NCBI RefSeq assembly: GCF_007556585.1
Contig: NZ_VJNA01000008.1
Span: 1-64,000 of the forward strand
Source: Tepidimonas aquatica
GTDB taxonomy: Bacteria > Pseudomonadota > Gammaproteobacteria > Burkholderiales > Burkholderiaceae_C
DNA: 64,000 bases
Direction: 5' to 3'
Part shown: one piece after another, positions 1 to 64,000 of the stretch
How the letters are laid out: every line of letters starts with the position of its first letter
Position numbering within the stretch: the stretch's first letter is position 1
Notes under the pieces: generated by a model
What the model was told of the DNA's origin: nothing
What the model saw: the letters and a program-made list of their open reading frames with translations, nothing else
Databases searched by the model: none
Position numbers and translations under genes: made by a program

Positions 1-166
1 TCGTGGCCGGCTGACCACCCACCGCGTTGAGCGCCTCAGCCAGGCTCTTGCTCGCAAACGCCTCGCGCGGCAGCGCCAGCGCCTGCTCGCTCGTGATCAC
101 CCCCAGCGACACCAGCGTCGCCACAGCCCCGCCGGCCTTCAGCACGGCGCGTCGATTCTGTTTCAT
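1..166 (-). CDS. soxY: SoxY, sulfur carrier subunit (5' part only)
   Basis: Partial gene; the remainder lies beyond the left edge. The visible 55 residues start MKQNRRAVLKAGG, a twin-arginine-type signal followed by a hydrophobic stretch ending in ALALP, and then the segment EAFASKSLAEALNAVGG typical of the mature N-terminus of SoxY. SoxY with SoxZ carries the covalently bound sulfur intermediate during periplasmic thiosulfate oxidation; the C-terminal GGCGG cysteine that carries sulfur is not visible here. Start chosen at an ATG with AGGAG 7 bases upstream. It follows the small cytochrome c gene on the same strand, in the usual sox context. Confidence 0.85.
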   Translation of the reverse strand, partial: MKQNRRAVLKAGGAVATLVSLGVITSEQALALPREAFASKSLAEALNAVGGQPAT

Positions 167-216
167 CGATAGACTCCTAAAAAACGGTTCATCACGATAC
201 CGTGATGGGCATCTTA

Positions 217-546
217 TTACTTGTCGGGCGCACCAGCCAGCACCCACTCGGCCAGCAGCTTGGCGTCGGCATCCGACAGAGCGGCTTGCGCCGGCATCGG
301 CACCGGGCCCCACTTGCCGGCGCCGCCCTTCTTGATCGAGGCGGCCAGCTCCTCGGGCTTCATGCCTTTGTACTTGGCGGCAATATCCTTGTACGCCGGC
401 CCCACCATCTTCTTGTCGACGGCGTGGCAGCCCATGCAGGCGTTCTTTTGCGCCAGCGCCTTGGCGGCGGCGGCGTCCATCGCATGCACGGGCGCGGTCA
501 ACGCCACCAGACCCGCCACCACGGCCATCGTCATCACTCGCTTCAT
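217..546 (-). CDS. small periplasmic c-type cytochrome of the Sox cluster
   Basis: 109 residues: an N-terminal signal peptide (MKRVMTMAVVAGLVALTAPVHA) and one class I cytochrome c domain with a CMGCH heme site and a probable axial methionine in the PVPMPAQ segment. It is the c551/c552-like cytochrome found in sox clusters and probably accepts electrons from SoxCD or SoxAX. The ATG at 546 is preferred over the ATG at 555 because AGGAG lies 9 bases before it but directly abuts 555. Its domain closely resembles the C-terminal domain of the neighbouring SoxD, which suggests a local domain duplication. Confidence 0.85.
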   Translation of the reverse strand: MKRVMTMAVVAGLVALTAPVHAMDAAAAKALAQKNACMGCHAVDKKMVGPAYKDIAAKYKGMKPEELAASIKKGGAGKWGPVPMPAQAALSDADAKLLAEWVLAGAPDK

Positions 547-599
547 CGTCGTCATCTCCTGTTGGCTAAGGTTGGGCCCGCGGTGCGGGCATGGTTTAG

Positions 600-742
600 C
601 AGGCCGTTGAAAAACTGCTGCGGTAGGCCATCTGCGGCGTTGCGCGGTGCTCGCTCCCTCGCCTATCTGTTTGATAGGCTTCGGTCGCTGTGCTCCGTGC
701 GCCTTGCATCTGGCCATCCTCGCGACGTTTTTCAACGGCCTG
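600..742. repeat. MITE-like palindromic element
   Basis: 143 bp bounded by perfect 16-base inverted repeats (CAGGCCGTTGAAAAAC at 600-615 and its complement at 727-742). The direct repeat TTAG flanks both sides (596-599 and 743-746), consistent with a target-site duplication. The interior is also imperfectly self-complementary around a central stem (GCCTATC near 661, GATAGGC near 673), so the whole unit can fold into one long hairpin. It encodes no protein. It lies between soxD and the downstream cytochrome gene, where it could attenuate or process the transcript. Confidence 0.8.
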
Positions 743-768
743 TTAGAGACCGATCGGCCTGCGCCGGT

Positions 769-1884
769 TCATTTGGCTCCGGCGGCGATCCAGGCCGCGA
801 TCGCCTTGGCGTCGGCATCGCTGACCTGCGGCTGCGGCGGCATCGGGATGGCGCCATAGACGCCCTGACCGCCGCCCTTGATCTTGCCGACCAGGTAGGC
901 TTCCAGGTCGGCCTTGCCCTTGTGCTTGGCCGCCACCTCGTTGAAGCCGGGCCCGACGATTTTGTTGGCCACACCGTGGCAGGCGGTGCAGGCGTTTTTG
1001 GCCAGCAGGCTCTTGGCATCGGCCCCACCGCCAGCCGCGGCACCAGCGGCCGGCGCCGGTGCGGCCATCGACACCTTTTGCGTCAGCGGTTCTTTACGCG
1101 GCGGCTTGGTCGTGTCCCAGCCACGCATCGGCCCGATCAGGCGCTGCTGCTCGAACAGGTTGCCGTGCGCGTCGCGCATGTTTTCCGGCAGCATCGACTT
1201 GATGTCGCCTTCCACCGGGCAGTTGTTCATGCAGCGGGTGTTTTTGACGTCAGGCTTGCCGCTGAACGCGTAGTTGGGCAGCCACAGACCGTGGTCGGTG
1301 GTCATGCCGTTGCGGTTCGGCATGCGCTTTTGCACTTCGGCGATATTTTGGTCGCTCAGCACGAAGTCCTCGGGCACGATGTCGCCCAGGTGCAGGATGT
1401 ACGCCACCACGCCGTACACATCCTCCACCGACAAGGACTTCGGCGCGTTCCACGGCATGGCACGGTTGATGTAGTCCCACAGCGTCGACACGGTGGAGAC
1501 CTTCATCAACGTCGTGCGCTGCGGGAAGTACTTGTCGACGTGAAGGTTGGCCACACGGCCGGTTTCGATGTCTTTCTTGGTGGTGCCGCCGACGATCGGG
1601 GTGAAGACCTCGTTGGACTCACCGAACTCGCCGTGGCACGAGGCGCATTTGGCGATCCAGACCTCTTCGCCGTGCTTGACCGAGCCCGAGCCCTTCGGCA
1701 AGCCCTTGAAGTCCGGGCGCACATCGATGTCCCAGGCCTTGATTTCAGCCGGCGTCGGCGCCCGGCCCATGTTGGCCCAGGGCTTGTCGCCGGCGGGGTT
1801 GGCGTGCGCGGCACCGGCAAAGCCCGCGGTCAGGGCAGCGACCGCGGCCGCCGCGCGAACGGTATGTTGGAAGCGCTTCATCAT
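769..1884 (-). CDS. soxD: SoxD, diheme cytochrome subunit of sulfane dehydrogenase
   Basis: 371 residues. Signal peptide to about residue 28, then an N-terminal cytochrome domain with heme site CASCH (80-84). A linker rich in Ala/Pro/Gly (about 275-292) leads to a second cytochrome c domain with CTACH (299-303). In the Sox system SoxD is the diheme partner of the molybdenum subunit SoxC, and the complex oxidises SoxY-bound sulfane sulfur in the periplasm. The start overlaps the soxC stop (TGATG), indicating translational coupling; a second ATG directly follows at 1881. The C-terminal domain is paralogous to the small cytochrome encoded next. Confidence 0.92.
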   Translation of the reverse strand: MMKRFQHTVRAAAAVAALTAGFAGAAHANPAGDKPWANMGRAPTPAEIKAWDIDVRPDFKGLPKGSGSVKHGEEVWIAKCASCHGEFGESNEVFTPIVGGTTKKDIETGRVANLHVDKYFPQRTTLMKVSTVSTLWDYINRAMPWNAPKSLSVEDVYGVVAYILHLGDIVPEDFVLSDQNIAEVQKRMPNRNGMTTDHGLWLPNYAFSGKPDVKNTRCMNNCPVEGDIKSMLPENMRDAHGNLFEQQRLIGPMRGWDTTKPPRKEPLTQKVSMAAPAPAAGAAAGGGADAKSLLAKNACTACHGVANKIVGPGFNEVAAKHKGKADLEAYLVGKIKGGGQGVYGAIPMPPQPQVSDADAKAIAAWIAAGAK

Positions 1885-3227
1885 CAGTACACCTGCACGT
1901 TGGAGACTTCGCCGTTTTCCGACACCAGCCAGCTTTGGATGGCGTTGTTGTGGTAGATCGAGCGCGTGCCGCGCACCGCGCGCAACTGGTTGATCTTGGG
2001 CTGCACGTAGCCGGTGGAGTCGATCGCGCGGCTTTGCAGAATAGCGGGCTTGCCGTCCCACACCCAGTCGAAGTTGAAGCGGGTGAAGGCCTTGGGCAGG
2101 ATGGGCTTTTCCAGCCGCGCGGGACGCCAGGTGCGGCCACCGTCCACCGACACGTCAACCGCCTTGATGGTGCCGCGGCCCGACCAGGCCAGACCTGAGA
2201 TGTTGTAGTAGCCGCGGTCCAGCAGCGTTTGCCCGCCCGACGGTGTCGTGATGACGCTCTTGCACTCCTGGATGCCGCTGTACTGGCGGTGCAGCCCGTT
2301 GGGCAGCAGGTCGATGTAGTGGATCGTTTCGTCCTTGGTGTTCCAGGGCTTGTCACCCACTTCGATACGGCGCAGGTACTTGACCGAGCTGACCGCCTGC
2401 ACACCCGGCACGATGAGGCGCAGCGGGTAGCCGTTTTCGGGGCGCAGCATCTCGCCGTTTTGCCCCCAGGCCACGATGACGTCGTCCAGCGCCAGCTCGA
2501 TCGGGATCGTGCGCGTCATCGACGAGCCATCGGCCCCTTCGGCCAGCACGTACTTGGCACGCTTGCGGTCGATGCCGCACATGTCCAGCAGCGTCGACAG
2601 CAACACACCGGTCCACTCCGAGCAGCTGCTCATGCCGTGCGTGTACTGCACCGTCGGCACGGCCACGTTGGCCCACTCCATCGCCGTGTTGGCGCCGCAC
2701 TCCAGGAAGTGGATGCGCGACACGCTGGGCAGGCGCATCAGCTCGTCCATCGTGAACACGCGCGGGCGCTTGATGAGACCATCGTCGCCGTGGATCATCA
2801 GGCGGTGCTTCGAGGGGTCGATGTCCCACCAGCCCTGGTGGTGCCGCTCGAAATGCAGGCCGCTGGGGGTGATGATGCCAAACAGCCCCTGCAGCGGCGT
2901 GAAGCTCACCGACGCCTGCGACACCCGCGTCAGACCCGGGCTTTCGCGGCGCTGCAGGTTCGATTCCCACTTGCTGGGCATGCCGTAGCCGCGCGCGGCC
3001 ACCGGTTGACCCAGGCCCGTGGTGTGTTCAGGCAGCTTGAGGATGGCGTCTTCGCCTTCCGGGGCGGCCATGGCTTTGCCCGCCGCGGCGGCGCCCGCCC
3101 CCATGGCCAGCGCCTTGGCCATGAAGCTGCGCCGCGCCTTGCGCGCCTTTTCCAACAGCTCGGGGCTGAGGTGGTTCTCCGGGGCAGGCAACACCCGGCC
3201 GATCACGTCGCGGAGATTGTCAGACAC
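1884..3227 (-). CDS. soxC: SoxC, molybdopterin subunit of sulfane dehydrogenase
   Basis: 447 residues. A Tat signal (RRSFMAK, residues 32-38) is followed by the sulfite-oxidase fold: the Mo-ligand cysteine C177 in HFLECGANTAMEW, then the C-terminal dimerisation domain (VDVSVDGGRTWRPA). It is periplasmic and forms the Sox(CD)2 complex with SoxD. The start chosen is GTG at 3227 because AAGGA sits about 8 bases upstream and the protein then begins SDNLRDVIGR. An upstream extension to 3281 would read through the end of the regulator gene. The start overlaps the regulator's stop by 8 bases. Confidence 0.92.
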   Translation of the reverse strand: MSDNLRDVIGRVLPAPENHLSPELLEKARKARRSFMAKALAMGAGAAAAGKAMAAPEGEDAILKLPEHTTGLGQPVAARGYGMPSKWESNLQRRESPGLTRVSQASVSFTPLQGLFGIITPSGLHFERHHQGWWDIDPSKHRLMIHGDDGLIKRPRVFTMDELMRLPSVSRIHFLECGANTAMEWANVAVPTVQYTHGMSSCSEWTGVLLSTLLDMCGIDRKRAKYVLAEGADGSSMTRTIPIELALDDVIVAWGQNGEMLRPENGYPLRLIVPGVQAVSSVKYLRRIEVGDKPWNTKDETIHYIDLLPNGLHRQYSGIQECKSVITTPSGGQTLLDRGYYNISGLAWSGRGTIKAVDVSVDGGRTWRPARLEKPILPKAFTRFNFDWVWDGKPAILQSRAIDSTGYVQPKINQLRAVRGTRSIYHNNAIQSWLVSENGEVSNVQVY

Positions 3228-3612
3228 TGGCTTGTTCCTTTGTGTCGAGAGGGAAGACCGAGAAAAACCGATCACCGTCACGCGGGGCCTGGCCGTGCTG
3301 CACCATCACCTGGGCGGCAATGACGCGGCACAAATCCAGCGGAGCACGCGGCGCCACGCGATAAAACACCTGTGCGCCCTCGCGCCGACGCACCAGCAGG
3401 CCGGCCTGGTACAGCCGCGCCAGGTGGTGCGACACGTTGGCCTGCGCCAGCCCGGTGGCCTGGATGATGTCGTTGACGCAGCGCTCCTACCCACACAGGG
3501 CGTGCAGGATGCGCAACCGCGCCGGCTCACCCAGCACGCTGAAGACCCGGCCAACCGACTCAAAGATCGGTTGCAGGTCGGCGGCAGCGGCGGTCGGGGC
3601 GGGTGTGCTCAC
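3220..3612 (-). pseudogene. ArsR-family regulator of the Sox genes, interrupted by an in-frame TAG
   Basis: Read through its one stop, this is a standard 130-residue ArsR/SmtB winged-helix repressor. It runs from a GTG at 3612 through FSVLGEPARLRILHALCG, a TAG at 3489-3487, ERCVNDIIQATGLAQANVSHHLARL and YQAGLLVRRREGAQVFYRV. The stop falls where related proteins usually have Gly, Glu or Gln just before ERCV. Both halves stay in the same frame, so this is a point nonsense change rather than a frameshift. The 3' half could restart at the GTG at 3435, but no ribosome site is seen. Position before soxC matches the ArsR-type sox regulators known in other sulfur oxidisers. A base-call error is a real alternative. 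Confidence 0.8.
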
Positions 3613-3621
3613 AAGCGTCAC

Positions 3622-3643
3622 TATATTAGCAATTGCGAATATA
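3622..3643. promoter_or_regulatory. palindromic operator upstream of the arsR-soxCD genes
   Basis: Inverted repeat with core ATATTAGCAATTGCGAATAT plus one further pair on each side; only the pair 3628/3637 is mismatched. AT-rich palindromes of this shape bind ArsR/SmtB-family repressors. It ends about 10 bases before the regulator's GTG, so it could overlap the promoter. Autoregulation is inferred. Confidence 0.6.
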
Positions 3644-3705
3644 CCGATTAGTGTAAACCCTAAGCGGCACAAAATTCTGACAATCGAGCCGATGAACGGT
3701 ATCGA

Positions 3706-4383
3706 TCAGCCCTGCAGCAAGCCGCCCTGCAGGCGCAGCCGACGGTCGCAGCGCTGTGCGAGCTGCTCGTCGTGGGTGACGACGACGAAGGCGGTGCCCT
3801 GCTCGCGCGCCAGACGTAGCATCAGCTCGAACACGGCGGCGGCGGTGTCGCGGTCGAGGTTGCCGGTGGGCTCGTCGGCCAACACGCACAGCGGCTCGCC
3901 CACCAGCGCCCGCGCGATCGCCACGCGCTGTCGCTCGCCACCAGAGAGCTGCGCCGGCCGGTGCCGCAGGCGCTCGCCCAAGCCCACACGCTGCAGCCAC
4001 GCGGCCGCGTGGCGCGCGGCCTCGGCGTAGGGCTGGCGGCGGATCCACAACGGCATGGCCACGTTGTCCAGCGCGGTGAACTCCGGCAGCAGGTGGTGGA
4101 ACTGGTAGACAAACCCCAGGCAGCGGTTGCGCCGGCGCCCCTGCTCGGCGGGGCTAAGGCCCTGCCACGGCTGCCCTTGCAGCAGCACCTGGCCGGCGCT
4201 GGGCGCGTCCAACCCGCCCAGCAGGTGCAGCAGCGTGCTTTTGCCGGAGCCCGACGCGCCGACGATCGCCACCGTCTCGCCCGCGTGCACGCTCAGGTCC
4301 ACGCCGCGCAGCACCGTCACGTCCAACGCCCCTTCGCGGAAGCGCTTGACCAGCCCTTGGGCCTGCAACACCACCTCACTCAT
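3706..4383 (-). CDS. lolD: LolD, ATPase of the lipoprotein-releasing ABC transporter
   Basis: 225 residues with Walker [10 protein letters not shown] (42-50), signature [15 protein letters not shown] and Walker [13 protein letters not shown]. This is the LolD/MacB-type ATPase subfamily, which powers release of outer-membrane lipoproteins from the inner membrane. The ATG at 4383 is preferred because GGAGG lies 9 bases upstream and it overlaps the end of lolC by 8 bases, so the two are co-translated. Confidence 0.93.
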
Positions 4384-5644
4384 AACGCAGCGCCTCCGCC
4401 GGATCGACACGGCTGGCTCGCCAGCTCGGGTACACGGTGGCCACGAACGCCAAGCCGAGCGCGATGAGGGCGATCGGCACGATATCGGCCGCCTGCGGGT
4501 CGCTGGGCATGCGGCTGATCAGGTAAATGTCCTGAGGCAGGAAGCGCATGCCCAACAGCCGCTCCAGCGCCGGCACCAGCGTGTCGATGTTGAACGCCAC
4601 GCCCAAGCCCAGCAGCAAGCCGGCCAGCGTGCCCACCACCCCCACCACCGCACCTTGCACGACGAAGATCGCCATCACGCTGCCGGGGCTGGCGCCCAAG
4701 GTGCGCAGGATGGCAATGTCGGCGCGTTTGTCGGTCACCGTCATCACCAGCGTGCTGACCAGGTTGAACGCCGCCACCGCCACGATCAGCGTCAGGATGA
4801 TGAACATCATGCGTTTTTCCAGTTGCACCGCGGCAAACCAGGTGCGGTTGGCACGCGTCCAGTCGCGCACCGCCACGCCGTACTGCCCGTCGGCTTGCAG
4901 CGCCGCTTCCAGCTCCACCGCCACCGCACGCGCCGCATGCAGATCCTGCAGCCGCACGCGCACCCCCGTGGGTCCTTCGACGCGAAACAGGCGCTGCGCG
5001 TCGTCCAGGTGCAGCAGCGCCAGCGTGGCGTCGTACTCGTAGTGGCCGGAGTCGAACAGCCCCACCACGGTCAACTGGCGCAGCCGCGGCAACACACCGG
5101 CCGGCGTCAGCTGCCCACTGGGCACGATCAGCGTCACCGCATCACCGACGCCAACGCCCAGCTGGCGCGCCAGCGCCGCGCCCAGCACGACGCCAAACCC
5201 GGCCGGCTGCAGCTGCCCCAGCGCGTGCGTGGCCAGCTCGGCGCCCAGCGCCGTCACGGCCGGCTCCAGCGCCGGGTCCACGCCGCGCACCAACACGCCT
5301 TTCATATCCTGACCGCGCGCCAGCAGCCCCTGCTCGGCCACAAACGGCGCCACCGCGCGCACCTGCAGGTGGCGCTGCACCACCTCGGCCGTGCGGCGCC
5401 AGTCGGGCAGCGCGCCGCCGTCGGCGGCCAGTACCTCGACGTGCGCCAGCACGCCCAGCATGCGGTCGCGCACCTCCTTCTGAAAGCCGTTCATCACCGA
5501 CAGCACGATGATCAGCGCGGCCACCCCCAGCGCGATGCCCAGCATCGACACCGCGCTGATGAAGGAGATAAACCCGTTGCGCCGGGCGGCGCGGCCAGCG
5601 CGCGTGTAGCGCCAGCCGATGACGAATTCGTAAGGCCAAGGCAT
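4376..5644 (-). CDS. lolC: LolC/LolE-type permease of the lipoprotein-releasing system
   Basis: 422 residues, [16 protein letters not shown] start. One N-terminal membrane helix ([25 protein letters not shown]) is followed by a large periplasmic domain and three C-terminal helices of the FtsX fold ending [15 protein letters not shown]. It works with LolD. Only one permease is encoded, as in bacteria that use a single LolC/E-type (LolF-like) protein. The ATG at 5644 is 60 bases from the divergent rpfE-like gene, so the intergenic region holds both promoters. Confidence 0.9.
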
Positions 5645-5704
5645 GGACGGCGATTGTGCCTGCAACCGCGCCAGGCGTCGTGCGGCATCGTGGACAATTG
5701 CCCC

Positions 5705-6679
5705 ATGCCCACCGTGCGCCACTGGATCATCGCCCACGCCTGCGCCGACGACCCCGGCCTGCTGGCTGAGCTGCCCGCGTTGGCGTTGCCCGCGTTGCAG
5801 CGCTGGTTGACCCTGGCCCCTGTGGTGGCCGAGGCCAGCCACGGCCCCCACACGCTCAACGCCCCGCACGAGCAGGCGCTGGCGCGAGCCTTGGGCTGGC
5901 CGGAACGCGCCGACCCCTACCCCTGGGCCGGTTGGCAGGCCCAGCGCCCCGGCACGCCGTGCGCCTGGCTGGTGCCGTGCCACTGGCAAGCCAGCCTAGA
6001 CCACATGGTGGTGCTGCCGCCAGCGGCGCTGCAGCTCAGCGTCGACGAGGCGCAGGCGCTGCGCCAAGCGTGGGCACCGTACGCCGCCAGCGAAGGCCTT
6101 GACCTGCTGGGCGGTGAGGCGACACGCTGGCTGGCCAGCGGCACGCTGCTGGCGCACTGGCCGGTGCCGAGTCTGGCCCGGGTGGCGCACCGACGGCTCG
6201 ACACCTGGTGGGACGCTCACAGCGACGACCCGGCCGCGCGGCGCTTGCTGCGCGTGCTGGAAGAGGCGCAAATGCTGTGGCACGACCACCCGGTCAACGA
6301 CGCGCGGCGCGCGCGTGGCCTGCCGCCCATCAACGCGCTGTGGGTGGAAGGCGCCGGCGTGTGGGATGGCCTTGGCCCCAGCCCGGTTGAGGCGCCAGCC
6401 CAGGTCTGGCACGACCTGACGCCTGCCGCGCTGGCCGGCGACGCGGCCAGCTGGCGCGACACCTGGCAACGGCTGGACCGCGAACACCTGGGGCCGTGGC
6501 TGCAAGCGGCGCTGGACGACGGCCAGCCGCGTTGGCTGACGCTGTGCGGCGAGCGCGGCTGGCGCTGCTGGCGGCTCGACCCCGGCACGGCCGCACCCCC
6601 GCCGCGGCGGCGCTGGTGGCCATGGCCGCGACGCGCCCCTGAGACTCCGTTCACGCCATCATGGTGGGTCGGTCTATGA
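5705..6679 (+). CDS. RpfE-like conserved protein (COG4255-type), upstream of recJ
   Basis: 324 residues, soluble, rich in Trp, Leu and Ala, with no signal peptide or known catalytic motif that I can see. The segments MLWHDHPVNDARRARGLPPINALWVEGAGVW and WRDTWQRLD are typical of a family often mislabelled as a cofactor-independent phosphoglycerate mutase. In xanthomonads the related gene rpfE also sits next to recJ. Function is unknown. Its TGA overlaps the recJ start (ATGA), so the two genes are translationally coupled. Confidence 0.65.
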   Translation: MPTVRHWIIAHACADDPGLLAELPALALPALQRWLTLAPVVAEASHGPHTLNAPHEQALARALGWPERADPYPWAGWQAQRPGTPCAWLVPCHWQASLDHMVVLPPAALQLSVDEAQALRQAWAPYAASEGLDLLGGEATRWLASGTLLAHWPVPSLARVAHRRLDTWWDAHSDDPAARRLLRVLEEAQMLWHDHPVNDARRARGLPPINALWVEGAGVWDGLGPSPVEAPAQVWHDLTPAALAGDAASWRDTWQRLDREHLGPWLQAALDDGQPRWLTLCGERGWRCWRLDPGTAAPPPRRRWWPWPRRAPETPFTPSWWVGL

Positions 6680-8415
6680 CCATCGTGCCGCGCACCGTGC
6701 CGCCACGGGCCGCCTGGGCGTTGGAACAGGCCGGCGTGGACGCGCTGCTGGCGCGCCTGTACGCCGCGCGCGGCGTATGCGACCCGCAGGAGCTCGACGA
6801 CGGGCTGCACCTGCTGCCGCCGCCGGACCAGTTGCGCGGCGCGGCCGACGCCGCCACCCTGCTGGCCGATGCGCTGCAGCGTGGGCGGCGCATCGCCATC
6901 GTGGCCGACTACGACTGCGACGGCGCCACCGCCTGCGCGGTGGCCGTGCGCGGCCTGCGACTGCTGGGCCAGCGGCTGGGTGGCGCGCAGGTGCTGCACC
7001 TGGTGCCGGACCGGCAGCGTGACGGCTACGGCCTGACGCCCGCGCTGGCCGACCGGGTGCACGCGCTGGGCGCCGAGGTGCTGGTTACCGTGGACAATGG
7101 CATCGCCAGCCTGGACGGTGTGGCGCACGCCCGGGCGCTGGGGCTGCAGGTGCTGATCACCGACCACCACCTGCCGCTGGTGGTCGACGGCCAACCCCGC
7201 TTGCCTGCCGACTGCGTCATCGTCAACCCCAACCAACCGGGCTGCCCATTCCCGGCCAAGGCCCTGGCGGGCGTGGGCGTGATGTTTTACGTGCTGCTGG
7301 CGCTGCGCGCCGAGCTGCGCCGCCGCGGCTGTTTCCAGCCCTCCGACCAGCCCCGGCTGGACCCGCTGCTGCCGTTGGTGGCCCTGGGCACGGTGGCGGA
7401 CGTCGTGCGGCTGGACGCGCACAACCGCCGTCTGGTGGCGCAGGGCCTCAAGCGCATCCGTACCGGCGCCATGCCCGCGGGCCTGGGCGCGCTGCTGGTC
7501 GTGGCCGGGCGCGTGCCCGCACGCGCCACGACGTTTGACCTCGGCTTTGCCGTGGCGCCGCGCTTGAACGCCGCCGGACGGCTGGCCAACATGGCGCTGG
7601 GCATCGAGTGCTTGCTCTGCGACGACCCCGACCACGCCCAGGCCCTGGCGCAGCAGCTCGACGCCATCAACCGCGAGCGGCGCGAACTGGAGGCGGCGAT
7701 GCGCGAACAAGCGTTGCTGCAACTGGCCGAGCGCGAACTGCCCACCGGTGCCGAGCAGGCCCCCGCGGTCACCGTCTTCGACCCCTCGTTTCACGAAGGG
7801 GTGGTGGGCATCGTCGCCGCGCGGCTCAAAGACCGCCTGCACCGGCCGGTGTTCGTCTTCGCCCCGGCCCGGCTGGACGACGGCACGCCATGCCTGCGCG
7901 GCTCGGGCCGCTCGATCGCCGGACTGCACCTGCGCGACGCGCTGGACACCATCGCCAAGCGCCACCCCGGGCTGCTGCTGCGGTTCGGCGGCCACGCGAT
8001 GGCCGCGGGCTGCACGCTGCGCGCCGACGGCTGGCCCCTCTTCGACGCCGCGCTGCGCGACGTGGCCCAACAGTGGCTTGAGCCCGACGCGCTGCAGCGC
8101 CGCTTGCACACCGACGGCGAACTCGGCGCCGAGCGCCACCACCCCGACACCGCCGCACTGCTGGACGCGCAGGTGTGGGGCCAGGGCTTCGCGCCGCCGC
8201 TGTTTCAGGCCGACGCCGAGGTGCTGGGGCAGCGGCTGGTGGGCGAGCGTCACCTGGCGCTGCGCCTGCGCGTGCACGGCCAGCCGATGGAGGCGATCTG
8301 GTTTGGCCACACCGAGGCACTGCCCCACCGCGCGCGCCTGGCGTACCGACTCGACGCCGACGAGTGGCAAGGCCTGCGTCGCACACGCTTGGTCGTCGAG
8401 GGGGTGCAGACGTGA
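6676..8415 (+). CDS. recJ: RecJ single-strand-specific 5'-3' exonuclease
   Basis: 579 residues. It carries the DHH phosphoesterase motifs ADYDCDG (about 77-83) and ITDHHLP (DHH 163-165), the DHHA1 region with FGGHAMAAG, and the C-terminal OB-fold domain (HLALRLRVHGQPMEAIWF). RecJ resects 5' ends in RecF-pathway recombination and mismatch repair, using Mn2+ or Mg2+. The start at 6676 overlaps the preceding stop; an in-frame ATG at 6661 would add only five residues. The next gene overlaps its stop by GTGA. Confidence 0.93.
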   Translation: MTIVPRTVPPRAAWALEQAGVDALLARLYAARGVCDPQELDDGLHLLPPPDQLRGAADAATLLADALQRGRRIAIVADYDCDGATACAVAVRGLRLLGQRLGGAQVLHLVPDRQRDGYGLTPALADRVHALGAEVLVTVDNGIASLDGVAHARALGLQVLITDHHLPLVVDGQPRLPADCVIVNPNQPGCPFPAKALAGVGVMFYVLLALRAELRRRGCFQPSDQPRLDPLLPLVALGTVADVVRLDAHNRRLVAQGLKRIRTGAMPAGLGALLVVAGRVPARATTFDLGFAVAPRLNAAGRLANMALGIECLLCDDPDHAQALAQQLDAINRERRELEAAMREQALLQLAERELPTGAEQAPAVTVFDPSFHEGVVGIVAARLKDRLHRPVFVFAPARLDDGTPCLRGSGRSIAGLHLRDALDTIAKRHPGLLLRFGGHAMAAGCTLRADGWPLFDAALRDVAQQWLEPDALQRRLHTDGELGAERHHPDTAALLDAQVWGQGFAPPLFQADAEVLGQRLVGERHLALRLRVHGQPMEAIWFGHTEALPHRARLAYRLDADEWQGLRRTRLVVEGVQT

Positions 8416-9083
8416 GCACCGACGACACCGAGGCTGACCTGCGGGTGCTGCACGCCGACGCGACGCTGGTGGCGATCGACAAACCTGCTGGGCTGCTGGC
8501 GGTGCCCGGCCGCGGCCCCGACAAGGCGGACTGCGCCAGCGCGCGCGTGCAGCGGCGCTGGCCCGACGCGCGGGTGGTGCACCGGCTCGACATGGACACC
8601 TCGGGCGTGATGGTGCTGGCGCGTGGGGCGGCGGCCCAGTCGGCGCTGGCACGCGCGTTCGCCCAGCGGCGCGTGCGCAAGCGCTACGTCGCGGTCGTGG
8701 CGGGCGTGCCGCTGCCTCCCGACGGCGCCGACGGTTGGGGCGACATCCGCCTGCCACTGGCGGTGGATTGGCCGCGCCGACCGCGCAGCGCGGTCACCTT
8801 TGCACACGGCAAGCCCAGCCACACGCGCTGGCGCATCCTCGGTCTGGAACGGTGGGGGCCGCTGTCGGCCACCCGGGTCGAGCTGCAACCGATCACGGGC
8901 CGCTCGCACCAGTTGCGCGTGCACCTGGCCGCCTTGGGCCACCCCATCCTGGGCGACCCGCTGTACGCCGACGGGGCCGCGCGCCACGCCGCGCCGCGCC
9001 TGCTGCTGCACGCTGCCGCGCTGACCCTGCCCCACCCCAGCGACGCCACGCCGCTGACGCTGGCCTGCCCGGTGCCGTTTTAG
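8412..9083 (+). CDS. RluA-family pseudouridine synthase
   Basis: 223 residues, GTG start overlapping the recJ TGA, with GAGGGGG upstream. The catalytic motif HRLDMDTSG gives the nucleophile D60; C-terminal family motifs are KRYVAVV, TGRSHQLRVHLAALGHPILGDPLYA and LLLHA. There is no N-terminal S4 domain, so it is of the short RluA type (23S U746/tRNA U32) rather than RluC/RluD; the exact substrate cannot be assigned. It converges with the patatin gene and overlaps it by 4 bases. Confidence 0.85.
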   Translation: MSTDDTEADLRVLHADATLVAIDKPAGLLAVPGRGPDKADCASARVQRRWPDARVVHRLDMDTSGVMVLARGAAAQSALARAFAQRRVRKRYVAVVAGVPLPPDGADGWGDIRLPLAVDWPRRPRSAVTFAHGKPSHTRWRILGLERWGPLSATRVELQPITGRSHQLRVHLAALGHPILGDPLYADGAARHAAPRLLLHAAALTLPHPSDATPLTLACPVPF

Positions 9084-10033
9084 CCGGTGGTGGCCGGCGG
9101 CGGCGCCACGTCGCCAGGCGCCGCCGGGGCCGTGCCCTGCAGCAGCGCCAGCACGTCGCGCAGCGCCGGCAGGGCCTGCTCGGCCGCTTTGCGCCCGGCG
9201 GCGATGGCCGGTGCCGCGCGGTGAAACTCCATCGCCGCAATGTCACCCAGCAACGGACGGATGACGACATCGGCCGGCTCGCCGGCCAGACGGCTTTGCG
9301 TGATGCGCCACTGCACGATGTTCATGCTGGTGGTCAGCACATCCAACAGCGATGGCAGCGCGGGCGCGGGCCCGGCGACGCTGGCATCTCCGCCACGCCA
9401 ACGCTGCAACACGCCATCCAGCAGTCCCCCGCCGCGCCGGTCACGCGCCTGGGCGCGCCCCGCGATGCGCTGGCGGCGCATCAGGTGCCAGTTCAGGTCC
9501 ACGGCGATGACCACGTCCGCCCCCATCGCCCGGCACAGCGACACCGGCACCGGGTTGACCAAGCCGCCATCGACCAGCAGTTGCCCGTCACGCACCGCGG
9601 GTGTGAACACGCCGGGGATCGCGATCGACGCCCGCACCGCGTCGATGACCGGGCCGCTGCGCAGCCACACCTCGCGCCCGGTAGCCAGGTCGGTGGCCAC
9701 GCAGCCAAAGGGTTTGGCCAGCGCCTCGATGCCACCATCCACGAAGCGCTCGCGGAAAAACGCCACCAGCTTGCCGCCTTCGAGCAGCCCGCCGGCCATG
9801 CGCACGTCCAGCAGGCCCACCACCTGGCGCCAATCGAGCTTGCGCACCCAGGGCTCCAGGCGATCCAGCTCGCCCGCGGCGTAGGCGGCCCCCACCAGCG
9901 CACCGATCGACGTGCCGCACACCACGTCAGGCTCCAGGCCTGCCTCCTGCAGCACGCGCAGCACGCCGATGTGCGCCCAGCCGCGCGCCGCGCCGCTGCC
10001 CAGCGCCAACCCGATGCGCAAGTCCGCCGTCAC
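9080..10033 (-). CDS. patatin-like phospholipase family protein (RssA-type)
   Basis: 317 residues. It has the patatin oxyanion motif GSGAARGWAHIG, nucleophile elbow GTSIG (S42) and DGG dyad (D155), so an active Ser-Asp acyl hydrolase is expected. The N-terminal 200 residues match short bacterial RssA/YchK proteins; the C-terminal extension is Ala/Pro rich. There is no signal peptide, so it is cytoplasmic. GTG start 17 bases after scoB on the same strand, so it may be in the sco operon. Substrate unknown. Confidence 0.85.
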   Translation of the reverse strand: MTADLRIGLALGSGAARGWAHIGVLRVLQEAGLEPDVVCGTSIGALVGAAYAAGELDRLEPWVRKLDWRQVVGLLDVRMAGGLLEGGKLVAFFRERFVDGGIEALAKPFGCVATDLATGREVWLRSGPVIDAVRASIAIPGVFTPAVRDGQLLVDGGLVNPVPVSLCRAMGADVVIAVDLNWHLMRRQRIAGRAQARDRRGGGLLDGVLQRWRGGDASVAGPAPALPSLLDVLTTSMNIVQWRITQSRLAGEPADVVIRPLLGDIAAMEFHRAAPAIAAGRKAAEQALPALRDVLALLQGTAPAAPGDVAPPPATTG

Positions 10034-10050
10034 GTCCCGTCAGCCCGGCA

Positions 10051-10689
10051 TCACAGCAACGGCACGCCGGTCTTGCTCTGGATGAAGTCGCGCGTCACCC
10101 CCGGCGCCAGCTCCACGAGCTTGAGCCCCTCGGGCGTGACGTCCATCACCCCCAGGTCGGTGATGATGCGATCCACCACACCCTTGCCGGTCAGCGGCAG
10201 CGTGCACTCGGGGATGATCTTCAGGTCCTCGGTACCGTCTTTTTTGCGCGCCACGTGCTCCATCAGCACGATGACGCGCGGCACGCCGGCCACCAGGTCC
10301 ATCGCGCCCCCCATGCCTTTGACCATCTTGCCCGGGATCATCCAGTTGGCCAGGTCGCCCTTGTGCGTCACCTGCATCGCGCCCAGGATCGACAGGTTGA
10401 TCTTGCCACCGCGGATCATCGCGAAGCTGTCGTGGCTGCCAAACGTGGCCGAGCCCTTGATCGTCGTGATGGTCTGCTTGCCGGCGTTGATCAGGTCGGG
10501 GTCAACCTCGTCCTCGTACGGGAACGGGCCAATGCCCAGCAGGCCGTTTTCGCTTTGCAGCCAGACCTCGATGTGGTCGGGCACGTGGTTGGCCACCAGC
10601 GTCGGCAGCCCAATGCCGAGGTTGACGTAAAAACCGTCTTGCAACTCTTGGGCCGCGCGGGCGGCCATCTCGTCGTGCGTCCAGGGCAT
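10051..10689 (-). CDS. scoB: 3-oxoacid CoA-transferase subunit B
   Basis: 212 residues. The catalytic glutamate lies in [42 protein letters not shown] and [14 protein letters not shown] are diagnostic of the beta subunit of succinyl-CoA:3-oxoacid CoA-transferase. With ScoA it moves CoA from succinyl-CoA to acetoacetate or a related 3-oxoacid, allowing ketone bodies or beta-ketoadipate-type acids to be used. It follows scoA by 27 bases with a good ribosome site. The divergent PAS-LuxR gene upstream of scoA is the likely regulator. Confidence 0.92.
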
Positions 10690-10716
10690 GATCGCTCTCC
10701 TTGGGGCAGCCTGGGG

Positions 10717-11421
10717 TTAGACCTTGCGCTCGCGGGTGGTGCGGCGCTCGATGCGTTTTTCCGGCGTCGGGTTGTGCACGATGCGGTGCACGTAAATGCC
10801 GGGCAGGTGCACGTCGTCGGGCTCGATGGCGCCGGTGGGCACGATGCGCTCGACCTCGGCGATGCAGATCTTGCCCGCCATCGCCACGGCCGGGTTGAAG
10901 TTGCGCGCCGTCAGCCGAAAGCGCAGGTTGCCCGCAAGATCGGCCACGTCGGCCTTGATCAGTGCCACCTCAGGAAACAGCGCGTGCTCCAGGATGTAGG
11001 TCTCGCCGTTGAACTCACGGTGCTCCTTGCCTTCGGCGACGATGGTGCCGACCCCGGTCTTGGTGAAAAACGCCGGGATGCCGGCCCCACCCGCACGCAG
11101 CTTTTCGGCCAGCGTGCCCTGGGGCGTGAACTCGATTTCCAGTTCGCCGGCCAGGTACTGGCGCTCGAACTCCTTGTTCTCGCCCACGTACGAGGAGATC
11201 ATTTTTTTGATCTGGCGCGTCTCCAACAACTTGCCCAGACCAAAACCGTCCACGCCAGCGTTGTTGGAAATCACCGTCAAATCCTTGACGCCGCTGTCGC
11301 GCAGCGCGTCGATCAGTGCCTCGGGGATGCCACACAGGCCAAAGCCGCCTACGGCGATCAACTGGCCGTCGCGCACCACCCCTTCGAGGGCCGCGCGGGC
11401 GCTGGGGTAGACCTTGTTCAT
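10717..11421 (-). CDS. scoA: 3-oxoacid CoA-transferase subunit A
   Basis: 234 residues from the ATG at 11421 (AGGAG, 6 bases upstream). Motifs: [15 protein letters not shown] (CoA-binding glycine region), [12 protein letters not shown] and the C-terminal [25 protein letters not shown]. First gene of scoAB. The upstream intergenic region (94 bases) is shared with the divergent LuxR-type regulator and contains a TACGTA inverted repeat. Confidence 0.93.
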
Positions 11422-11461
11422 GCTCGCTCCTGTCCGATGGTGGGAACAAGCCATTACGATA

Positions 11462-11481
11462 CTACGTATTGGCGTACGTAG
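11462..11481. promoter_or_regulatory. TACGTA inverted repeat between scoA and the LuxR-type gene
   Basis: CTACGTA at 11462-11468 and TACGTAG at 11475-11481, separated by 6 bases, form a perfect dyad. It sits in the only space between the divergent scoA and PAS-LuxR genes. The size suits a dimeric LuxR/FixJ-type HTH protein. Its use by the adjacent regulator is inferred. Confidence 0.5.
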
Positions 11482-11515
11482 GATCGCGTACCGGGCAACC
11501 CTGAGTCCCCCACCG

Positions 11516-12088
11516 ATGCCCCCGCACGGCCCCACCCTGGACGACTACCGGCTGGCGTTCGAGCTCGCCCCCGTGGGCATGGCGCTGTCGCGCCACCGTG
11601 TGATGGTGGACTGCAACCAGGCGTTGTGCGACATGTTCGGCGCCACGCGCGACGAGCTCGTCGGCCAGAGCTTTCGCATCCTGTACCCCAGCGCCGCCGA
11701 ATTCGAGCGCATCGGCGAGCGCATCGCCCCCATCCTCAACGCCTGCGGCACCTACAGCGACGAGCGCATCATGCGCCGCGTGGGCGGCCCGTTGGCTGGC
11801 CAGACGTTTTGGTGCCACGTGATGGGCCGCGCGCTGGACCGCAGCGACCCGCATGCCGCCGGCATCTGGAGCTTCGAGGACCTGTCGGCACGCCGCCCGC
11901 TGCAGGCGGGGCTGACCGCACGCGAACGCGAGGTGGCCGCCCTGCTGCTGAAGGGCTGCACCGCCAAGCAGGCGGCGCGCCAGCTGGGCATCAGCCCACG
12001 CACGGTGGAGGTGCACCGCACACGCCTGATGCGCAAACTGGGCGCACGCAGCACGGTGGAGCTGGTGCAGCGGCTGCTGACGGGCTGA
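11516..12088 (+). CDS. PAS domain LuxR-type transcriptional regulator
   Basis: 190 residues. An N-terminal PAS domain ([30 protein letters not shown]...[13 protein letters not shown]) is followed by a C-terminal LuxR HTH ([45 protein letters not shown]). There is no receiver domain, so it probably senses a small ligand through the PAS domain. Divergent from scoAB, which it likely controls. The ATG has no clear Shine-Dalgarno sequence, so the start is less certain; no other plausible start lies close by. Confidence 0.85.
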
Positions 12089-12098
12089 CGCGCGCGCC

Positions 12099-12980
12099 TC
12101 ACTGCCGCGCCAGCCGCACCGCGCCCGGCGCGGGCTGGGGATGGCTGGTGCGCGAGGGGTTGATGTCCAGCCCGCCGCGGCGGGTGAAACGCGCGTACAC
12201 GCTCAGGCGCACCGGCCGGCAGCGCTGCCAGATGTCGATAAAGATGCGCTCGACACAGTGCTCGTGAAAGCCCTGGTGCTGGCGGAAGCTGACCAGGTAG
12301 CGCAGCAGCCCTTCCTGGTCGATGGGGGGACCGCTGTAGCGGATCTGCACGCTGGCCCAGTCGGGCTGGCCAGTGACCGGGCAGTTGCTCTTGAACAGGT
12401 CGCTGCTGAGCGTCTCGTCCACCGGTGGCTGGGTGGCGTCGGCGCGCAGCAGCTGTGGCGCGGGGTGGTCGTGCGTGCACTCGACGTCGAGGCGGTCAAG
12501 GCTCAGGCCGGGTAGGCCCGCTGCGGCCTCGCACGCCCACTCGGTGGGCAACTGCAAGCGCACCCCGACGCTGCCCGGGGTCTGCCCGCTGCCGCGCCAC
12601 AGTGCCTCGGTCAGGTCGGCACGCAGCCGCGCGCGCAGCTCGTCGGCGTCGCGCAGACGTTCTTGGTTGAAGCTGTTGAGGTACAGCTTGAGCGACTTGC
12701 TCTCGATCAGGTTCGGGGTTTCCGCCGGCACCGTCAGGTGCGCGATGGCCACCAGCGGCTTGCCACGCGGGTTGAGCCAGCTGACTTCGAACGCCGTCCA
12801 CAGGTCGGCCCCGGTGAACGGCAGCGGCCCCGTCCAGCCCAACGCAGCGCGCGCCAGGGCACGCGGCACCGGGCACAGCAGCGTGGGGTCGTAGCGCTCG
12901 GGGTAGGCGGTTTCGCGCCCCAGTGGGGTGGCGTGCAGGGCCGCCGTGGCTGCCTGCGGGTGGTCGGTCGTCGTCACCAC
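12099..12980 (-). CDS. queF: QueF, NADPH-dependent preQ0 reductase (long form)
   Basis: 293 residues, the long two-domain YqcD form. The N-terminal half has the substrate/cofactor segment [12 protein letters not shown] (93-104); the C-terminal half has the catalytic cysteine C200 in [11 protein letters not shown], with the Glu/His-containing region [10 protein letters not shown]. It reduces 7-cyano-7-deazaguanine to preQ1 in queuosine biosynthesis. Starts at one of two adjacent GTG codons (12980 or 12977), 11 bases after the upstream oxygenase gene, so probably co-transcribed. Confidence 0.93.
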
Positions 12981-12990
12981 GGTGTGCGGT

Positions 12991-13839
12991 TCAGGGGGTG
13001 AATTCGGTTTCGCGCAGCCACTTGGTGGCCACCCATTTTTCGCCCTCCAGCACCGGCGCGCCGCCGTGCAGCGTCAGCGTCGCGGGGTCCGGACGGTCGT
13101 AGGCAAAAAACACCGCGCCACCGCGCTGGGGCAGCACCTCCAGCCCCACATCGGGAAACGTCGTGCCGCCGCCGCGCACCGGTTCGCTCAGGTACATCAC
13201 CAGCGTGGCCACGCGCTGGCCACCGCGGGCGGTGATGCGCGGCGTGCCCGGGGCCCGCGGGTCGAAGTAGTCGTAGTGGGGTTTGTACTGCGCCCCTGGA
13301 CGGTAGCGCAGCACCTGCAGCCCCTCGCCGTTTTCCACCGGCCACTGCACCAGGCGGCTCAGGCGCGCCTCGATGCGCTGGATCAACGGCGTCTCGCCGC
13401 GGCGGAAAAACATGCCGTCGCTGGTGCGGTCGGCGTTAAGCTCTTCGCCGCCGGTGGCGGTTTGCACGGTGCGCGAGCGCTTCAGGCGCGGCTCGGCCAG
13501 CCGCATCAGCGCGTCGCACTCCTCGGGCGCCAGCACGTTGCCCAACACCGCCAACCGCGGCCGGCGCAGCGTGGTCAGCACCTGCACAATGCGGTCGCCA
13601 GCGTCGATGGTGTGCGCACCTTCGCGCAGCGCCAGCTGTGGGCGGGGCGTTGCCCGCGCCGGGGCCGCCGCCGGCAGGCTGGCCACATGGTCTTGCAGCG
13701 CTTGCTCCATCGCGGCCAGCGCCACGTCCTCGTTCCAACCGGCGCGCAGCATCGCCTGCAGCACCGCCTCGGGCCTGCAGCCGGCCTGCGCCTGTTGCAC
13801 GATCCAGGCGCGCAGCTCGGGGGTGATGGTTTGGCTCAT
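12991..13839 (-). CDS. 2OG-Fe(II) oxygenase of the prolyl 4-hydroxylase type
   Basis: 282 residues. The N-terminal 60 residues ([30 protein letters not shown]) form a small helical domain. The C-terminal P4Hc double-stranded beta helix has Fe ligands in KPHYDYFD (HxD) and TLHGGAPV (distal His), and 2-oxoglutarate-binding Lys in GEKWVATKW. Substrate unknown; bacterial relatives act on proline residues or free amino acids. The ATG at 13839 is chosen over the longer ORF because [12 protein letters not shown] is a natural N-terminus. Confidence 0.85.
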
Positions 13840-13872
13840 CGCAGCCGCCAGTGTAGCGCCGCCGCGCACGCC

Positions 13873-14646
13873 TCAGGCGCGCTCGTCGCGGCGAAACACC
13901 AGCCGCTCGGGCGTCGAAGCGTCCGCCGTCCAGCGGTAACCTTCGGCGTCGAAGCCGCGCAGCTCCTCCACCTGACGCACACGGTGCAACGCGGCCCAGC
14001 GCGTCATCAGGCCGCGCGCGCGTTTGGCCAAGAAGCTGATGACCTTGTAGCCGCTGCCGCGCCGCTCCTCGAACACGCAGCTCACCACGCGGGCACGCAG
14101 CGCCTTGGGGTCCACGGCCTTGAAATACTCCTCGCTGGCCAGGTTGACGACGATGCCGTCGTCCTCGGCCGCGCGCTGCGACAGGTATTCGGCGATGCGC
14201 GTGCCCCAGAACTGGTACAGGTTGCGCCCGCGGGGTGTGACCAGGCGGGTGCCCATTTCCAACCGGTACGGCTGCATCCAGTCCAGCGGGCGCAGCACGC
14301 CGTACAGGCCGCTCAGGATGCACACATGCTGCTGCAACCAGTCCAGGTCCTCTTCCGACAGGGTGCGCGCATCCAGCCCTTCGTAAACATCGCCGTTGAA
14401 CGCCAGCACCGCCTGCTTGCTGTTGTGCGGCCCGAACGTCGGCTCCCAGACCTGGTAACGCGCGACGTTGAGCTGCGCCAGCGCGTCGCTCAGGTCCATC
14501 AGTGCCGCCACCTCCTGCGGCGACTTCGTGCGCAGGATGCCGATCAACTCGGCGGCCTGCTCGACAAACAGCGGCTGCGTGGCGCGCGCGGTGGTGGGCG
14601 GGGTATCGTAGTCCAGCGCCTTGGCCGGGGACAGGATCAACAGCAT
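13873..14646 (-). CDS. yaaA: YaaA, peroxide stress protein
   Basis: 257 residues, the usual family length. Motifs: LILSPAKALDYDTP, FNGDVYEGLDA, LSGLYGVLRPLDWMQPYRLEMGT, LVTPRGRNLYQFWG, VNLASEEYFKAV and KVISFLAKRARGLM. YaaA lowers intracellular free iron and protects DNA during peroxide stress and has a DNA-binding fold. AGGAGG lies 8 bases before the ATG. It precedes the oxygenase and queF on the same strand. Confidence 0.93.
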   Translation of the reverse strand: MLLILSPAKALDYDTPPTTARATQPLFVEQAAELIGILRTKSPQEVAALMDLSDALAQLNVARYQVWEPTFGPHNSKQAVLAFNGDVYEGLDARTLSEEDLDWLQQHVCILSGLYGVLRPLDWMQPYRLEMGTRLVTPRGRNLYQFWGTRIAEYLSQRAAEDDGIVVNLASEEYFKAVDPKALRARVVSCVFEERRGSGYKVISFLAKRARGLMTRWAALHRVRQVEELRGFDAEGYRWTADASTPERLVFRRDERA

Positions 14647-14707
14647 CGGTGGTCAACCTCCTGCGGTGCGATGATACGGCGCGCCGCAGCGGGGTTGGCG
14701 GCGCGGC

Positions 14708-15313
14708 TCAATCGCGCAGGTCGCCGGCCAGACTGGCCAACGTCTCTGGCGGGATGGTGACGTGGGCGGGGTAGTTGGTGTGATCACAGCCCAGCTTGAC
14801 CGAGGCACCCGCCTTGATGGCGGCGCGCATGGCCGGCGAGAACTCGAAGCGCAAAAAATGCACGGCAGACGTTTTGTCGGGCGTTTCACGGTCCAGGTCC
14901 TCGTCGGCGATCGCGTACACCCGCCCGTGGCCTTCGACCTCGACGAACATGCGGTCTTCGATACCGATCAGGCGCGCCAGCTCGCGGCGCCGCTCATGGA
15001 CGTCGGGGTACTCGATCATCAGCGTGGCCTTCCAGTTGGTGCCGTCGGGCACCAGCGGCGCGTAGGCGTCGATTTCGTCCTGGATGCCTTCTTCTTCGAA
15101 GATTTTTTCGATGCGCAGCATCTCCTGAATCTGGTAGCGCATCGACAGTTCGCTTTCGAACTGCACGGTCAGGTGCTCGCCCAGGTGCACGGTGCGCAGC
15201 TTGCGGTGGGCGATGACCTCGGGCTTGTGCAGTTTGCGCCACTTGGCGTAGGCCTCCAGCGGCATCAGCGTGTCACGGGTGATTTTGCCAGTCAGTTGCA
15301 TCGTGGTGATCAT
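14708..15313 (-). CDS. DUF3501 family protein
   Basis: 201 residues, soluble. Starts MITTMQLTGKITRDTLMPLEAYAKWR with GAGAGG about 8 bases upstream, 39 bases after the Fe-S protein gene. DUF3501 proteins are almost always next to a heterodisulfide-reductase-like Fe-S protein and a rubrerythrin, as here. The single conserved Cys/His pair in KLGCDHTNYPAHV is the only apparent metal-binding candidate. Function unknown; a role with the Fe-S protein in redox or peroxide metabolism is inferred from context. Confidence 0.85.
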   Translation of the reverse strand: MITTMQLTGKITRDTLMPLEAYAKWRKLHKPEVIAHRKLRTVHLGEHLTVQFESELSMRYQIQEMLRIEKIFEEEGIQDEIDAYAPLVPDGTNWKATLMIEYPDVHERRRELARLIGIEDRMFVEVEGHGRVYAIADEDLDRETPDKTSAVHFLRFEFSPAMRAAIKAGASVKLGCDHTNYPAHVTIPPETLASLAGDLRD

Positions 15314-15351
15314 GGTTCGCGCCTCTCGAACAGCAGGATGGGCGAACGCCC

Positions 15352-16704
15352 TCACGTCAGGCCGTAGGCGGTGGCCAACATGGTCAGCGGATGCATCAGC
15401 CTGGGCGCGCCGAGCTGGTTGACCTCAAAGCCCTGCGCGATGTGGTGCCCGCCCAGGGGGCAGTCGGAGCCGATGACGTCGGGCGCGCCGCCGGCCTTGT
15501 GTTGGGCCATGGCCTTGAAGACGGGCTTGCCGATTTTGAGTGCCACCGGGTGCGTGGCTTTTTTGACGCCGTAAGTGCCGGCGTGGCCGGAGCAACGCTC
15601 GATGGTTTGCACCTCGGTGTCGGGAATGAGTTTGAGCACCTCTTCGGTCTTGCGGCCCATGTTTTGCACCCGGCTGTGACATGGCACCTGGTAGCTGACC
15701 TTGCCCAAGCCGCGCTTGAAGTCGGTCTTGAGCAGGCCGTCGCGCCGGCGCGCGCTGAAATACTCGAACGGGTCCCACATCGCTTCCTTGACCAGCTGCA
15801 CGTCGGGGTCGTCCGGGAACATCAGCGGCAGCTCCTGCTTGAACATCAGCGTGCAGCTGGGCACCGGCGTCAGGATGGCCCAGCCCTCGCGCGCGTAGCG
15901 TGCCAGCACCGGGATGTTGGCTTCCTTGGCCGCGGCCACGGCGTCCAGGTCACCCAGCTCCAGCTTGGGCATGCCGCAGCAGCGGTCCTTGTCCACCAAG
16001 GTGTAAGGGATGCCGTTGTGGGCCAGCACCTTGAGCAAGTCCACGCCGATGCTGGGCTCGTTGTGGCTGACGAAGCAGGTGCCAAAAATGGCCACTTTGC
16101 CGGGGGTGCGCTCGCCAGCGACGGCCTGCGACAGCGGCGGCGACGCTGGCGCAGCGCGGCGCAGCGTCGTGCGCGCCAGCGCCGGCATCCAGGCGTCGCG
16201 GTGCACCTCCAGCACGTTTTCCATCACCGCACGCACGGGGCGGGTGCGGTTGACGGCGTTGACCACCTCGACCACGACAGGGATGCCCGCCAGCCGTCCG
16301 TGCACGTCGGTGGAGGCCAGAAACTTTTCCGACGCTTTGACCTTGCCCTGCCGGAACTTGATCGCCTTGGCGCGCAGCATCGTGTGGGGAAAGTCCAGGT
16401 TCCACTCGTGCGGCGGCGTGTAGGGGCACTTGGTCATGTAGCACAGGTCGCACATGTAGCACTGGTCGACCACCTTCCAGTAGTCGGCCTTGGCCACGCC
16501 GTCGAGCTCGCCGGTCTTGCCCTCGTCGATCAGGTCGAACAGCGTGGGAAACGCCTGGCACAGGCTGACGCAGCGGCGGCAGCCGTGGCAGATCTCGAAA
16601 ATGCGCTCCAGCTCCGCGAAGCACTTGCTCTCGTCGTAAAAGTCGGGGTTGCGCCAGTCCAGCGGGTGGCGGGTCGGTGCTTCGAGGTTGCCTTCGCGGG
16701 CCAT
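15352..16704 (-). CDS. Fe-S protein with CCG domains (GlpC/HdrD-like)
   Basis: 450 residues from the ATG at 16704 (AGGAGG 8 bases upstream). Two 4Fe-4S motifs come near the N-terminus (CHGCRRCVSLCQAFP and CYMCDLCYMTKCPYTPP), then two cysteine-rich CCG domains (CCGMPKLELGD; PCHSRVQNMG...ERCSGHAGTYG). Architecture as in GlpC and heterodisulfide reductase subunit D; no FAD domain. Probably a cytoplasmic or membrane-associated electron carrier between rubrerythrin and another donor. Central gene of the rubrerythrin/Fe-S/DUF3501 set. Confidence 0.88.
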   Translation of the reverse strand: MAREGNLEAPTRHPLDWRNPDFYDESKCFAELERIFEICHGCRRCVSLCQAFPTLFDLIDEGKTGELDGVAKADYWKVVDQCYMCDLCYMTKCPYTPPHEWNLDFPHTMLRAKAIKFRQGKVKASEKFLASTDVHGRLAGIPVVVEVVNAVNRTRPVRAVMENVLEVHRDAWMPALARTTLRRAAPASPPLSQAVAGERTPGKVAIFGTCFVSHNEPSIGVDLLKVLAHNGIPYTLVDKDRCCGMPKLELGDLDAVAAAKEANIPVLARYAREGWAILTPVPSCTLMFKQELPLMFPDDPDVQLVKEAMWDPFEYFSARRRDGLLKTDFKRGLGKVSYQVPCHSRVQNMGRKTEEVLKLIPDTEVQTIERCSGHAGTYGVKKATHPVALKIGKPVFKAMAQHKAGGAPDVIGSDCPLGGHHIAQGFEVNQLGAPRLMHPLTMLATAYGLT

Positions 16705-16857
16705 CTTGGTTGCCTCCTGCCGACGGCTCGGGGGCGCGGCGCCAAGGCCCGCGCCCGCCCTGCGTCGGGAAATGGTTGTTGTTGTGGGCAGCGGGGGCGG
16801 CACGGCGCCGCCCCACGGGGCATGGCCGCCGGTGGCGGCCACAGCCCCAGCGCGCCG

Positions 16858-17280
16858 TCAGTCGACCAGTTCGGCCAGCGCCTTGGCGTAGCGGTTGGCG
16901 TGCGAACGCTCGGCCTTGGCCAGCGTCTCGAACCAGTCGGCGATTTCGTCAAAGCCTTCCTCGCGCGCGGTCTTGGCCATGCCCGGGTACATGTCGGTGT
17001 ACTCGTGCGTTTCGCCGGCGATGGCCGACTCCAGGTTCTGGCGCGTGGTGCCGATCGGCATGCCGGTGGCCGGATCGCCCGCTTGCTCCAAAAACTCCAG
17101 GTGGCCGTGCGCGTGGCCGGTTTCACCCTCGGCGGTGGAGCGGAACAACGCCGCCACGTCGTTTTGGCCTTCGACGTCGGCCTTGTTGGCGAAGTACAGG
17201 TAGCGGCGGTTGGCCATCGATTCGCCCGCAAACGCGTCTTTCAGGCATTGCTCGGTCTTGGAGCCTTTGAGTTGCGGCAT
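16858..17280 (-). CDS. rubrerythrin (diiron domain only)
   Basis: 140 residues, a four-helix-bundle ferritin-like domain with diiron ligands in [36 protein letters not shown] and [13 protein letters not shown]. It lacks the C-terminal rubredoxin domain of classical rubrerythrin, so electrons for peroxide reduction must come from another protein, plausibly the Fe-S protein encoded next. AGGAG 8 bases before the ATG. Upstream lies a perfect 9-1-9 palindrome (17321-17339) in the probable leader. Confidence 0.9.
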
Positions 17281-17320
17281 AACGTATCTCCTGGTAGGGT
17301 GGTTCACACAGTCGCTGCCC

Positions 17321-17339
17321 GCCGCCCGCAGCGGGCGGC
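17321..17339. repeat. GC-rich perfect palindrome in the rubrerythrin/valS intergenic region
   Basis: GCCGCCCGC-A-GCGGGCGGC: a 9-base stem around a single base (hairpin in RNA or cruciform in DNA). It lies about 40 bases upstream of the rubrerythrin ATG in the 263-base divergent region. No T-run follows on either side, so it is not an obvious terminator. Confidence 0.5.
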
Positions 17340-17468
17340 GCCGGCAGACGCTGCAACCAGAGCCCGATGTTGGCCGGGCGTCCAGAGGATGCTGCCAATA
17401 CCTTTCATAGAAGGCGTCAATCGGCACGCCCAGCCCGCCCGCGCCCGCCGTTGCGCGAGCGCCCCTCC

Positions 17469-17474
17469 TACAAT
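17469..17474 (+). promoter_or_regulatory. putative -10 element of valS
   Basis: TACAAT, 70 bases before the valS ATG and in its orientation. No good -35 hexamer is found at 16-18 bases upstream, so the call rests on the -10 alone. Confidence 0.3.
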
Positions 17475-17543
17475 GGCGGGTTTGACGTCGGGGTACCCTG
17501 CCCCGCCCTCCTTGACCCCCTTGGCAACGACGAGCGTTTCCCC

Positions 17544-20500
17544 ATGACCGACCCTGTGCAGCAGCAACCCGGACTGCAAAGCCTGTCCAAGTCGTTCGAA
17601 CCGGCGGCGGTGGAGCGCCGCTGGGGCCCTGTGTGGGAGCAGCGCGGCTATGGCCGCGCGGGTTGGCGTGGCACCGGGCAGGCGCGCGCCGACGCGCCGT
17701 CGTTCGCCATCCAGCTGCCGCCGCCCAACGTCACCGGCACGCTGCACATGGGGCACGCGTTCAACCAGACCATCATGGACAGCCTGACGCGCTACCACCG
17801 CATGCGCGGCTACAACACGGTCTGGATCCCCGGCACCGACCACGCGGGCATCGCCACGCAAATCGTGGTGGAGCGCCAGCTGCAGCAAGAGGGCTTGTCG
17901 CGCCACGACCTGGGCGCCACGCCCGAGGAGGCGCGCAAGAACTTCGTCGCCCGCGTGTGGGAATGGAAAGAGAAAAGCGGCAACACCATCACCCAGCAAA
18001 TGCGCCGCCTAGGCGATAGCGTGGACTGGAGCCGCGAGTACTTCACGATGGACGAGCGGCTGTCGCAGGTCGTAACCGAAACCTTCGTGCGGCTGTACGA
18101 ACAGGGCCTGATCTACCGCGGCAAGCGCCTGGTCAACTGGGACCCGGTGCTGATGAGCGCGGTGTCGGACCTCGAAGTCGAAAGCGAGGAAGAAGACGGC
18201 TTTCTGTGGCACATCGCCTACCCCTTGGCCAACGGCGAAGGCCAGCTGGTCGTGGCCACCACGCGGCCCGAGACGCTGCTGGGTGACGTGGCCGTCATGG
18301 TGCACCCGGAGGACGAACGCTACGCCCACCTGGTGGGCCAGTACGTTCGGCTGCCGCTGTGCGGGCGCGACATCCCGGTCATCGCCGACGCCTACGTGGA
18401 CCGTGGGTTTGGCACCGGTGTGGTCAAGGTCACCCCGGCGCACGACCCCAACGACTACGCCGTCGGCCAGCGCCACGGCCTGCCGCTGATCAACATCTTC
18501 AACCTCGACGCCACCGTCAACAACAACGCCCCGTCCGCCTACCGTGGCCTGGACCGCTTCGAAGCGCGCCGGCGCGTTGTCGACGACCTGCAGGCGGCCG
18601 GGCTGCTGGTGGAGGTCAAAAAGCACCGCCTGATGGTGCCGCGCTGCGCGCGCACCGGCCAGATCGTCGAGCCGATGCTGACCGACCAATGGTTCGTGGC
18701 CATGACCAAGGTCAGCCCGCAAGACCCCAGCGGCAAAAGCATCGCGCAAAAGGCCATCGACGCCGTGGCCAGCGGGCAAGTGCGCTTTGTGCCGGAAAAC
18801 TGGGTCAACACCTACAACCAGTGGATGAGCAACATCCAGGACTGGTGCATCAGCCGCCAACTCTGGTGGGGACACCAAATCCCGGCCTGGTACGACGCCG
18901 AGGGTAACGTCTACGTGGCGCGCTCCGAGGCCGACGCTCAGCGTCAGTTCGAGGCCTATGTGGCGCATTTGAGCGAGTCGCAGCGCAGCGCGCTGCTGGC
19001 CGCCGGCCTGCGGCGCGACCCGGATGTGCTCGACACCTGGTACTCCAGCGCGCTGGTACCGTTTTCGACGTTGGGCTGGCCCGAGGCCGCTTGCAGGACC
19101 GGCTCCGGACCGGGCGATTTCCCGGCCGTTGGACGGATGAGCCCGGGCGGAGCCGGTCCCGCCGGTGGTGAAAACACGGCCGCCCCCAGCGACTACGACC
19201 TGTACCTGCCCAGCACGGTGCTGGTCACCGGCTACGACATCATCTTTTTCTGGGTGGCGCGCATGATCATGATGACCACCCATTTCACCGGGCGCGTGCC
19301 GTTTAGGCACGTCTACATCCACGGCCTGGTGCGTGACGCCCAGGGCCGCAAGATGAGCAAGAGCGAAGGCAACGTGCTCGACCCGGTGGACCTGATCGAC
19401 GGCATCGACCTGCCGGCGCTGCTGGACAAGCGCACCACGGGCTTGCGCAAGCCGGAACTGGCCCCCGCCATTCGCAAAGCCACCGAGAAGGAGTTTCCCC
19501 AGGGCATTCCCGCCTATGGCGCCGACGCGCTGCGCTTCACCTTCGCCGCGCTGGCCAGCCTGGGGCGCAGCATCAACTTTGACAGCAAGCGCTGCGAGGG
19601 CTACCGCAACTTTTGCAACAAGCTCTGGAACGCCACGCGCTTTGTGCTGATGCACTGCGAAGGGCACGACTGCGGCCTGGCCGAGCACACCAAGGACCAA
19701 TGCGCCCCGGGCGGCCCGTTCCACGGTTACCTGAGCTTTTCCGCCGCCGACCGCTGGATCGTGTCGCGGCTGCAGCGCGTCGAGGCCGAAGTAGCACAAG
19801 CCTTTGCCGACTACCGGCTCGACCAGGTGGCCAACGCCATCTACAGCTATGTGTGGGACGAGTTCTGCGACTGGTACCTGGAAATCGCCAAGGTGCAGCT
19901 GCAAACCGGCGACGCCGCGCAGCAGCGCGCCACCCGCCGCACGCTGATCCGCACGCTGGAGACCATTCTGCGGCTGGCGCACCCGATCATCCCGTTCATC
20001 ACCGAGGAGCTGTGGCAAAAAGTCGCCCCGGTGGCCGGGCGTGCCGGCCCCTCGGTGATGCTGGCGCCGTACCCGCAAGCGCAACCGCAGCGCATCGACC
20101 CACAGGCGGAGGCCGAGGTGGCGCAGCTGCAAGCCATCGTCGAAGCGTGCCGCCGCTTGCGCGGTGAGCTGGGCGTTTCCCCCGCGCAGCGTTTGCCGCT
20201 GTACGCGGTAGGCGACGAGGCGTTCCTCGCGCGCTGGGCCGCGGTGCTGCAGGCGCTGGCCAAGCTCAGCGAGGTCAAGGTGTTCGACGACGAAGCCGCC
20301 TGGAGCGCCGCCGTGCAGGCCGCTCCGGTGGCCGTGGTGGGCGCCGCGCGGCTGTGCCTGTTCATGCCGATCGACGTCGCCGCCGAGCGCGCGCGGCTGG
20401 ACAAGGAAATCACGCGCCTGCAGGCCGAAGTGGCCAAAGCGCAGGGCAAACTGGCCAACGAAGCTTTCGTGGCCAAGGCGCCGGCGGCCGTCATCGAGCA

Positions 20501-20573
20501 GGAGCGCCAGCGCCTGGCCGACTTCACCGCCACGCTGACCAAGCTGCAGCAGCAGCGCGCACGGCTGGGTTGA
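17544..20573 (+). CDS. valS: valyl-tRNA synthetase with an unusual in-frame insertion
   Basis: 1009 residues, longer than most bacterial ValRS (about 870-960). Class I signatures: [15 protein letters not shown] (HIGH-type), the editing domain with [10 protein letters not shown], and [10 protein letters not shown] (KMSKS). The C-terminal anticodon-binding domain and the coiled coil typical of ValRS follow ([23 protein letters not shown]). Between GWPEA and [10 protein letters not shown], where relatives have a few residues, there is a Gly/Pro/Ala-rich insert of about 35 residues encoded by a palindromic DNA element (19096-19159). The reading frame is intact on both sides, so the enzyme is presumably functional. 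Confidence 0.95.
19096..19159 (+). repeat. palindromic element translated inside valS
   Basis: A 64-base inverted repeat: GGACCGGCTCCG (19096-19107) pairs with CGGAGCCGGTCC (19148-19159), and the inner CCGGGC (19110-19115) with GCCCGG (19141-19146), around a 25-base loop. It is read in frame and encodes the ValRS insert around residues 518-539. It looks like a REP/RPE-type mobile palindrome tolerated in coding sequence. Confidence 0.75.
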
Positions 20574-20609
20574 CAACGCGGCGGGGGCCGGGCGTGGCCC
20601 CCAAACGAA

Positions 20610-20630
20610 AAGGCCCCTCAAGGGGGCCTT
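20610..20630. terminator. bidirectional terminator between valS and tusA
   Basis: AAGGCCCC and GGGGCCTT form an 8-bp stem with a 5-base loop, placed between the 3' ends of the convergent valS and tusA genes. The A and T bases at the stem ends give short U-tracts in both directions. Another GC hairpin (GGGGGCC/GGCCCCC, 20583-20602) lies just before it. Confidence 0.75.
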
Positions 20631-20649
20631 GGCGTTGGCGCGGGGCGGT

Positions 20650-20877
20650 TCAGCGACGCTTCAGAATCGAAATGTGCTCGCCGCCGTTGGACTCTTGGTG
20701 CAGCAGCTCGTTGCCGGTTTGGCGTGCAAACGCCTGAAAGTCGCGCACCGACCCGGCGTCGGTGGCGATCACCTTGAGCACCTGCCCGCTGGTCATTTCG
20801 GCCAGTGCCTTTTTGGCTTTTAAGATCGGCAGCGGGCAGTTGAGCCCACGCGCGTCCAGTTCACGGTCGATTTGCAT
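20650..20877 (-). CDS. tusA: TusA-family sulfurtransferase
   Basis: 75 residues. The N-terminal motif DARGLNCPLPILKAKKAL contains the CPxP persulfide cysteine C14, and the protein has the compact TusA/SirA fold. TusA relays sulfane sulfur from cysteine desulfurases for tRNA thiolation and, in sulfur oxidisers, in cytoplasmic sulfur oxidation. Given the Sox genes in this genome either role is possible. It is downstream of cysM on the same strand (104-base gap containing an appropriately oriented TACAAT at 20913-20908). Confidence 0.88.
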   Translation of the reverse strand: MQIDRELDARGLNCPLPILKAKKALAEMTSGQVLKVIATDAGSVRDFQAFARQTGNELLHQESNGGEHISILKRR

Positions 20878-20981
20878 GGTCTTGGGGCTTGCCTAACGGG
20901 AGCTGCGATTGTAAACAGGACGACACCCGCCCCTGCGCCGCCCGCGGGTAAACCCCCATGGGCACGCGGGTTGCGGTGCCG

Positions 20982-21947
20982 TCACGCCGGGAACACGCCG
21001 GTGGACAGGTAGCGGTCGCCGCGGTCGCAGACGACGAACACGATGGTGGCATTGTGCACCGTCTGCGCAATTTGCTGCGCCACCCAGCACGCCCCGGCGG
21101 CCGAAATGCCGGCAAAAATGCCCTCCTCGCGCGCCAAGCGGCGGCACATGGCTTCGGCATCGGCCTGGCTGACGTAGACCAGCTCATCGACCCCCGAGGG
21201 GTCGTAAATCTTCGGCAGGTACTCCGGCGGCCACTTGCGGATGCCGGGGATGCGCGAGCCCTCGCTGGGCTGCGCGCCGATGATGCGCACCGCCGGGTTT
21301 TGCTCCTTCAGGTAGCGGCTGACGCCTGTAATGGTGCCGGTGGTGCCCATCGCGCTGACGAAATGCGTGATGCGCCCGCGCGTCTGGCGCCAGATCTCGG
21401 GGCCCGTCGTTTCGTAGTGGATGCGCGGGTTGTCGGGGTTGGCAAACTGGTCCAGCACCTTGCCTTTGCCCTCGCGCTGCATCTTGTCGGCCAGGTCGCG
21501 CGCGTACTCCATGCCGCCGCTCTTGGGCGTCAGGATCAGCTCGGCGCCAAACGCCTTCATCGTCTGCGCGCGCTCCACCGACAGGTCTTCGGGCATGATC
21601 AACACCATGCGGTAGCCGCGGATGGCCGCCGCCATCGCCAGCGCGATGCCGGTGTTGCCGCTGGTGGCTTCGATCAGTGTGTCGCCGGGCTTGATTTCGC
21701 CGCGCTCCTCGGCACGGCGGATCATCGACAGCGCGGGTCGGTCCTTGACCGAGCCGGCCGGGTTGTTGCCTTCGAGCTTGCCCAGCACGACGTTGCCGCG
21801 CGCACGGTTGTCGGGCTCCCCGATGCGCTGCAACGCCACCAGCGGGGTGTTGCCGACGGCGTCTTCGATGGTGGGGTAGCGCGGCACGGCGCGCGGCCGC
21901 CGCGGCGCTGCCTTGGGGGTGGCGGAGGAAGAACGGGATGTGGCCAT
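20982..21947 (-). CDS. cysM: cysteine synthase B
   Basis: 321 residues. PLP lysine in NPAGSVKDRPALSMI; phosphate-binding loop EATSGNTGIALAM; C-terminal GTTGTITGVSRYLKE and GISAAGACWVA. The motif order and GSVKDRPA match CysM, which makes cysteine (or S-sulfocysteine from thiosulfate) from O-acetylserine, fitting a thiosulfate-using organism. The N-terminal 20 residues are an extra basic, low-complexity stretch. Start could also be the ATG at 21956; no strong ribosome site marks either. Confidence 0.9.
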   Translation of the reverse strand: MATSRSSSATPKAAPRRPRAVPRYPTIEDAVGNTPLVALQRIGEPDNRARGNVVLGKLEGNNPAGSVKDRPALSMIRRAEERGEIKPGDTLIEATSGNTGIALAMAAAIRGYRMVLIMPEDLSVERAQTMKAFGAELILTPKSGGMEYARDLADKMQREGKGKVLDQFANPDNPRIHYETTGPEIWRQTRGRITHFVSAMGTTGTITGVSRYLKEQNPAVRIIGAQPSEGSRIPGIRKWPPEYLPKIYDPSGVDELVYVSQADAEAMCRRLAREEGIFAGISAAGACWVAQQIAQTVHNATIVFVVCDRGDRYLSTGVFPA

Positions 21948-22050
21948 GGGCGCCATCGTACTACGGCGCCCGCTCCAACGTCGCATCGACGGCGCTGCGC
22001 GCACCGCATCGGCCGCGCTGCAGCTGTGCCATAATTTTGGCTCTGCGCGT

Positions 22051-22137
22051 GCCGGAGTGGCGAAATAGGTAGACGCAGCAGATTCAAAATCTGCCGGTGG
22101 CGACACCGTGCCGGTTCGAGTCCGGCTTCCGGCACCA
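22051..22137 (+). tRNA. tRNA-Leu(CAA)
   Basis: 87 bases including an encoded CCA. Acceptor GCCGGAG pairs with TTCCGGC; the D-arm region TGGCGAAATAGGTAGACGCA and T-arm GCCGGTTCGAGTCCGGC are canonical. Anticodon stem GCAGA/TCTGC with loop TTCAAAA gives anticodon CAA, reading UUG. The long variable arm (CGGTGGCGACACCG) is typical of type II leucine tRNA. Confidence 0.97.
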
Positions 22138-22175
22138 ACGCGCACGCTGCGCCCCAACAGGGGCAACCGTATCGG

Positions 22176-22204
22176 AACCCGCCCCGTTGCGGGTTTTCTT
22201 TTTG
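22176..22204 (+). terminator. rho-independent terminator of the tRNA-Leu gene
   Basis: AACCCGC / GCGGGTT stem with a 6-base loop followed by TTCTTTTT, 38 bases downstream of the tRNA 3' end. Confidence 0.85.
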
Positions 22205-22255
22205 TCCTAGGTCATCCGCGGGCTGCCGCGGCTGGCACGTCGATCAGGAGACGAT

Positions 22256-23245
22256 ATGACCGAGCTGGCCATGCCCTTGCTGGCGGTGGCGGTGGGGTTG
22301 GCGGTGCTGGTGTGGTCGGCCGACCGTTTTGTGGCCGCCGCAGCGGCGATCGCGCGCCACTTCGGGCTGCCGCCGCTGCTGATCGGGGCCGTCATCATCG
22401 GTTTTGGCACCTCGTCGCCCGAGCTGGCCGTGTCGGTGCTGGCGGCCCTGGAAGGCAACCCCGGCATCGCGCTGGGCAATGCCTATGGCTCCAACATCGC
22501 CAACATCGGCGTCATCCTGGGGTTGACCGCGGTGCTGAGCCCCGTGGCGGTGCACTCCCAGGTGCTGCGCCAGGAGCTACCGATGCTGGCCGGGGTCACG
22601 GCCCTGGCCGTCGCGCTGCTGTGGGATTTGAGCGTGACACGCGCCGAAGCCGCCCTGATGCTGGGCGTGTTTGCGGCGTTGATGGGCTGGTCGATCTGGC
22701 AAGCCATGCGTGGCGGCGCCGACCCGCTGGCCACCGAAACCGAAGCCGAGCTGGCCGCACACCCGATGCCGATCGGCCGCGCGTGGCTGGAGCTTGGCGT
22801 CGGCCTGGTGCTGCTGGTGGCCAGTTCGCGCGCGCTGGTGTGGGGCGCGGTGGCGATCGCGCAGTCGCTGGGCGTCAGCGACCTGGTCATCGGCCTGACC
22901 ATCGTGGCCATCGGCACCTCGCTGCCGGAGCTGGCCTCGTCGATCGCGGCGGCGCGCAAGGGCGAGCACGACCTCGCGCTGGGCAACGTGATCGGCTCCA
23001 ACCTGTTCAACACGCTGGCCGTGGTGGGCCTGGCGGGCGTCATCGCCCCGATGCAAGCCGAAGCGGCGCTGCTGAGCCGCGACGTGCCGGTGATGGCCGC
23101 GCTGACGCTGGTGTTGTTCGTGCTGGGCTGGGGCTGGCGCGGCCAGCCCGGGCGCATCAACCGCGCCGAGGGCGCGCTGCTGCTGCTGGCCTACGTGGGC
23201 TACGCGCTGTGGCTGGTGCGTGACCAGCTGGTCGCGGTGGCCTGA
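22256..23245 (+). CDS. CaxA-type calcium/sodium antiporter
   Basis: 329 residues with two inverted Na_Ca_ex repeats, each with an alpha motif: GFGTSSPELAVSVLAALEGNPGIALGNAYGSNIANI and AIGTSLPELASSIAAARKGEHDLALGNVIGSNLFN. About ten membrane helices are predicted from the hydrophobic stretches. YrbG-like inner-membrane exchanger. AGGAGA lies 5 bases before the ATG. Its end overlaps the convergent epimerase gene by 46 bases. A distinct, broken relative is found near 59 kb. Confidence 0.9.
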   Translation: MTELAMPLLAVAVGLAVLVWSADRFVAAAAAIARHFGLPPLLIGAVIIGFGTSSPELAVSVLAALEGNPGIALGNAYGSNIANIGVILGLTAVLSPVAVHSQVLRQELPMLAGVTALAVALLWDLSVTRAEAALMLGVFAALMGWSIWQAMRGGADPLATETEAELAAHPMPIGRAWLELGVGLVLLVASSRALVWGAVAIAQSLGVSDLVIGLTIVAIGTSLPELASSIAAARKGEHDLALGNVIGSNLFNTLAVVGLAGVIAPMQAEAALLSRDVPVMAALTLVLFVLGWGWRGQPGRINRAEGALLLLAYVGYALWLVRDQLVAVA

Positions 23246-24156
23246 GCCCAGCCGTCGTCGACGGTCGGGTACGCCAAGCGCAGCCGCAGCTCGCGCTTGA
23301 GCCGTCCGTTGCGCAGGCGGCGCGACTCGTTCATGAACGACAGCAGCGCCAGCGGCAGTTGGCGCTCGGCGCCGTCGCGCGCGATGCGGGGCGGACGCGG
23401 CAGGCCCAGCAGGTCGGCCACGCCGTCCAGGTAGTCGCCCATCAGCCGTTCGGTGTCATCGCACACGTGCACGACCCGTTGGGGCCGCGCCAGCCACAGC
23501 GCCCGCAGGCAGGCGCGCGCCAGATCTTCGGCGTGGATGTGGTTGGTGTAGACATCATCCTCGCGGCGCAGCACGGGCGTGCCGCTGGCCAGCCGCTGCG
23601 GCGCGCCGCCCGGCCGGTCCGGCGCGTATATGCCGGGTACGCGCAGCACCGTCACGCGCGCGCCGGTGCGCTGCCCCCACAGGCGCCAGGTCTGCTCGGC
23701 GTCCCACCGCCGCCATGCGCGCGGCGTCTGCGGTGCGGGCAGGCGTGTCTCGTCCACCCAGGCACCACCACAGTCGCCATACACGCCGCTGGTGGAGGCG
23801 TACACCAGCACCCGCGGCGGGGTGCGCCGCGCCAGCGCGGCCGCCAGCGCGCGCGAGCGCGGGTCCAAGCGCCAATCGCTCAGCCCTTTGGTCGGCGGCG
23901 GTGCCAGATGCAGCACCCGCGGCGCCAGCCCCGCCAGGCGGCGCAGCGTGGCTGGTTGGTCCAGGTCCCCCACCAACGGCGTCACCCCGGCGGCGCGCAA
24001 CGCCGGCACCCGCTGCGGGCTGGACGTCAGCGCCAACACCCGCACGCGGCCGGCCAGCCGGCGCACCACGCGCAGCCCAATGTCCCCGCACCCCACCACC
24101 AGCAGCCGCTGGCGCCGAAAACGTGCCGGGCGCGTCCCTGTCATCGCATCGAACAT
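23200..24156 (-). CDS. NAD(P)-binding epimerase/SDR family protein
   Basis: 318 residues. The Rossmann start LLVVGCGDIGLRVVRRLAG is the NAD(P)-binding loop, followed by VYASTSGVYGDCGG and VTVLRVPGIYAP, typical of YeeZ-like atypical extended SDRs. The usual catalytic YxxxK is replaced (the region reads RAWRRWDAEQ), so catalysis is uncertain. The ATG at 24156 has GAAAGG close upstream. The C-terminal residues after about 300 overlap the antiporter gene and may be non-conserved. Function unknown. Confidence 0.75.
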   Translation of the reverse strand: MFDAMTGTRPARFRRQRLLVVGCGDIGLRVVRRLAGRVRVLALTSSPQRVPALRAAGVTPLVGDLDQPATLRRLAGLAPRVLHLAPPPTKGLSDWRLDPRSRALAAALARRTPPRVLVYASTSGVYGDCGGAWVDETRLPAPQTPRAWRRWDAEQTWRLWGQRTGARVTVLRVPGIYAPDRPGGAPQRLASGTPVLRREDDVYTNHIHAEDLARACLRALWLARPQRVVHVCDDTERLMGDYLDGVADLLGLPRPPRIARDGAERQLPLALLSFMNESRRLRNGRLKRELRLRLAYPTVDDGWAQATATSWSRTSHSA

Positions 24157-24277
24157 GTTGCCTTTCGGATGGTTTGCACTTTCAAGCCGGGGCATCGGCG
24201 CGCGCTGCGGATTTGCGACAATGCGCCCCACGCTTAAGCGTGGCCGCGCGCCACGCCCACCCTTGCTGGACCTTAGT

Positions 24278-25318
24278 ATGACATTCACGATCACCGTCGA
24301 ACCCAGTGGCCGCACGTTCACGGCCACCGAACACGAAACGCTGCTGGCCGCCGCCATCCGCCAAGGCATTGGCCTGCCGTACGGTTGCAAAGACGGCGCG
24401 TGCGGCTCGTGCAAATGCCGCAAGCTGGCCGGCGAGGTCACGCATGGCCCGCACCAGAGCAAGGCGCTCAGCGCCGAGGAGGAAGCGGCCGGCCTGATCC
24501 TGACCTGTTGCGCCACCGCGCACAGCGACGTCGTCATCGAATCGCGCCAAGTGACCGAGGCCGGCGCGTACCCGATCAAAAAGCTGCCGGTGCGCGTGCT
24601 CAGCCTGCAGCGCGCCGCGCCCGACGTCATGATCGTGCGGCTGCAACTGCCCGCCACCGAGGCCTTCCAGTACCGCGCCGGCCAGTACGTCGAAATCCTG
24701 CTGCGTGACGGGGCCCGCCGCGCTTACTCGATGGCCAACGCCCCGCAGGTGCTGCAGGATGTGCCGCAGCTGGAGCTGCACATCCGCCACATGCCGGGCG
24801 GCAAATTCACCGACCACGTCTTCGGTGCGATGAAGGAAAAGGAAATCCTGCGCATCGAAGGCCCATTTGGCAGCTTTTTCCTGCGCGAGGACACGGACAA
24901 GCCGATCATCCTGCTGGCCTCGGGCACGGGCTTTGCCCCGATCAAGGCCATCGTGCAGCAGATGCGCGCCCAGGGTATTGAGCGCCCAACCTGGCTGTAC
25001 TGGGGCGGGCGGCGTCCGCACGACCTGTACGAGGATGCCTGGGTGCGCGAGCAGCTCGCCGCCATGCCGCAGCTACGCTACGTGCCGGTGGTCTCCGACG
25101 CCTTGCCCGAAGACGGCTGGACGGGCCGCACCGGGTTCGTGCACCAGGCCGTTTTGGCAGACCACCCGGACCTGTCCGGCTTCGAGGTGTACGCCTGCGG
25201 CGCACCGGTTGTCGTGGAATCGGCCCGGCGCGATTACGCCGCTGCCGGCCTGCCCGAAGAGGCGTTTTACGCCGACGCCTTCACGTCGGAGGCGGACAAG
25301 GCCGCCGGCGCGAGCTGA
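24278..25318 (+). CDS. 2Fe-2S ferredoxin/FAD/NAD reductase (CDP-6-deoxy-delta-3,4-glucoseen reductase-like)
   Basis: 346 residues in three domains: an N-terminal plant-type 2Fe-2S ferredoxin (C37, C42, C45 in CKDGACGSCKC and C77), an FR-type FAD domain (YRAGQYVEILLRDGARRAYSMANAP) and an NAD domain (ILLASGTGFAPIKAIVQQM; YACGAPVVVESAR). Annotated relatives are called ascD-like, but in Burkholderiales they lie far from sugar genes and probably serve as general electron donors to oxygenases. Whether it serves the P450 near 53 kb is unknown. Monocistronic. Confidence 0.85.
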   Translation: MTFTITVEPSGRTFTATEHETLLAAAIRQGIGLPYGCKDGACGSCKCRKLAGEVTHGPHQSKALSAEEEAAGLILTCCATAHSDVVIESRQVTEAGAYPIKKLPVRVLSLQRAAPDVMIVRLQLPATEAFQYRAGQYVEILLRDGARRAYSMANAPQVLQDVPQLELHIRHMPGGKFTDHVFGAMKEKEILRIEGPFGSFFLREDTDKPIILLASGTGFAPIKAIVQQMRAQGIERPTWLYWGGRRPHDLYEDAWVREQLAAMPQLRYVPVVSDALPEDGWTGRTGFVHQAVLADHPDLSGFEVYACGAPVVVESARRDYAAAGLPEEAFYADAFTSEADKAAGAS

Positions 25319-25345
25319 GCGCGCCGTGGCGCGGCGCGGGCGCGC

Positions 25346-26017
25346 TCAGCGCGCCTCGTCCAGCAGGCGCTTGACATCGCTGGCCAGCGCCTGCGCCCCA
25401 CTGCCGTAGCGGTGGTACAGGCGCAGCCGGCCCTGCGTGTCGTACACGTAGCTGCCGGCGGAGTGGTCCATCGTGTAGCTGGTGGGCGTGCTGCCCGGCA
25501 CCTTTTTGTAATACACCTTGAACGCCTTGGCCAGCGCAGGCAGCTCCTCAGGCGTGGCGCGCAGCGCCAAAAACGTGGGGTCGAAGCTGGCCATGTAGGC
25601 ACGCATGATCTCGGGCGTGTCGCGTTCGGGGTCCACGCTGATGAAGATGCCCTGCAGGCGCTCGCCGTCCGCCCCCAGCAGGCGCTTGGCCTCGGCCAGC
25701 TCCGCCAGCGAGGTTGGGCACACGTCCGGACACTGCGTGTAGCCAAAAAACACCACCACCACCTTGCCGCGAAAGTCCGCCAGCGTGCGGCGCTGGCCGA
25801 ACTGGTCGGGCAAATCGAACCCCTGGGCGTAGTCCGCCCCGGTGAGGTCGATGCCGTTGAACGCGGGTTTGGTTTCGCCGCAGCCCGCGAGCCAAACGCC
25901 CCCAACGGCCACGGCCGCCGTGCCCAGCAAACGGCCGAGCCAGCGCCGCCGCCCGGCCCGCTCCGAAGTCATCGACACCGCATCCCAAGGGCGCGGCATA
26001 GGTGTGCGTGGGTTCAT
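25346..26017 (-). CDS. SCO1/SenC copper chaperone for cytochrome oxidase
   Basis: 223 residues. After a basic N-terminus and one hydrophobic helix there is a lipobox VWLAGC (C46), so it is probably a lipoprotein. The thioredoxin-like domain carries the copper site C96-PDV-C100 and H185 in [14 protein letters not shown] proteins deliver copper to the CuA site of CoxB. The ATG at 26017 overlaps the ctaB stop (ATGA), making it the last gene of the oxidase-assembly operon; an internal start at 25972 is possible. Confidence 0.92.
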
Positions 26018-26928
26018 ACCGACATCACCAGGTAGTGGTCCAACAGCATCGCCGCAAACAGCAGCGACAGGTGGATGAGTGAAAAGCGAAACGTCGCGCG
26101 CGCCTGCGCATCGCTGTAGTGCCGCCACAACCGCCAGGCGTGCACGATGAAGCCGGCGTTCAGCAGCAGCGCCGCCACCAGGTACAGCCAGCCGCTCATG
26201 CGCAACAGGTAGGGTAGCAGACAAGCGGCCAGCAAAATCAGTGTATACAGCAAAATGTGCAGCCGCGTAAACGCCGAGCCGTGCGTCACCGGCAGCATCG
26301 GCAGCCCCGAGCGGCGGTAGTCCTCCACCCGGTACAGCGCCAACGCCCAAAAGTGCGGCGGCGTCCACAGGAAGATGATCAAAAACAGCACCAGCGCTTC
26401 GGCCGTCACGCTGTTGGTCATCGCCGCCCAGCCCAGCACCGGCGGCATCGCCCCCGACGCCCCCCCGATGACGATATTCTGCGGCGTCAGCGGCTTGAGG
26501 ATCACCGTGTAGACCACGGCGTAGCCCACGAAGGTGGCCAGCGTCAACCACATCGTCAGCGGGTTGACCGCCACGTACAGCAGCACCGAGCCGGCCATGC
26601 ACAGCAGTGCCGAAAAGACCAGTGCCTGCGTGCGCGTCAGTTCACCGCGCGCGGTGGGCCGCCACGCGGTGCGGCGCATCTGGGCATCGATGTGCTGCTC
26701 GATCAGGCAGTTGAACGCCGCCGCCGCGCCAGACACCATCCAGATGCCCAGCGACGCCACCGCCATCGTGGCCCATTGGCTGGCGTTGGGCCAGCCCGGC
26801 ACGGCCAGCACCATGCCAATGAACGCGCAAAAAACGATCAGTTGAATGACGCGCGGCTTCATCAGCACGTAGTACTGCCGCCACACGGTCGGCAGCGACT
26901 TGGTGGCGGTGGTGGTGCCGCTGGTCAT
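26014..26928 (-). CDS. ctaB: protoheme IX farnesyltransferase (heme O synthase)
   Basis: 304 residues, UbiA-superfamily integral membrane prenyltransferase. Prenyl-diphosphate-binding motif [21 protein letters not shown] (DxxxxR-type) and the second loop [28 protein letters not shown]. It converts heme B to heme O; CtaA then makes heme A. Start overlaps the ctaA stop by ATGA. Confidence 0.95.
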
Positions 26929-28088
26929 GCCCGCCCTCCTTGCCACACGCCGCTGGCGCTGGCCGCGGGCGCCGGCGCCACCCGCCGGTGCGCGGGCTGC
27001 GCCAGCCAGCCGGTCAGCACCACCACCAGCGCCGCCGCCCCCCCGGTGTGCGCGAGCGCCGCCAGCAGCGGCCACTCCAGCACCACGTTGGACAGGCCCG
27101 TGGCCAACTGCCACGCCGCCAGACCCCACAGCCAGCGGGCATGCCCGCCGTGTCCGGCACGCCGCAGCGCCCACCCCACGCCCAGCAGCACCGCCAGCAC
27201 GAGGTACGCTGCCAAGCGGTGCGCGTAGTGGATCGCCGTCAGCGCGGCAAACGGCAAGGCTGCGCCGCCACCTTGTGCGCCCAGCGGCCGCCACAGCTCG
27301 AACGCCCGCGCCCAGTCCATCTCCGGCCACCACTGCCCCTGGCAGGTCGGGAAGTCGCGGCACGCCAGCACCGCGTAGTTGGTGCTGACCCATCCGCCCA
27401 GCGCGATTTGCAGCACCACCAGGGCCAGCAGGCCCCACAACGCCCGGCGCAACCCGGGGCCAAGGGGCGACGGGGTGCCCGCAAACCGCACCGCCTGCCA
27501 GCGCAGCAGCGCCAGCAGCGCCATGCCGCCGAGCAGGTGCAGCGTCACGATCGCCGGCCACAGCTTCATCGTCACCGTCAACGCACCAAACGCCCCTTGC
27601 AGGCACACCCACGTCAGCGTCACCCAAGCCCACAGCATCGGTGTATCGGCGGCGCGGCGGCGCAGCGCCGTGCTGACCACCGCAATGACCAGGATCAAGC
27701 CCCCCACGGCCGTGGCAAGGTAGCGGTGGATCATTTCGATCCACGCTTTTGACAACGTCACCGGACCGGTCGGCATCGCCTGCTGGGCGGCGGTGATGTC
27801 GGCGTGCGCGCCGATCGGGCTGGCCGCGCCGTAACAGCCGGGCCAGTCAGGGCACCCCAGCCCCGAATCGGTCAAGCGGGTGAAAGCCCCAAACAACACC
27901 AAGTCAAACGTCAAAAACAAGGTCAACACCGTCAACGCCCGCAGGCGCTGCACCGGGGTGGCCGCCCGCCAGCGCCAGCCGACCCACAGCAGCGGCCCGG
28001 CCGCCAGCAGCGTGCCGACCAGCAACAGCCGCGCCACGGGTGACCAATCCACGAACGTCTCGAAACCGTCCACCGCCGTCTCCTTCAC
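26925..28088 (-). CDS. ctaA: heme A synthase (CtaA/COX15)
   Basis: 387 residues, about eight membrane helices in two pseudo-repeats. Conserved [21 protein letters not shown] with paired cysteines, heme-ligand histidines in [12 protein letters not shown] and TLHLLGGM, a second cysteine pair ([19 protein letters not shown]) and [13 protein letters not shown]. Oxidises heme O to heme A. GTG start at 28088 overlaps the upstream stop (GTGA). Confidence 0.93.
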
Positions 28089-28798
28089 GGTCGCCCCGGC
28101 CGATCCCACGACGCCGACGCCCGCATCAGGCGCTCCAAATCGCGCAGCATCTTTTTCGGGTCGGCCTGGGCCGGAAACCGCATCATCCAGTGGCCCAGCG
28201 GATCCACCACGTAAAGGTGGTCGCTGAGGCGCTGTCCCGGCGCGGGTTGCAGCCAGGTCGCCAGTTGCGCCTCGTCCACCCACAGCACGGTGGCCGATGC
28301 CAGCGCGGCGCGCAGGCGCTCAGGGAACTCACGCGCACCGGTGCGCAGCCACACCCAGTCCACGCGGTCTTTGTCCTTGCCCAGCGCCTCACGCAGTTGG
28401 CGCTGCAGGTACAGGTGGCGCTCGCACTGCGCGTCGCAGGCGCTGTCGGCCACACTGATGAACAGCCACTGGTGCGCCAGCGTGTCCAGTGGCACCTCCC
28501 GCCCCTGGGCATCGATACCGGACCAGTGCGGCAGTGGCCGCTGCGGCTCGATCAGCTCCCCGTGGTTGCGCCGCACCTCGGGGCGGATGACATAGTAGGT
28601 CAGGTACGACGCAATGACCGGCGACGCCGCCACCAACAGCAGCAGCAGCATCTTCAGCCGCCCGGCGCGCGTGGCCGCCGGATCGCGCGCCAGCGCTTCG
28701 CCGGGGTTCGGCAGCGTGTGCACGGTCAGCGTCAGCGGCTCGTCCCGCCGCGCGTCACCGCCGCCGACGGCGGGGGAGGATGAGTTGGAACCAGACAT
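28085..28798 (-). CDS. single-span membrane protein of the oxidase locus with SCO-like domain
   Basis: 237 residues: about 50 hydrophilic N-terminal residues, one membrane helix (MLLLLLVAASPVIASYLTYYVI) and an exported domain with a SCO/thioredoxin-like layout (WLFISVADSACDAQCERHLYLQRQLREALGKD; LYVVDPLGHWMMRFP). A CxxxC pair (CDAQC) matches the spacing of the SCO copper site, but no matching SCO histidine is obvious. Regularly found between SURF1 and ctaA in Burkholderiales; role probably in oxidase assembly. Its 5' end overlaps the SURF1 3' end by 44 bases. Confidence 0.75.
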   Translation of the reverse strand: MSGSNSSSPAVGGGDARRDEPLTLTVHTLPNPGEALARDPAATRAGRLKMLLLLLVAASPVIASYLTYYVIRPEVRRNHGELIEPQRPLPHWSGIDAQGREVPLDTLAHQWLFISVADSACDAQCERHLYLQRQLREALGKDKDRVDWVWLRTGAREFPERLRAALASATVLWVDEAQLATWLQPAPGQRLSDHLYVVDPLGHWMMRFPAQADPKKMLRDLERLMRASASWDRPGRP

Positions 28799-29495
28799 AC
28801 AGCCCTGCGATCAGCCCCGCCAGCGCAAACCACTGCGCGGCGTAGGCCAGGTGTTTTTCGGGGGGAACGGCCACCACCGACCACTCGCGCACGAGCGGGG
28901 TGCCGTCGCGCGCACGCGCGCCTTGCCCCAGCTGCTGCACCGAAGCCGGCAGCAGCGGCAAGCGCCACTCGGCCGCTGCCGCCGCGACGTCGATATTCTG
29001 CCGTATTGGCCCGCTGGCATCCGGTCCGAATTGAAATAGGCGTGAGGGTGGCGGGGCCAGCCGGCCTTCGACCTCGACCTCGGCGTCGGTCGCCTCCAAC
29101 TCGGGCACACGCGTGCGGTCGCGGGGATCGCGCGGCACCCAGCCGCGTTGCACCAGCAGCGCCGCCATGCCTCCCGGGGCCAGCAAAGGGGTCACGACGA
29201 CGAAGCCGCCCTGCCCGTGCAACGGCCGGTTGTCGAGGTAGACGGTGGCTTCGTGCACCCAGCGCCCATGCAGGCGCACTGCGCGGCCGTGCAGCGCGTC
29301 CAGCCGCCCCTGCGCCGCGGCCCCACGCACCTCGTCCCAGTCCAACGGCGGCGCGTCGCGCTGCGCCTGCTGTTGCGCCAGCAGCGCGCGCTTGGTCTCG
29401 GCCCGGCCCCACTGCCACAGCCCCAGCGCCGTCGTCGTGGCCAACGCCGCCAGCGCTGCCACGGTCACAATCCAAAAACGCACGCCACGTTGCAT
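28755..29495 (-). CDS. SURF1 family oxidase assembly protein
   Basis: 246 residues with N- and C-terminal membrane helices (WIVTVAALAALATTTALGLWQWGRAETK; FALAGLIAGLYVWFQLIL) enclosing a periplasmic domain. SURF1 signature segments: LGLWQWGRAETKR, LDNRPLHGQGGFVVVTPL, VQRGWVPRDPRDR and EKHLAYAAQWFALAG. SURF1 assists heme A insertion into subunit I. Confidence 0.92.
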   Translation of the reverse strand: MQRGVRFWIVTVAALAALATTTALGLWQWGRAETKRALLAQQQAQRDAPPLDWDEVRGAAAQGRLDALHGRAVRLHGRWVHEATVYLDNRPLHGQGGFVVVTPLLAPGGMAALLVQRGWVPRDPRDRTRVPELEATDAEVEVEGRLAPPPSRLFQFGPDASGPIRQNIDVAAAAAEWRLPLLPASVQQLGQGARARDGTPLVREWSVVAVPPEKHLAYAAQWFALAGLIAGLYVWFQLILPRRRRR

Positions 29496-29571
29496 ATCAG
29501 CCTATTGTCACCTACGGATATACCCGCAGCGCGGCAGCGCCGCTGCGCCTGCGCGGCCATAATCGACACCC

Positions 29572-29796
29572 ATGAAAGCCATCGTCGCCCTCGCCTTCGT
29601 CGGCATCCTTGCCAGCCTCGCCTCCGCACTCGTGGCCATGATGCGGGGCGACTCGCAAAGCGGCGAAACGCGCCGGCAGCGGCGCATGGTGCGCGCGCTG
29701 ACGATGCGCATCGGACTGTCGGTGGCGCTGTTTTTGTTTTTGATCATCGCCCACCAGCTGGGCTGGATTCAGCCCACCGGCTTGCCGCAAGGCTGA
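29572..29796 (+). CDS. twin-transmembrane protein (DUF2909-type)
   Basis: 74 residues with two hydrophobic helices (IVALAFVGILASLASALVAMM and IGLSVALFLFLIIAHQLGWI) and a basic loop (GETRRQRRMVRAL). Small proteins of this type sit between ctaE and SURF1 in many betaproteobacteria. It is transcribed opposite to the oxidase operon, divergently from SURF1. Confidence 0.8.
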   Translation: MKAIVALAFVGILASLASALVAMMRGDSQSGETRRQRRMVRALTMRIGLSVALFLFLIIAHQLGWIQPTGLPQG

Positions 29797-29841
29797 GCAC
29801 CCCCCACCCGCACACGCCGCGCGTACCACATCAAAACCGAA

Positions 29842-29867
29842 CGGGGCGCCCGTTGTCGGACGCCCCG
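29842..29867. terminator. hairpin terminator between ctaE and the twin-TM gene
   Basis: CGGGGCG / CGCCCCG stem, extended by CCG/CGG inside the loop, located between the convergent 3' ends. On the minus strand it is followed by GTTCGGTTTT, fitting termination after ctaE. Confidence 0.6.
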
Positions 29868-29901
29868 CTGCAGGGTTCAGCGGCTCAGGCTCGCCCCAGC
29901 C

Positions 29902-30783
29902 TCACATCCAGTACACCAGCACGTACAGGAACAGCCACACGACGTCGACGAAGTGCCAGTACCACGCCGCACCTTCGAACCCGAAGTGACGGTCCTTGGT
30001 GAAGTGCCCCTTTTGCAGCCGCAGCGTGATGACCAGCAGCATCAGCATGCCCACGAACACGTGGAACCCGTGGAAGCCCGTGAGCATGAAGAAAGTGGAG
30101 CCAAAGATGCCCGAGCTCAGCTTGAGGTTCAGCTCGGTGTAGGCGTGGAAATACTCGTACCCCTGCACCACCAGGAAGGTCGCCCCCAGCAGCACCGTCA
30201 GCCACATGAAGGTGATGGCCTTGGTGCGGTTGTCGTCTTGCAGCGCGTGGTGCGCAATCGTCAGCGTCACCCCGGAGCTCAGCAGCAGCGCGGTGTTGAT
30301 GGTGGGCAACCAAAACGGCCCCACGGTCTGGAACGGCTCGACGATGCCCGCCGGCGACGCCGTGGCGCCCGCCTGCACCGACGGCCAGATGGCCTGGAAG
30401 TTCGGCCAGATCAGCGCGTTTTCGAGGTTGCCCAGCGTTGGCACTGAGTGCGAGCGCGCCCACCACAGCGCCGTGAAGAAGGCGCCGAAGAACATCACCT
30501 CGCTGAAGATGAACCAGCTCATGCTCCAGCGGAACGAGAGGTCGATCTTGCGGCTGTACAGACCCGACTCGCTCTCGTGCACCGCGTCGCGGAACCACTG
30601 GAACAGCACGGTCAGCCACCACGCCAGCCCGAAGGCCAGCGACCACTTGCCCCACTCGACGCCGTTGATCCATTGCCCGGCGCCCAGGATGACGAAAAAC
30701 AGCCCGAACGCGGCCATCGCCGGATGGCGCGACAGCCCCGGCACGTAGTAGTACGGCGTGCCGCCGTGCGTGGTTGCAGACAT
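29902..30783 (-). CDS. ctaE: cytochrome c oxidase subunit III
   Basis: 293 residues, about seven membrane helices. Conserved FRDAVHESESGLYSRKIDLSFRWSMSWFIFSEVMFFGAFF and FHGFHVFVGMLMLLV, ending in GAAWYWHFVDVVWLFLYVLVYWM. Start MSATTHGG with GAGGAG 5 bases upstream. Its first 86 bases and the upstream DUF2970 gene belong to a tandemly duplicated segment (second copy at 31154-31627). Confidence 0.95.
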   Translation of the reverse strand: MSATTHGGTPYYYVPGLSRHPAMAAFGLFFVILGAGQWINGVEWGKWSLAFGLAWWLTVLFQWFRDAVHESESGLYSRKIDLSFRWSMSWFIFSEVMFFGAFFTALWWARSHSVPTLGNLENALIWPNFQAIWPSVQAGATASPAGIVEPFQTVGPFWLPTINTALLLSSGVTLTIAHHALQDDNRTKAITFMWLTVLLGATFLVVQGYEYFHAYTELNLKLSSGIFGSTFFMLTGFHGFHVFVGMLMLLVITLRLQKGHFTKDRHFGFEGAAWYWHFVDVVWLFLYVLVYWM

Positions 30784-31153
30784 GTTCACTCCTCGGTCCA
30801 AAGTCACGATCTCACGTTGTTCAAACTCAAAAGCCCCCGGCGCTGCTGGCGACCACCCGGTGCACGATCAGCATCAAGCCCACCACGAACAGCAGCGCCA
30901 GCACCACACCGGTGGCCATCACCGCGATCGGGTTGAGGCGCTGCACGTCCTGCTCGAAGTCGCGCCGCCGCCGCAAGCCCAGAAAGCTCCACAGCACCGC
31001 CTTGACCGTGGCACCCCAAGCAACCGGCCGACGGTGGGCGGGGGGTGGGTTGGTGCTCACGAGGCCCCTCCTTCACGCACGCTGCTGGCCGCCGTGGGCG
31101 CGCCGACCTCGAAAAACGTGTACGACAGCGTGATCGTCTTGACGTCCTTGGGC
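30697..31153. repeat. tandem duplication in the oxidase operon, copy 1
   Basis: Holds the 5' end of ctaE, a DUF2970 gene and a fragment of the 3' end of ctaG. It is nearly identical to 31154-31627 (a few substitutions, one 1-base difference and one divergent stretch of about 18 bases in the ctaG tail). The junction at 31153/31154 joins ctaG sequence (GACGTCCTTGGGC) directly to ctaE sequence (AAACAGCCCG). Confidence 0.9.
30827..31060 (-). CDS. DUF2970 family protein, copy 1
   Basis: 77 residues with a basic N-terminus, an amphipathic segment (VKAVLWSFLGLRRRRDFEQD) and one C-terminal membrane helix (PIAVMATGVVLALLFVVGLMLIVHRVV). DUF2970 genes usually lie between ctaG and ctaE and probably aid oxidase biogenesis. 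GTG start overlaps the stop of the chimeric ORF upstream (GTGA). Differs from copy 2 by R/W in VH(R/W)VV. Confidence 0.85.
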   Translation of the reverse strand: MSTNPPPAHRRPVAWGATVKAVLWSFLGLRRRRDFEQDVQRLNPIAVMATGVVLALLFVVGLMLIVHRVVASSAGGF

Positions 31154-31239
31154 AAACAGCCCGAACGCGGCCATCGCCGGAGGCGCGACAGCCCCGGCAC
31201 GTAGTAGTACGGCGTGCCGCCGTGCGTGGTTGCAGACAT
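31057..31239 (-). pseudogene. chimeric remnant: ctaE 5' end joined to ctaG 3' end
   Basis: 60-codon ORF produced at the duplication junction. It begins exactly like ctaE (MSATTHGGTPYYYVPGLSR), shifts frame through a 1-base deletion (LRRWPRSGC), then continues in the ctaG frame (LPKDVKTITLSYTFFEVG). The ctaE ribosome site (GAGGAG) is retained, so it may be translated, but it cannot make a functional subunit. Confidence 0.8.
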
Positions 31240-31627
31240 GTTCACTCCTCAGTCCAAAGTCACGATCTCACGTTGTTCAAACTCAAAAGCCCCCGGCGCT
31301 GCTGGCGACCACCCAGTGCACGATCAGCATCAAGCCCACCACGAACAGCAGCGCCAGCACCACACCGGTGGCCATCACCGCGATCGGGTTGAGGCGCTGC
31401 ACGTCCTGCTCGAAGTCGCGCCGCCGCCGCAAGCCCAGAAAGCTCCACAGCACCGCCTTGACCGTGGCACCCCAAGCAACCGGCCGACGGTGGGCGGGGG
31501 GTGGGTTGGTGCTCACGAGGCTGCTCCTTCCGTCGCTCGGCCACTGGCCGCGGTGGGCGCCGCCGGGGTCGGTGCGCCGACCTCGAAAAACGTGTACGAC
31601 AACGTGATCGTCTTGACGTCCTTGGGC
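31154..31627. repeat. tandem duplication in the oxidase operon, copy 2
   Basis: Second copy of the ctaE-5'/DUF2970/ctaG-3' unit; here the ctaG side is continuous with the intact ctaG gene and the ctaE side is the truncated one. Differences from copy 1 include G/A at the ctaE leader and in the DUF2970 codon changing Arg to Trp. Confidence 0.9.
31283..31516 (-). CDS. DUF2970 family protein, copy 2
   Basis: 77 residues, identical to copy 1 except one Trp for Arg near the end of the membrane helix (IVHWVV). GTG start overlaps the intact ctaG stop (GTGA), the ancestral arrangement, so this copy keeps its original upstream context while copy 1 keeps the original downstream context. Confidence 0.85.
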   Translation of the reverse strand: MSTNPPPAHRRPVAWGATVKAVLWSFLGLRRRRDFEQDVQRLNPIAVMATGVVLALLFVVGLMLIVHWVVASSAGGF

Positions 31628-32118
31628 AGCTTGGGGTCGATGACAAACGCCACCGGCCACTCGCGCTTTTCGCCTGGCGCCAGCGTGTACTGGTTGAAGC
31701 AGAAGCACTCCAGCTTGGTGAAGTGGTTGGCCGCCTGACGCGGTGCGTAGCTCGGGATGGCCTGAGCCGCCATCGTGCGGTTTTGCACGTTTTGGAACTC
31801 GTACATCACCGTGGTGAGCTGCCCCGGGTGCACCTCGACCGAGCGCACCGCCGGCTTGAAGTGCCACGGCCCGCGCACGTTGGTGTCGAACTCCACCGTG
31901 ATCGTGCGCGAGGTGTCGACCTGCGTGTTGACCGGGTCGGTCTTGGCCTTGCCCGGCAGGTTGCGCTCACCCAGCGCCAGGATGTTGATGCCAGTGGCTT
32001 CGCAAATGGCGCGGTAAATCGGCACCAAAGCGTAGCCAAAGGCAAACATACCCAACGCGACGACGACCAGCTTGCCGGTCATGCGCAGGTTGTCGGCACG
32101 GCGCGCACGGTTGCTCAC
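31513..32118 (-). CDS. ctaG: CtaG/Cox11 copper chaperone for subunit I
   Basis: 201 residues with an N-terminal membrane anchor (MTGKLVVVALGMFAFGYALVPIYRAICEATGIN) and a periplasmic domain. The copper-binding motif KLECFCFNQ and the downstream LAPGEKREWPVAFVIDPKLP are diagnostic. Delivers copper to CuB of CtaD. GTG start at 32118 preferred: AGGAGG lies 8 bases upstream. Confidence 0.93.
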   Translation of the reverse strand: MSNRARRADNLRMTGKLVVVALGMFAFGYALVPIYRAICEATGINILALGERNLPGKAKTDPVNTQVDTSRTITVEFDTNVRGPWHFKPAVRSVEVHPGQLTTVMYEFQNVQNRTMAAQAIPSYAPRQAANHFTKLECFCFNQYTLAPGEKREWPVAFVIDPKLPKDVKTITLSYTFFEVGAPTPAAPTAASGRATEGAAS

Positions 32119-32144
32119 GCGGGTAACCTCCTGCCATCCCACCG

Positions 32145-32255
32145 TTAACCACCCAGCAGCACGAGCTTGGCCACGAAGCCCAGCGCGAAGGCCAGCGCCA
32201 CCGAAGCCAGAATCAGCCCCAGGCGCACGTTTTGGCGACGTTGTTCAGGCGTCAT
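32145..32255 (-). CDS. cytochrome oxidase small assembly protein
   Basis: 36 residues: MTPEQRRQNVRLGLILASVA followed by a single membrane helix ending AKLVLLGG. Too short for most gene callers. Mini-proteins beginning TPEQRRxN lie between ctaD and ctaG in many Burkholderiales. TGGAGC lies just before the ATG. Annotated by position and sequence pattern. Confidence 0.8.
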   Translation of the reverse strand: MTPEQRRQNVRLGLILASVALAFALGFVAKLVLLGG

Positions 32256-32282
32256 GCTCCAGGCTCTCAGGGTGGTTGACGG

Positions 32283-33902
32283 TCAGCCAACGATGCGCGT
32301 CGCGGTGGCGTCCAGCTTCGGCGGCGTCTCGAACGTGTGGTGCGGCGCGGGCGACGGGACTTCCCACTCCAGCCCTTCAGCGCCTTCCCACGGCTTTTGC
32401 GGCGCCTTTTCGCCCCGGCCACGCATCATCGGCAGCACCACGGCGACGAAGAAGTACACCTGCGCCAGCCCGAACGCAAACGCCCCCACCGACGCGATCG
32501 CGTTGAAGTCGGCGAACTGCATCGGGTAGTCGGCGTAGCGGCGCGGCATGCCGGCCAAGCCCAGGAAGTGCATCGGGAAGAAGGTGACGTTGAACGAAAT
32601 CATCGACCACCAGAAGTGGATCTTGCCGCGGGTTTCGTTGTACATCACGCCGGTCCACTTCGGACCCCAGTAGTAAAAGCCCGCGAACATTGCAAACAGC
32701 GAACCGGCCACCAGCACGTAGTGGAAGTGCGCCACCACGTAGTAGGTGTCCTGGAAGTTGATGTCCAGCGGCGCCATCGACAGCATCAGGCCGGTGAAGC
32801 CACCCATCGTGAACACGAAGATAAAGCCCACCGCCCACAGCATCGGGGCCTCGAACGTCATCGAGCCCTTCCACATCGTGGCGATCCAGTTGAAGATCTT
32901 CACGCCCGTGGGCACCGCGATCAGCATCGTCGCGTACATGAAGAACAGCTGCCCGGTCACCGGCATACCGGTGGTGAACATGTGGTGCGCCCACACGATG
33001 AACGACAGAATCGCGATCGAGGCGGTCGCGTACACCATCGAGGTGTAGCCGAACAGCTTTTTGCGCGCGAACGCCGGCACGACCTGGCTGATGATGCCAA
33101 ACGCCGGCAGGATCATGATGTAAACCTCGGGGTGGCCGAAGAACCAGAAGATGTGCTGGTACATCACCGGGTCACCACCGCCGGCGGGGTTGAAGAAACT
33201 CGTGCCCAGGTGGCGGTCGGTCAGCGTCATCGTGATGGCGCCCGCCAGCACCGGCATCACCGCAATCAGCAGGTAGGCGGTGATCAGCCAGGTCCAGGCA
33301 AACATCGGCATCTTCATCAGCGTCATGCCCGGCGCGCGCATGTTGAGGATGGTCACGATGATGTTGATCGAGCCCATGATCGACGAGGCGCCCAGGATGT
33401 GCATCGCGAAGATCGCCAGGTCCATCGACGGCCCCATCTGCAGCGTCAGCGGCGCGTACAGCGTCCAGCCCGCCGCCGGCGCACCACCGGGCATGAAAAA
33501 CGACAGCACCAGGATCAGGGCCGCAGGGACCATCAGCCAGAAGCTGAAGTTGTTCATGCGCGCAAACGCCATGTCGGACGCGCCGATTTGCAGTGGCAGC
33601 ATCCAGTTGGCAAAACCGACGAAGGCCGGCATGATGGCACCAAACACCATGATGATGCCGTGCATGGTGGTCAGCTGGTTGAACAGCTCGGGGTTGACCA
33701 CTTGCAGGCCAGGCTGGAACAGCTCGGCGCGGATACCCAACGCCAGCAGCCCGCCGATCATCAACATCGTGAAGCTGAACAGCAGGTACAGCGTACCGAT
33801 GTCTTTGTGGTTGGTGGCAAACACCCAGCGCCGCCAGCCGGCGGGCGCATGGTGCTCGTGGTCGTGCGCGTGGGCGCCCGGATGGTCCAGTACTGCACTC
33901 AT
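32283..33902 (-). CDS. ctaD: cytochrome c oxidase subunit I (aa3 type)
   Basis: 539 residues, 12 membrane helices. Heme and CuB ligands are evident in [35 protein letters not shown] (His-Glu-Tyr, K channel and crosslinked Tyr), WAHHMFTTG and VAHFHYVL. The D-channel [24 protein letters not shown] is present, so this is a canonical A-type heme-copper oxidase. Core of the oxidase operon, downstream of coxB. Confidence 0.97.
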
Positions 33903-34027
33903 GGCTCGTTCCTCGTCACGTCGTTCTCAAAAGCTTACTTGCGCGCGGCCACGACCTCGCGCGGTTGCACCGCATCGCCGGTGGCGTTGGACCAACTATT
34001 GCGGGCAAACGTCATGACCGCCGCCAG

Positions 34028-35152
34028 CTACACGTCCGACAACTGTTTCCAGGCGGGCATCGCACCGTTGCCAGCCCCGTTGAGCAGCACGGTCAGCATC
34101 TTGGCATGGTCGGCGTCGGTGACGATGGCCGAGCCGTCCAGCGGCTTGATCGGACCCGCACCCTTGCCGTTGGCCTGGTGGCAGGCGGCGCAGTTGGCCG
34201 CGTACACCTGCTCGCCACGTGCCTTCAGCTCGGCCAGCGTCCACTCTTTGTTCGGGTCATCGGCCTTGGCGGCCATGGCTTTTTTCTGCTCGGCCACCCA
34301 CTTGGAGTACTCTTCCTGCGACACCACCTTGACGTGGATCGGCATGTACGCGTGCTCCTTGCCACACAGCTCGGCGCACTGGCCGTAGAAGTCGCCGATC
34401 TTTTCGGCGCGGAACCACGTGTCGCGCACGAAGCCGGGGATGGCGTCTTGCTTGACGCCAAACGCCGGCACCATCCAGGCGTGGATGACGTCGTTGGCCG
34501 TGGTGATGATGCGCACCTTCTTGCCCACCGGCACCACCAGCGGGTTGTCGACCTTCAGTAGGTAGTCATCGGTGGGGGCGACCTTGCCGCTGTCGGACAT
34601 CACACGGTGCTGGGAGTCCAGCGTGGACAGGAATTGAATGCCCTCGCCTTCGCCTTTGAGGTACTCGTAACCCCACTTCCACTGCATGCCGACGACCTTG
34701 ATCGTGAGGTCGCTGTTGGAGGTGTCCTTTTGCGCCACGATGACCTTGGTGGCCGGCAGCGCCATGCCGATGACGATCAGCAGCGGCACGATGGTCCAGC
34801 CAAGCTCGACCCAGATCGGCTCCGGCAGCTCCTGAGCCTTGTGCCCGACCGACTTGCGGTGCTTGGCGATCGAATAGAACATGATGCCAAACACCACGAC
34901 GAAGATGGCGGCGCAGATGGCCAGCATAAACCAGTGCAGCCAATGCTGCTCTTCGGCGATGCGGGTGGCGGGCGGGTGGAAGTTGAGCTGATTGACGGCC
35001 GGGCCGCCCGGCAGGTCGTTGACCCGCGCCTGCGCCTCGGTGACCCACACGGCGGCCGCCAGCATCGCAGTGCCGACCGCACCCCACGCCCGCTGCCAGG
35101 CACCGGCCCCATGCCAGCACCACGCTTGACCTGACTGCTTCATCGTGCTCAC
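34028..35152 (-). CDS. coxB: cytochrome c oxidase subunit II with fused cytochrome c domain, C-terminally truncated by TAG
   Basis: 374 residues. Signal sequence, two membrane helices (about 73-95 and 117-135), cupredoxin domain with CuA ligands H224, C259, C263, H267 and M270, and a fused cytochrome c domain with CAACH (321-325) and axial Met in GAMPAW. After LSDV the frame hits TAG (34030-34028), but beyond it the same frame continues for 30 codons (LAAVMTFARNSWSNATG...REVVAARK) to a TAA at 33935. That is exactly the conserved C-terminal helix of the domain, with the TAG in place of a Glu. So the gene was, or still is, 405 codons long. GTG start with GAGG 8 bases upstream. Confidence 0.92.
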   Translation of the reverse strand: MSTMKQSGQAWCWHGAGAWQRAWGAVGTAMLAAAVWVTEAQARVNDLPGGPAVNQLNFHPPATRIAEEQHWLHWFMLAICAAIFVVVFGIMFYSIAKHRKSVGHKAQELPEPIWVELGWTIVPLLIVIGMALPATKVIVAQKDTSNSDLTIKVVGMQWKWGYEYLKGEGEGIQFLSTLDSQHRVMSDSGKVAPTDDYLLKVDNPLVVPVGKKVRIITTANDVIHAWMVPAFGVKQDAIPGFVRDTWFRAEKIGDFYGQCAELCGKEHAYMPIHVKVVSQEEYSKWVAEQKKAMAAKADDPNKEWTLAELKARGEQVYAANCAACHQANGKGAGPIKPLDGSAIVTDADHAKMLTVLLNGAGNGAMPAWKQLSDV

Positions 35153-35172
35153 GTCGTTTGCCTCGAATATAA

Positions 35173-35192
35173 GCGTTGATTTATGTCAACGC
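35173..35192. promoter_or_regulatory. FNR-like palindrome upstream of coxB
   Basis: GCGTTGATTTATGTCAACGC: an FNR/Anr-type box (TTGAT-N4-GTCAA, one mismatch to TTGAT-N4-ATCAA) extended by a perfect GCG/CGC. It lies 20 bases upstream of the coxB start in the 77-base gap after the DUF2244 gene. Its position so close to the start suggests repression or an alternative promoter. Confidence 0.55.
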
Positions 35193-35229
35193 GGATTACA
35201 CCAAACTTTGCTAGCCTGTGCCCTAAGGA

Positions 35230-35808
35230 CTATCCCGAATGACCACTGGCCGGTGTCACGCCGCCGGACAATGCCAGCGTCCACTGCAGTTCCTGCGCAA
35301 GCTGGCGCCGCAGCAGCGGGGGGACGTGTTGGCCCACCTCCACCCGCTGCGCCCCCGCCTGCAAGGTGATCAGCGTTCGCGTGCCCTGCGGCGGGTGCAC
35401 CCGCACCCGGCTGCGTGGCAAGCGCACGCGGGTGCAACGCCGTCCGCAGTGGCGCTCGACGTGCAGCGTCTCGGCATCGAGCTCGAGCACCTCACGATCC
35501 GCCGCGTGGCGCGCCATCCAGGCAAACGCCAGCACCACGACGAACAGCTCCAGCGCGGCAAACGGTAGCACCAACACCGCGCCCAGCGCCGCAAACAGTC
35601 CGGCCACCGCCAGCACCGCCGCGCACGCCGCCGCAAACGCCACCGCCCACTGGCGCGGCGTCAATGCGCCGTTGCGACGCAGGCACCAGCGCCAGCCCTG
35701 CGCACTGCGCTGAGCCAAGCGCCCACCCGCGCGTGCAGGCGAGCGATCCGCTTGCTGCACCGCCACACCCTGTGCCAACCGTTGTCCCCTCGCCGCGGCG
35801 CGTCGCAC
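35230..35808 (-). CDS. DUF2244 family membrane protein
   Basis: 192 residues as the longest reading; two hydrophobic helices (WAVAFAAACAAVLAVAGLFAALG and VLVLPFAALELFVVVLAFAWMARHAADRE) and a C-terminal beta-rich region (VRVHPPQGTRTLITLQAGAQRVEVGQHVPPLLRRQLAQEL). DUF2244 proteins commonly head cox operons. The first 40 residues are low-complexity and a perfect FNR box ends 13 bases before the start codon, so the true start may be internal. Role unknown. Confidence 0.75.
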   Translation of the reverse strand: MRRAAARGQRLAQGVAVQQADRSPARAGGRLAQRSAQGWRWCLRRNGALTPRQWAVAFAAACAAVLAVAGLFAALGAVLVLPFAALELFVVVLAFAWMARHAADREVLELDAETLHVERHCGRRCTRVRLPRSRVRVHPPQGTRTLITLQAGAQRVEVGQHVPPLLRRQLAQELQWTLALSGGVTPASGHSG

Positions 35809-35821
35809 ACCCCGGCCACCT

Positions 35822-35835
35822 TTGATCTAAATCAA
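35822..35835. promoter_or_regulatory. perfect FNR/Anr box upstream of the cox operon
   Basis: TTGATCTAAATCAA matches the FNR/Anr/Dnr consensus TTGAT-N4-ATCAA exactly. It is located just upstream of the first gene of the oxidase operon (DUF2244), so oxygen- or NO-responsive control of the aa3 oxidase is plausible. Activation or repression depends on the unmapped transcription start. Confidence 0.7.
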
Positions 35836-35876
35836 TTGTAGTGGGAAACGGCGGGGGGGTTGGGGGGCCGGTAGGG

Positions 35877-36809
35877 TCAGCCGGGGCGGCGCTGTTGCAG
35901 CTGGTCGCGCAAGCGTTGCAACGGCACGCGCACGACGCCGTCAGCCGTACGGTCAGCGGGGCGCCAGGCGTGGCCGTAGATCACCTCGACCGTCAGCAGC
36001 AGGTGCCCCTGCTCGTTGCGCGGCAACTTCTGTTGCACCGTTTGCAGCCAACCCTGCCGCCACCCACGCCCCCGCAGCGTTGGGTGACGCCCAGGGTGCC
36101 AGTTGCGGCCCCATTGGCGCAGGTCGGCCAACAAGCGCTCGGCGTCCGGGTAGGTAAGCGTGACGCGCTCCATGTCCATCACCGGCTCGGCAAACCCCAC
36201 CTCGACCAGCAGATCGCCCCAATCGTGCATATCCACGTAGTCGGCCGCCGGCGCCGGCCAGCCGTGTGCAGCGTGCAGTGCGCGCAGCTCGCGTGCCGTG
36301 TCCGGCCCCAGACACGACAGCATGACAAAGCCATCCACCGCCAGCCAGTCGCGCCATTGCATCAGCAGCGCGCGCGGCTCGGGCGCGGCGTGCAGCAGCA
36401 TGTTGGCCCACACCATGTCCACCGCGCATGGGACAGCGCCGTCAGGCGCAACCCGTGGCTCGGCCGCGGTTGGCGTCGCCGCCGCGCGCAGCCAGGGCCA
36501 GCGGCGCCGTGGCTGGGCCCCGGCGCTCCAGCGGGCCGCGGTCGCGGCGGCGAGTTCACCGGCCAACCACACGCTGGCCTGCGGGTAGCGCCGCGCCACA
36601 AGGCGGTGGGCAGCCTCCCCCGCCAGCAGCGGCGACCAGCTCACCCAATGCCGTGGCTGACGACGGATCCAGTCCAGCCGCTCGGCCATGCGCTGGCCCA
36701 CCCATTCGTGCAACCAAGGGCTGCTGCTGGGTACGCGGCGCAACCAGCGCGCCGCCGCCACCGGGTCCAAACCCGGTGGGCGCGGTGTCGAGGGGGGGGG
36801 ACTGGCCAT
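35877..36809 (-). CDS. BioC-like SAM-dependent methyltransferase
   Basis: 310 residues. Matches the BioC branch: a diffuse motif I region (SVWLAGELAAATAARW), VDMVWANMLLHAAPEPRALLMQWRDWLAVDGFVMLSCLGPDTARELRALH and MHDWGDLLVEVGFAEPVMDMERVTLTYPD. BioC methylates malonyl-ACP to open biotin synthesis; the degenerate glycine motif means this assignment is provisional. Divergent from comF with only 25 bases between starts. Confidence 0.7.
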   Translation of the reverse strand: MASPPPSTPRPPGLDPVAAARWLRRVPSSSPWLHEWVGQRMAERLDWIRRQPRHWVSWSPLLAGEAAHRLVARRYPQASVWLAGELAAATAARWSAGAQPRRRWPWLRAAATPTAAEPRVAPDGAVPCAVDMVWANMLLHAAPEPRALLMQWRDWLAVDGFVMLSCLGPDTARELRALHAAHGWPAPAADYVDMHDWGDLLVEVGFAEPVMDMERVTLTYPDAERLLADLRQWGRNWHPGRHPTLRGRGWRQGWLQTVQQKLPRNEQGHLLLTVEVIYGHAWRPADRTADGVVRVPLQRLRDQLQQRRPG

Positions 36810-36834
36810 CGGCGCCGCAGTATAGTGGCAGGCC

Positions 36835-37578
36835 ATGGGGGCACGCAGCGCGTGGGGACAGCGGATCGGCAACGCCATGCGAGCCAGCCTGCCGGCGCGC
36901 TGCGCCGTGTGTGGCAGCTGGCCGCACGGCCCGCTGTGCCCGCCGTGCCGCCACGAGCTGGCGCCGCGGGTGCCACGCTGTCCGGGGTGCGCGCTGCCGA
37001 CGACCTCGTCGCCTCTGTGCCCCGCGTGCCAAGCCAACCCGCCGCCGTGGCGCTACGTCGGCGCGCGCGTGGATTACACGCACCCTTGGCGCGCGTTGGT
37101 GCTGGGCCTCAAAAGCGAGGGCGGCAACGGCTGGGCGCAGGTGCTGGCCCCGTTGTGGTTGGATGACCCCGCGGTGCCCGCGCTGCTGGCCGCGGCGCAA
37201 GCCTGGCTGCCGGTGCCCCTGTCGCCCGCGCGGTTGATCGAACGCGGGCACAACCAGGCCTGGGCACTGATGCAGGCCCTGGCCCGCCTGCATCCGACCC
37301 CCACGCCCCTGCCCGACGTGCTGCATCGCGCCGCCGACGCGCCGGTGCTGCACCACCTGGACCGCGCGCACCGGCTGGCCCAGGCCGATCAGCTGATGCA
37401 CGTGCCGCCGACGCGGCGCCACGCGGTGCAGGGCCGCCACGTGCTGGTGGTGGATGATGTGATGACCACCGGTGCCACGCTAACGGCCGCCACACGCGCC
37501 TTGCTCGACGCTGGTGCCACCGCGGTCAGCGCGCTGGTGCTGGCCCGCACCCCTGCGCCCGACGACGCCGCCGCATAA
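36835..37578 (+). CDS. comF: ComF family protein (phosphoribosyltransferase-like)
   Basis: 247 residues. N-terminal zinc-finger cysteines (CAVC, CPPC, CPGC, CPAC, residues 23-65) and a C-terminal PRTase fold with the PRPP-binding loop [14 protein letters not shown]. Related proteins are needed for DNA uptake in competent bacteria. Precedes trmL by 10 bases on the same strand. Confidence 0.88.
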
Positions 37579-37588
37579 TGCGGCCCCC

Positions 37589-38077
37589 ATGTTCCATGTC
37601 GTGCTGGTCCACCCCGAAATCCCGCCGAACACCGGCAATGTGATTCGCCTGTGCGCCAACACCGGCTGCACGCTGCACCTGGTCGAGCCGCTGGGCTTTT
37701 CGATGGACGACAAACTGCTGCGCCGCGCAGGGCTGGACTACCACGAGTACGCCGACGTGCGCCGGCACCGCGACTGGGCGGCGCTGCGCGCGGCGCTGCC
37801 GACCCCGGCCGCGCGCTGGTTCGCGCTGACCACGCGCGGCACCCGTCACGTGCACGACAACGCGTTCGCTGCCGGCGATGTGTTGGTGTTTGGCGCCGAG
37901 TCCTGCGGCTTGCCTGCGGCGGTGCTGGATACGTTGCCACCGGCGCAGCGGCTGCGCCTGCCGATGCGGCCGCAGCAACGCAGCCTCAACCTATCCAACG
38001 CGGTGGCGGTGACGGTCTACGAGGCTTGGCGCCAACTTGGTTTTGCCGGCGCCACCCCGCCGCCCACTCAGGCGTAG
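37589..38077 (+). CDS. trmL: TrmL, tRNA (cytidine/uridine-2'-O-)-methyltransferase
   Basis: 162 residues, a SPOUT knot enzyme. Motifs: [29 protein letters not shown] and [31 protein letters not shown]. Methylates the wobble base of tRNA-Leu(CmAA/cmnm5UmAA); a tRNA-Leu(CAA) lies at 22051. The 3' end overlaps the convergent MaoC gene by 10 bases. Confidence 0.93.
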
Positions 38078-38523
38078 TGGCGCACCAGCATCTCCGCCAC
38101 GCAGACCGGTTTGTCGCCGCCGTGCCGCTCCACCGTCGCGTGCCAGGTGGCCTGCCACTGGTCTGGGGCCAAGCGATCCAAGGCTTGCAGCACCAGCCGC
38201 GCGCGCAGTCGGCTGCCCACCGGCACTGGCGCCGGAAAGCGCACCCGGTTGACGCCGTAGTTGATGGTCATGCGTGCCGGCGGCACGCGCACCGCCTCAC
38301 CCAGCCAGCGCGACAGCAACGACAGCGTCAGAAAGCCATGCGCGATCGTGCCGCCGAACGGCCCCTGCGCCGCCCGCGCCGCGTCTACGTGGATCCATTG
38401 GTGGTCATCGGTCGCGTCGGCAAAGCGGTCGATGCGTGCTTGGGTGATGTCGAGCCAGTCGGTCACCGCCACCTCGGTGCCGACGGCGGCCTGCATGGCT
38501 TGGAAGGTGTCGAACGTAGGCAT
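38068..38523 (-). CDS. MaoC-like enoyl-CoA hydratase
   Basis: 151 residues, single hot-dog domain. The R-specific hydratase motif [12 protein letters not shown] contains the catalytic pair D40/H45, followed by [14 protein letters not shown]. Start at 38523; the longer upstream ORF has no family similarity. Probably acts on medium-chain enoyl-CoA, for example in polyhydroxyalkanoate or fatty-acid metabolism. Confidence 0.88.
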
Positions 38524-38610
38524 GCCCGCACTGTAGCGGACGCGCGCCGCGCGCCCCTGTCCGGCCGATGACAGTGCCAGCACGCCGCCGCCCAGGCGAC
38601 AATCGCCACC

Positions 38611-39051
38611 ATGTTCACCCCAAGCCAAGCCGATGTGCGCCGCTTTTTTTGCGGCGCCTACGCCAAGGGCCGCCAAGGCCTGCCGATGGAACCACTGGAG
38701 CTGCTGGCCTGGCAGTGGATCGAGCGCCATCCGGAATACCACGCCGAGCTGGCCGATCTCGACGCCGCGCTGGCCTCGATGCACGTGGTGCACGAGGCCC
38801 GCGACAACCCGTTTTTGCACCTGTCGATGCACCTGAGCATCAGCGAGCAGTGCTCGATCGACCAACCACCCGGCATTCGCCAGGCGGTGGAGCTGCTGGC
38901 GGCGCGCCGCGGCTCGCTGCACGCGGCGCACCACGAGGTGATGGCGTGCCTGGGGCGCATGCTGTGGGAGAGCCAGACACACGGCCGCCCGCCGGACGGC
39001 GCGACCTACCTGGCCGAGGTGCAGCGACGCGCCACGGCCGACGGTGCGTGA
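38611..39051 (+). CDS. DUF1841 family protein
   Basis: 146 residues, soluble, helical. Starts MFTPSQADVRRFFCGAYAKGRQGLPMEPLE; conserved HPEYHAEL, NPFLHLSMHLSISEQ, DQPPGIR and HEVMACLGRMLWESQ, all typical of DUF1841 in betaproteobacteria. Clustered histidines hint at metal binding. Function unknown. Followed by a strong terminator. Confidence 0.88.
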   Translation: MFTPSQADVRRFFCGAYAKGRQGLPMEPLELLAWQWIERHPEYHAELADLDAALASMHVVHEARDNPFLHLSMHLSISEQCSIDQPPGIRQAVELLAARRGSLHAAHHEVMACLGRMLWESQTHGRPPDGATYLAEVQRRATADGA

Positions 39052-39078
39052 CCCTCGGTGCGCCAGCCCCCTAACGAG

Positions 39079-39111
39079 AAGGCCCCGCCGGGCTGAACCC
39101 CGCGGGGCCTT
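39079..39111 (+). terminator. terminator downstream of the DUF1841 gene
   Basis: AAGGCCCCG (39079-39087) pairs perfectly with CGGGGCCTT (39103-39111) around a 15-base loop, 28 bases after the stop codon. Confidence 0.75.
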
Positions 39112-39458
39112 GGCACGCCAGCCAGGTCGTGCCGGGAAGGGCAGCGCGGAGGGACATCGTCACACGCTGCCGGGGGCCAGGGATGGCCCCCAAGCTGGAG
39201 GGCCAGGCACCGGGGTTACCCACCGGTGCGGGCCTGCCGTTGGCGGCGGGACAACGCGCCCATGGGCCATCCAACGACGGCTTCAGTGTAGCGCGACGCG
39301 GCCCCTTAGATGCTGGAAATTTTCGATGCCCGTCAGGCGTTCGATTGACCCGCCCACGCGCGCCGCACCGCGGTGGCCAAGGCCCCTCGCACGGCCGTTT
39401 GCGCCTCCAAGCCCCGCATCATCATTCTTTTATGGCATATAACACTTGGTTTTAAGTC
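39112..39458. other. gene-free stretch with several GC-rich hairpins
   Basis: No convincing gene. It contains hairpins GGGGGCC/GGCCCCC (39172-39191) and GCACCGG/CCGGTGC (39207-39229). The last 60 bases are markedly AT-richer (CTTTTATGGCATATAACACTTGG). A 29-codon minus-strand ORF ending near 39333 has no recognisable features. Candidate for a small RNA or long leader; no family recognised. Confidence 0.35.
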
Positions 39459-39487
39459 TTGACTTCGTATGTTGAGCCCCCTACCAT
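39459..39487 (+). promoter_or_regulatory. sigma-70-like promoter of the lytic transglycosylase gene
   Basis: TTGACT (39459-39464), a 17-base spacer and TACCAT (39482-39487), about 110 bases before the gene and in its orientation. Confidence 0.5.
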
Positions 39488-39595
39488 CGCGCCCCGTTGC
39501 ATCACGAAACCGTCCCCGGCGGCGCGCAATAGGGTCAAACCCTGACACATCGCCGCGCCCCGGAGACACCTCGATCTCAAGAAAGGAGCGACGGC

Positions 39596-40417
39596 ATGGA
39601 TGCATGCACCGAGATGATCGGCGCGCCGACCGCCCCCACCCAGCCGTGGATCACCGTGGCACGCCGCGTTTGGCGTGCGCTGCACCACGGCATGTCGCTG
39701 GTGGGGTTGGCCACGGTGGGGCTGGCGCTGCTGCTGGCCAGCCAACCGCAGCTGCGCGCCGACATCGAACAGAACGTGACCCAATGGCTGCTGATGCGCC
39801 AGGGCTTGGACGGGTCGGCCGACAGCGCCAGCAACGAGACGGCCACGCCGGCGGCCACCCTGCCGGCTGCGCAAGCACGCATGACCGATTGGTTGGCGCG
39901 CAAGTACCGTGTGGCCGCCGAGCCGCTGGCCACCTTGGTGGCTGAAGCGCACAGCATCGGCAAGCAGCTCGGGCTGGACCCGGCGCTGTTGCTGGCCGTG
40001 ATGGCCAACGAGTCTCGCTTCAACCCGCTGGCCGCCAGCCCCTGGGGTGCGCACGGCTTGATGCAGGTGCTGACGCGCGTGCACGTGGACAAATTTGAGC
40101 CCCACGGCGGTCCCCAGGCGGCCTTCGACCCGGTCAGCAACCTGCGGGTGGGCGCGCAAATCCTGCACGAAGCGGTGCGCAAAGCCGGCAGCGTGGCCGG
40201 TGGGCTGCGCCTGTATGTAGGTGCCGTCACGGTGGACGCCAGCGGTTACGTGACACGTGTACTCACCGAACAGGAGCGCCTGCGCCGCGTGGCAGCCGGC
40301 CAGCGCGTCCCCTTCAATGCGCCGGTGGCGCTGCCGCCAGCAGCCGACGAGTCCCCCTCCACGCCACCGCTGGAAGCGCTGGTCGCGCCGGCCAACGGCG
40401 CGGTGCGGCCCTCCTGA
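39596..40417 (+). CDS. lytic transglycosylase (SLT domain)
   Basis: 273 residues. One N-terminal membrane anchor (MSLVGLATVGLALLLASQ), then an SLT domain with catalytic Glu in AVMANESRFNPLAASPWGAHGLMQVL and the motif DPVSNLRVGAQILHEAV. The C-terminal 40 residues are Pro/Ala-rich. Cleaves peptidoglycan strands in the periplasm. AAGGAG precedes the ATG. Confidence 0.85.
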   Translation: MDACTEMIGAPTAPTQPWITVARRVWRALHHGMSLVGLATVGLALLLASQPQLRADIEQNVTQWLLMRQGLDGSADSASNETATPAATLPAAQARMTDWLARKYRVAAEPLATLVAEAHSIGKQLGLDPALLLAVMANESRFNPLAASPWGAHGLMQVLTRVHVDKFEPHGGPQAAFDPVSNLRVGAQILHEAVRKAGSVAGGLRLYVGAVTVDASGYVTRVLTEQERLRRVAAGQRVPFNAPVALPPAADESPSTPPLEALVAPANGAVRPS

Positions 40418-40419
40418 GC

Positions 40420-40425
40420 TACAAT
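40420..40425 (+). promoter_or_regulatory. putative -10 element of the riboswitch-glyA transcript
   Basis: TACAAT immediately upstream of the ZTP riboswitch. Transcription would then begin near 40432, right at the first paired base of the aptamer. No strong -35. Confidence 0.5.
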
Positions 40426-40431
40426 CGCACC

Positions 40432-40580
40432 CGCGCGCGACTGGCGATAGGCTGCAGGTGGGCCGTCGCGGTACCTTTACCGCACGGCTAGGCCGACGTG
40501 GACCACCACGGGGGAGCGCGCGGCCTGGCATCGTCGTTGGCAACGCGGCGTCAGGCGCCACGCCGTTCGCCTGGGCAGCC
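40432..40580 (+). ncRNA. ZTP (pfl motif) riboswitch upstream of glyA
   Basis: Conserved elements of the pfl aptamer occur in order: GACTGGCGA (40439-40447), the GTGG-ACCACCACGGGGGAGCG segment (about 40498-40517) and the 3' pseudoknot block GCCTGGGCA (40569-40577). CGCGCGC before the first element pairs with GCGCGCG after GGGGGAGCG to form P1. Riboswitches of this class sense ZMP/ZTP, signals of 10-formyl-THF shortage, and in proteobacteria commonly control glyA and purine genes. An extended stem-loop (GCGGTACC...GGTACCGC-like) enlarges the region between the first blocks. Confidence 0.85.
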
Positions 40581-40624
40581 CGTGCGCGTGCGCCACGGGT
40601 CCATCGACCTCGCCAGCCATACCC

Positions 40625-41869
40625 ATGTTCAGCCGCAATATCCTCATCGAACAGACCGATCCCGAGCTGTGGGCGGCCATCCAGGCCGAAAACCAGCGCC
40701 AAGAACAACACATCGAGCTGATCGCCAGCGAAAACTACGCTTCGCCCGCGGTGATGGCGGCGCAGGGCACGCAGCTCACCAACAAATACGCCGAAGGCTA
40801 TCCGGGCCGTCGCTACTACGGCGGCTGCGAGCACGTGGACGTCGCCGAGCAACTGGCCATCGACCGTGTCAAGCAACTGTTCGGCGCCGAGGCCGCCAAC
40901 GTCCAGCCGCATTGCGGCGCCTCGGCCAACGAGGCGGTGTTTCTGGCCTTCCTCAAGCCGGGCGACACCATCATGGGCATGAGCCTGGCCGAAGGCGGCC
41001 ACCTGACCCACGGCATGGCGCTGAACATGTCGGGCAAGTGGTTCAACGTCATCTCCTACGGGCTCAACGAGCGCGAGGAAATCGACTACGACGCGATGGA
41101 AGCCAAGGCGCGCGCGCACCGACCCAAGCTCATCATTGCCGGCGCCAGCGCCTACAGCCTGCGCATCGATTTCGAGCGCTTTGCCAAGGTCGCCAAAGAG
41201 GTCGGCGCGATCTTTATGGTCGACATGGCGCACTATGCGGGCCTGATCGCCGCTGGCGTGTACCCCAACCCGGTGCCGCACGCCGACGTGGTCACCTCCA
41301 CCACCCACAAGAGCCTGCGCGGGCCGCGCGGCGGCATCATCCTGATGAAGGCCGAGCACGAAAAAGCCATCAACAGCGCCGTCTTCCCCGGCCTGCAGGG
41401 CGGCCCGCTGATGCACGTCATCGCCGCCAAGGCGGTGGCGTTCAAAGAGGCGCTGTCGCCCGCGTTCAAGACCTACCAGCAGCAGGTCGTGCGCAACGCG
41501 CAAGCGATGGCCGAGACCCTGCAGCAGCGCGGCCTGCGCATCGTCAGCGGCCGCACCGAAAGCCACGTGATGCTGGTGGACCTGCGCGCCAAAGGCATCA
41601 CCGGCAAAGAAGCCGAAGCCGTGCTCGGGCAGGCGCACATCACGGTCAACAAAAACGCCATCCCGAACGACCCGGAAAAGCCGATGGTGACTAGCGGCAT
41701 CCGACTGGGCACGCCGGCCATGACGACGCGCGGCTTCGGCGAGGCCGAGGCGCGCCAGACCGCGCATCTGATCGCCGACGTGCTCGACGATCCGCGCAAC
41801 CCCGCCACCATCGAGCGCGTGCGCGCTGCGGTGGCGGCGCTGACCGAGCGCTTCCCCGTCTACGGGTGA
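40625..41869 (+). CDS. glyA: serine hydroxymethyltransferase
   Basis: 414 residues. PLP lysine in [15 protein letters not shown]; family motifs [36 protein letters not shown] and [15 protein letters not shown]. Converts serine and THF to glycine and 5,10-methylene-THF. Controlled by the upstream ZTP riboswitch. nrdR follows by 4 bases, so the two are co-transcribed. Confidence 0.97.
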
Positions 41870-41873
41870 TGCG

Positions 41874-42323
41874 ATGAAATGCCCGTTTTGCGGACACGCC
41901 GACACCCAAGTAGTGGAAACCCGCGAGTCCGACGACGGGATGTTCGTGCGCCGCCGCCGCCGTTGCACCGGCTGCGAGCGGCGTTTCACCACCTACGAGC
42001 GCGCCGAGGTGGCGTTTCCGCAGGTGGTCAAGAAGGACGGGCGGCGCGTCGATTACGACGCCGCCAAGCTGCGCGCCAGCATCGCGCTGGCGCTGCGCAA
42101 GCGCCCGGTCAGCACCGAGCGCATCGACGCCGCGATCGCCCGCATCGAAGAAAAACTGCTGGCCGATGGCGCGCGCGAGGTTGCGTCCCAGCAGCTGGGC
42201 GAGTGGGTGATGAAGGCGCTGCGCGAGCTGGACCAGGTGGCTTACGTGCGTTTTGCCAGCGTCTACCGCAGCTTCGAGGACGTGGACGCGTTCAGGACGC
42301 TGATCGACGAGGTGCGCGGCTAG
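41874..42323 (+). CDS. nrdR: NrdR, ribonucleotide reductase repressor
   Basis: 149 residues. Zinc ribbon C3/C6/C31/C34 ([36 protein letters not shown]) and ATP-cone ([29 protein letters not shown]). Senses ATP/dATP and represses nrd genes. Coupling with glyA links one-carbon and dNTP supply. Overlaps the convergent kinase gene by 4 bases. Confidence 0.97.
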
Positions 42324-43291
42324 GGTGCCACGGGTTTGAGCGGCAGGCGCACCTGGGCAACGAACTCGCCCTCGGACGCGTAGGTGCGCAGCCGGGCGCG
42401 GCCGGGGTACAGCAGCGCCAGCCGCTCGCGCAGGTTGGCCAGCGCCAGCCCGTGGCCGCGGGTGGCCGCCTCCGGCGGCGGCATGGGGTTGCGCACGAAC
42501 AGCACCAGGTGGTCATCGTCGCGGAAAGCTTCGACGGTGACGCAGGCGCCGTCGGGTTGGGGTTCGACGCCGTGCCGAATGGCGTTTTCCACCAGCGGCT
42601 GCAGGGTCAGCGCCGGCAGCATGGCATCCATCGGGGCCGTGTCCACATGCCAGGCCTGGCGCAGGCGCTCGCCCAGGCGCACCTGCTCGACCGCCAGATA
42701 GGTGCGTGCCAGCGCCACCTCGTCACTCAAGGGCACCAGCGCCCGCGGTTCAGCCAGCAGCGCGCGGTACAGCTCGGCCAGGTCTTCCAGCAGCGCCTCG
42801 GCGCGCGCAGGCTCGCGCCGCAGCAGCGCCAGCACGCTGTTGAGGCTGTTGAATAGAAAATGCGGCCGCATGCGCGCCTGCAACGCCTGCAGCCGAGCCT
42901 CCACCGGGGCCGCGGACAGGCGATGGTGGCGCCAGTCGAGGTAGCCCAACGCGGCACCCAGCGCCCACCACACCGCCGCGACGTGGCGCCAAGGGTGTGC
43001 CAGCACGGCCCAACCCAGGCGCACCGTCACCAAGGCCCAGGCCAGCGCCGCCAAGGCCCCAGCCAACGCCAGCGCCACCACCGCGACCCAGTAAGGGCGA
43101 CGCTGCAGCCAAGGGGTCAGCAGCGCGCCCAACGCCAGTGTGGCCCAGGATGGCGCCGCCCAGATGGCGGCACCGACCACCCCCTGCCCCGCCCACCAAG
43201 CCAGTGCCAGGGCCATCACGGCCACCACCCCCGCCGCGCGCAGCAGCACGGCGGGGGAGCGCAGGTCGGGCCATCGCGCCAGGGTGGTCAT
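42320..43291 (-). CDS. LytS/YehU-type sensor histidine kinase
   Basis: 323 residues, about four membrane helices (to residue 115), then the His_kinase domain with the phospho-acceptor histidine in [35 protein letters not shown]. An HATPase_c domain follows ([36 protein letters not shown]). Such kinases normally sit beside a LytTR response regulator; none is adjacent here (neighbours are nrdR and katG), so the partner must be elsewhere. Stimulus unknown. Confidence 0.88.
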
Positions 43292-43333
43292 GGCGCCGAT
43301 GCTACATCGGCGCTGCGCACGGCGGGGCAGACC

Positions 43334-45562
<2,229 letters not shown>

Positions 45563-45743
45563 TTACATCCAATGAATTGCATGCATCGATCATCAGCAGT
45601 GTACGCCCGTCCCGCCGCGACGGGGGTTGTTTTTGTTGATGCCGGCGATAGCCCGTTGACGCCCCGCAGGTTGCTGCGCAGGCCGACCCATCGGCCGCTA
45701 TGATGGCAAGCGTCGGCGCACACCGCGCCGCGGAGGTATGACC

Positions 45744-46376
45744 ATGCAATGGTTGGTGCTCGGGTTGATCGTCTTTCTTGGGGTGCACTCGGTGCGCATC
45801 GTCGCGGACGATTGGCGCACGCAGGTCATCGAGCGCGTCGGGCCGCTGGCTTGGAAGGCGGGCTACGGCCTGCTGGCGCTGCTGGGGCTGGCGCTGGTGG
45901 TGTGGGGCTATGCCCAGGCGCGGCTGGAGCCGGCGGTGCTGTGGTCGCCACCGCTGGCGATGCGCCACGCCGCGGCGCTGTTGACGCTGCCTGCTTTCGT
46001 GCTGGCCGTGGCGGCCTACGTGCCGGGCAACGCCCTCAAGGTGCGCTTGGGGCATCCGCTGGTGCTCAGCGTCAAGCTGTGGGCCACGGCGCATCTGTTG
46101 GCCAATGGCAACCTGGCCGACGTGCTGTTGTTTGGCGGTTTTCTGGCGTGGGCGGTGTTCAACTACCGCGCCGCCCGGCGGCGTGACGCGCGCACGCCGG
46201 GCACCGATGCAGCGGACGAGGACGATGCCGACGACGGCGTGACCGAACCCGATCCGCGCCACCCTGTGTCGGCCGCCGCCACCGTGGCCACCGTGGTGGT
46301 CGGCGTGGCGCTGTGGGTGGTGTTCGCGTTCTGGCTGCACGCGGTGTTGTTTGGCGTCGCGCCGTTGGGGCGCTGA
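45744..46376 (+). CDS. NnrU family membrane protein
   Basis: 210 residues with five or six membrane helices; the family signature includes FLGVHSVRIV near the N-terminus and LANGNLADVLLFGGFLAWAV. A charged insert (RRDARTPGTDAADEDDADDGVTEPD) precedes the last helix. NnrU was first linked to nitrite/NO metabolism but is widespread without it. The ATG at 45744 has GGAGG 7 bases upstream; an in-frame ATG at 45738 is too close to it. Confidence 0.85.
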   Translation: MQWLVLGLIVFLGVHSVRIVADDWRTQVIERVGPLAWKAGYGLLALLGLALVVWGYAQARLEPAVLWSPPLAMRHAAALLTLPAFVLAVAAYVPGNALKVRLGHPLVLSVKLWATAHLLANGNLADVLLFGGFLAWAVFNYRAARRRDARTPGTDAADEDDADDGVTEPDPRHPVSAAATVATVVVGVALWVVFAFWLHAVLFGVAPLGR

Positions 46377-46427
46377 CGGCTCCGCCCTGCCGACACCGGG
46401 CGCAGCGGGCGCGGGGCACACGGGCCT

Positions 46428-47615
46428 CTAACGCGGCACGGGGTGTTCGTGGCGCGCCAGCTGCAGCGCGCACGCGGCGGCCAGCAAGGCCGCCACCATG
46501 CCGGCAACGAACACGGCGCTCAGCCCCCAGTGGACGCTGATCGCGCCACCCACGGCACCCGCCGTCACGCCCGCCAGACCGTAGCCCACCACCGCGTACA
46601 GCGCCTGACCGCGCGCGCGCAACGCACCCGGAAAGTGGCGGTTGATCCAGCCGATGCACACCGTGTGATGGGCGGCAAAGGTGATGGCATGCACCACCTG
46701 CGCGGCCACCAGCCACGCGAGTTCGTGCGCGCCCCACGCTGTGGCCGCCATGCGCAGCGCGGTCAGCAGCGCGGCCACCAGCAACCACTGCCCGTCGCTG
46801 AAGCGCGGCAACCAGCGGCCCTGGGTGAAAAACCAGCCGATTTCCACCACCACGGCCACCGCCCACAGCGCGCCGATGGTGCCTTTGCCGTAGCCCAACT
46901 GGTCCAGGTACAGCGAAAAAAAGATGTAAATGAACACGTGCGCCAGCACGTGCCCGTACAACGCCGCGCCGAACCACAGCACCGCAGGCTGGCGCAACAC
47001 CTGTCGCAGCGCCGGGGTCGGCAGCGCCTGCGTCGCACCCAGGTGCCGCGGCGCCAGCGGCGGCAAGCGCCACACCGCCAGCAGCACCAGCGCCAGCGTG
47101 GCGCTGGCCCACAGCGGAAAGCTGCCCATGCCCGTGCGCTCGAACACGTACCCCGCCAGCAGCACGGTGACCAAAAACCCAAGCGACCCCCACAGCCGGA
47201 TGCGACCGTAGCGCGCCGCGTCGAACCCACCGTGTTGGCTGACCGCGTGGGCCAGCGCCGCTTCGGACAGCGGCATCATGCCGCTGGTGTGCGTGAACAG
47301 CAGCAGCAACACCACGGGCAGCCAGCCGGGCCACGGTTGCCACCACAGGCCCAGCGTCAGCAGCAGCGCTGCGCTGGCGCACCAGCGCAGCCAGCGCAGC
47401 GGGTCGCCGTGGCGGTCGCTCAGGCTGGCCCACAGCCACGGCGCAAACACGCGGGTGGCCGACTGCAGCGCGGTCAGCAGCCCAATGGCCCACACGCCGT
47501 AGCCGAGCTGTTGCAGCCACAGCGGCAGGTACGGGTTGAAAAACCCGATGTGCGCAAAATACCCGGCCGACAGCGCCGCGTACGGCCACAGCCGCGGGGC
47601 GGCCGCTGCGCTCAT
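46428..47615 (-). CDS. MFS transporter (MFS_1-like/HcaT type)
   Basis: 395 residues, 12 membrane helices, with the LacY/HcaT-like signature [40 protein letters not shown] in helices 2-3 and [18 protein letters not shown]. Substrate unknown; relatives are proton symporters for nucleosides or aromatic acids. Starts by overlapping the aroC stop (ATGA). Confidence 0.85.
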
Positions 47616-48724
47616 GCCGCCGGTTGCAGCGGGGCCTGCGCCGCCACCGGCCCAGGGCTGACCCGCACGTCACCGCATTGCGCGCGGTGGCGCAAGGCGT
47701 GGTCCATCAGCACCAGCGCCAGCAGCGCCTCGACGATCGGCACGGCGCGGATGCCAACGCACGGATCGTGCCGGCCTTTGGTGATGACCTCGACGGGCTG
47801 GCCGGCGGTGTCGATCGACGGCCGCGGCACCAGAATGGAGCTGGTGGGCTTGATGGCCAGCGTCACGACGATATCCTGCCCGGTGCTGATGCCGCCGAGG
47901 ATGCCCCCGGCGTGGTTGGAGACAAAGCCCTGCGGCGTGATGGCGTCGCCATGCTCGCTGCCGCGTTGGGTAACGCAGGCAAAGCCGTCGCCGATCTCGA
48001 CGCCTTTGACGGCGTTGAGGCCCATCATCGCGTGCGCAATGTCGGCGTCCAGCCGGTCGTAGATCGGCTCGCCCAGCCCCACCGGCACGCCATGGGCCTC
48101 GACACGCAGCCTGGCCCCGACCGAGTCACCAGCTTTGCGAATGTCGCCAAGGTACGCTTCCAGCGCCACCACATCCGCCGTCGGGGCGAAAAAGGGGTTG
48201 GCGTCCACGTGCTGCCAGCCCTCGAACGGCACCTGCACGGTGCCAATTTGCAACAGGCAGCCACGCACGACGGTGCCGTAGTGCTCGCGCAGCCACTTGC
48301 GCGCCACGGCACCCGCCGCCACGGTGGGGGCGGTCAGCCGCGCCGAGGAGCGCCCCCCGCCGCGCGGGTCGCGGATACCGTACTTGTGCCAGTAGGTGTA
48401 GTCGGCATGCCCGGGCCGGAAGGTTTGCGCGATGTCGGCGTAATCCTTGCTGCGCTGATCGGTGTTGGCGATCAGCAGCGCGATCGGCGCGCCGGTGGTG
48501 CGCCCCTGGTAGACGCCGCTGAGGATCTGCACCTGGTCGGCCTCCTGCCGCTGCGTGACGAATTTGCTGCTGCCGGGACGGCGGCGGTCCAGCTCCGGCT
48601 GGATGTCGGCCTCGGACAGCGCCAGCCCGGGCGGGCAGCCGTCGATGACGCAGCCGATGGCCGGTCCGTGCGATTCGCCGAAGTTGGTGACGCGAAACAG
48701 GGTACCCAGGGTGTTGCCGCTCAT
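47612..48724 (-). CDS. aroC: chorismate synthase
   Basis: 370 residues. Signatures [43 protein letters not shown] and [20 protein letters not shown]-dependent last step of the shikimate pathway. The ATG at 48724 is chosen; the much longer open frame upstream is antisense-like sequence over the Na/Pi gene. Confidence 0.97.
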
Positions 48725-48732
48725 GCGCGGCA

Positions 48733-50403
48733 TTATCCCGCAGCGTCGCCGCCCGCGGCCGTCACCCTGGCCAGGGCCAGCCGCGCCGCTTTGGTGATTT
48801 GTTGCAAGCCGCGGCGCAACTCGCTGGCCGCGCGCAGCCAGGCGTCCATCGCGTCCAGCGGCAATTGCCCCTGGGCACCGGCACGCAGCAGCGCCGCTTT
48901 CAGCACGGCGTAGGCGTCCTCGGCTTCGGTCAGCGCGGCGTCCAGCGCGGTGGCGTCCGCGCCGGTGCTGGTGTGCAGCAGTTCCAGCAACGCACGCGCG
49001 CGTTGCCCAAACGCGCCCAGCTCCAGCAGCGGCAGCCCCGCCACCGGCTGCGCCCACGGCGCCAGGGCCTCGGCCGCCTCGTCGGCCTGCTCCACGGCGA
49101 CCTCGGCGTAGCGGGCCACGCGCAGCAAGTCGGGCAGGCGCTCGGCGCTGGCACGCTCCAGCTCCGCGCGTTGCAAGCGCACCACAAAGTCGGCCACCGC
49201 CCGCTGCAGCGCGTGCGCCGCGCCGCGCGCCGCACCCAAGCGCTGTTGCACCACCGCCACGTCCGGCGCGCCGGCCACCGGTGCGGGCTGCAGCGCGGGC
49301 AGCTCCAGCACCGTGCGCAACGCTGTCACCGCCAGGCCCTGCAGGCGCTGCAGCTCGTGCCGCAACGCGTCCAGCGCCAACGCCGGCACCGCCAGCACCG
49401 TGGGGTCCAGGTGGCGCGGACGGGCCTCGTCTTCCTCCGCCGCTTGAAAGCGCGTCTGTAACCAGCGCGTCAGCGTCGGCGTCAGCGGCCACATCAGCAG
49501 CACGCCCAGCACGTTGAACAGCGTGTGGAACATCGCCACCGTCAGCGCCGGCAGCGGCGGCCAGCCCAACGCCTGCTTGGCCTGCAACAGGGCCTGCACC
49601 AGCCATGGCAGCAGCGCCAGCGCCACACCAGCGGTTATGACATTGAACGCCACGTGCGCCAGCGCGGCGCGCTTGGCGTTGGGGGTGGCGCGCACAGCGG
49701 CCAGCACCGCGGTGACGGTGGTGCCGATGTTGGCCCCAATGACCACCGCCGCTGCACCCTGGGCGCTGATCAAGCCCGCCTCGGCAGCGCTGAGGGCCAC
49801 CGTCAGCGACGCGCTGGAGCTTTGCATCAGCACCGTCAGCGCCAAGCCCACGCCCAGTTGGGCCAGCACGGCGGTCCACCCGACACCGGCGGGCAACGTG
49901 ATGGCGCTGGCCACGCCATCGAAGGCGTGCTTGAGCATTTCGATGCCCAAAAACAGCAGGCCAAACCCGGCCAGCGCCGTACCCAGCGCGGCGCGCCGGC
50001 TGCCCGCACCGGTAAGCCGCACGGCCACGCCAACGCCCACCAGCGGCAGCGCCAGCGCGTCGATCTTGAAGCCAAAGCCCAGCAACGACACCAGCCAGCC
50101 GGTCATCGTCGTGCCGACGTTGGCGCCATACAGCACCCACAGCGCCCCCGCCAGCGGCAGCAAGCCGGCGTTGACAAAACCGATCGTGGCCACGGTGACG
50201 GCACTGGACGATTGCACCACCGCCGTCACCAACCCACCGACCGCAAGCGCCCGCACCCGCGTCGTGGTGGAGGCACGCAAGATGCGCTGCAGCGCCGAGC
50301 CGGCGGCCAGGCGCAGCCCGTCCGTCATCAGCTCCATGCCCAGCAGGAACAGGCCGAGCCCGCCCAGCAGGGTGGCCAGCGCTGGTCCGACGCCTTCGGT
50401 CAC
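48733..50403 (-). CDS. Na/Pi cotransporter family protein
   Basis: 556 residues. Two inverted Na/Pi repeats with QSSSA motifs ([23 protein letters not shown] and [22 protein letters not shown]) and conserved GANVGTT/GANIGTT. A C-terminal PhoU-like helical domain occupies about residues 360-556. Probably imports phosphate in an Na+-dependent manner. GTG start; 10 bases downstream of the CBS gene. Confidence 0.88.
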
Positions 50404-50412
50404 GGCGCGGTG

Positions 50413-50925
50413 TCAGTGCGCCGCCGCCCCGCCCTGCGCGGCCGACGTGCCGCCGTCCGCAGCGGCGCCCGTGCCGGCGGCCGGTGCGTCGTCTTCGGGC
50501 CAGTCGCGGATGTAGGCCTTGAGCATTTTGTTCTCGAAGCTTTGCATCTCGACCACCGCCTTGGCCACGTCGTAAAAGCTGATCACCCCCATCAGCATGC
50601 CGCCGTCCATGACCGGCATGTAGCGCGTGTGGCGTTCCAGCATCATCGGGCGCACCTGGTCGAGCTCGGTTTCGGGCGTGCACGTCATCGGGTGGTCGTC
50701 CATGATGCTGCGCACCGTCACGTCGCCCACCGTGCCGCCGTTGCGCGCGATGGTGTCGATGACCTCACGAAACGTCAGCATGCCAACCAGTTGGCCGTGC
50801 TCCATGACCGCCAGCGAGCCGATGTCGAACTGCGCCATCGTCTCCACGGCACGGCCCAGTTTTTCGTCGGGCGACACGGTGTAGAGCGTGCCGCCTTTGA
50901 CGCGCAGGATTTCGCGAACTTTCAT
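50413..50925 (-). CDS. tandem CBS domain protein
   Basis: 170 residues: two CBS motifs ([75 protein letters not shown]) and an Ala/Gly-rich tail. CBS pairs bind adenine nucleotides and usually regulate transporters or enzymes. Directly upstream of the Na/Pi transporter gene on the same strand, so nucleotide control of that transporter is a reasonable guess. AGGAG precedes the ATG. Confidence 0.85.
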
Positions 50926-51005
50926 CGTGGGGCTCCTGTTGTCTCGTGGGCGCGGCCACTGCGGCCGCCGTGTAGCTAATATAGACCACAATGCGAGGAG
51001 ACACC

Positions 51006-52316
51006 ATGCCTGGTTACGCCGATCCCGGCTTCGACACCCTGGCGCTGCACGCCGGCGCCGCCCCCGACCCCGCCACCGGCGCGCGCGCGGTGCCGATCCA
51101 CCTGACGACGTCGTTCGTCTTCGAGTCGGCCGACCACGCCGCGGCACTGTTCAACCTCGAGCGCGTGGGCCACGTCTACAGCCGCATCAGCAACCCCACC
51201 AACGCGGTGCTGGAGCAGCGCGTGGCGGCGCTGGAAGGTGGCATCGCCGCCATCAGCACCGCCAGCGGCCAGGCTGCCTTGCACCTGGCCATCGCCACGC
51301 TGATGGGCACAGGCGGACACATCGTTGCCTCCAGCGCGCTGTACGGCGGCAGCCACAACCTGCTGCACTACACGCTGCGGCGCTTTGGCATCGAAACCAC
51401 CTTCGTGCGCCCCGGCGATCTGGATGGCTGGCGTGCCGCCATCCGCCCCACCACGCGGCTGCTGTTTGGCGAGACGGTGGGCAACCCGGGCCTGGACGTG
51501 CTGGACATCCCGGCGGTGGCCGACATCGCCCACGCGGCGGGCGTGCCGTTGCTGGTGGACTCGACGCTGACCACCCCGTGGCTGATCCAACCGCTGGCGC
51601 TGGGCGCGGACCTGGTGGTCCACTCGGCCACCAAATTTTTGAGCGGTCATGGCACCGTCATCGGCGGCGTGCTGGTCGACGGCGGCAGCTTCGATTGGGA
51701 AGCCGCGCACCAGCGCGACGGACGCTTTGCCGAGCTGGCCGAGCCTTACGACGGCTTTCACCGCATGGTGTTCGCCGAAGAGTCCACGGTAGGCGCCTTT
51801 ACCCTGCGCGCCCGGCGCGAGGGGTTGCGCGACTTTGGCGCCTGCATGAGCCCGCACACCGCCTGGTTGATTTTGCAAGGTATCGAGACGCTGCCGCTGC
51901 GCATGGCGCGGCACATGGCCAACACCGAAAAGGTGGTGGCTTTTTTGGCCGCGCACCCGATGGTGGCGCGCGTCGGCCACCCGTTGCTGCCCGATCACCC
52001 GAGCCACGCGCTGGCGCAGCGTCTGTTGCCGCGCGGTGCCGGCAGCGTGTTCAGCTTCGACCTCAAGGGCAGCCGCGCGCAGGGCCGCGCCTTCATCGAA
52101 GCGCTCAAACTCTTTAGCCACTTGGCCAACGTCGGCGACTGCCGCAGCCTGGTCATCCACCCGGCCAGCACGACGCACTTCCGCATGAGCGACGAGGCGC
52201 TGGCCGCCGCCGGTATCGGGCCCGGCACGATCCGCCTGTCGATCGGCCTGGAAGACCCCGACGACCTGATCGACGACCTCAAGCGCGCCTTCAAGGCCGC
52301 CGAAAAAGCCGCCTGA
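51006..52316 (+). CDS. metZ: O-succinylhomoserine sulfhydrylase
   Basis: 436 residues. Cys/Met-metabolism PLP fold: HLTTSFVFESADHAAALFNLE, YSRISNPTNAVLEQRVAALEGG, the PLP lysine in VVHSATKFLSGHGTVIGG, and LVIHPASTTH. Makes homocysteine from O-succinylhomoserine and sulfide. The ATG at 51006 has GAGGAG 5 bases upstream; the ATG at 50991 overlaps that site and is less likely. The alpha/beta hydrolase follows by 16 bases. Confidence 0.92.
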   Translation: MPGYADPGFDTLALHAGAAPDPATGARAVPIHLTTSFVFESADHAAALFNLERVGHVYSRISNPTNAVLEQRVAALEGGIAAISTASGQAALHLAIATLMGTGGHIVASSALYGGSHNLLHYTLRRFGIETTFVRPGDLDGWRAAIRPTTRLLFGETVGNPGLDVLDIPAVADIAHAAGVPLLVDSTLTTPWLIQPLALGADLVVHSATKFLSGHGTVIGGVLVDGGSFDWEAAHQRDGRFAELAEPYDGFHRMVFAEESTVGAFTLRARREGLRDFGACMSPHTAWLILQGIETLPLRMARHMANTEKVVAFLAAHPMVARVGHPLLPDHPSHALAQRLLPRGAGSVFSFDLKGSRAQGRAFIEALKLFSHLANVGDCRSLVIHPASTTHFRMSDEALAAAGIGPGTIRLSIGLEDPDDLIDDLKRAFKAAEKAA

Positions 52317-52332
52317 CCCGGGAGAGCGCACC

Positions 52333-53166
52333 ATGATGATCGACGTGCACGGCGCCCCGCTGTACGCCTACACCGGCGGCAAAGCGTTTGACCCCGCGCA
52401 GCCCACCGTGGTGATGATCCACGGCGTGCTCAACGACCACAGCGTGTGGATTTTGCAAAGCCGCTACCTCGCGCACCACGGCTTCAACGTGCTGGCCATC
52501 GACCTGCCCGGCCATGGCCGCAGTGGCGGTCAGACCCCGGCCAGCGTCGCCGACGCCGTGCGTGCGGTGGCCGGATGCCTGGACGCGCTGGGCGTGGCGC
52601 GCGCCGCCCTGGTAGGACACAGCTGGGGCTCGCTGATCGCGCTGCAGACCGCGGCCGAGCTGCCCGAGCGCGTGTCGCAACTGGCGCTGGTGGGCACGGC
52701 GTACCCGATGCGGGTGTCGCCGGCGTTGCTGGAGGCGTCGCTCAACGCGCCGCTGAAAGCCATCGACATGGTCAATGTGTACAGTCACTCGACGCTGGCG
52801 CCGCCGCCCTCGGCGTTGGGGCCCGGCGCCTGGCTGTACGGCGGCTCGCGCGCGCTGATGCGCCGCGTGCTGGCCAGCAACCCGTCGGTCAACGTCTTTC
52901 ACCGCGGCTTTGTCGCCTGCGACAGCTACCAAGACGGCGAGGTCGCCGCGCGCCAGGTGCGCTGCCCGGTGCTGTTCGTGCTGGGCACGCGCGACCAAAT
53001 GACGCCGCCGAAAGCCGCGCAGCCGCTCATCGACGCCACCCGCGCCGCAGGCGTGCCGGTGCAGGTGGTGCGCGTGCCCGCCGGCCACGCGCTGATGACC
53101 GAAGCCCCCGACGCCGTGCTGGAGGCGCTGTACGGCTGGCTGCGCCAGCCCGCGGGCGTGGGTTGA
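52333..53166 (+). CDS. alpha/beta hydrolase
   Basis: 277 residues. Oxyanion HGVLNDHSVW, nucleophile elbow LVGHSWGSLIA, acid LGTRDQMTPP and catalytic His in PAGHALMTEAP. Substrate unknown. It lies between metZ and a P450 with 16- and 29-base gaps, so a three-gene operon is likely. Confidence 0.88.
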   Translation: MMIDVHGAPLYAYTGGKAFDPAQPTVVMIHGVLNDHSVWILQSRYLAHHGFNVLAIDLPGHGRSGGQTPASVADAVRAVAGCLDALGVARAALVGHSWGSLIALQTAAELPERVSQLALVGTAYPMRVSPALLEASLNAPLKAIDMVNVYSHSTLAPPPSALGPGAWLYGGSRALMRRVLASNPSVNVFHRGFVACDSYQDGEVAARQVRCPVLFVLGTRDQMTPPKAAQPLIDATRAAGVPVQVVRVPAGHALMTEAPDAVLEALYGWLRQPAGVG

Positions 53167-53195
53167 CAGGGGCCGACACACATCGCTGCACCGCC

Positions 53196-54500
53196 ATGGA
53201 CGCACCACCGATACCACCTGAAGCCATCACGCCACCGATGGCGCCCGAGCGTGCGGTGGCGATCGCCAGCACGTTCGACCTGCGCGCGCTGCCGCCCGAC
53301 TTTTTGGCCAACCCCTACCCGGTGTACGCGGTGTTGCGCGAGCGCGACCCCGTGCGCGCGATGCCCGATGGCAGCTGGTTCCTGACCCGGCACGCCGACC
53401 TCGTGGCCGTGTACCGCGACGCCGCCACCTTCAGCTCGGACAAGCACGTCGAGTTTGCGCCCAAGTACGGCCCCGACTCGCCGCTGTACGAGCACCACAC
53501 GACGAGCCTGGTGTTCAACGACCCGCCCCTGCATACGCGGGTGCGCAAGCTCATCATGGGGGCGCTGACGCGGCGCGCCATCGCCGACCTGGAGCCCGGT
53601 CTGGTGGCGCTGGTGGACGGGCTGCTCGACCGCATCGCAGCCCAGGGCGGGGGCGATCTGATCGAGGACTTTGCGGCGGCCATTCCCGTCGAAATCATCG
53701 GCAACCTGCTGGGCGTGCCGCACGACGAGCGCGGCCCGTTGCGCGGCTGGTCGCTGGCCATCCTGGGAGCGTTGGAGCCGGTGCTGACGCCGCAGCGCCG
53801 GCAAGAAGGTGAACGTGCGGTGCTGGACATGCTGGACTACCTGCGCGTGCTGGTGGCGCACCGCCGCCGCCACCCGCTGGACCCCCAGCGCGATGTGCTG
53901 ACGCGCCTGATCCAGGGCGAGGCCGACGGCGAGCGCCTGACCGAGACCGAACTGCTGCACAACTGCATCTTCCTGCTGAACGCTGGCCACGAGACCACCA
54001 CCAACCTGATTGGCAACGCGTTGGTGTGCCTGCACGAGTGGCCACAGGAAAAGACGCGGTTGCTGCAACGGCTGCATGACGCGCGCCATCAGCCCGAGCA
54101 GCAGGAGGCCATCCTGAGCGCCGCGGTGGACGAGTTTTTGCGCTTCGAATCGAGCAACCAACTCGGCAACCGCCGCGCGCTGCGCGCCGCCGAGGTGGGC
54201 GGCGTGCGCCTGCCCGAAGGGGCGCTGGTGACGCTGTGCATCGGCGCGACCAACCGTGACCCCGCGGTGTTCGAGCACCCCGAGCGGCTGGACCTGAGCC
54301 GCCCCAACAACCGCCACCTGGCCTTCGGCTTCGGTGTGCACCAGTGCGCCGGGCTGAGTCTGGCGCGGCTGGAGGGCCGCATCGCCATCGGGCGCTTTCT
54401 GGCACGCTTTCCACGCTACACACTCAGCGCGCCGCCGGTGCGTGGCGGGCGGGCGCGTTTTCGGGGGTTTTTGCGCGCCCCCTTCGTCACCGAGGCTTGA
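53196..54500 (+). CDS. cytochrome P450
   Basis: 434 residues, soluble bacterial type. I-helix oxygen-binding motif NAGHETTTN, K-helix ExxR in DEFLRF, and heme loop FGFGVHQCAG with thiolate C384. Substrate entry helices near HVEFAPKYGP. It needs separate reductase partners; none is adjacent. Co-directional with the hydrolase, suggesting hydroxylation plus ester or amide cleavage of a shared substrate (inference). Confidence 0.92.
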   Translation: MDAPPIPPEAITPPMAPERAVAIASTFDLRALPPDFLANPYPVYAVLRERDPVRAMPDGSWFLTRHADLVAVYRDAATFSSDKHVEFAPKYGPDSPLYEHHTTSLVFNDPPLHTRVRKLIMGALTRRAIADLEPGLVALVDGLLDRIAAQGGGDLIEDFAAAIPVEIIGNLLGVPHDERGPLRGWSLAILGALEPVLTPQRRQEGERAVLDMLDYLRVLVAHRRRHPLDPQRDVLTRLIQGEADGERLTETELLHNCIFLLNAGHETTTNLIGNALVCLHEWPQEKTRLLQRLHDARHQPEQQEAILSAAVDEFLRFESSNQLGNRRALRAAEVGGVRLPEGALVTLCIGATNRDPAVFEHPERLDLSRPNNRHLAFGFGVHQCAGLSLARLEGRIAIGRFLARFPRYTLSAPPVRGGRARFRGFLRAPFVTEA

Positions 54501-55751
54501 TCACCCCGCGATTGGCCGTGCCACCGGAGCCGGCAGCACCTGCGCCACCGCCGTCGCCTCCAGCGGCAGCGCACGCCACAGCGGCTCGGTGCTGGCGTCG
54601 CGCGGCAGCCACAGCACCTGTGCCAGCTCGGCCAACGTCCGCTGCCGCAGGTCGACCAGCAACACCCAGCGTCCGTCGGCGTCGCTCAGGCGCCCGACCC
54701 AGCCCAGCGCCTGCAACGCCTGCAGCGGCTCTTGCAACTGCAGCGGATCGACGCGCAGCCGCCGGGCCAACTGCGCTGCGGTCAGACCCGGCTGCGGTGG
54801 CTGACGGCTGGCGTCGAGCTGCGCCAGCAGCTCCAGCGCCAACTGCATCGGCCAGCCGGGCGTGTTGCCGCGCCGCGCCACGCCCGCCAGCAGCAACGGC
54901 AGGTAGGCCACGATCACCGCCCCCAGCAGCACGATCAGCCACACCAGGTACAACCACACCAGCAGGATCGGCACGGTGGCAAACGCCCCATAGACCACCG
55001 AATAGGTGGGCACCGCCCGCAGGTACCACGCCAGCAGGCTTTGCGCCAGCTCGAACGCCACCGCCACGAACACCCCGCCCACCAGCGCGTGGCTCGTCTG
55101 CACCTGGGCGTTGGGCACGAAGCGGTACAGCGCCGTCATGCCGGCCACCACGGCGGCAAAGCCCGCCGCGTCCAGCAGCCACTTGACGCCTTGGTGCGCC
55201 ACCGGCAGCCAGCCACGCGACACCGACAGCGCGTACGAGCTGGCGCTGAGCACCACCGCCAACAGCAGCGGCGCCAACGTCAGCACCGCCCAGTACATCA
55301 GCACCCGCTGCGCCAGCGGCCGCAGCCGGCGCACGCGCCAGATGTCGTTGAGCTGGCGGTCGATCGTCAGCACCAGCGCCAGCGCCGTCACCAACAACGC
55401 CAGCGCCCCGCCAAGCCCGATTTGCGCCGCCTTGCTGGAAAACTGCCACAGGTACTGCGCCACCTGGCGCGCCAGGTGGTCCGGCACCAAGGCTTCGACC
55501 ATCCAGCGCTGCACGCGCTGCTCCATCTGCCCAAACGCCGGAAACAGCGCAAACACCGCCAGCGCCACGGTCAACAGCGGCACCAGTGAGATGGTGGTGG
55601 TGAACGTCAGGCTGCCGGCGGCCACCGCCAGACGGTCGTGCGCGAAGCGCTCGCGCAACGTTTGCCAGGTGGTGCGCCAGGGGAACGTTTGCAACCGCTG
55701 CGCCAGCGCGCCGACGCTGGCCACGGCCAACCGGGAAGAGTCATGCTGCAT
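54501..55751 (-). CDS. YihY family inner-membrane protein
   Basis: 416 residues. Six membrane helices with the YihY/BrkB signature (AVAAGSLTFTTTISLVPLLTVALAVF; YGAFATVPILLVWLYLVWLIVLLGAVIVAYLP). The C-terminal about 110 residues (LTAAQLARRLRVDPLQLQEPLQALQALGWVGRL) look like a winged-helix domain. Once mis-assigned as RNase BN. Start at 55751, divergent from the DUF2069 gene 20 bases away. Confidence 0.88.
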   Translation of the reverse strand: MQHDSSRLAVASVGALAQRLQTFPWRTTWQTLRERFAHDRLAVAAGSLTFTTTISLVPLLTVALAVFALFPAFGQMEQRVQRWMVEALVPDHLARQVAQYLWQFSSKAAQIGLGGALALLVTALALVLTIDRQLNDIWRVRRLRPLAQRVLMYWAVLTLAPLLLAVVLSASSYALSVSRGWLPVAHQGVKWLLDAAGFAAVVAGMTALYRFVPNAQVQTSHALVGGVFVAVAFELAQSLLAWYLRAVPTYSVVYGAFATVPILLVWLYLVWLIVLLGAVIVAYLPLLLAGVARRGNTPGWPMQLALELLAQLDASRQPPQPGLTAAQLARRLRVDPLQLQEPLQALQALGWVGRLSDADGRWVLLVDLRQRTLAELAQVLWLPRDASTEPLWRALPLEATAVAQVLPAPVARPIAG

Positions 55752-55770
55752 GCCGCTATCATGCCAGCCG

Positions 55771-56172
55771 ATGCAACCTTTGTCGGCCTCGTCCACCCCC
55801 CACGCCGTCCCGCCGGCGGTGGCGCGCACGCGCGCGCTGGCCATCGCCGCGCTGGCCGCCATGATCGCGCTGGGTCTGGCGTGGGAGCTGTGGCTGGCGC
55901 CGCTGCGGCAGGGTGGCTCGTGGTGGGCGCTGAAGGTGCTGCCGCTGGCCATACCGTTGGCCGGGTTGCTGAAGTGGCGGTTGTACACGTTCCGGTGGCT
56001 CAGCCTGCTGGTGTGGCCTTACGTGGCCGAAGGCGTGGTGCGTGGCAGCAACGACGCGGGGCTGTCGGCGCTGCTGGCCTGGGGCCAGACCAGCTTGGCG
56101 CTGCTGTTGTTCGCCGCCTGCGCCGCGCACGTGCGGCTGCGCCTGCGCGCTGCGCACGTCCAGAGTCCCTAG
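55771..56172 (+). CDS. DUF2069 membrane protein
   Basis: 133 residues, about four helices (ALAIAALAAMIALGLAWELW; LKVLPLAIPLAGLLKWRLYTFRW; LLVWPYVAEGVVRG; TSLALLLFAACAAHVRLRLR). DUF2069 is common in betaproteobacteria next to YihY. Function unknown. The FAD-oxidase gene follows by 14 bases. Confidence 0.83.
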   Translation: MQPLSASSTPHAVPPAVARTRALAIAALAAMIALGLAWELWLAPLRQGGSWWALKVLPLAIPLAGLLKWRLYTFRWLSLLVWPYVAEGVVRGSNDAGLSALLAWGQTSLALLLFAACAAHVRLRLRAAHVQSP

Positions 56173-56186
56173 CGTTGCCAACGCCC

Positions 56187-57638
56187 ATGTCTGCACCCAA
56201 CACCACCGTCCCCGATGACGCCGTGCTCAGCGCCCTGTGTGCGGTCGTCGGCCCCGAGCACGTGCTGACGGCGGCCACGCATGACCTGACCGCGTGGGAG
56301 CAGGACTGGCGCCGCCGCCACCGCGGTCGCGCGCGCGCGGTGGTGCGCCCCGCCGACACCGCCCAAGTCGCCGCCGTGGTGCGCACCTGCGCGGCGCACG
56401 GTGTGCCGATCGTGCCGCAGGGGGGCAACACCGGCCTGGTGCTGGGTGGTGTGCCCGACGCCAGCGGCACCGAAGTGGTGCTGAGCCTGCAGCGGCTGCA
56501 GCGCGTGCGTGCGCTGGACCGTGACAACCTGACATTGACGGTGGAGGCCGGCTGTGTGCTGCAGGCCGCCCAGCAAGCGGCGGCGGATGCCGGGCTGTGG
56601 CTGCCGCTGAGCCTGGCGTCGGAGGGCAGCTGCACCGTCGGCGGCGTGCTGGCCACCAACGCCGGCGGCACGCAGGTGCTGCGCTTTGGCAACGCGCGCG
56701 ACCTGTGCCTGGGGCTGGAGGTCGTCACCGCCGATGGGCGCATCTGCAACGGTCTGCGTGGCCTGCGCAAGGACAACACCGGCTACGACCTGCGCCATCT
56801 GTTGATCGGCAGCGAGGGCACGCTGGGCATCATCACCGCCGCGGTGCTGAAGCTGGCACCGCAGCCAGCGGCGCAGCTGACCGCGTGGGCGTCGGTGCCG
56901 TCGTTGGCGGCGGCGGTGGCGTTGCTGGGCATGGCGCAGCGGCACCTGGGGCCGGCGCTGACCGGGTTCGAGGTGATGAACAGGCTGGCGCTGCAGCTGG
57001 TGCAGCGCCACTTTGCCGAGCTGCCGATGCCGCTGCCCGGCGACGCGGCCCCGTACGCGGTGCTGCTGGAACTGAGCGACGCGGAGGGCGAGGACCACGC
57101 CCGTGCACGCCTGGAGGCGGTGCTGGCGCACGCGCTGCAACAGGGCTGCGCACTGGACGCCGTCGTGGCCACGAATCTCACGCAGGCGCGCACCCTGTGG
57201 CACATCCGCGAGTGCATCCCGCTGGCGCAGGCACAGGAGGGCCTCAACGTCAAGCACGACATCAGCCTGCCGGTGTCGCGCATCCCCGCGTTTTGCGCCG
57301 AGGCCGAAGCGGCGCTGCAGCGCCGGGTGCCGGGCGCACGCCTGGTCAACTTCGGCCACCTGGGCGACGGCAACCTACACTTCAACGTGCAGTGCCCGCC
57401 AGGGGCCGATGCGGCAGCCTTTTTGCAGGCGCACGAAGCCACCATCAACACCCTGGTGTACGACCTGGTCCACGCCCACGGGGGCTCGATCAGCGCCGAG
57501 CACGGCATCGGCCGCCTCAAAGCCGCCACGCTGCCGCGCTACCAAGACCCGGTGGCGCTGGCGCTGATGCGCGCCATCAAGCAGGCGCTGGACCCGCAGC
57601 ACCTGCTCAACCCCGGGCGTGTGCTGGTCGACAGGTAA
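56187..57638 (+). CDS. FAD-binding oxidoreductase (D-2-hydroxyacid dehydrogenase type)
   Basis: 483 residues. FAD_binding_4 domain ([79 protein letters not shown]) and the C-terminal FAD-oxidase domain with [15 protein letters not shown] and [18 protein letters not shown]. Belongs to the D-2-hydroxyglutarate/D-lactate dehydrogenase family. Cytoplasmic. Confidence 0.9.
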
Positions 57639-57678
57639 GGCCACACTGCACCGCGGCCGCCCGGCGATAATCGCGCCC

Positions 57679-58491
57679 ATGAGCACACGCCCGATCCGCA
57701 CGCAGTACGAAGACTTCATGCGCCACGTCTTCGAGCACGGCACGCCCAAGACCGACCGCACCGGGGTGGGCACGCGCAGCGTGTTCGGCTACCAAATGCG
57801 CTTCGACCTGTCGGAGGGCTTTCCGCTGGTCACCACCAAAAAGCTGCACGTCAAATCCATCATCTACGAGCTGCTGTGGTTTTTGCGCGGCGAGCGCAAT
57901 GTGCGTTGGCTGCAAGAGCGCGGCGTGACCATCTGGGACGAATGGGCGCGCGCCGACGGTGACTTGGGCCCCATCTACGGCGTGCAATGGCGCTCGTGGC
58001 CAAAACCCGACGGCGGCCACATCGACCAGATCAGCGAGGTGTTGCATACCCTGCGTACCAACCCCGACTCGCGACGCATCATCGTCAGCGCCTGGAACGT
58101 CGCCGACCTGCCCCAGATGGCGCTGGCGCCGTGCCATGCGTTGTTTCAGTTCTACGTGGCCGACGGCCGACTGTCGTGCCAGCTCTACCAGCGCAGCGCC
58201 GACGTCTTTCTGGGCGTGCCGTTCAACATCGCCAGCTATGCGCTGCTGACGCACATGGTGGCGCAGCAGTGCGATTTGGGCGTCGGCGACTTCATCTGGA
58301 CCGGCGGCGATTGCCACATCTACCACAACCACGTGGAGCAGGTGCAGTTGCAACTGTCGCGCTCGCCCTACCCCTACCCAACGCTGCGCATCCGCCGCCG
58401 CCCGCCGACCCTGTTCGACTACGAATTCGACGACTTCGAATTCCTGGACTACCAGCACCACCCGGCCATCAAGGCGCCCGTGGCGGTGTGA
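57679..58491 (+). CDS. thyA: thymidylate synthase
   Basis: 270 residues. Nucleophile C152 in [48 protein letters not shown] and [12 protein letters not shown]. Makes dTMP using methylene-THF. Start [16 protein letters not shown]. Last intact ancestral gene before the acquired segment. Confidence 0.97.
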
Positions 58492-58507
58492 GCCGCCCCT
58501 ACCCGTG

Positions 58508-58906
58508 ATGCTGTCGCGCGCCCAAGCCCTGGGACTGGTGGCCTTGACGCTGATGTGGGGCGTCAACTGGCCGGTCATGAAACTGTCGCTGCAGGAGCTC
58601 TCGCCCCTGTTCTTCCGCGCCGTGACGATGACCGGCGGCGCGCTGTGGCTGTTCGCGTTCTATCGCTGGCGCGGTGTGCGCCTGCCGCCCCGGCGCAGCG
58701 AGTGGCGCAGCATCGTCACGCTGGCACTGCCCAACATGCTGGGCTGGCACACGCTGGCCATCTTTGGCGTGGCCGCCCTGGCGTCCGGGCGGGCGGCCAT
58801 CCTGGGCTTTACCATGCCGGTGTGGACGGTGCTGCTGGGGGCACTGTTCTTCGGCCAGCCGCTGACGCGGCGCACCTCCGTGGCGGCGGTGGCGGTGGTG
58901 CGGTAG
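58508..58906 (+). pseudogene. EamA/DMT-family transporter, 3' half lost
   Basis: 132 codons encode only the first four or five helices of an EamA transporter (GLVALTLMWGVNWPVMKLSLQELSPLFFRAVTMTGGALWLF). Homologues have about 280-300 residues and ten helices. After AVAVV the sequence abruptly becomes the reverse complement of an unrelated antiporter gene and a stop follows. So the gene is broken by a rearrangement at about 58,900. Confidence 0.88.
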
Positions 58907-59314
58907 GCCAGCAGCACGCCGTCTTCCCAGCGCGCGATCTCCCGGCCGCTCATGAAGATGGGCAGGCAGGCCAGCAGCGTGGCCACCCACCATCACCCAC
59001 AGATCGAAGTTCAGGACAGCTTCGGAAATGGGCAGGCCACGGGGCGCCACCACGCCGGCCAGGCCCAGGCAGACAAGGATGTTGAAAATGTTGCTGCCCA
59101 CCAGGTTGTCCACGACCAGATCGATGGTGCCGTTGGCGGCTGCGCCCACCGACACCGCCATCTCCGGCGCACTGGTGCCGAGGGCCACGATGGTCAAGCC
59201 TACCACCAGGGGCGAGATCCCCCAGGACAGTGACGACCGCGCGGCGCCGCGCGTGAGGCCCTCAGCCCCTGCCACCAGGACGACCACGCCAACGATGAGC
59301 AAAACGATGGACAT
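58901..59314 (-). pseudogene. calcium/sodium antiporter, truncated and frameshifted
   Basis: Starts MSIVLLIVGVVVLVAGAEGL with AAGGAGG 8 bases upstream and has the first Na_Ca_ex alpha motif (VALGTSAPEMAVSVGAAANGTIDLVVDNLVGSNIFNI). After LNFDLWVMV the frame breaks at a GTGGGTGG tandem duplication; the correct continuation (ATLLACLPIFMSGREIARWEDGVLLAY) is in another frame. The gene then stops at the breakpoint near 58,900, so the second half is missing. Distinct in sequence from the intact antiporter at 22256. Confidence 0.85.
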
Positions 59315-59406
59315 AGCGTGGACCTCCTTCCCCGGATGCAATGTGGCGCCATCGTGCCATAGAGGCACACCTGGCCGCAGACCGACAGAACGAACCGTTT
59401 GTTTGT

Positions 59407-59412
59407 TATAAT
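59407..59412 (+). promoter_or_regulatory. -10 element of the HTH-cupin-methyltransferase gene
   Basis: A perfect TATAAT, 33 bases before the GTG start, in an AT-rich patch (TTTGTTTGTTATAATGAAC). No strong -35 at 17 bases, so an activator or an extended element may be needed. Confidence 0.6.
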
Positions 59413-59444
59413 GAACTCACATCGATATCTATCAGGAAAACCTC

Positions 59445-61448
59445 GTGAGCACCGTCTCAGCCATCGGCAGGAATCTGCTCCGATTTAGGGAACAGCGAGG
59501 GCTCACGCTGGCGGGCTTGTCCGAGCGCAGCGGGGTGGCGAAATCGACCTTGTCGCAGCTGGAAAACGGCGAGGGCAACCCCACGATCGAGACCCTGTGG
59601 GCTGTGGCTAACGCCCTGGGAGTGCCCTTCGGCCAGCTGGTCAACGAGGAACTGAGCGACGGCGGCGAGCTGTCGGACAAGGGGGTGATTGTTCGATTAA
59701 TCGAAAAATCGACCGACGACCCCGAGATCGAGGTCTATCTGATCGAACTGCGGCCAGGCTGCCGCAAGGACTCCGCCCCGCATCCGGAAGGGGTGAAGGA
59801 ACGCATCACGGTGCTGTCCGGGGCCATGCTGGTGGGGCAGGCCGACCGGCCGCGCATGGTGAGGGCTGGCGACACTCACACCTTCGACGCCGATGTGCCG
59901 CATGTGTACGCGGCCACCGAGCAAGGCGGCCGGGCCATGGTGGTGATCGTGTATCCGCCCAAGACCTATTCGGCCAGTGCCTCCACGCTCTACCTAGAGT
60001 GGCCCCAGGCCCCGAGCGCCTGGGAGGGGGTGCGCAGCGTGATGGAGCGCGCCCTGCTGGAGGTGTCCAACGGCCTGGGCGCGCGCATCCTGCGACTGCG
60101 CGGTGAGCCGCTCAATGGGCGTGACGGCCTGCTCAAGCTGCGCCAGATGCAGCACGAGGCCACCGCCGGTCCCTGGCGCTGGCCGGTGCTGTCGCTGGTG
60201 GAAGACGACGCCCAGGGGCCGTATGTCGCCGTGGTGCCCATGCCCCTGACCGGAGCCTTTGCCCAACCCGACCAGGCACCGCCCGCCTGGGCCAACGCCG
60301 ACCTGCCGGCTGCCGCCATCCGCCTAGCCCGGCTGGCGGAATCGCCCTTCATCGAGCTTGGCGCGCCCGAAACGGCTGCGATCCAGGCTTATTTGGAGGG
60401 CCACAGCTGGGTGCTCAACAGCCTGGCCGCTGAGGTGCTGCTGCAGCGGGGGCGCATGTGCATGCCGCGGCAGCTGCATCACGTGCGCCCGGCGCCCGCA
60501 GCGGCGCAGCGCGGCGGCCGGGACGGGCCGTTCTCCAGCCGCATCGACGTGGAGCAGTACGATACCTTCGAGCTGCTGCACCCCGCCTACGCCCGCCAAG
60601 TAGTGGCCGCCGCCCAGGATATCGCAAGCTTCGCCGGACCGCAGCCCGCCTTGCAGGCCATCGACGTGGGCGCAGGGCCGGGTCTGCCGTTGCTGATGCT
60701 GCACGAGCTGCATCCGGGTTGCCGTTTCCTGGCCGTCGAACCCGACGAGGCGGCGTTTGTGTGCCTGCAGCGCAATGCCCACGGGGTTGAGGGCATCGAG
60801 CTGCATCACGGCGGCTTCCTGGAGCTCGACCTGCCGAGCGGCGAGACACCGCTCATCACCTCTTTCGGCGCCTCGCACCACTTCAACACAGCCTTCATGC
60901 TGCAAAAGGCCATGCAGCTGCTGCAGCCCGGCGGGCTGCTGGTGGTGGCCGACGAGTTCCTGCCCGAATTCGCCAGCGTGGATGAACGCAACCTCGCCCT
61001 GGTGCGCCACCACAGCGCCTACCTGCTGGCCAGCATGGCCTGGGTGGGTGAGCCGCCGGCCTCCGAAGGGGGGCTGGACCTCAGGCTCTACCGCGACTTG
61101 CGCCGCTCCATCATCATGGCCATGGTCGCGGCCACCGAGGGCAAAACGAACCAGGCGGTGAGCCTGTGCCGTAACCTGTATGCGCGCCTGTGCGAGTCCG
61201 GTTTGCGCGAGCGCCCTGCACATGAGATCGGGGCCTTCGTGCGCTTCTACTGGCTGGAGCTGCAGGCCATGGTGGCCGGCTTCGACTACGAGGTCGAGCG
61301 CAAGACCTTCCCGCGCCGCTTTGCCGGGCTGGCCGCGCTGGCCGGGTTGGAGTTGCGCCGCCACCGCCGGGTGTTTGCCACCACCGGCAGCGACGACTGG
61401 GGCGGGGGCACCCATGTCTTCACCTTCAGCAAGCCGGAGGGCGCATGA
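59445..61448 (+). CDS. HTH-cupin regulator fused to a SAM-dependent methyltransferase
   Basis: 667 residues, one uninterrupted frame. Residues 9-66: XRE-type HTH (REQRGLTLAGLSERSGVAKSTLSQLENG). Residues 95-172: cupin sensor barrel (LRPGCRKDSAPHPEGVKERITVLSGAMLVG; HTFDADVPHVYAA). Residues 180-345: an unrecognised alpha/beta region containing MQHEATAGPWRWPVLSLVEDD. Residues 370-660: a methyltransferase-like domain with motif I AIDVGAGPGLPLL (405-417), an acidic residue in FLAVEPDE, and FGASHHFNT. HTH-cupin regulators normally end near residue 190, so the fusion is unusual. GTG start; stop overlaps azlC (ATGA). Regulation of azlCD and a methylated substrate or self-methylation are inferences. 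Confidence 0.85.
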   Translation: MSTVSAIGRNLLRFREQRGLTLAGLSERSGVAKSTLSQLENGEGNPTIETLWAVANALGVPFGQLVNEELSDGGELSDKGVIVRLIEKSTDDPEIEVYLIELRPGCRKDSAPHPEGVKERITVLSGAMLVGQADRPRMVRAGDTHTFDADVPHVYAATEQGGRAMVVIVYPPKTYSASASTLYLEWPQAPSAWEGVRSVMERALLEVSNGLGARILRLRGEPLNGRDGLLKLRQMQHEATAGPWRWPVLSLVEDDAQGPYVAVVPMPLTGAFAQPDQAPPAWANADLPAAAIRLARLAESPFIELGAPETAAIQAYLEGHSWVLNSLAAEVLLQRGRMCMPRQLHHVRPAPAAAQRGGRDGPFSSRIDVEQYDTFELLHPAYARQVVAAAQDIASFAGPQPALQAIDVGAGPGLPLLMLHELHPGCRFLAVEPDEAAFVCLQRNAHGVEGIELHHGGFLELDLPSGETPLITSFGASHHFNTAFMLQKAMQLLQPGGLLVVADEFLPEFASVDERNLALVRHHSAYLLASMAWVGEPPASEGGLDLRLYRDLRRSIIMAMVAATEGKTNQAVSLCRNLYARLCESGLRERPAHEIGAFVRFYWLELQAMVAGFDYEVERKTFPRRFAGLAALAGLELRRHRRVFATTGSDDWGGGTHVFTFSKPEGA

Positions 61449-62152
61449 CGCGGCAGGTGCTGCGCGGCCTGGGCGACAGCCTGGCCATTGCAGCGGGCTA
61501 CGTGCCCGTGGCTTTTTCTTTCGGGCTGGCCGCCGTTCAGATGGGTTTGGGGGCTCCATGGGCCGTGGCCATCTCAGCCATCGTTTTTGCAGGGGCCAGC
61601 CAGTTCGTGCTGGTGTCCCTGCTCGCCGCCGGCGGCGGGCCGCTGACGGTGGTGCCCACCATCTGGCTGCTCAATGCCCGCCATCTGCTCTACGGTCGGG
61701 TGGTGGCCGAACAGCTCGCGCAGGCGCGCCCGGCCCGCGTGCGCCCGGCCCTGGCCTTTGGCCTGACCGACGAAGTCTTCGCCTGCGCGGCCGCGCGTTT
61801 GCCCACCCTGGCCCCGGCCCAGCGCGCGGGCTGGCTGGCTGGCCTGCAGGCCGGGGCTTATGGCGCGTGGATCGCTGGCACCTGGCTGGGGGCCGAGACC
61901 GGCGCCCAGCTGGTGGACCGGATCCCCCTGCTGCAGGAGGCTTTGCAGTTCGTGCTGCCGGCGCTCTTCCTGTCGCTGCTGCTGCAGATGGGGGTGCACG
62001 GACGTGGCCGGGCGCTGTGGGGGGCGGCGGGTGTCACGCTGCTGGGCCTGGCCCTGGGCCCGGCCCATGTGGCCATCCCGGCCGGCATGCTGGCCGGTGC
62101 GGCCCTCCAGTTGCTGCAGGCACACGTGGACGAGGACGGCGACGATGAGTGA
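61445..62152 (+). CDS. azlC: AzlC-type amino-acid exporter large subunit
   Basis: 235 residues, about seven helices. Signature [41 protein letters not shown] and WLLNARHLLYGRVVAE. AzlC with AzlD (YgaZH) exports branched-chain amino acids or methionine. ATG overlaps the regulator's stop and its own stop overlaps azlD by 8 bases, so all three are translationally coupled. Confidence 0.92.
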   Translation: MTRQVLRGLGDSLAIAAGYVPVAFSFGLAAVQMGLGAPWAVAISAIVFAGASQFVLVSLLAAGGGPLTVVPTIWLLNARHLLYGRVVAEQLAQARPARVRPALAFGLTDEVFACAAARLPTLAPAQRAGWLAGLQAGAYGAWIAGTWLGAETGAQLVDRIPLLQEALQFVLPALFLSLLLQMGVHGRGRALWGAAGVTLLGLALGPAHVAIPAGMLAGAALQLLQAHVDEDGDDE

Positions 62153-62486
62153 AGCCGGCTGGATACAGCTGCTGACCGTGCTGGCCTGTGGGCTGGGCAC
62201 CTTCCTGCTGCGCTCCTTGCCCTTCTGGTGGGGGCTGCGTCAAAGTACCGAGCGTTCGAACCTTATCCGCCGCTGGTCCTCGGCCATCGGCCCGGCCGCC
62301 ATCGCCGCCCTGCTGGTGGCCTCGCTCTTCCCCCTGCTGTGGCCAGCCGCCGGCCCCACCCGCGCCCTGCCCACGGCCGTTGCCATCGCCGCCGTGATCC
62401 TCCTCCAGCGCCTGCGCGGGGGGCTGGCGGCCTCCACGCTGCTGGGCACGGGGGTGTATGCGTTGATGTTGTGGGTGAGCGGGTGA
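62145..62486 (+). CDS. azlD: AzlD-type exporter small subunit
   Basis: 113 residues with three to four helices: QLLTVLACGLGTFLLRSLPFWW, IGPAAIAALLVASLFPLLW, AVAIAAVILLQRLRGGLAAS and LLGTGVYALMLWVSG. Starts MSEAGWIQ inside the azlC 3' end. Confidence 0.9.
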   Translation: MSEAGWIQLLTVLACGLGTFLLRSLPFWWGLRQSTERSNLIRRWSSAIGPAAIAALLVASLFPLLWPAAGPTRALPTAVAIAAVILLQRLRGGLAASTLLGTGVYALMLWVSG

Positions 62487-62612
62487 CGCGTTGTACCCAG
62501 CCACCCCCTGATTTACTCTTGACTATTTGATTTAGCTCTGGATTTCACGCTTTCTCGGCAAAAATATCTCCCACTTTCACATCCTCGTGTGCGCGATTTG
62601 CGGGAGTTTTCT

Positions 62613-63270
62613 GTGAAGTTTGCCCGCCCTGCCACAGACGATTTCTTCCGCTCGCGCATCGATCACATGATCGATCTGCGCCACCCGCTGGCGGTGCTGG
62701 CCTCTCGCATGCCCTGACAGCAAATCGGAGGATCGGTGGCGCATCTGTTGTCGCGCAAGGCGCGCTCGGGCATCGCCATGCCCGATCTCGATCTGTTTGG
62801 TGAACAGGTGCAGCGCCGCGAACGCTTGAGCCACGCGGGGCGCCCGCGCGTGCCGCTGCGCATCATGATCAGCCTCCTGTATCTCAAGCACGCCTTCAAC
62901 GAGTCGGACGAAGGGGTGGTCGAGCGCTGGCGCAATGCTGGCGCGACTGTATCAGCAAGGGCAAGGCCCGAACACCCTACGAATTCGGCGTCAAGGCGGG
63001 CATTGCCAGCACGCTCAAGGGCAACCTGATCGTGGGTGCGCGGGCCTTCCATGGCCATCCGTATGACGGACACACCCTGCGCGAACAGCTCGAGCAGGCC
63101 ACGATCCTGATGCAAGACTGTGCGGTCGAGCCCGCGACGGTGTTCGTCGATCGGGGCTACCGGGGGGTGGATGCGCTGCAACTCGGATGTGCGCATCGTG
63201 CACCGAGGCAAGACCCCACAGATCAGCAAGCAGGAGAGTAAGCTGCTCCGGCCACGAAAACATCGAGCCC
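62613..63270 (+). pseudogene. IS5-family transposase remnant
   Basis: The N-terminal part reads KFARPATDDFFRSRIDHMIDLRHPLAVLASRMP; a TGA then sits where the family has Trp (MPWQ). The same frame resumes (DLDLFGEQVQRRERLSHAGRPRVPLRIMISLLYLKHAFNESDEGVVERWRNAG). The catalytic centre is deleted at about 62,945. The next segment (SKGKARTPYEFGVKAG...ARAFHGHPYDGHTLREQLEQA...VFVDRGYRGVDA) is in another frame and a second frameshift follows near 63,185. Non-functional. Terminal inverted repeats were not recognised. Confidence 0.85.
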
Positions 63271-63289
63271 ATCCCCTCTTTTGCGCCTG

Positions 63290-63565
63290 TTGCGGCAGGC
63301 CGAGGCGGGGGTGGGGGCGATATCGCTCAGGCCAGGCTCGATGCACGCAAAACTGGGGCTCGGGTGAAAATTTCAGGGGCGACTGAGTGTACCTGGCTTA
63401 TAACCTAGGCTCACAGCATCGGCGTAACTCTGCACCCGTGTACCGAGTCAACGAAAGCAGAGTTTTCAGACCCCTTCCTGTTTGCGGCTGATAACCGCCG
63501 TCTCGCGAGGGATTCGACCGAGAAATTCGTATCCGCGACCTGCCCGCCCCTGAACCGCGCGTTCC
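63290..63565. other. gene-free junction between the IS remnant and dcd
   Basis: No coding sequence supported. Likely contains the decayed right end of the IS remnant. CTCTGC (about 63,428) and GCAGAG (about 63,448) could form a weak stem. Otherwise nothing recognised. Confidence 0.3.
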
Positions 63566-64000
63566 TCACGCCCGCGGCAGCGTCACGCCCCGCTGCCCCT
63601 GGTACTTGCCGCCGCGGTCGCGGTACGAGACGTCACAGACCTCGTCGCTCTCGAAAAACAGCACCTGCGCGCAGCCTTCGCCGGCGTAGATTTTCGCCGG
63701 CAGCGGAGTGGTGTTGGAAAACTCCAGCGTCACATAGCCTTCCCACTCGGGCTCGAAAGGCGTGACGTTGACGATGATGCCGCAGCGGGCGTAGGTGCTC
63801 TTGCCCAGACAGATGGTCAAGACGTTGCGCGGGATGCGGAAGTACTCCACCGTGCGCGCGAGCGCAAAGCTGTTGGGCGGGATGATGCAGTGGTCCCCGT
63901 GAAAATCGACGAAGCTCTTCTCGTCGAAATCCTTCGGGTCGACCACCGTGCTGTGGATGTTGGTAAAGACTTTGAATTCCGGCGCGCAGCGGATGTCATA
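63566..64000 (-). CDS. dcd: dCTP deaminase (3' part)
   Basis: 145 C-terminal codons; the 5' end (about 43 residues expected) lies beyond the right edge. The visible frame opens with [22 protein letters not shown]. Motifs: [75 protein letters not shown] (catalytic Glu in TLEFSN). Deaminates dCTP to dUTP, feeding thymidylate synthesis. Confidence 0.96.

Follow-up and report, generated by a model that had tools for sequence, protein, structure and literature searches.

The window analysed here, a stretch of 64,000 nucleotides from Tepidimonas aquatica (contig NZ_VJNA01000008.1), carries a gene that joins an XRE-type helix-turn-helix (HTH) domain, a cupin domain, a middle domain and a methyltransferase domain, followed by azlC and azlD, which encode the two subunits of an amino-acid exporter (Table 1). 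The original prediction had read a single 667-residue frame of this composition from the DNA, with a first third of the XRE-cupin type, and ORF and Pfam analysis agree on both points: HTH_3 and Cupin_2 each score above their curated cut-offs, while the C-terminal part is matched by Methyltransf_25 (residues 406-497, 36 bits against a cut-off of 27) and Methyltransf_11 (residues 406-501). The predicted overlaps are likewise present, the fusion gene and azlC sharing 4 nt (ATGA, 61445-61448) and azlC and azlD sharing 8 nt (62145-62152), and because the genes overlap in this way the fusion is probably translationally coupled to azlC-azlD. PF03591 and PF05437 both exceed their curated cut-offs in adjacent genes, the combination by which AzlCD/LIV-E exporters are recognized, and scores against two NCBIfam equivalogs fall below their cut-offs (AzlC, TIGR00346, 64 of 332.35 bits; YgaH, NF007711, 22 of 124 bits).

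Table 1. Features of the fusion-azlC-azlD locus, in positions of the window.
Feature	Position	Strand	Basis
Putative operator GTTTGTTATAATGAAC	59401..59416	+	7/8 to GTTC-N8-GAAC; comparative
XRE-cupin-middle-methyltransferase fusion gene	59445..61448	+	Single open frame, 667 aa, GTG start, TGA stop
HTH_3 (XRE) DNA-binding domain, residues 13-63	59481..59633	+	Pfam E 2.7e-16
Cupin_2 domain, residues 99-169	59739..59951	+	Pfam 27.7 bits, barely over cut-off 27.2
Middle domain, residues ~180-350	59982..60494	+	No Pfam match; weakly conserved
Predicted class I SAM-dependent methyltransferase domain, residues ~366-665	60540..61439	+	Pfam, fold, conservation
azlC, large subunit of amino-acid exporter	61445..62152	+	PF03591 E 2.6e-35
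azlD, small subunit of amino-acid exporter, 113 aa	62145..62486	+	PF05437 E 2.5e-11

Residues 5-173 of the fusion find their best match in PDB 1y9q (E 9.6e-18), and the cupin residues H113, E119 and H153 are invariant among the 15 sequences of alignment A1. The putative operator upstream overlaps a TATAAT hexamer (59407-59412); no full sigma-70 promoter was called upstream of the fusion. Its palindrome, GTTC-N8-GAAC, occurs at 7/8 or better upstream of 18 of the 23 distinct fusions and is absent at this threshold from the remaining five (L024, L029, L036, L041 and L042). In the 16 upstream regions where the pattern was first spotted by eye, and which also served for the shuffle test, it is present at 7/8 or better in 14, compared with a mean of 0.5 and a maximum of 5 in 1000 dinucleotide shuffles, and with spacers other than N8 the pattern is seen in at most 4 of the 16; with the pattern fixed beforehand, 10 of 11 loci of short XRE-cupin forms carry it. 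Within the window alone the palindrome is unremarkable (25 matches with at most one mismatch vs 15.3 expected). XRE-cupin repressors are typically two-domain proteins of ~180-190 aa, and the short forms found here (175-192 aa) head azlCD operons in five of six class-level short matches. Since the palindrome is also found at short XRE-cupin genes with no azlC or azlD within about 1.5 kb (L009-L012), it appears to be a mark of the regulator subfamily and not of export, and its presence at the promoters of both fusion and short forms suggests that both are autorepressed.

By predicted fold, motif I and the motif II acid, the C-terminal domain is a class I SAM-dependent methyltransferase. The structure model (pLDDT 82) compares with 9fcu at Z 21.1 and 2.8 Å over 209 residues, so that the SAM-binding fold anticipated for this region is recovered in the model; by fold comparison several families tie. 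Motif I reads DVGAGPGLP (residues 407-415), and D407, G409, G411, G413, E432 and D434 are invariant across the 15 rows of A1. In the wider alignment A5 the motif I glycines are kept, position 432 is E or D, and D434, the second of the motif II acids, is lost in the divergent L038, L029 and L036. Three further segments, SHH, HHxxY and AGFDYEVERKT, which probably lie on the substrate side, are about as conserved in A1 as the SAM motif. The methyltransferase is under purifying selection, as is the cupin (dN/dS 0.062 and 0.055, respectively, with 0.185 for the middle domain), and its mean pairwise identity is 0.58 in the core, 0.45 in the lid and 0.64 at the end.

The closest family depends on the breadth of the alignment: the best PDB match of the A5 profile is CysG/BelI (E 1.7e-8), limited to the SAM-binding core (profile positions 219-330), while phosphoethanolamine methyltransferases top the profile matches of the narrower alignment A3. 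Within the CysG/BelI match, which covers that core only, an HH of the fusion is aligned to two of the three metal ligands; HH at the corresponding position is common in Methyltransf_11/12/25, H479 is replaced by R in L024, and no superposition onto CysG D191 was obtained for D614, which is invariant in A1. NCBIfam subfamily names that gave low-E matches (CpaM, DVU_1556, BioC, Erm, CmoB, ArsM and others) were rejected, with scores far from the cut-off wherever one was printed. For the middle domain, whose mean pairwise identity is 32%, no Pfam match lies wholly inside residues ~170-400 at E up to 1, and Foldseek returned no PDB match at E<=0.001. The model predicts an alpha/beta unit plus helices, for which a second structural comparison gave the IF3 C-terminal domain as the best match (Z 8.0, 4.2 Å, 91 residues), a likeness that perhaps reflects only a common arrangement; these outcomes do not amount to evidence of a new fold.

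Full-length fusions were recovered as 23 distinct sequences, the window's own included, the relatives showing 36-99.6% identity, and all are encoded in a single frame, which rules out a split-gene or frameshift artefact. At loci gathered by similarity to the fusion and not to azlCD, azlC and then azlD lie directly downstream in all 23 distinct sequences (28 of 28 loci), with a gap of at most about 34 nt between the fusion and the start of the AzlC match, which upholds the association for which the original prediction had proposed a neighbourhood survey. Splitting of the gene, which it had named as a possible objection, is not seen in full-length homologues and has two exceptions: in Halomonas olivaria (L026) the fusion gene is broken over several frames, and neither profiles nor tblastn with two relatives (E 1e-3) detected azlC or azlD in the 13.9-kb locus, and in Cereibacter sphaeroides (L037) an IS21 element cuts through the gene and azlCD are kept. 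The three-gene package has a patchy distribution across scattered, distant bacterial lineages. Its flanks, compared by eye at nine loci using mechanically called ORFs and a family search for three transposase-like or insertion-related ORFs, mostly differ between loci, and fusion, azlC and azlD therefore constitute the module. As to a single origin of the fusion, a 26-row tree calculated from the N-terminal ~195 residues, in which two long branches are joined, speaks for neither answer: the best tree needs two changes, and 28% of bootstrap trees need one.

The operon had further been described as lying in a mobile-looking segment. A DUF772 transposase remnant downstream, two truncated transporter genes upstream and the patchy distribution support this description; however, neither G+C (68.4%, the window as a whole having 68.9%) nor GC3 looks foreign, and neither supports a recent arrival of foreign DNA. 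Phage origin was rejected, with 8 of 50,697 phage records matching at E<=1e-10 and none over 80% of the query; a scan of viral contigs with A5 found no relative.

One stand-alone relative consisting of the middle and methyltransferase domains was found, in Streptomyces sp. NBC_01237 (L038:7629-9080). Its methyltransferase is 36.5% identical over 99% of the domain, with weak similarity in the middle region, and mostly keeps the substrate-side residues as well as the SAM motif; the protein has neither HTH nor cupin, and no azlCD was found alongside. Its gene adjoins a PGM1-like ATP-grasp gene (PGM1_C match). The neighbourhood was rejected as a biosynthetic cluster: among ORFs hand-picked from the unannotated record and considered where they had Pfam matches, the others are AlkZ-like, subtilase, lipase, beta-lactamase-like, MerR, erythromycin esterase and DctM, so that the one suggestive neighbour is the adjoining ATP-grasp gene. 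Neither an ATP-grasp nor an AzlCD gene lies next to a more distant Streptomyces relative. A protein without HTH and cupin, encoded beside an ATP-grasp gene, thus indicates that the methyltransferase can exist separately; it suggests that the domain has an enzymatic role and does not act solely as a sensor and, among the targets that the original prediction had considered (the exported metabolite, the regulator itself or a signal), leans towards a small-molecule substrate.

We propose that the locus encodes a self-regulated three-gene module, in which the fusion represses, senses and methylates and AzlCD exports, a tentative reading to which we assign a probability of roughly 0.45. Dimers of the XRE-cupin part would occupy GTTC-N8-GAAC at the promoter's -10 region and keep their own operon repressed until an accumulating amino-acid-like metabolite bound the cupin and lifted repression. 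Derepression would then yield AzlCD along with additional bifunctional fusion protein, whose C-terminal domain would use SAM to methylate that metabolite or a close relative; with the methylated product leaving through AzlCD, one operon would sense, modify and export. A narrower version, in which repressor and enzyme are one DNA-bound protein, a branched-chain or methionine-like metabolite is detected by the cupin, the methyltransferase converts it or its keto or hydroxy acid to a methylated form, AzlCD expels the product and the enzyme's activity removes the inducer and so resets repression, strikes us as possible but doubtful.

Several alternatives compete with the proposed module. The methyltransferase domain could be a sensor in which bound SAM or SAH modulates repression, so that methionine or SAM status would govern how much methionine or branched-chain amino acid is exported. 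Its SAM motifs are kept in A1, D-methionine sits in the cupin pocket of 1Y9Q (excerpt of PMC7901475), and AzlCD relatives export methionine along with branched-chain amino acids, homoserine, histidine and probably asparagine (excerpts of PMC8140960 and PMC10882977). However, a pure sensor would not need probable substrate-side segments as conserved as the SAM motif, and the Streptomyces protein that stands alone lacks a DNA-binding part, so we regard this option as unlikely. Somewhat less likely again is a substrate unrelated to export, with the enzyme fused merely to place its dosage under the same control as that of the pump: the Streptomyces protein does occur apart from azlCD, but every distinct full-length fusion keeps these genes, and the sole copy in which they were undetectable, that of H. 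olivaria, is itself broken.

A regulatory methylation of protein or nucleic acid (the fusion itself, the exporter, or a ribosomal or tRNA target) would accord with weak matches that include a protein lysine methyltransferase and a tRNA methyltransferase, and with the resemblance of part of the middle domain to IF3; that Z score is within the range of common arrangements, however, and the top profile matches are small-molecule enzymes, which makes such a target distinctly improbable. Finally, the fast evolution of the middle domain, in both dN/dS and identity, might indicate an ordinary XRE-cupin/AzlCD operon with a decaying C-terminal passenger, an idea that the low dN/dS and the sustained identity of the methyltransferase render barely credible.

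A metabolic enzyme fused to a transcription factor would be a pointer to the relevant metabolite, because enzyme substrate and sensor ligand are probably linked. That AzlCD so strictly accompanies the fusion, even between distant lineages, makes for a short list of candidates, comprising branched-chain amino acids, methionine, their acids or toxic analogues, and both the physiological role of AzlCD and the ligand of this XRE-cupin repressor subfamily therefore become directly testable.

The AzlC and AzlD domain pair in overlapping genes resembles the AzlCD/BrnFE/YgaZH (LIV-E) exporters. AzlB of B. subtilis is an Lrp-type protein. The regulators given in excerpts of PMC8140960 and PMC10882977 differ from the one found here: C. 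glutamicum BrnFE has a factor of the Lrp type, and B. subtilis has the repressor AzlB. Carboxyl methylation is exemplified by CysG and BelI (cystargolide and belactosin), which O-methylate the C1-carboxyl of branched malates, acids of the 3-isopropylmalate type, and have an HHD metal site (excerpt of PMC11408123). The HH of that motif is aligned in the fusion, and the two differ in that CysG and BelI are proteins of 215-229 residues without a regulator part; in a sense-modify-export operon the methylation could be of this metal-assisted carboxyl type. Residues 1-175 of the fusion share the XRE HTH and cupin of Pseudomonas ErfA, PauR and PsdR and of Vibrio cholerae 1Y9Q. In the excerpt of PMC7901475, published XRE-cupin factors are local repressors with transporter genes as neighbours and with palindromic motifs reported for three of them, a setting that the putative site here would match. 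Proteins of this family usually have no enzyme domain such as that of the fusion. With 667 residues and two further domains, the fusion is therefore a derivative of the XRE-cupin repressor family and not a plain member. No description of it was found in open-licence PMC full text, and to this extent the suggestion of an undescribed system stands, although the term is too strong because XRE-cupin repressors beside transporter genes are already known (excerpt of PMC7901475); the new part is the conserved methyltransferase arm.

The 667-residue frame joining XRE HTH, cupin and methyltransferase, with azlC overlapping it and azlD overlapping azlC, was recovered as the original prediction had it by reading frame, Pfam and fold, while a Pfam search gave the middle part, between cupin and methyltransferase, no family assignment. 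The fusion is single copy in this genome, its sole other match there being weak (residues 5-95, E 3.9e-4). Upstream, the junction of two truncated genes near 58903 looks like a rearrangement junction, and the DNA from 58903 onward is common to two Caldimonas loci.

Positions of the fusion operon, its protein domains and neighbouring features
Feature	Position	Remark
Truncated Na/Ca exchanger (Na_Ca_ex) and truncated EamA transporter genes	58499-59368 (-) and 58505-58906 (+)	
Candidate operator	59401-59416	GTTC-N8-GAAC-like
Fusion gene, 667 residues	59445-61448	single frame
XRE HTH	residues 13-63	Pfam
Cupin	residues 99-169	Pfam
Class I methyltransferase	residues 406-501; ~366-665	Pfam; fold
Perfect 14-base palindrome TTCGATTAATCGAA	59692-59705	coding region, between HTH_3 and Cupin_2 matches
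azlC	61445-62152	4-nt overlap with fusion gene
azlD	62145-62486	8-nt overlap with azlC
Transposase remnant, in pieces	62736-63346	just 3' of azlD; 62736-63029 matches DUF772

The neighbourhood survey that had been proposed for the fusion and azlCD found the pair downstream in all 28 full-length loci fetched (23/23 distinct sequences, the window's own included); the AzlC match begins no more than about 34 nt after the fusion's stop codon. Near-copies of the window's locus are L013, L014 and L015 (3, 3 and 8 differences), the first two being closest to the window protein (3 differences in 667). The flanks of the module, compared by eye, differ among nine loci, except for some common to two Caldimonas loci, to which the window block 58903-62480 aligns at 72-85% DNA identity before the alignment ends. 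Three loci stand outside the 28-locus count. In Halomonas olivaria (L026) a fusion homologue runs across several frames (5899-7954), reflecting either decay or assembly errors, and azlC and azlD were not found at this locus. In Cereibacter sphaeroides EBL0706 plasmid p.A (L037), IS21-family transposase genes lie within the fusion gene (6322-8638), and azlC and azlD are intact despite the insertion. The third, L038, is a stand-alone methyltransferase of Streptomyces sp. NBC_01237. In Acidithiobacillus sp. HP-2 (L025), inspection by eye places a LysE/RhtB-type exporter gene after the module, at 9230-9832.

By record titles, the 14 loci from a genome-contig scan belong to Tepidimonas (2), a Hydrogenophaga MAG, Caldimonas (2), Candidatus Thiobius, Halomonas (3), Vreelandella, Stenotrophomonas, Acidithiobacillus (2) and a Proteobacteria MAG; the lowest identities to the window protein are 36% (L029, L041, L042) and 39% (L036). 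Since most whole-genome sample searches scored few candidates per genome, their counts are lower bounds: full-length fusions in at least 6 of 299 family-sample genomes and at least 3 of 369 class-sample genomes (own included in both), short matches in at least 5 (~180 aa, E<=1e-20) and at least 6 of these, respectively, and matches in at least 3 of 47 genomes from the order of genome G909 and at least 2 of 201 from the family of G951. The window's genome was the sole match scored in the order sample (300 genomes, E<=1e-40) and, with the C-terminal part as query, in the phylum sample (398 genomes, E<=1e-25). No match came from the three remaining genomes of the window's genus in the family sample: the distribution is patchy. 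Among plasmid records 37 match at E<=1e-20, one covering over 80% of the query: WP_011910862.1 ('methyltransferase domain-containing protein') on pORIO1 of the alphaproteobacterium Cereibacter azotoformans, its gene followed by AzlC and AzlD genes.

The XRE-cupin part has its best solved match, by sequence and as Foldseek top hit, in V. cholerae 1Y9Q. Cupin residues H113, E119 and H153, invariant in a 15-sequence alignment (A1), fit the metal-holding cupin motif and form a predicted metal site. The 1Y9Q cupin pocket holds D-methionine, and XRE-cupin factors are described as local, specialised repressors whose genes adjoin enzyme and small-molecule transporter genes and are exchanged horizontally as gene groups (PMC7901475). 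Five of the six class-level short matches (L030-L034) comprise a 175-180-aa XRE-cupin gene followed on the same strand by azlC and azlD; at the remaining one, L035, and at L008, a match from the family sample, azlC is divergent, and in the short forms L009-L012 neither gene was seen in the ~1.5 kb fetched on each side. Short forms thus head azlCD elsewhere, so the fusion occupies a place open to an ordinary regulator.

Side-by-side reading of fusion upstream regions revealed GTTC-N8-GAAC with an A+T-rich centre. The window copy sits over a TATAAT hexamer, and this overlap with the -10 region suggests repression; a promoter scan gave no full sigma-70 site upstream of the fusion. Within 100 bp, 9 of 16 regions (L004 and L005 being near-copies) match at 8/8 positions and 14 at >=7/8, compared with 0.5 on average and never more than 5/16 in 1000 dinucleotide shuffles (>=7/8) and at most 4/16 for alternative spacers of 2 to 15. 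With the left-out fusions added, 18 of 23 distinct fusions carry the >=7/8 palindrome; it is missing upstream of L024, L029, L036, L041 and L042, with TTCC-N8-GGAA in its place at L029 and L036 (also at short-form L030) and neither pattern at L041 and L042. The fusions tested are also those in which the motif was spotted, so the short forms are a fairer test: with the pattern fixed beforehand, 10 of 11 (L010 and L011 being near-copies) have a >=7/8 site within 120 bp, several having two. The shuffle control covers the five azlCD-linked short forms, 4 of which carry the palindrome (2000 single-base shuffles: mean 0.18, maximum 3/5), and the 10/11 count includes the other six. The site is unremarkable within the window taken alone, and the string GTTC is absent from the main text of PMC7901475. 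L009-L012 also carry GTTC-N8-GAAC, and the operator class is therefore wider than azlCD control. The intragenic palindrome TTCGATTAATCGAA resembles the operator and may be a second site or chance.

Mean pairwise identity in A1 is 0.61 for the HTH, 0.49 for the cupin, 0.32 for the middle and 0.58, 0.45 and 0.64 for the methyltransferase core, lid and end; dN/dS between the window and Caldimonas caldifontis (L016) is 0.026 (HTH), 0.055 (cupin), 0.185 (middle) and 0.062 (methyltransferase). The SAM motif (D407, G409, G411, G413, E432, D434) is invariant in A1, as are S477, H478, N481, H522, H523, D614, E616, K620 and T621, which we expect on the substrate side; H479 is nearly so. When the set is widened with Streptomyces, Cereibacter and L029 proteins (A5), the glycines, both HH pairs, D614, K620 and T621 are kept, and D407, D434, S477 and E616 vary. 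The Streptomyces protein has the motifs GSGPG, VEPS, SHH, HHFVY and AGVDYDVERKT. Its gene overlaps by 4 nt an ORF matching PGM1_C just above cut-off (25.3 versus 22.5 bits), PGM1 being a peptide ligase; the wider neighbourhood showed no clear biosynthetic cluster. The retention of predicted substrate-side residues and the existence of a relative without the regulator part favour an active small-molecule methyltransferase over a SAM sensor.

The closest PDB matches of profile A5 are CysG and BelI (E from 1.7e-8), whose HH aligns with that of the fusion family, and the narrower profile A3 places phosphoethanolamine methyltransferases at the top. Fold comparison gave a tie between BVU_3255 (Z 21.2, 3.1 A, 188 residues), CysG (21.1, 2.8 A, 209), BH2331 (20.8, 2.5 A, 175) and MM_2633 (20.6, 3.2 A, 209). 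The substrate of CysG is 3-isopropylmalate, an acid of a pathway parallel to leucine biosynthesis; the enzyme has a His-His-Asp metal site and methylates the acid at its C1 carboxyl (PMC11408123). Substrates exported by AzlCD-type pumps include branched-chain amino acids and methionine (PMC8140960) and, for B. subtilis AzlCD, histidine, azaleucine and probably asparagine (PMC10882977). By analogy, a branched acid would be at most a plausible first candidate substrate. The new element is the conserved enzyme arm on an XRE-cupin repressor, of which searches of open-licence PMC papers found no description; the operon logic of repressor, sensor and pump belongs to a known kind.
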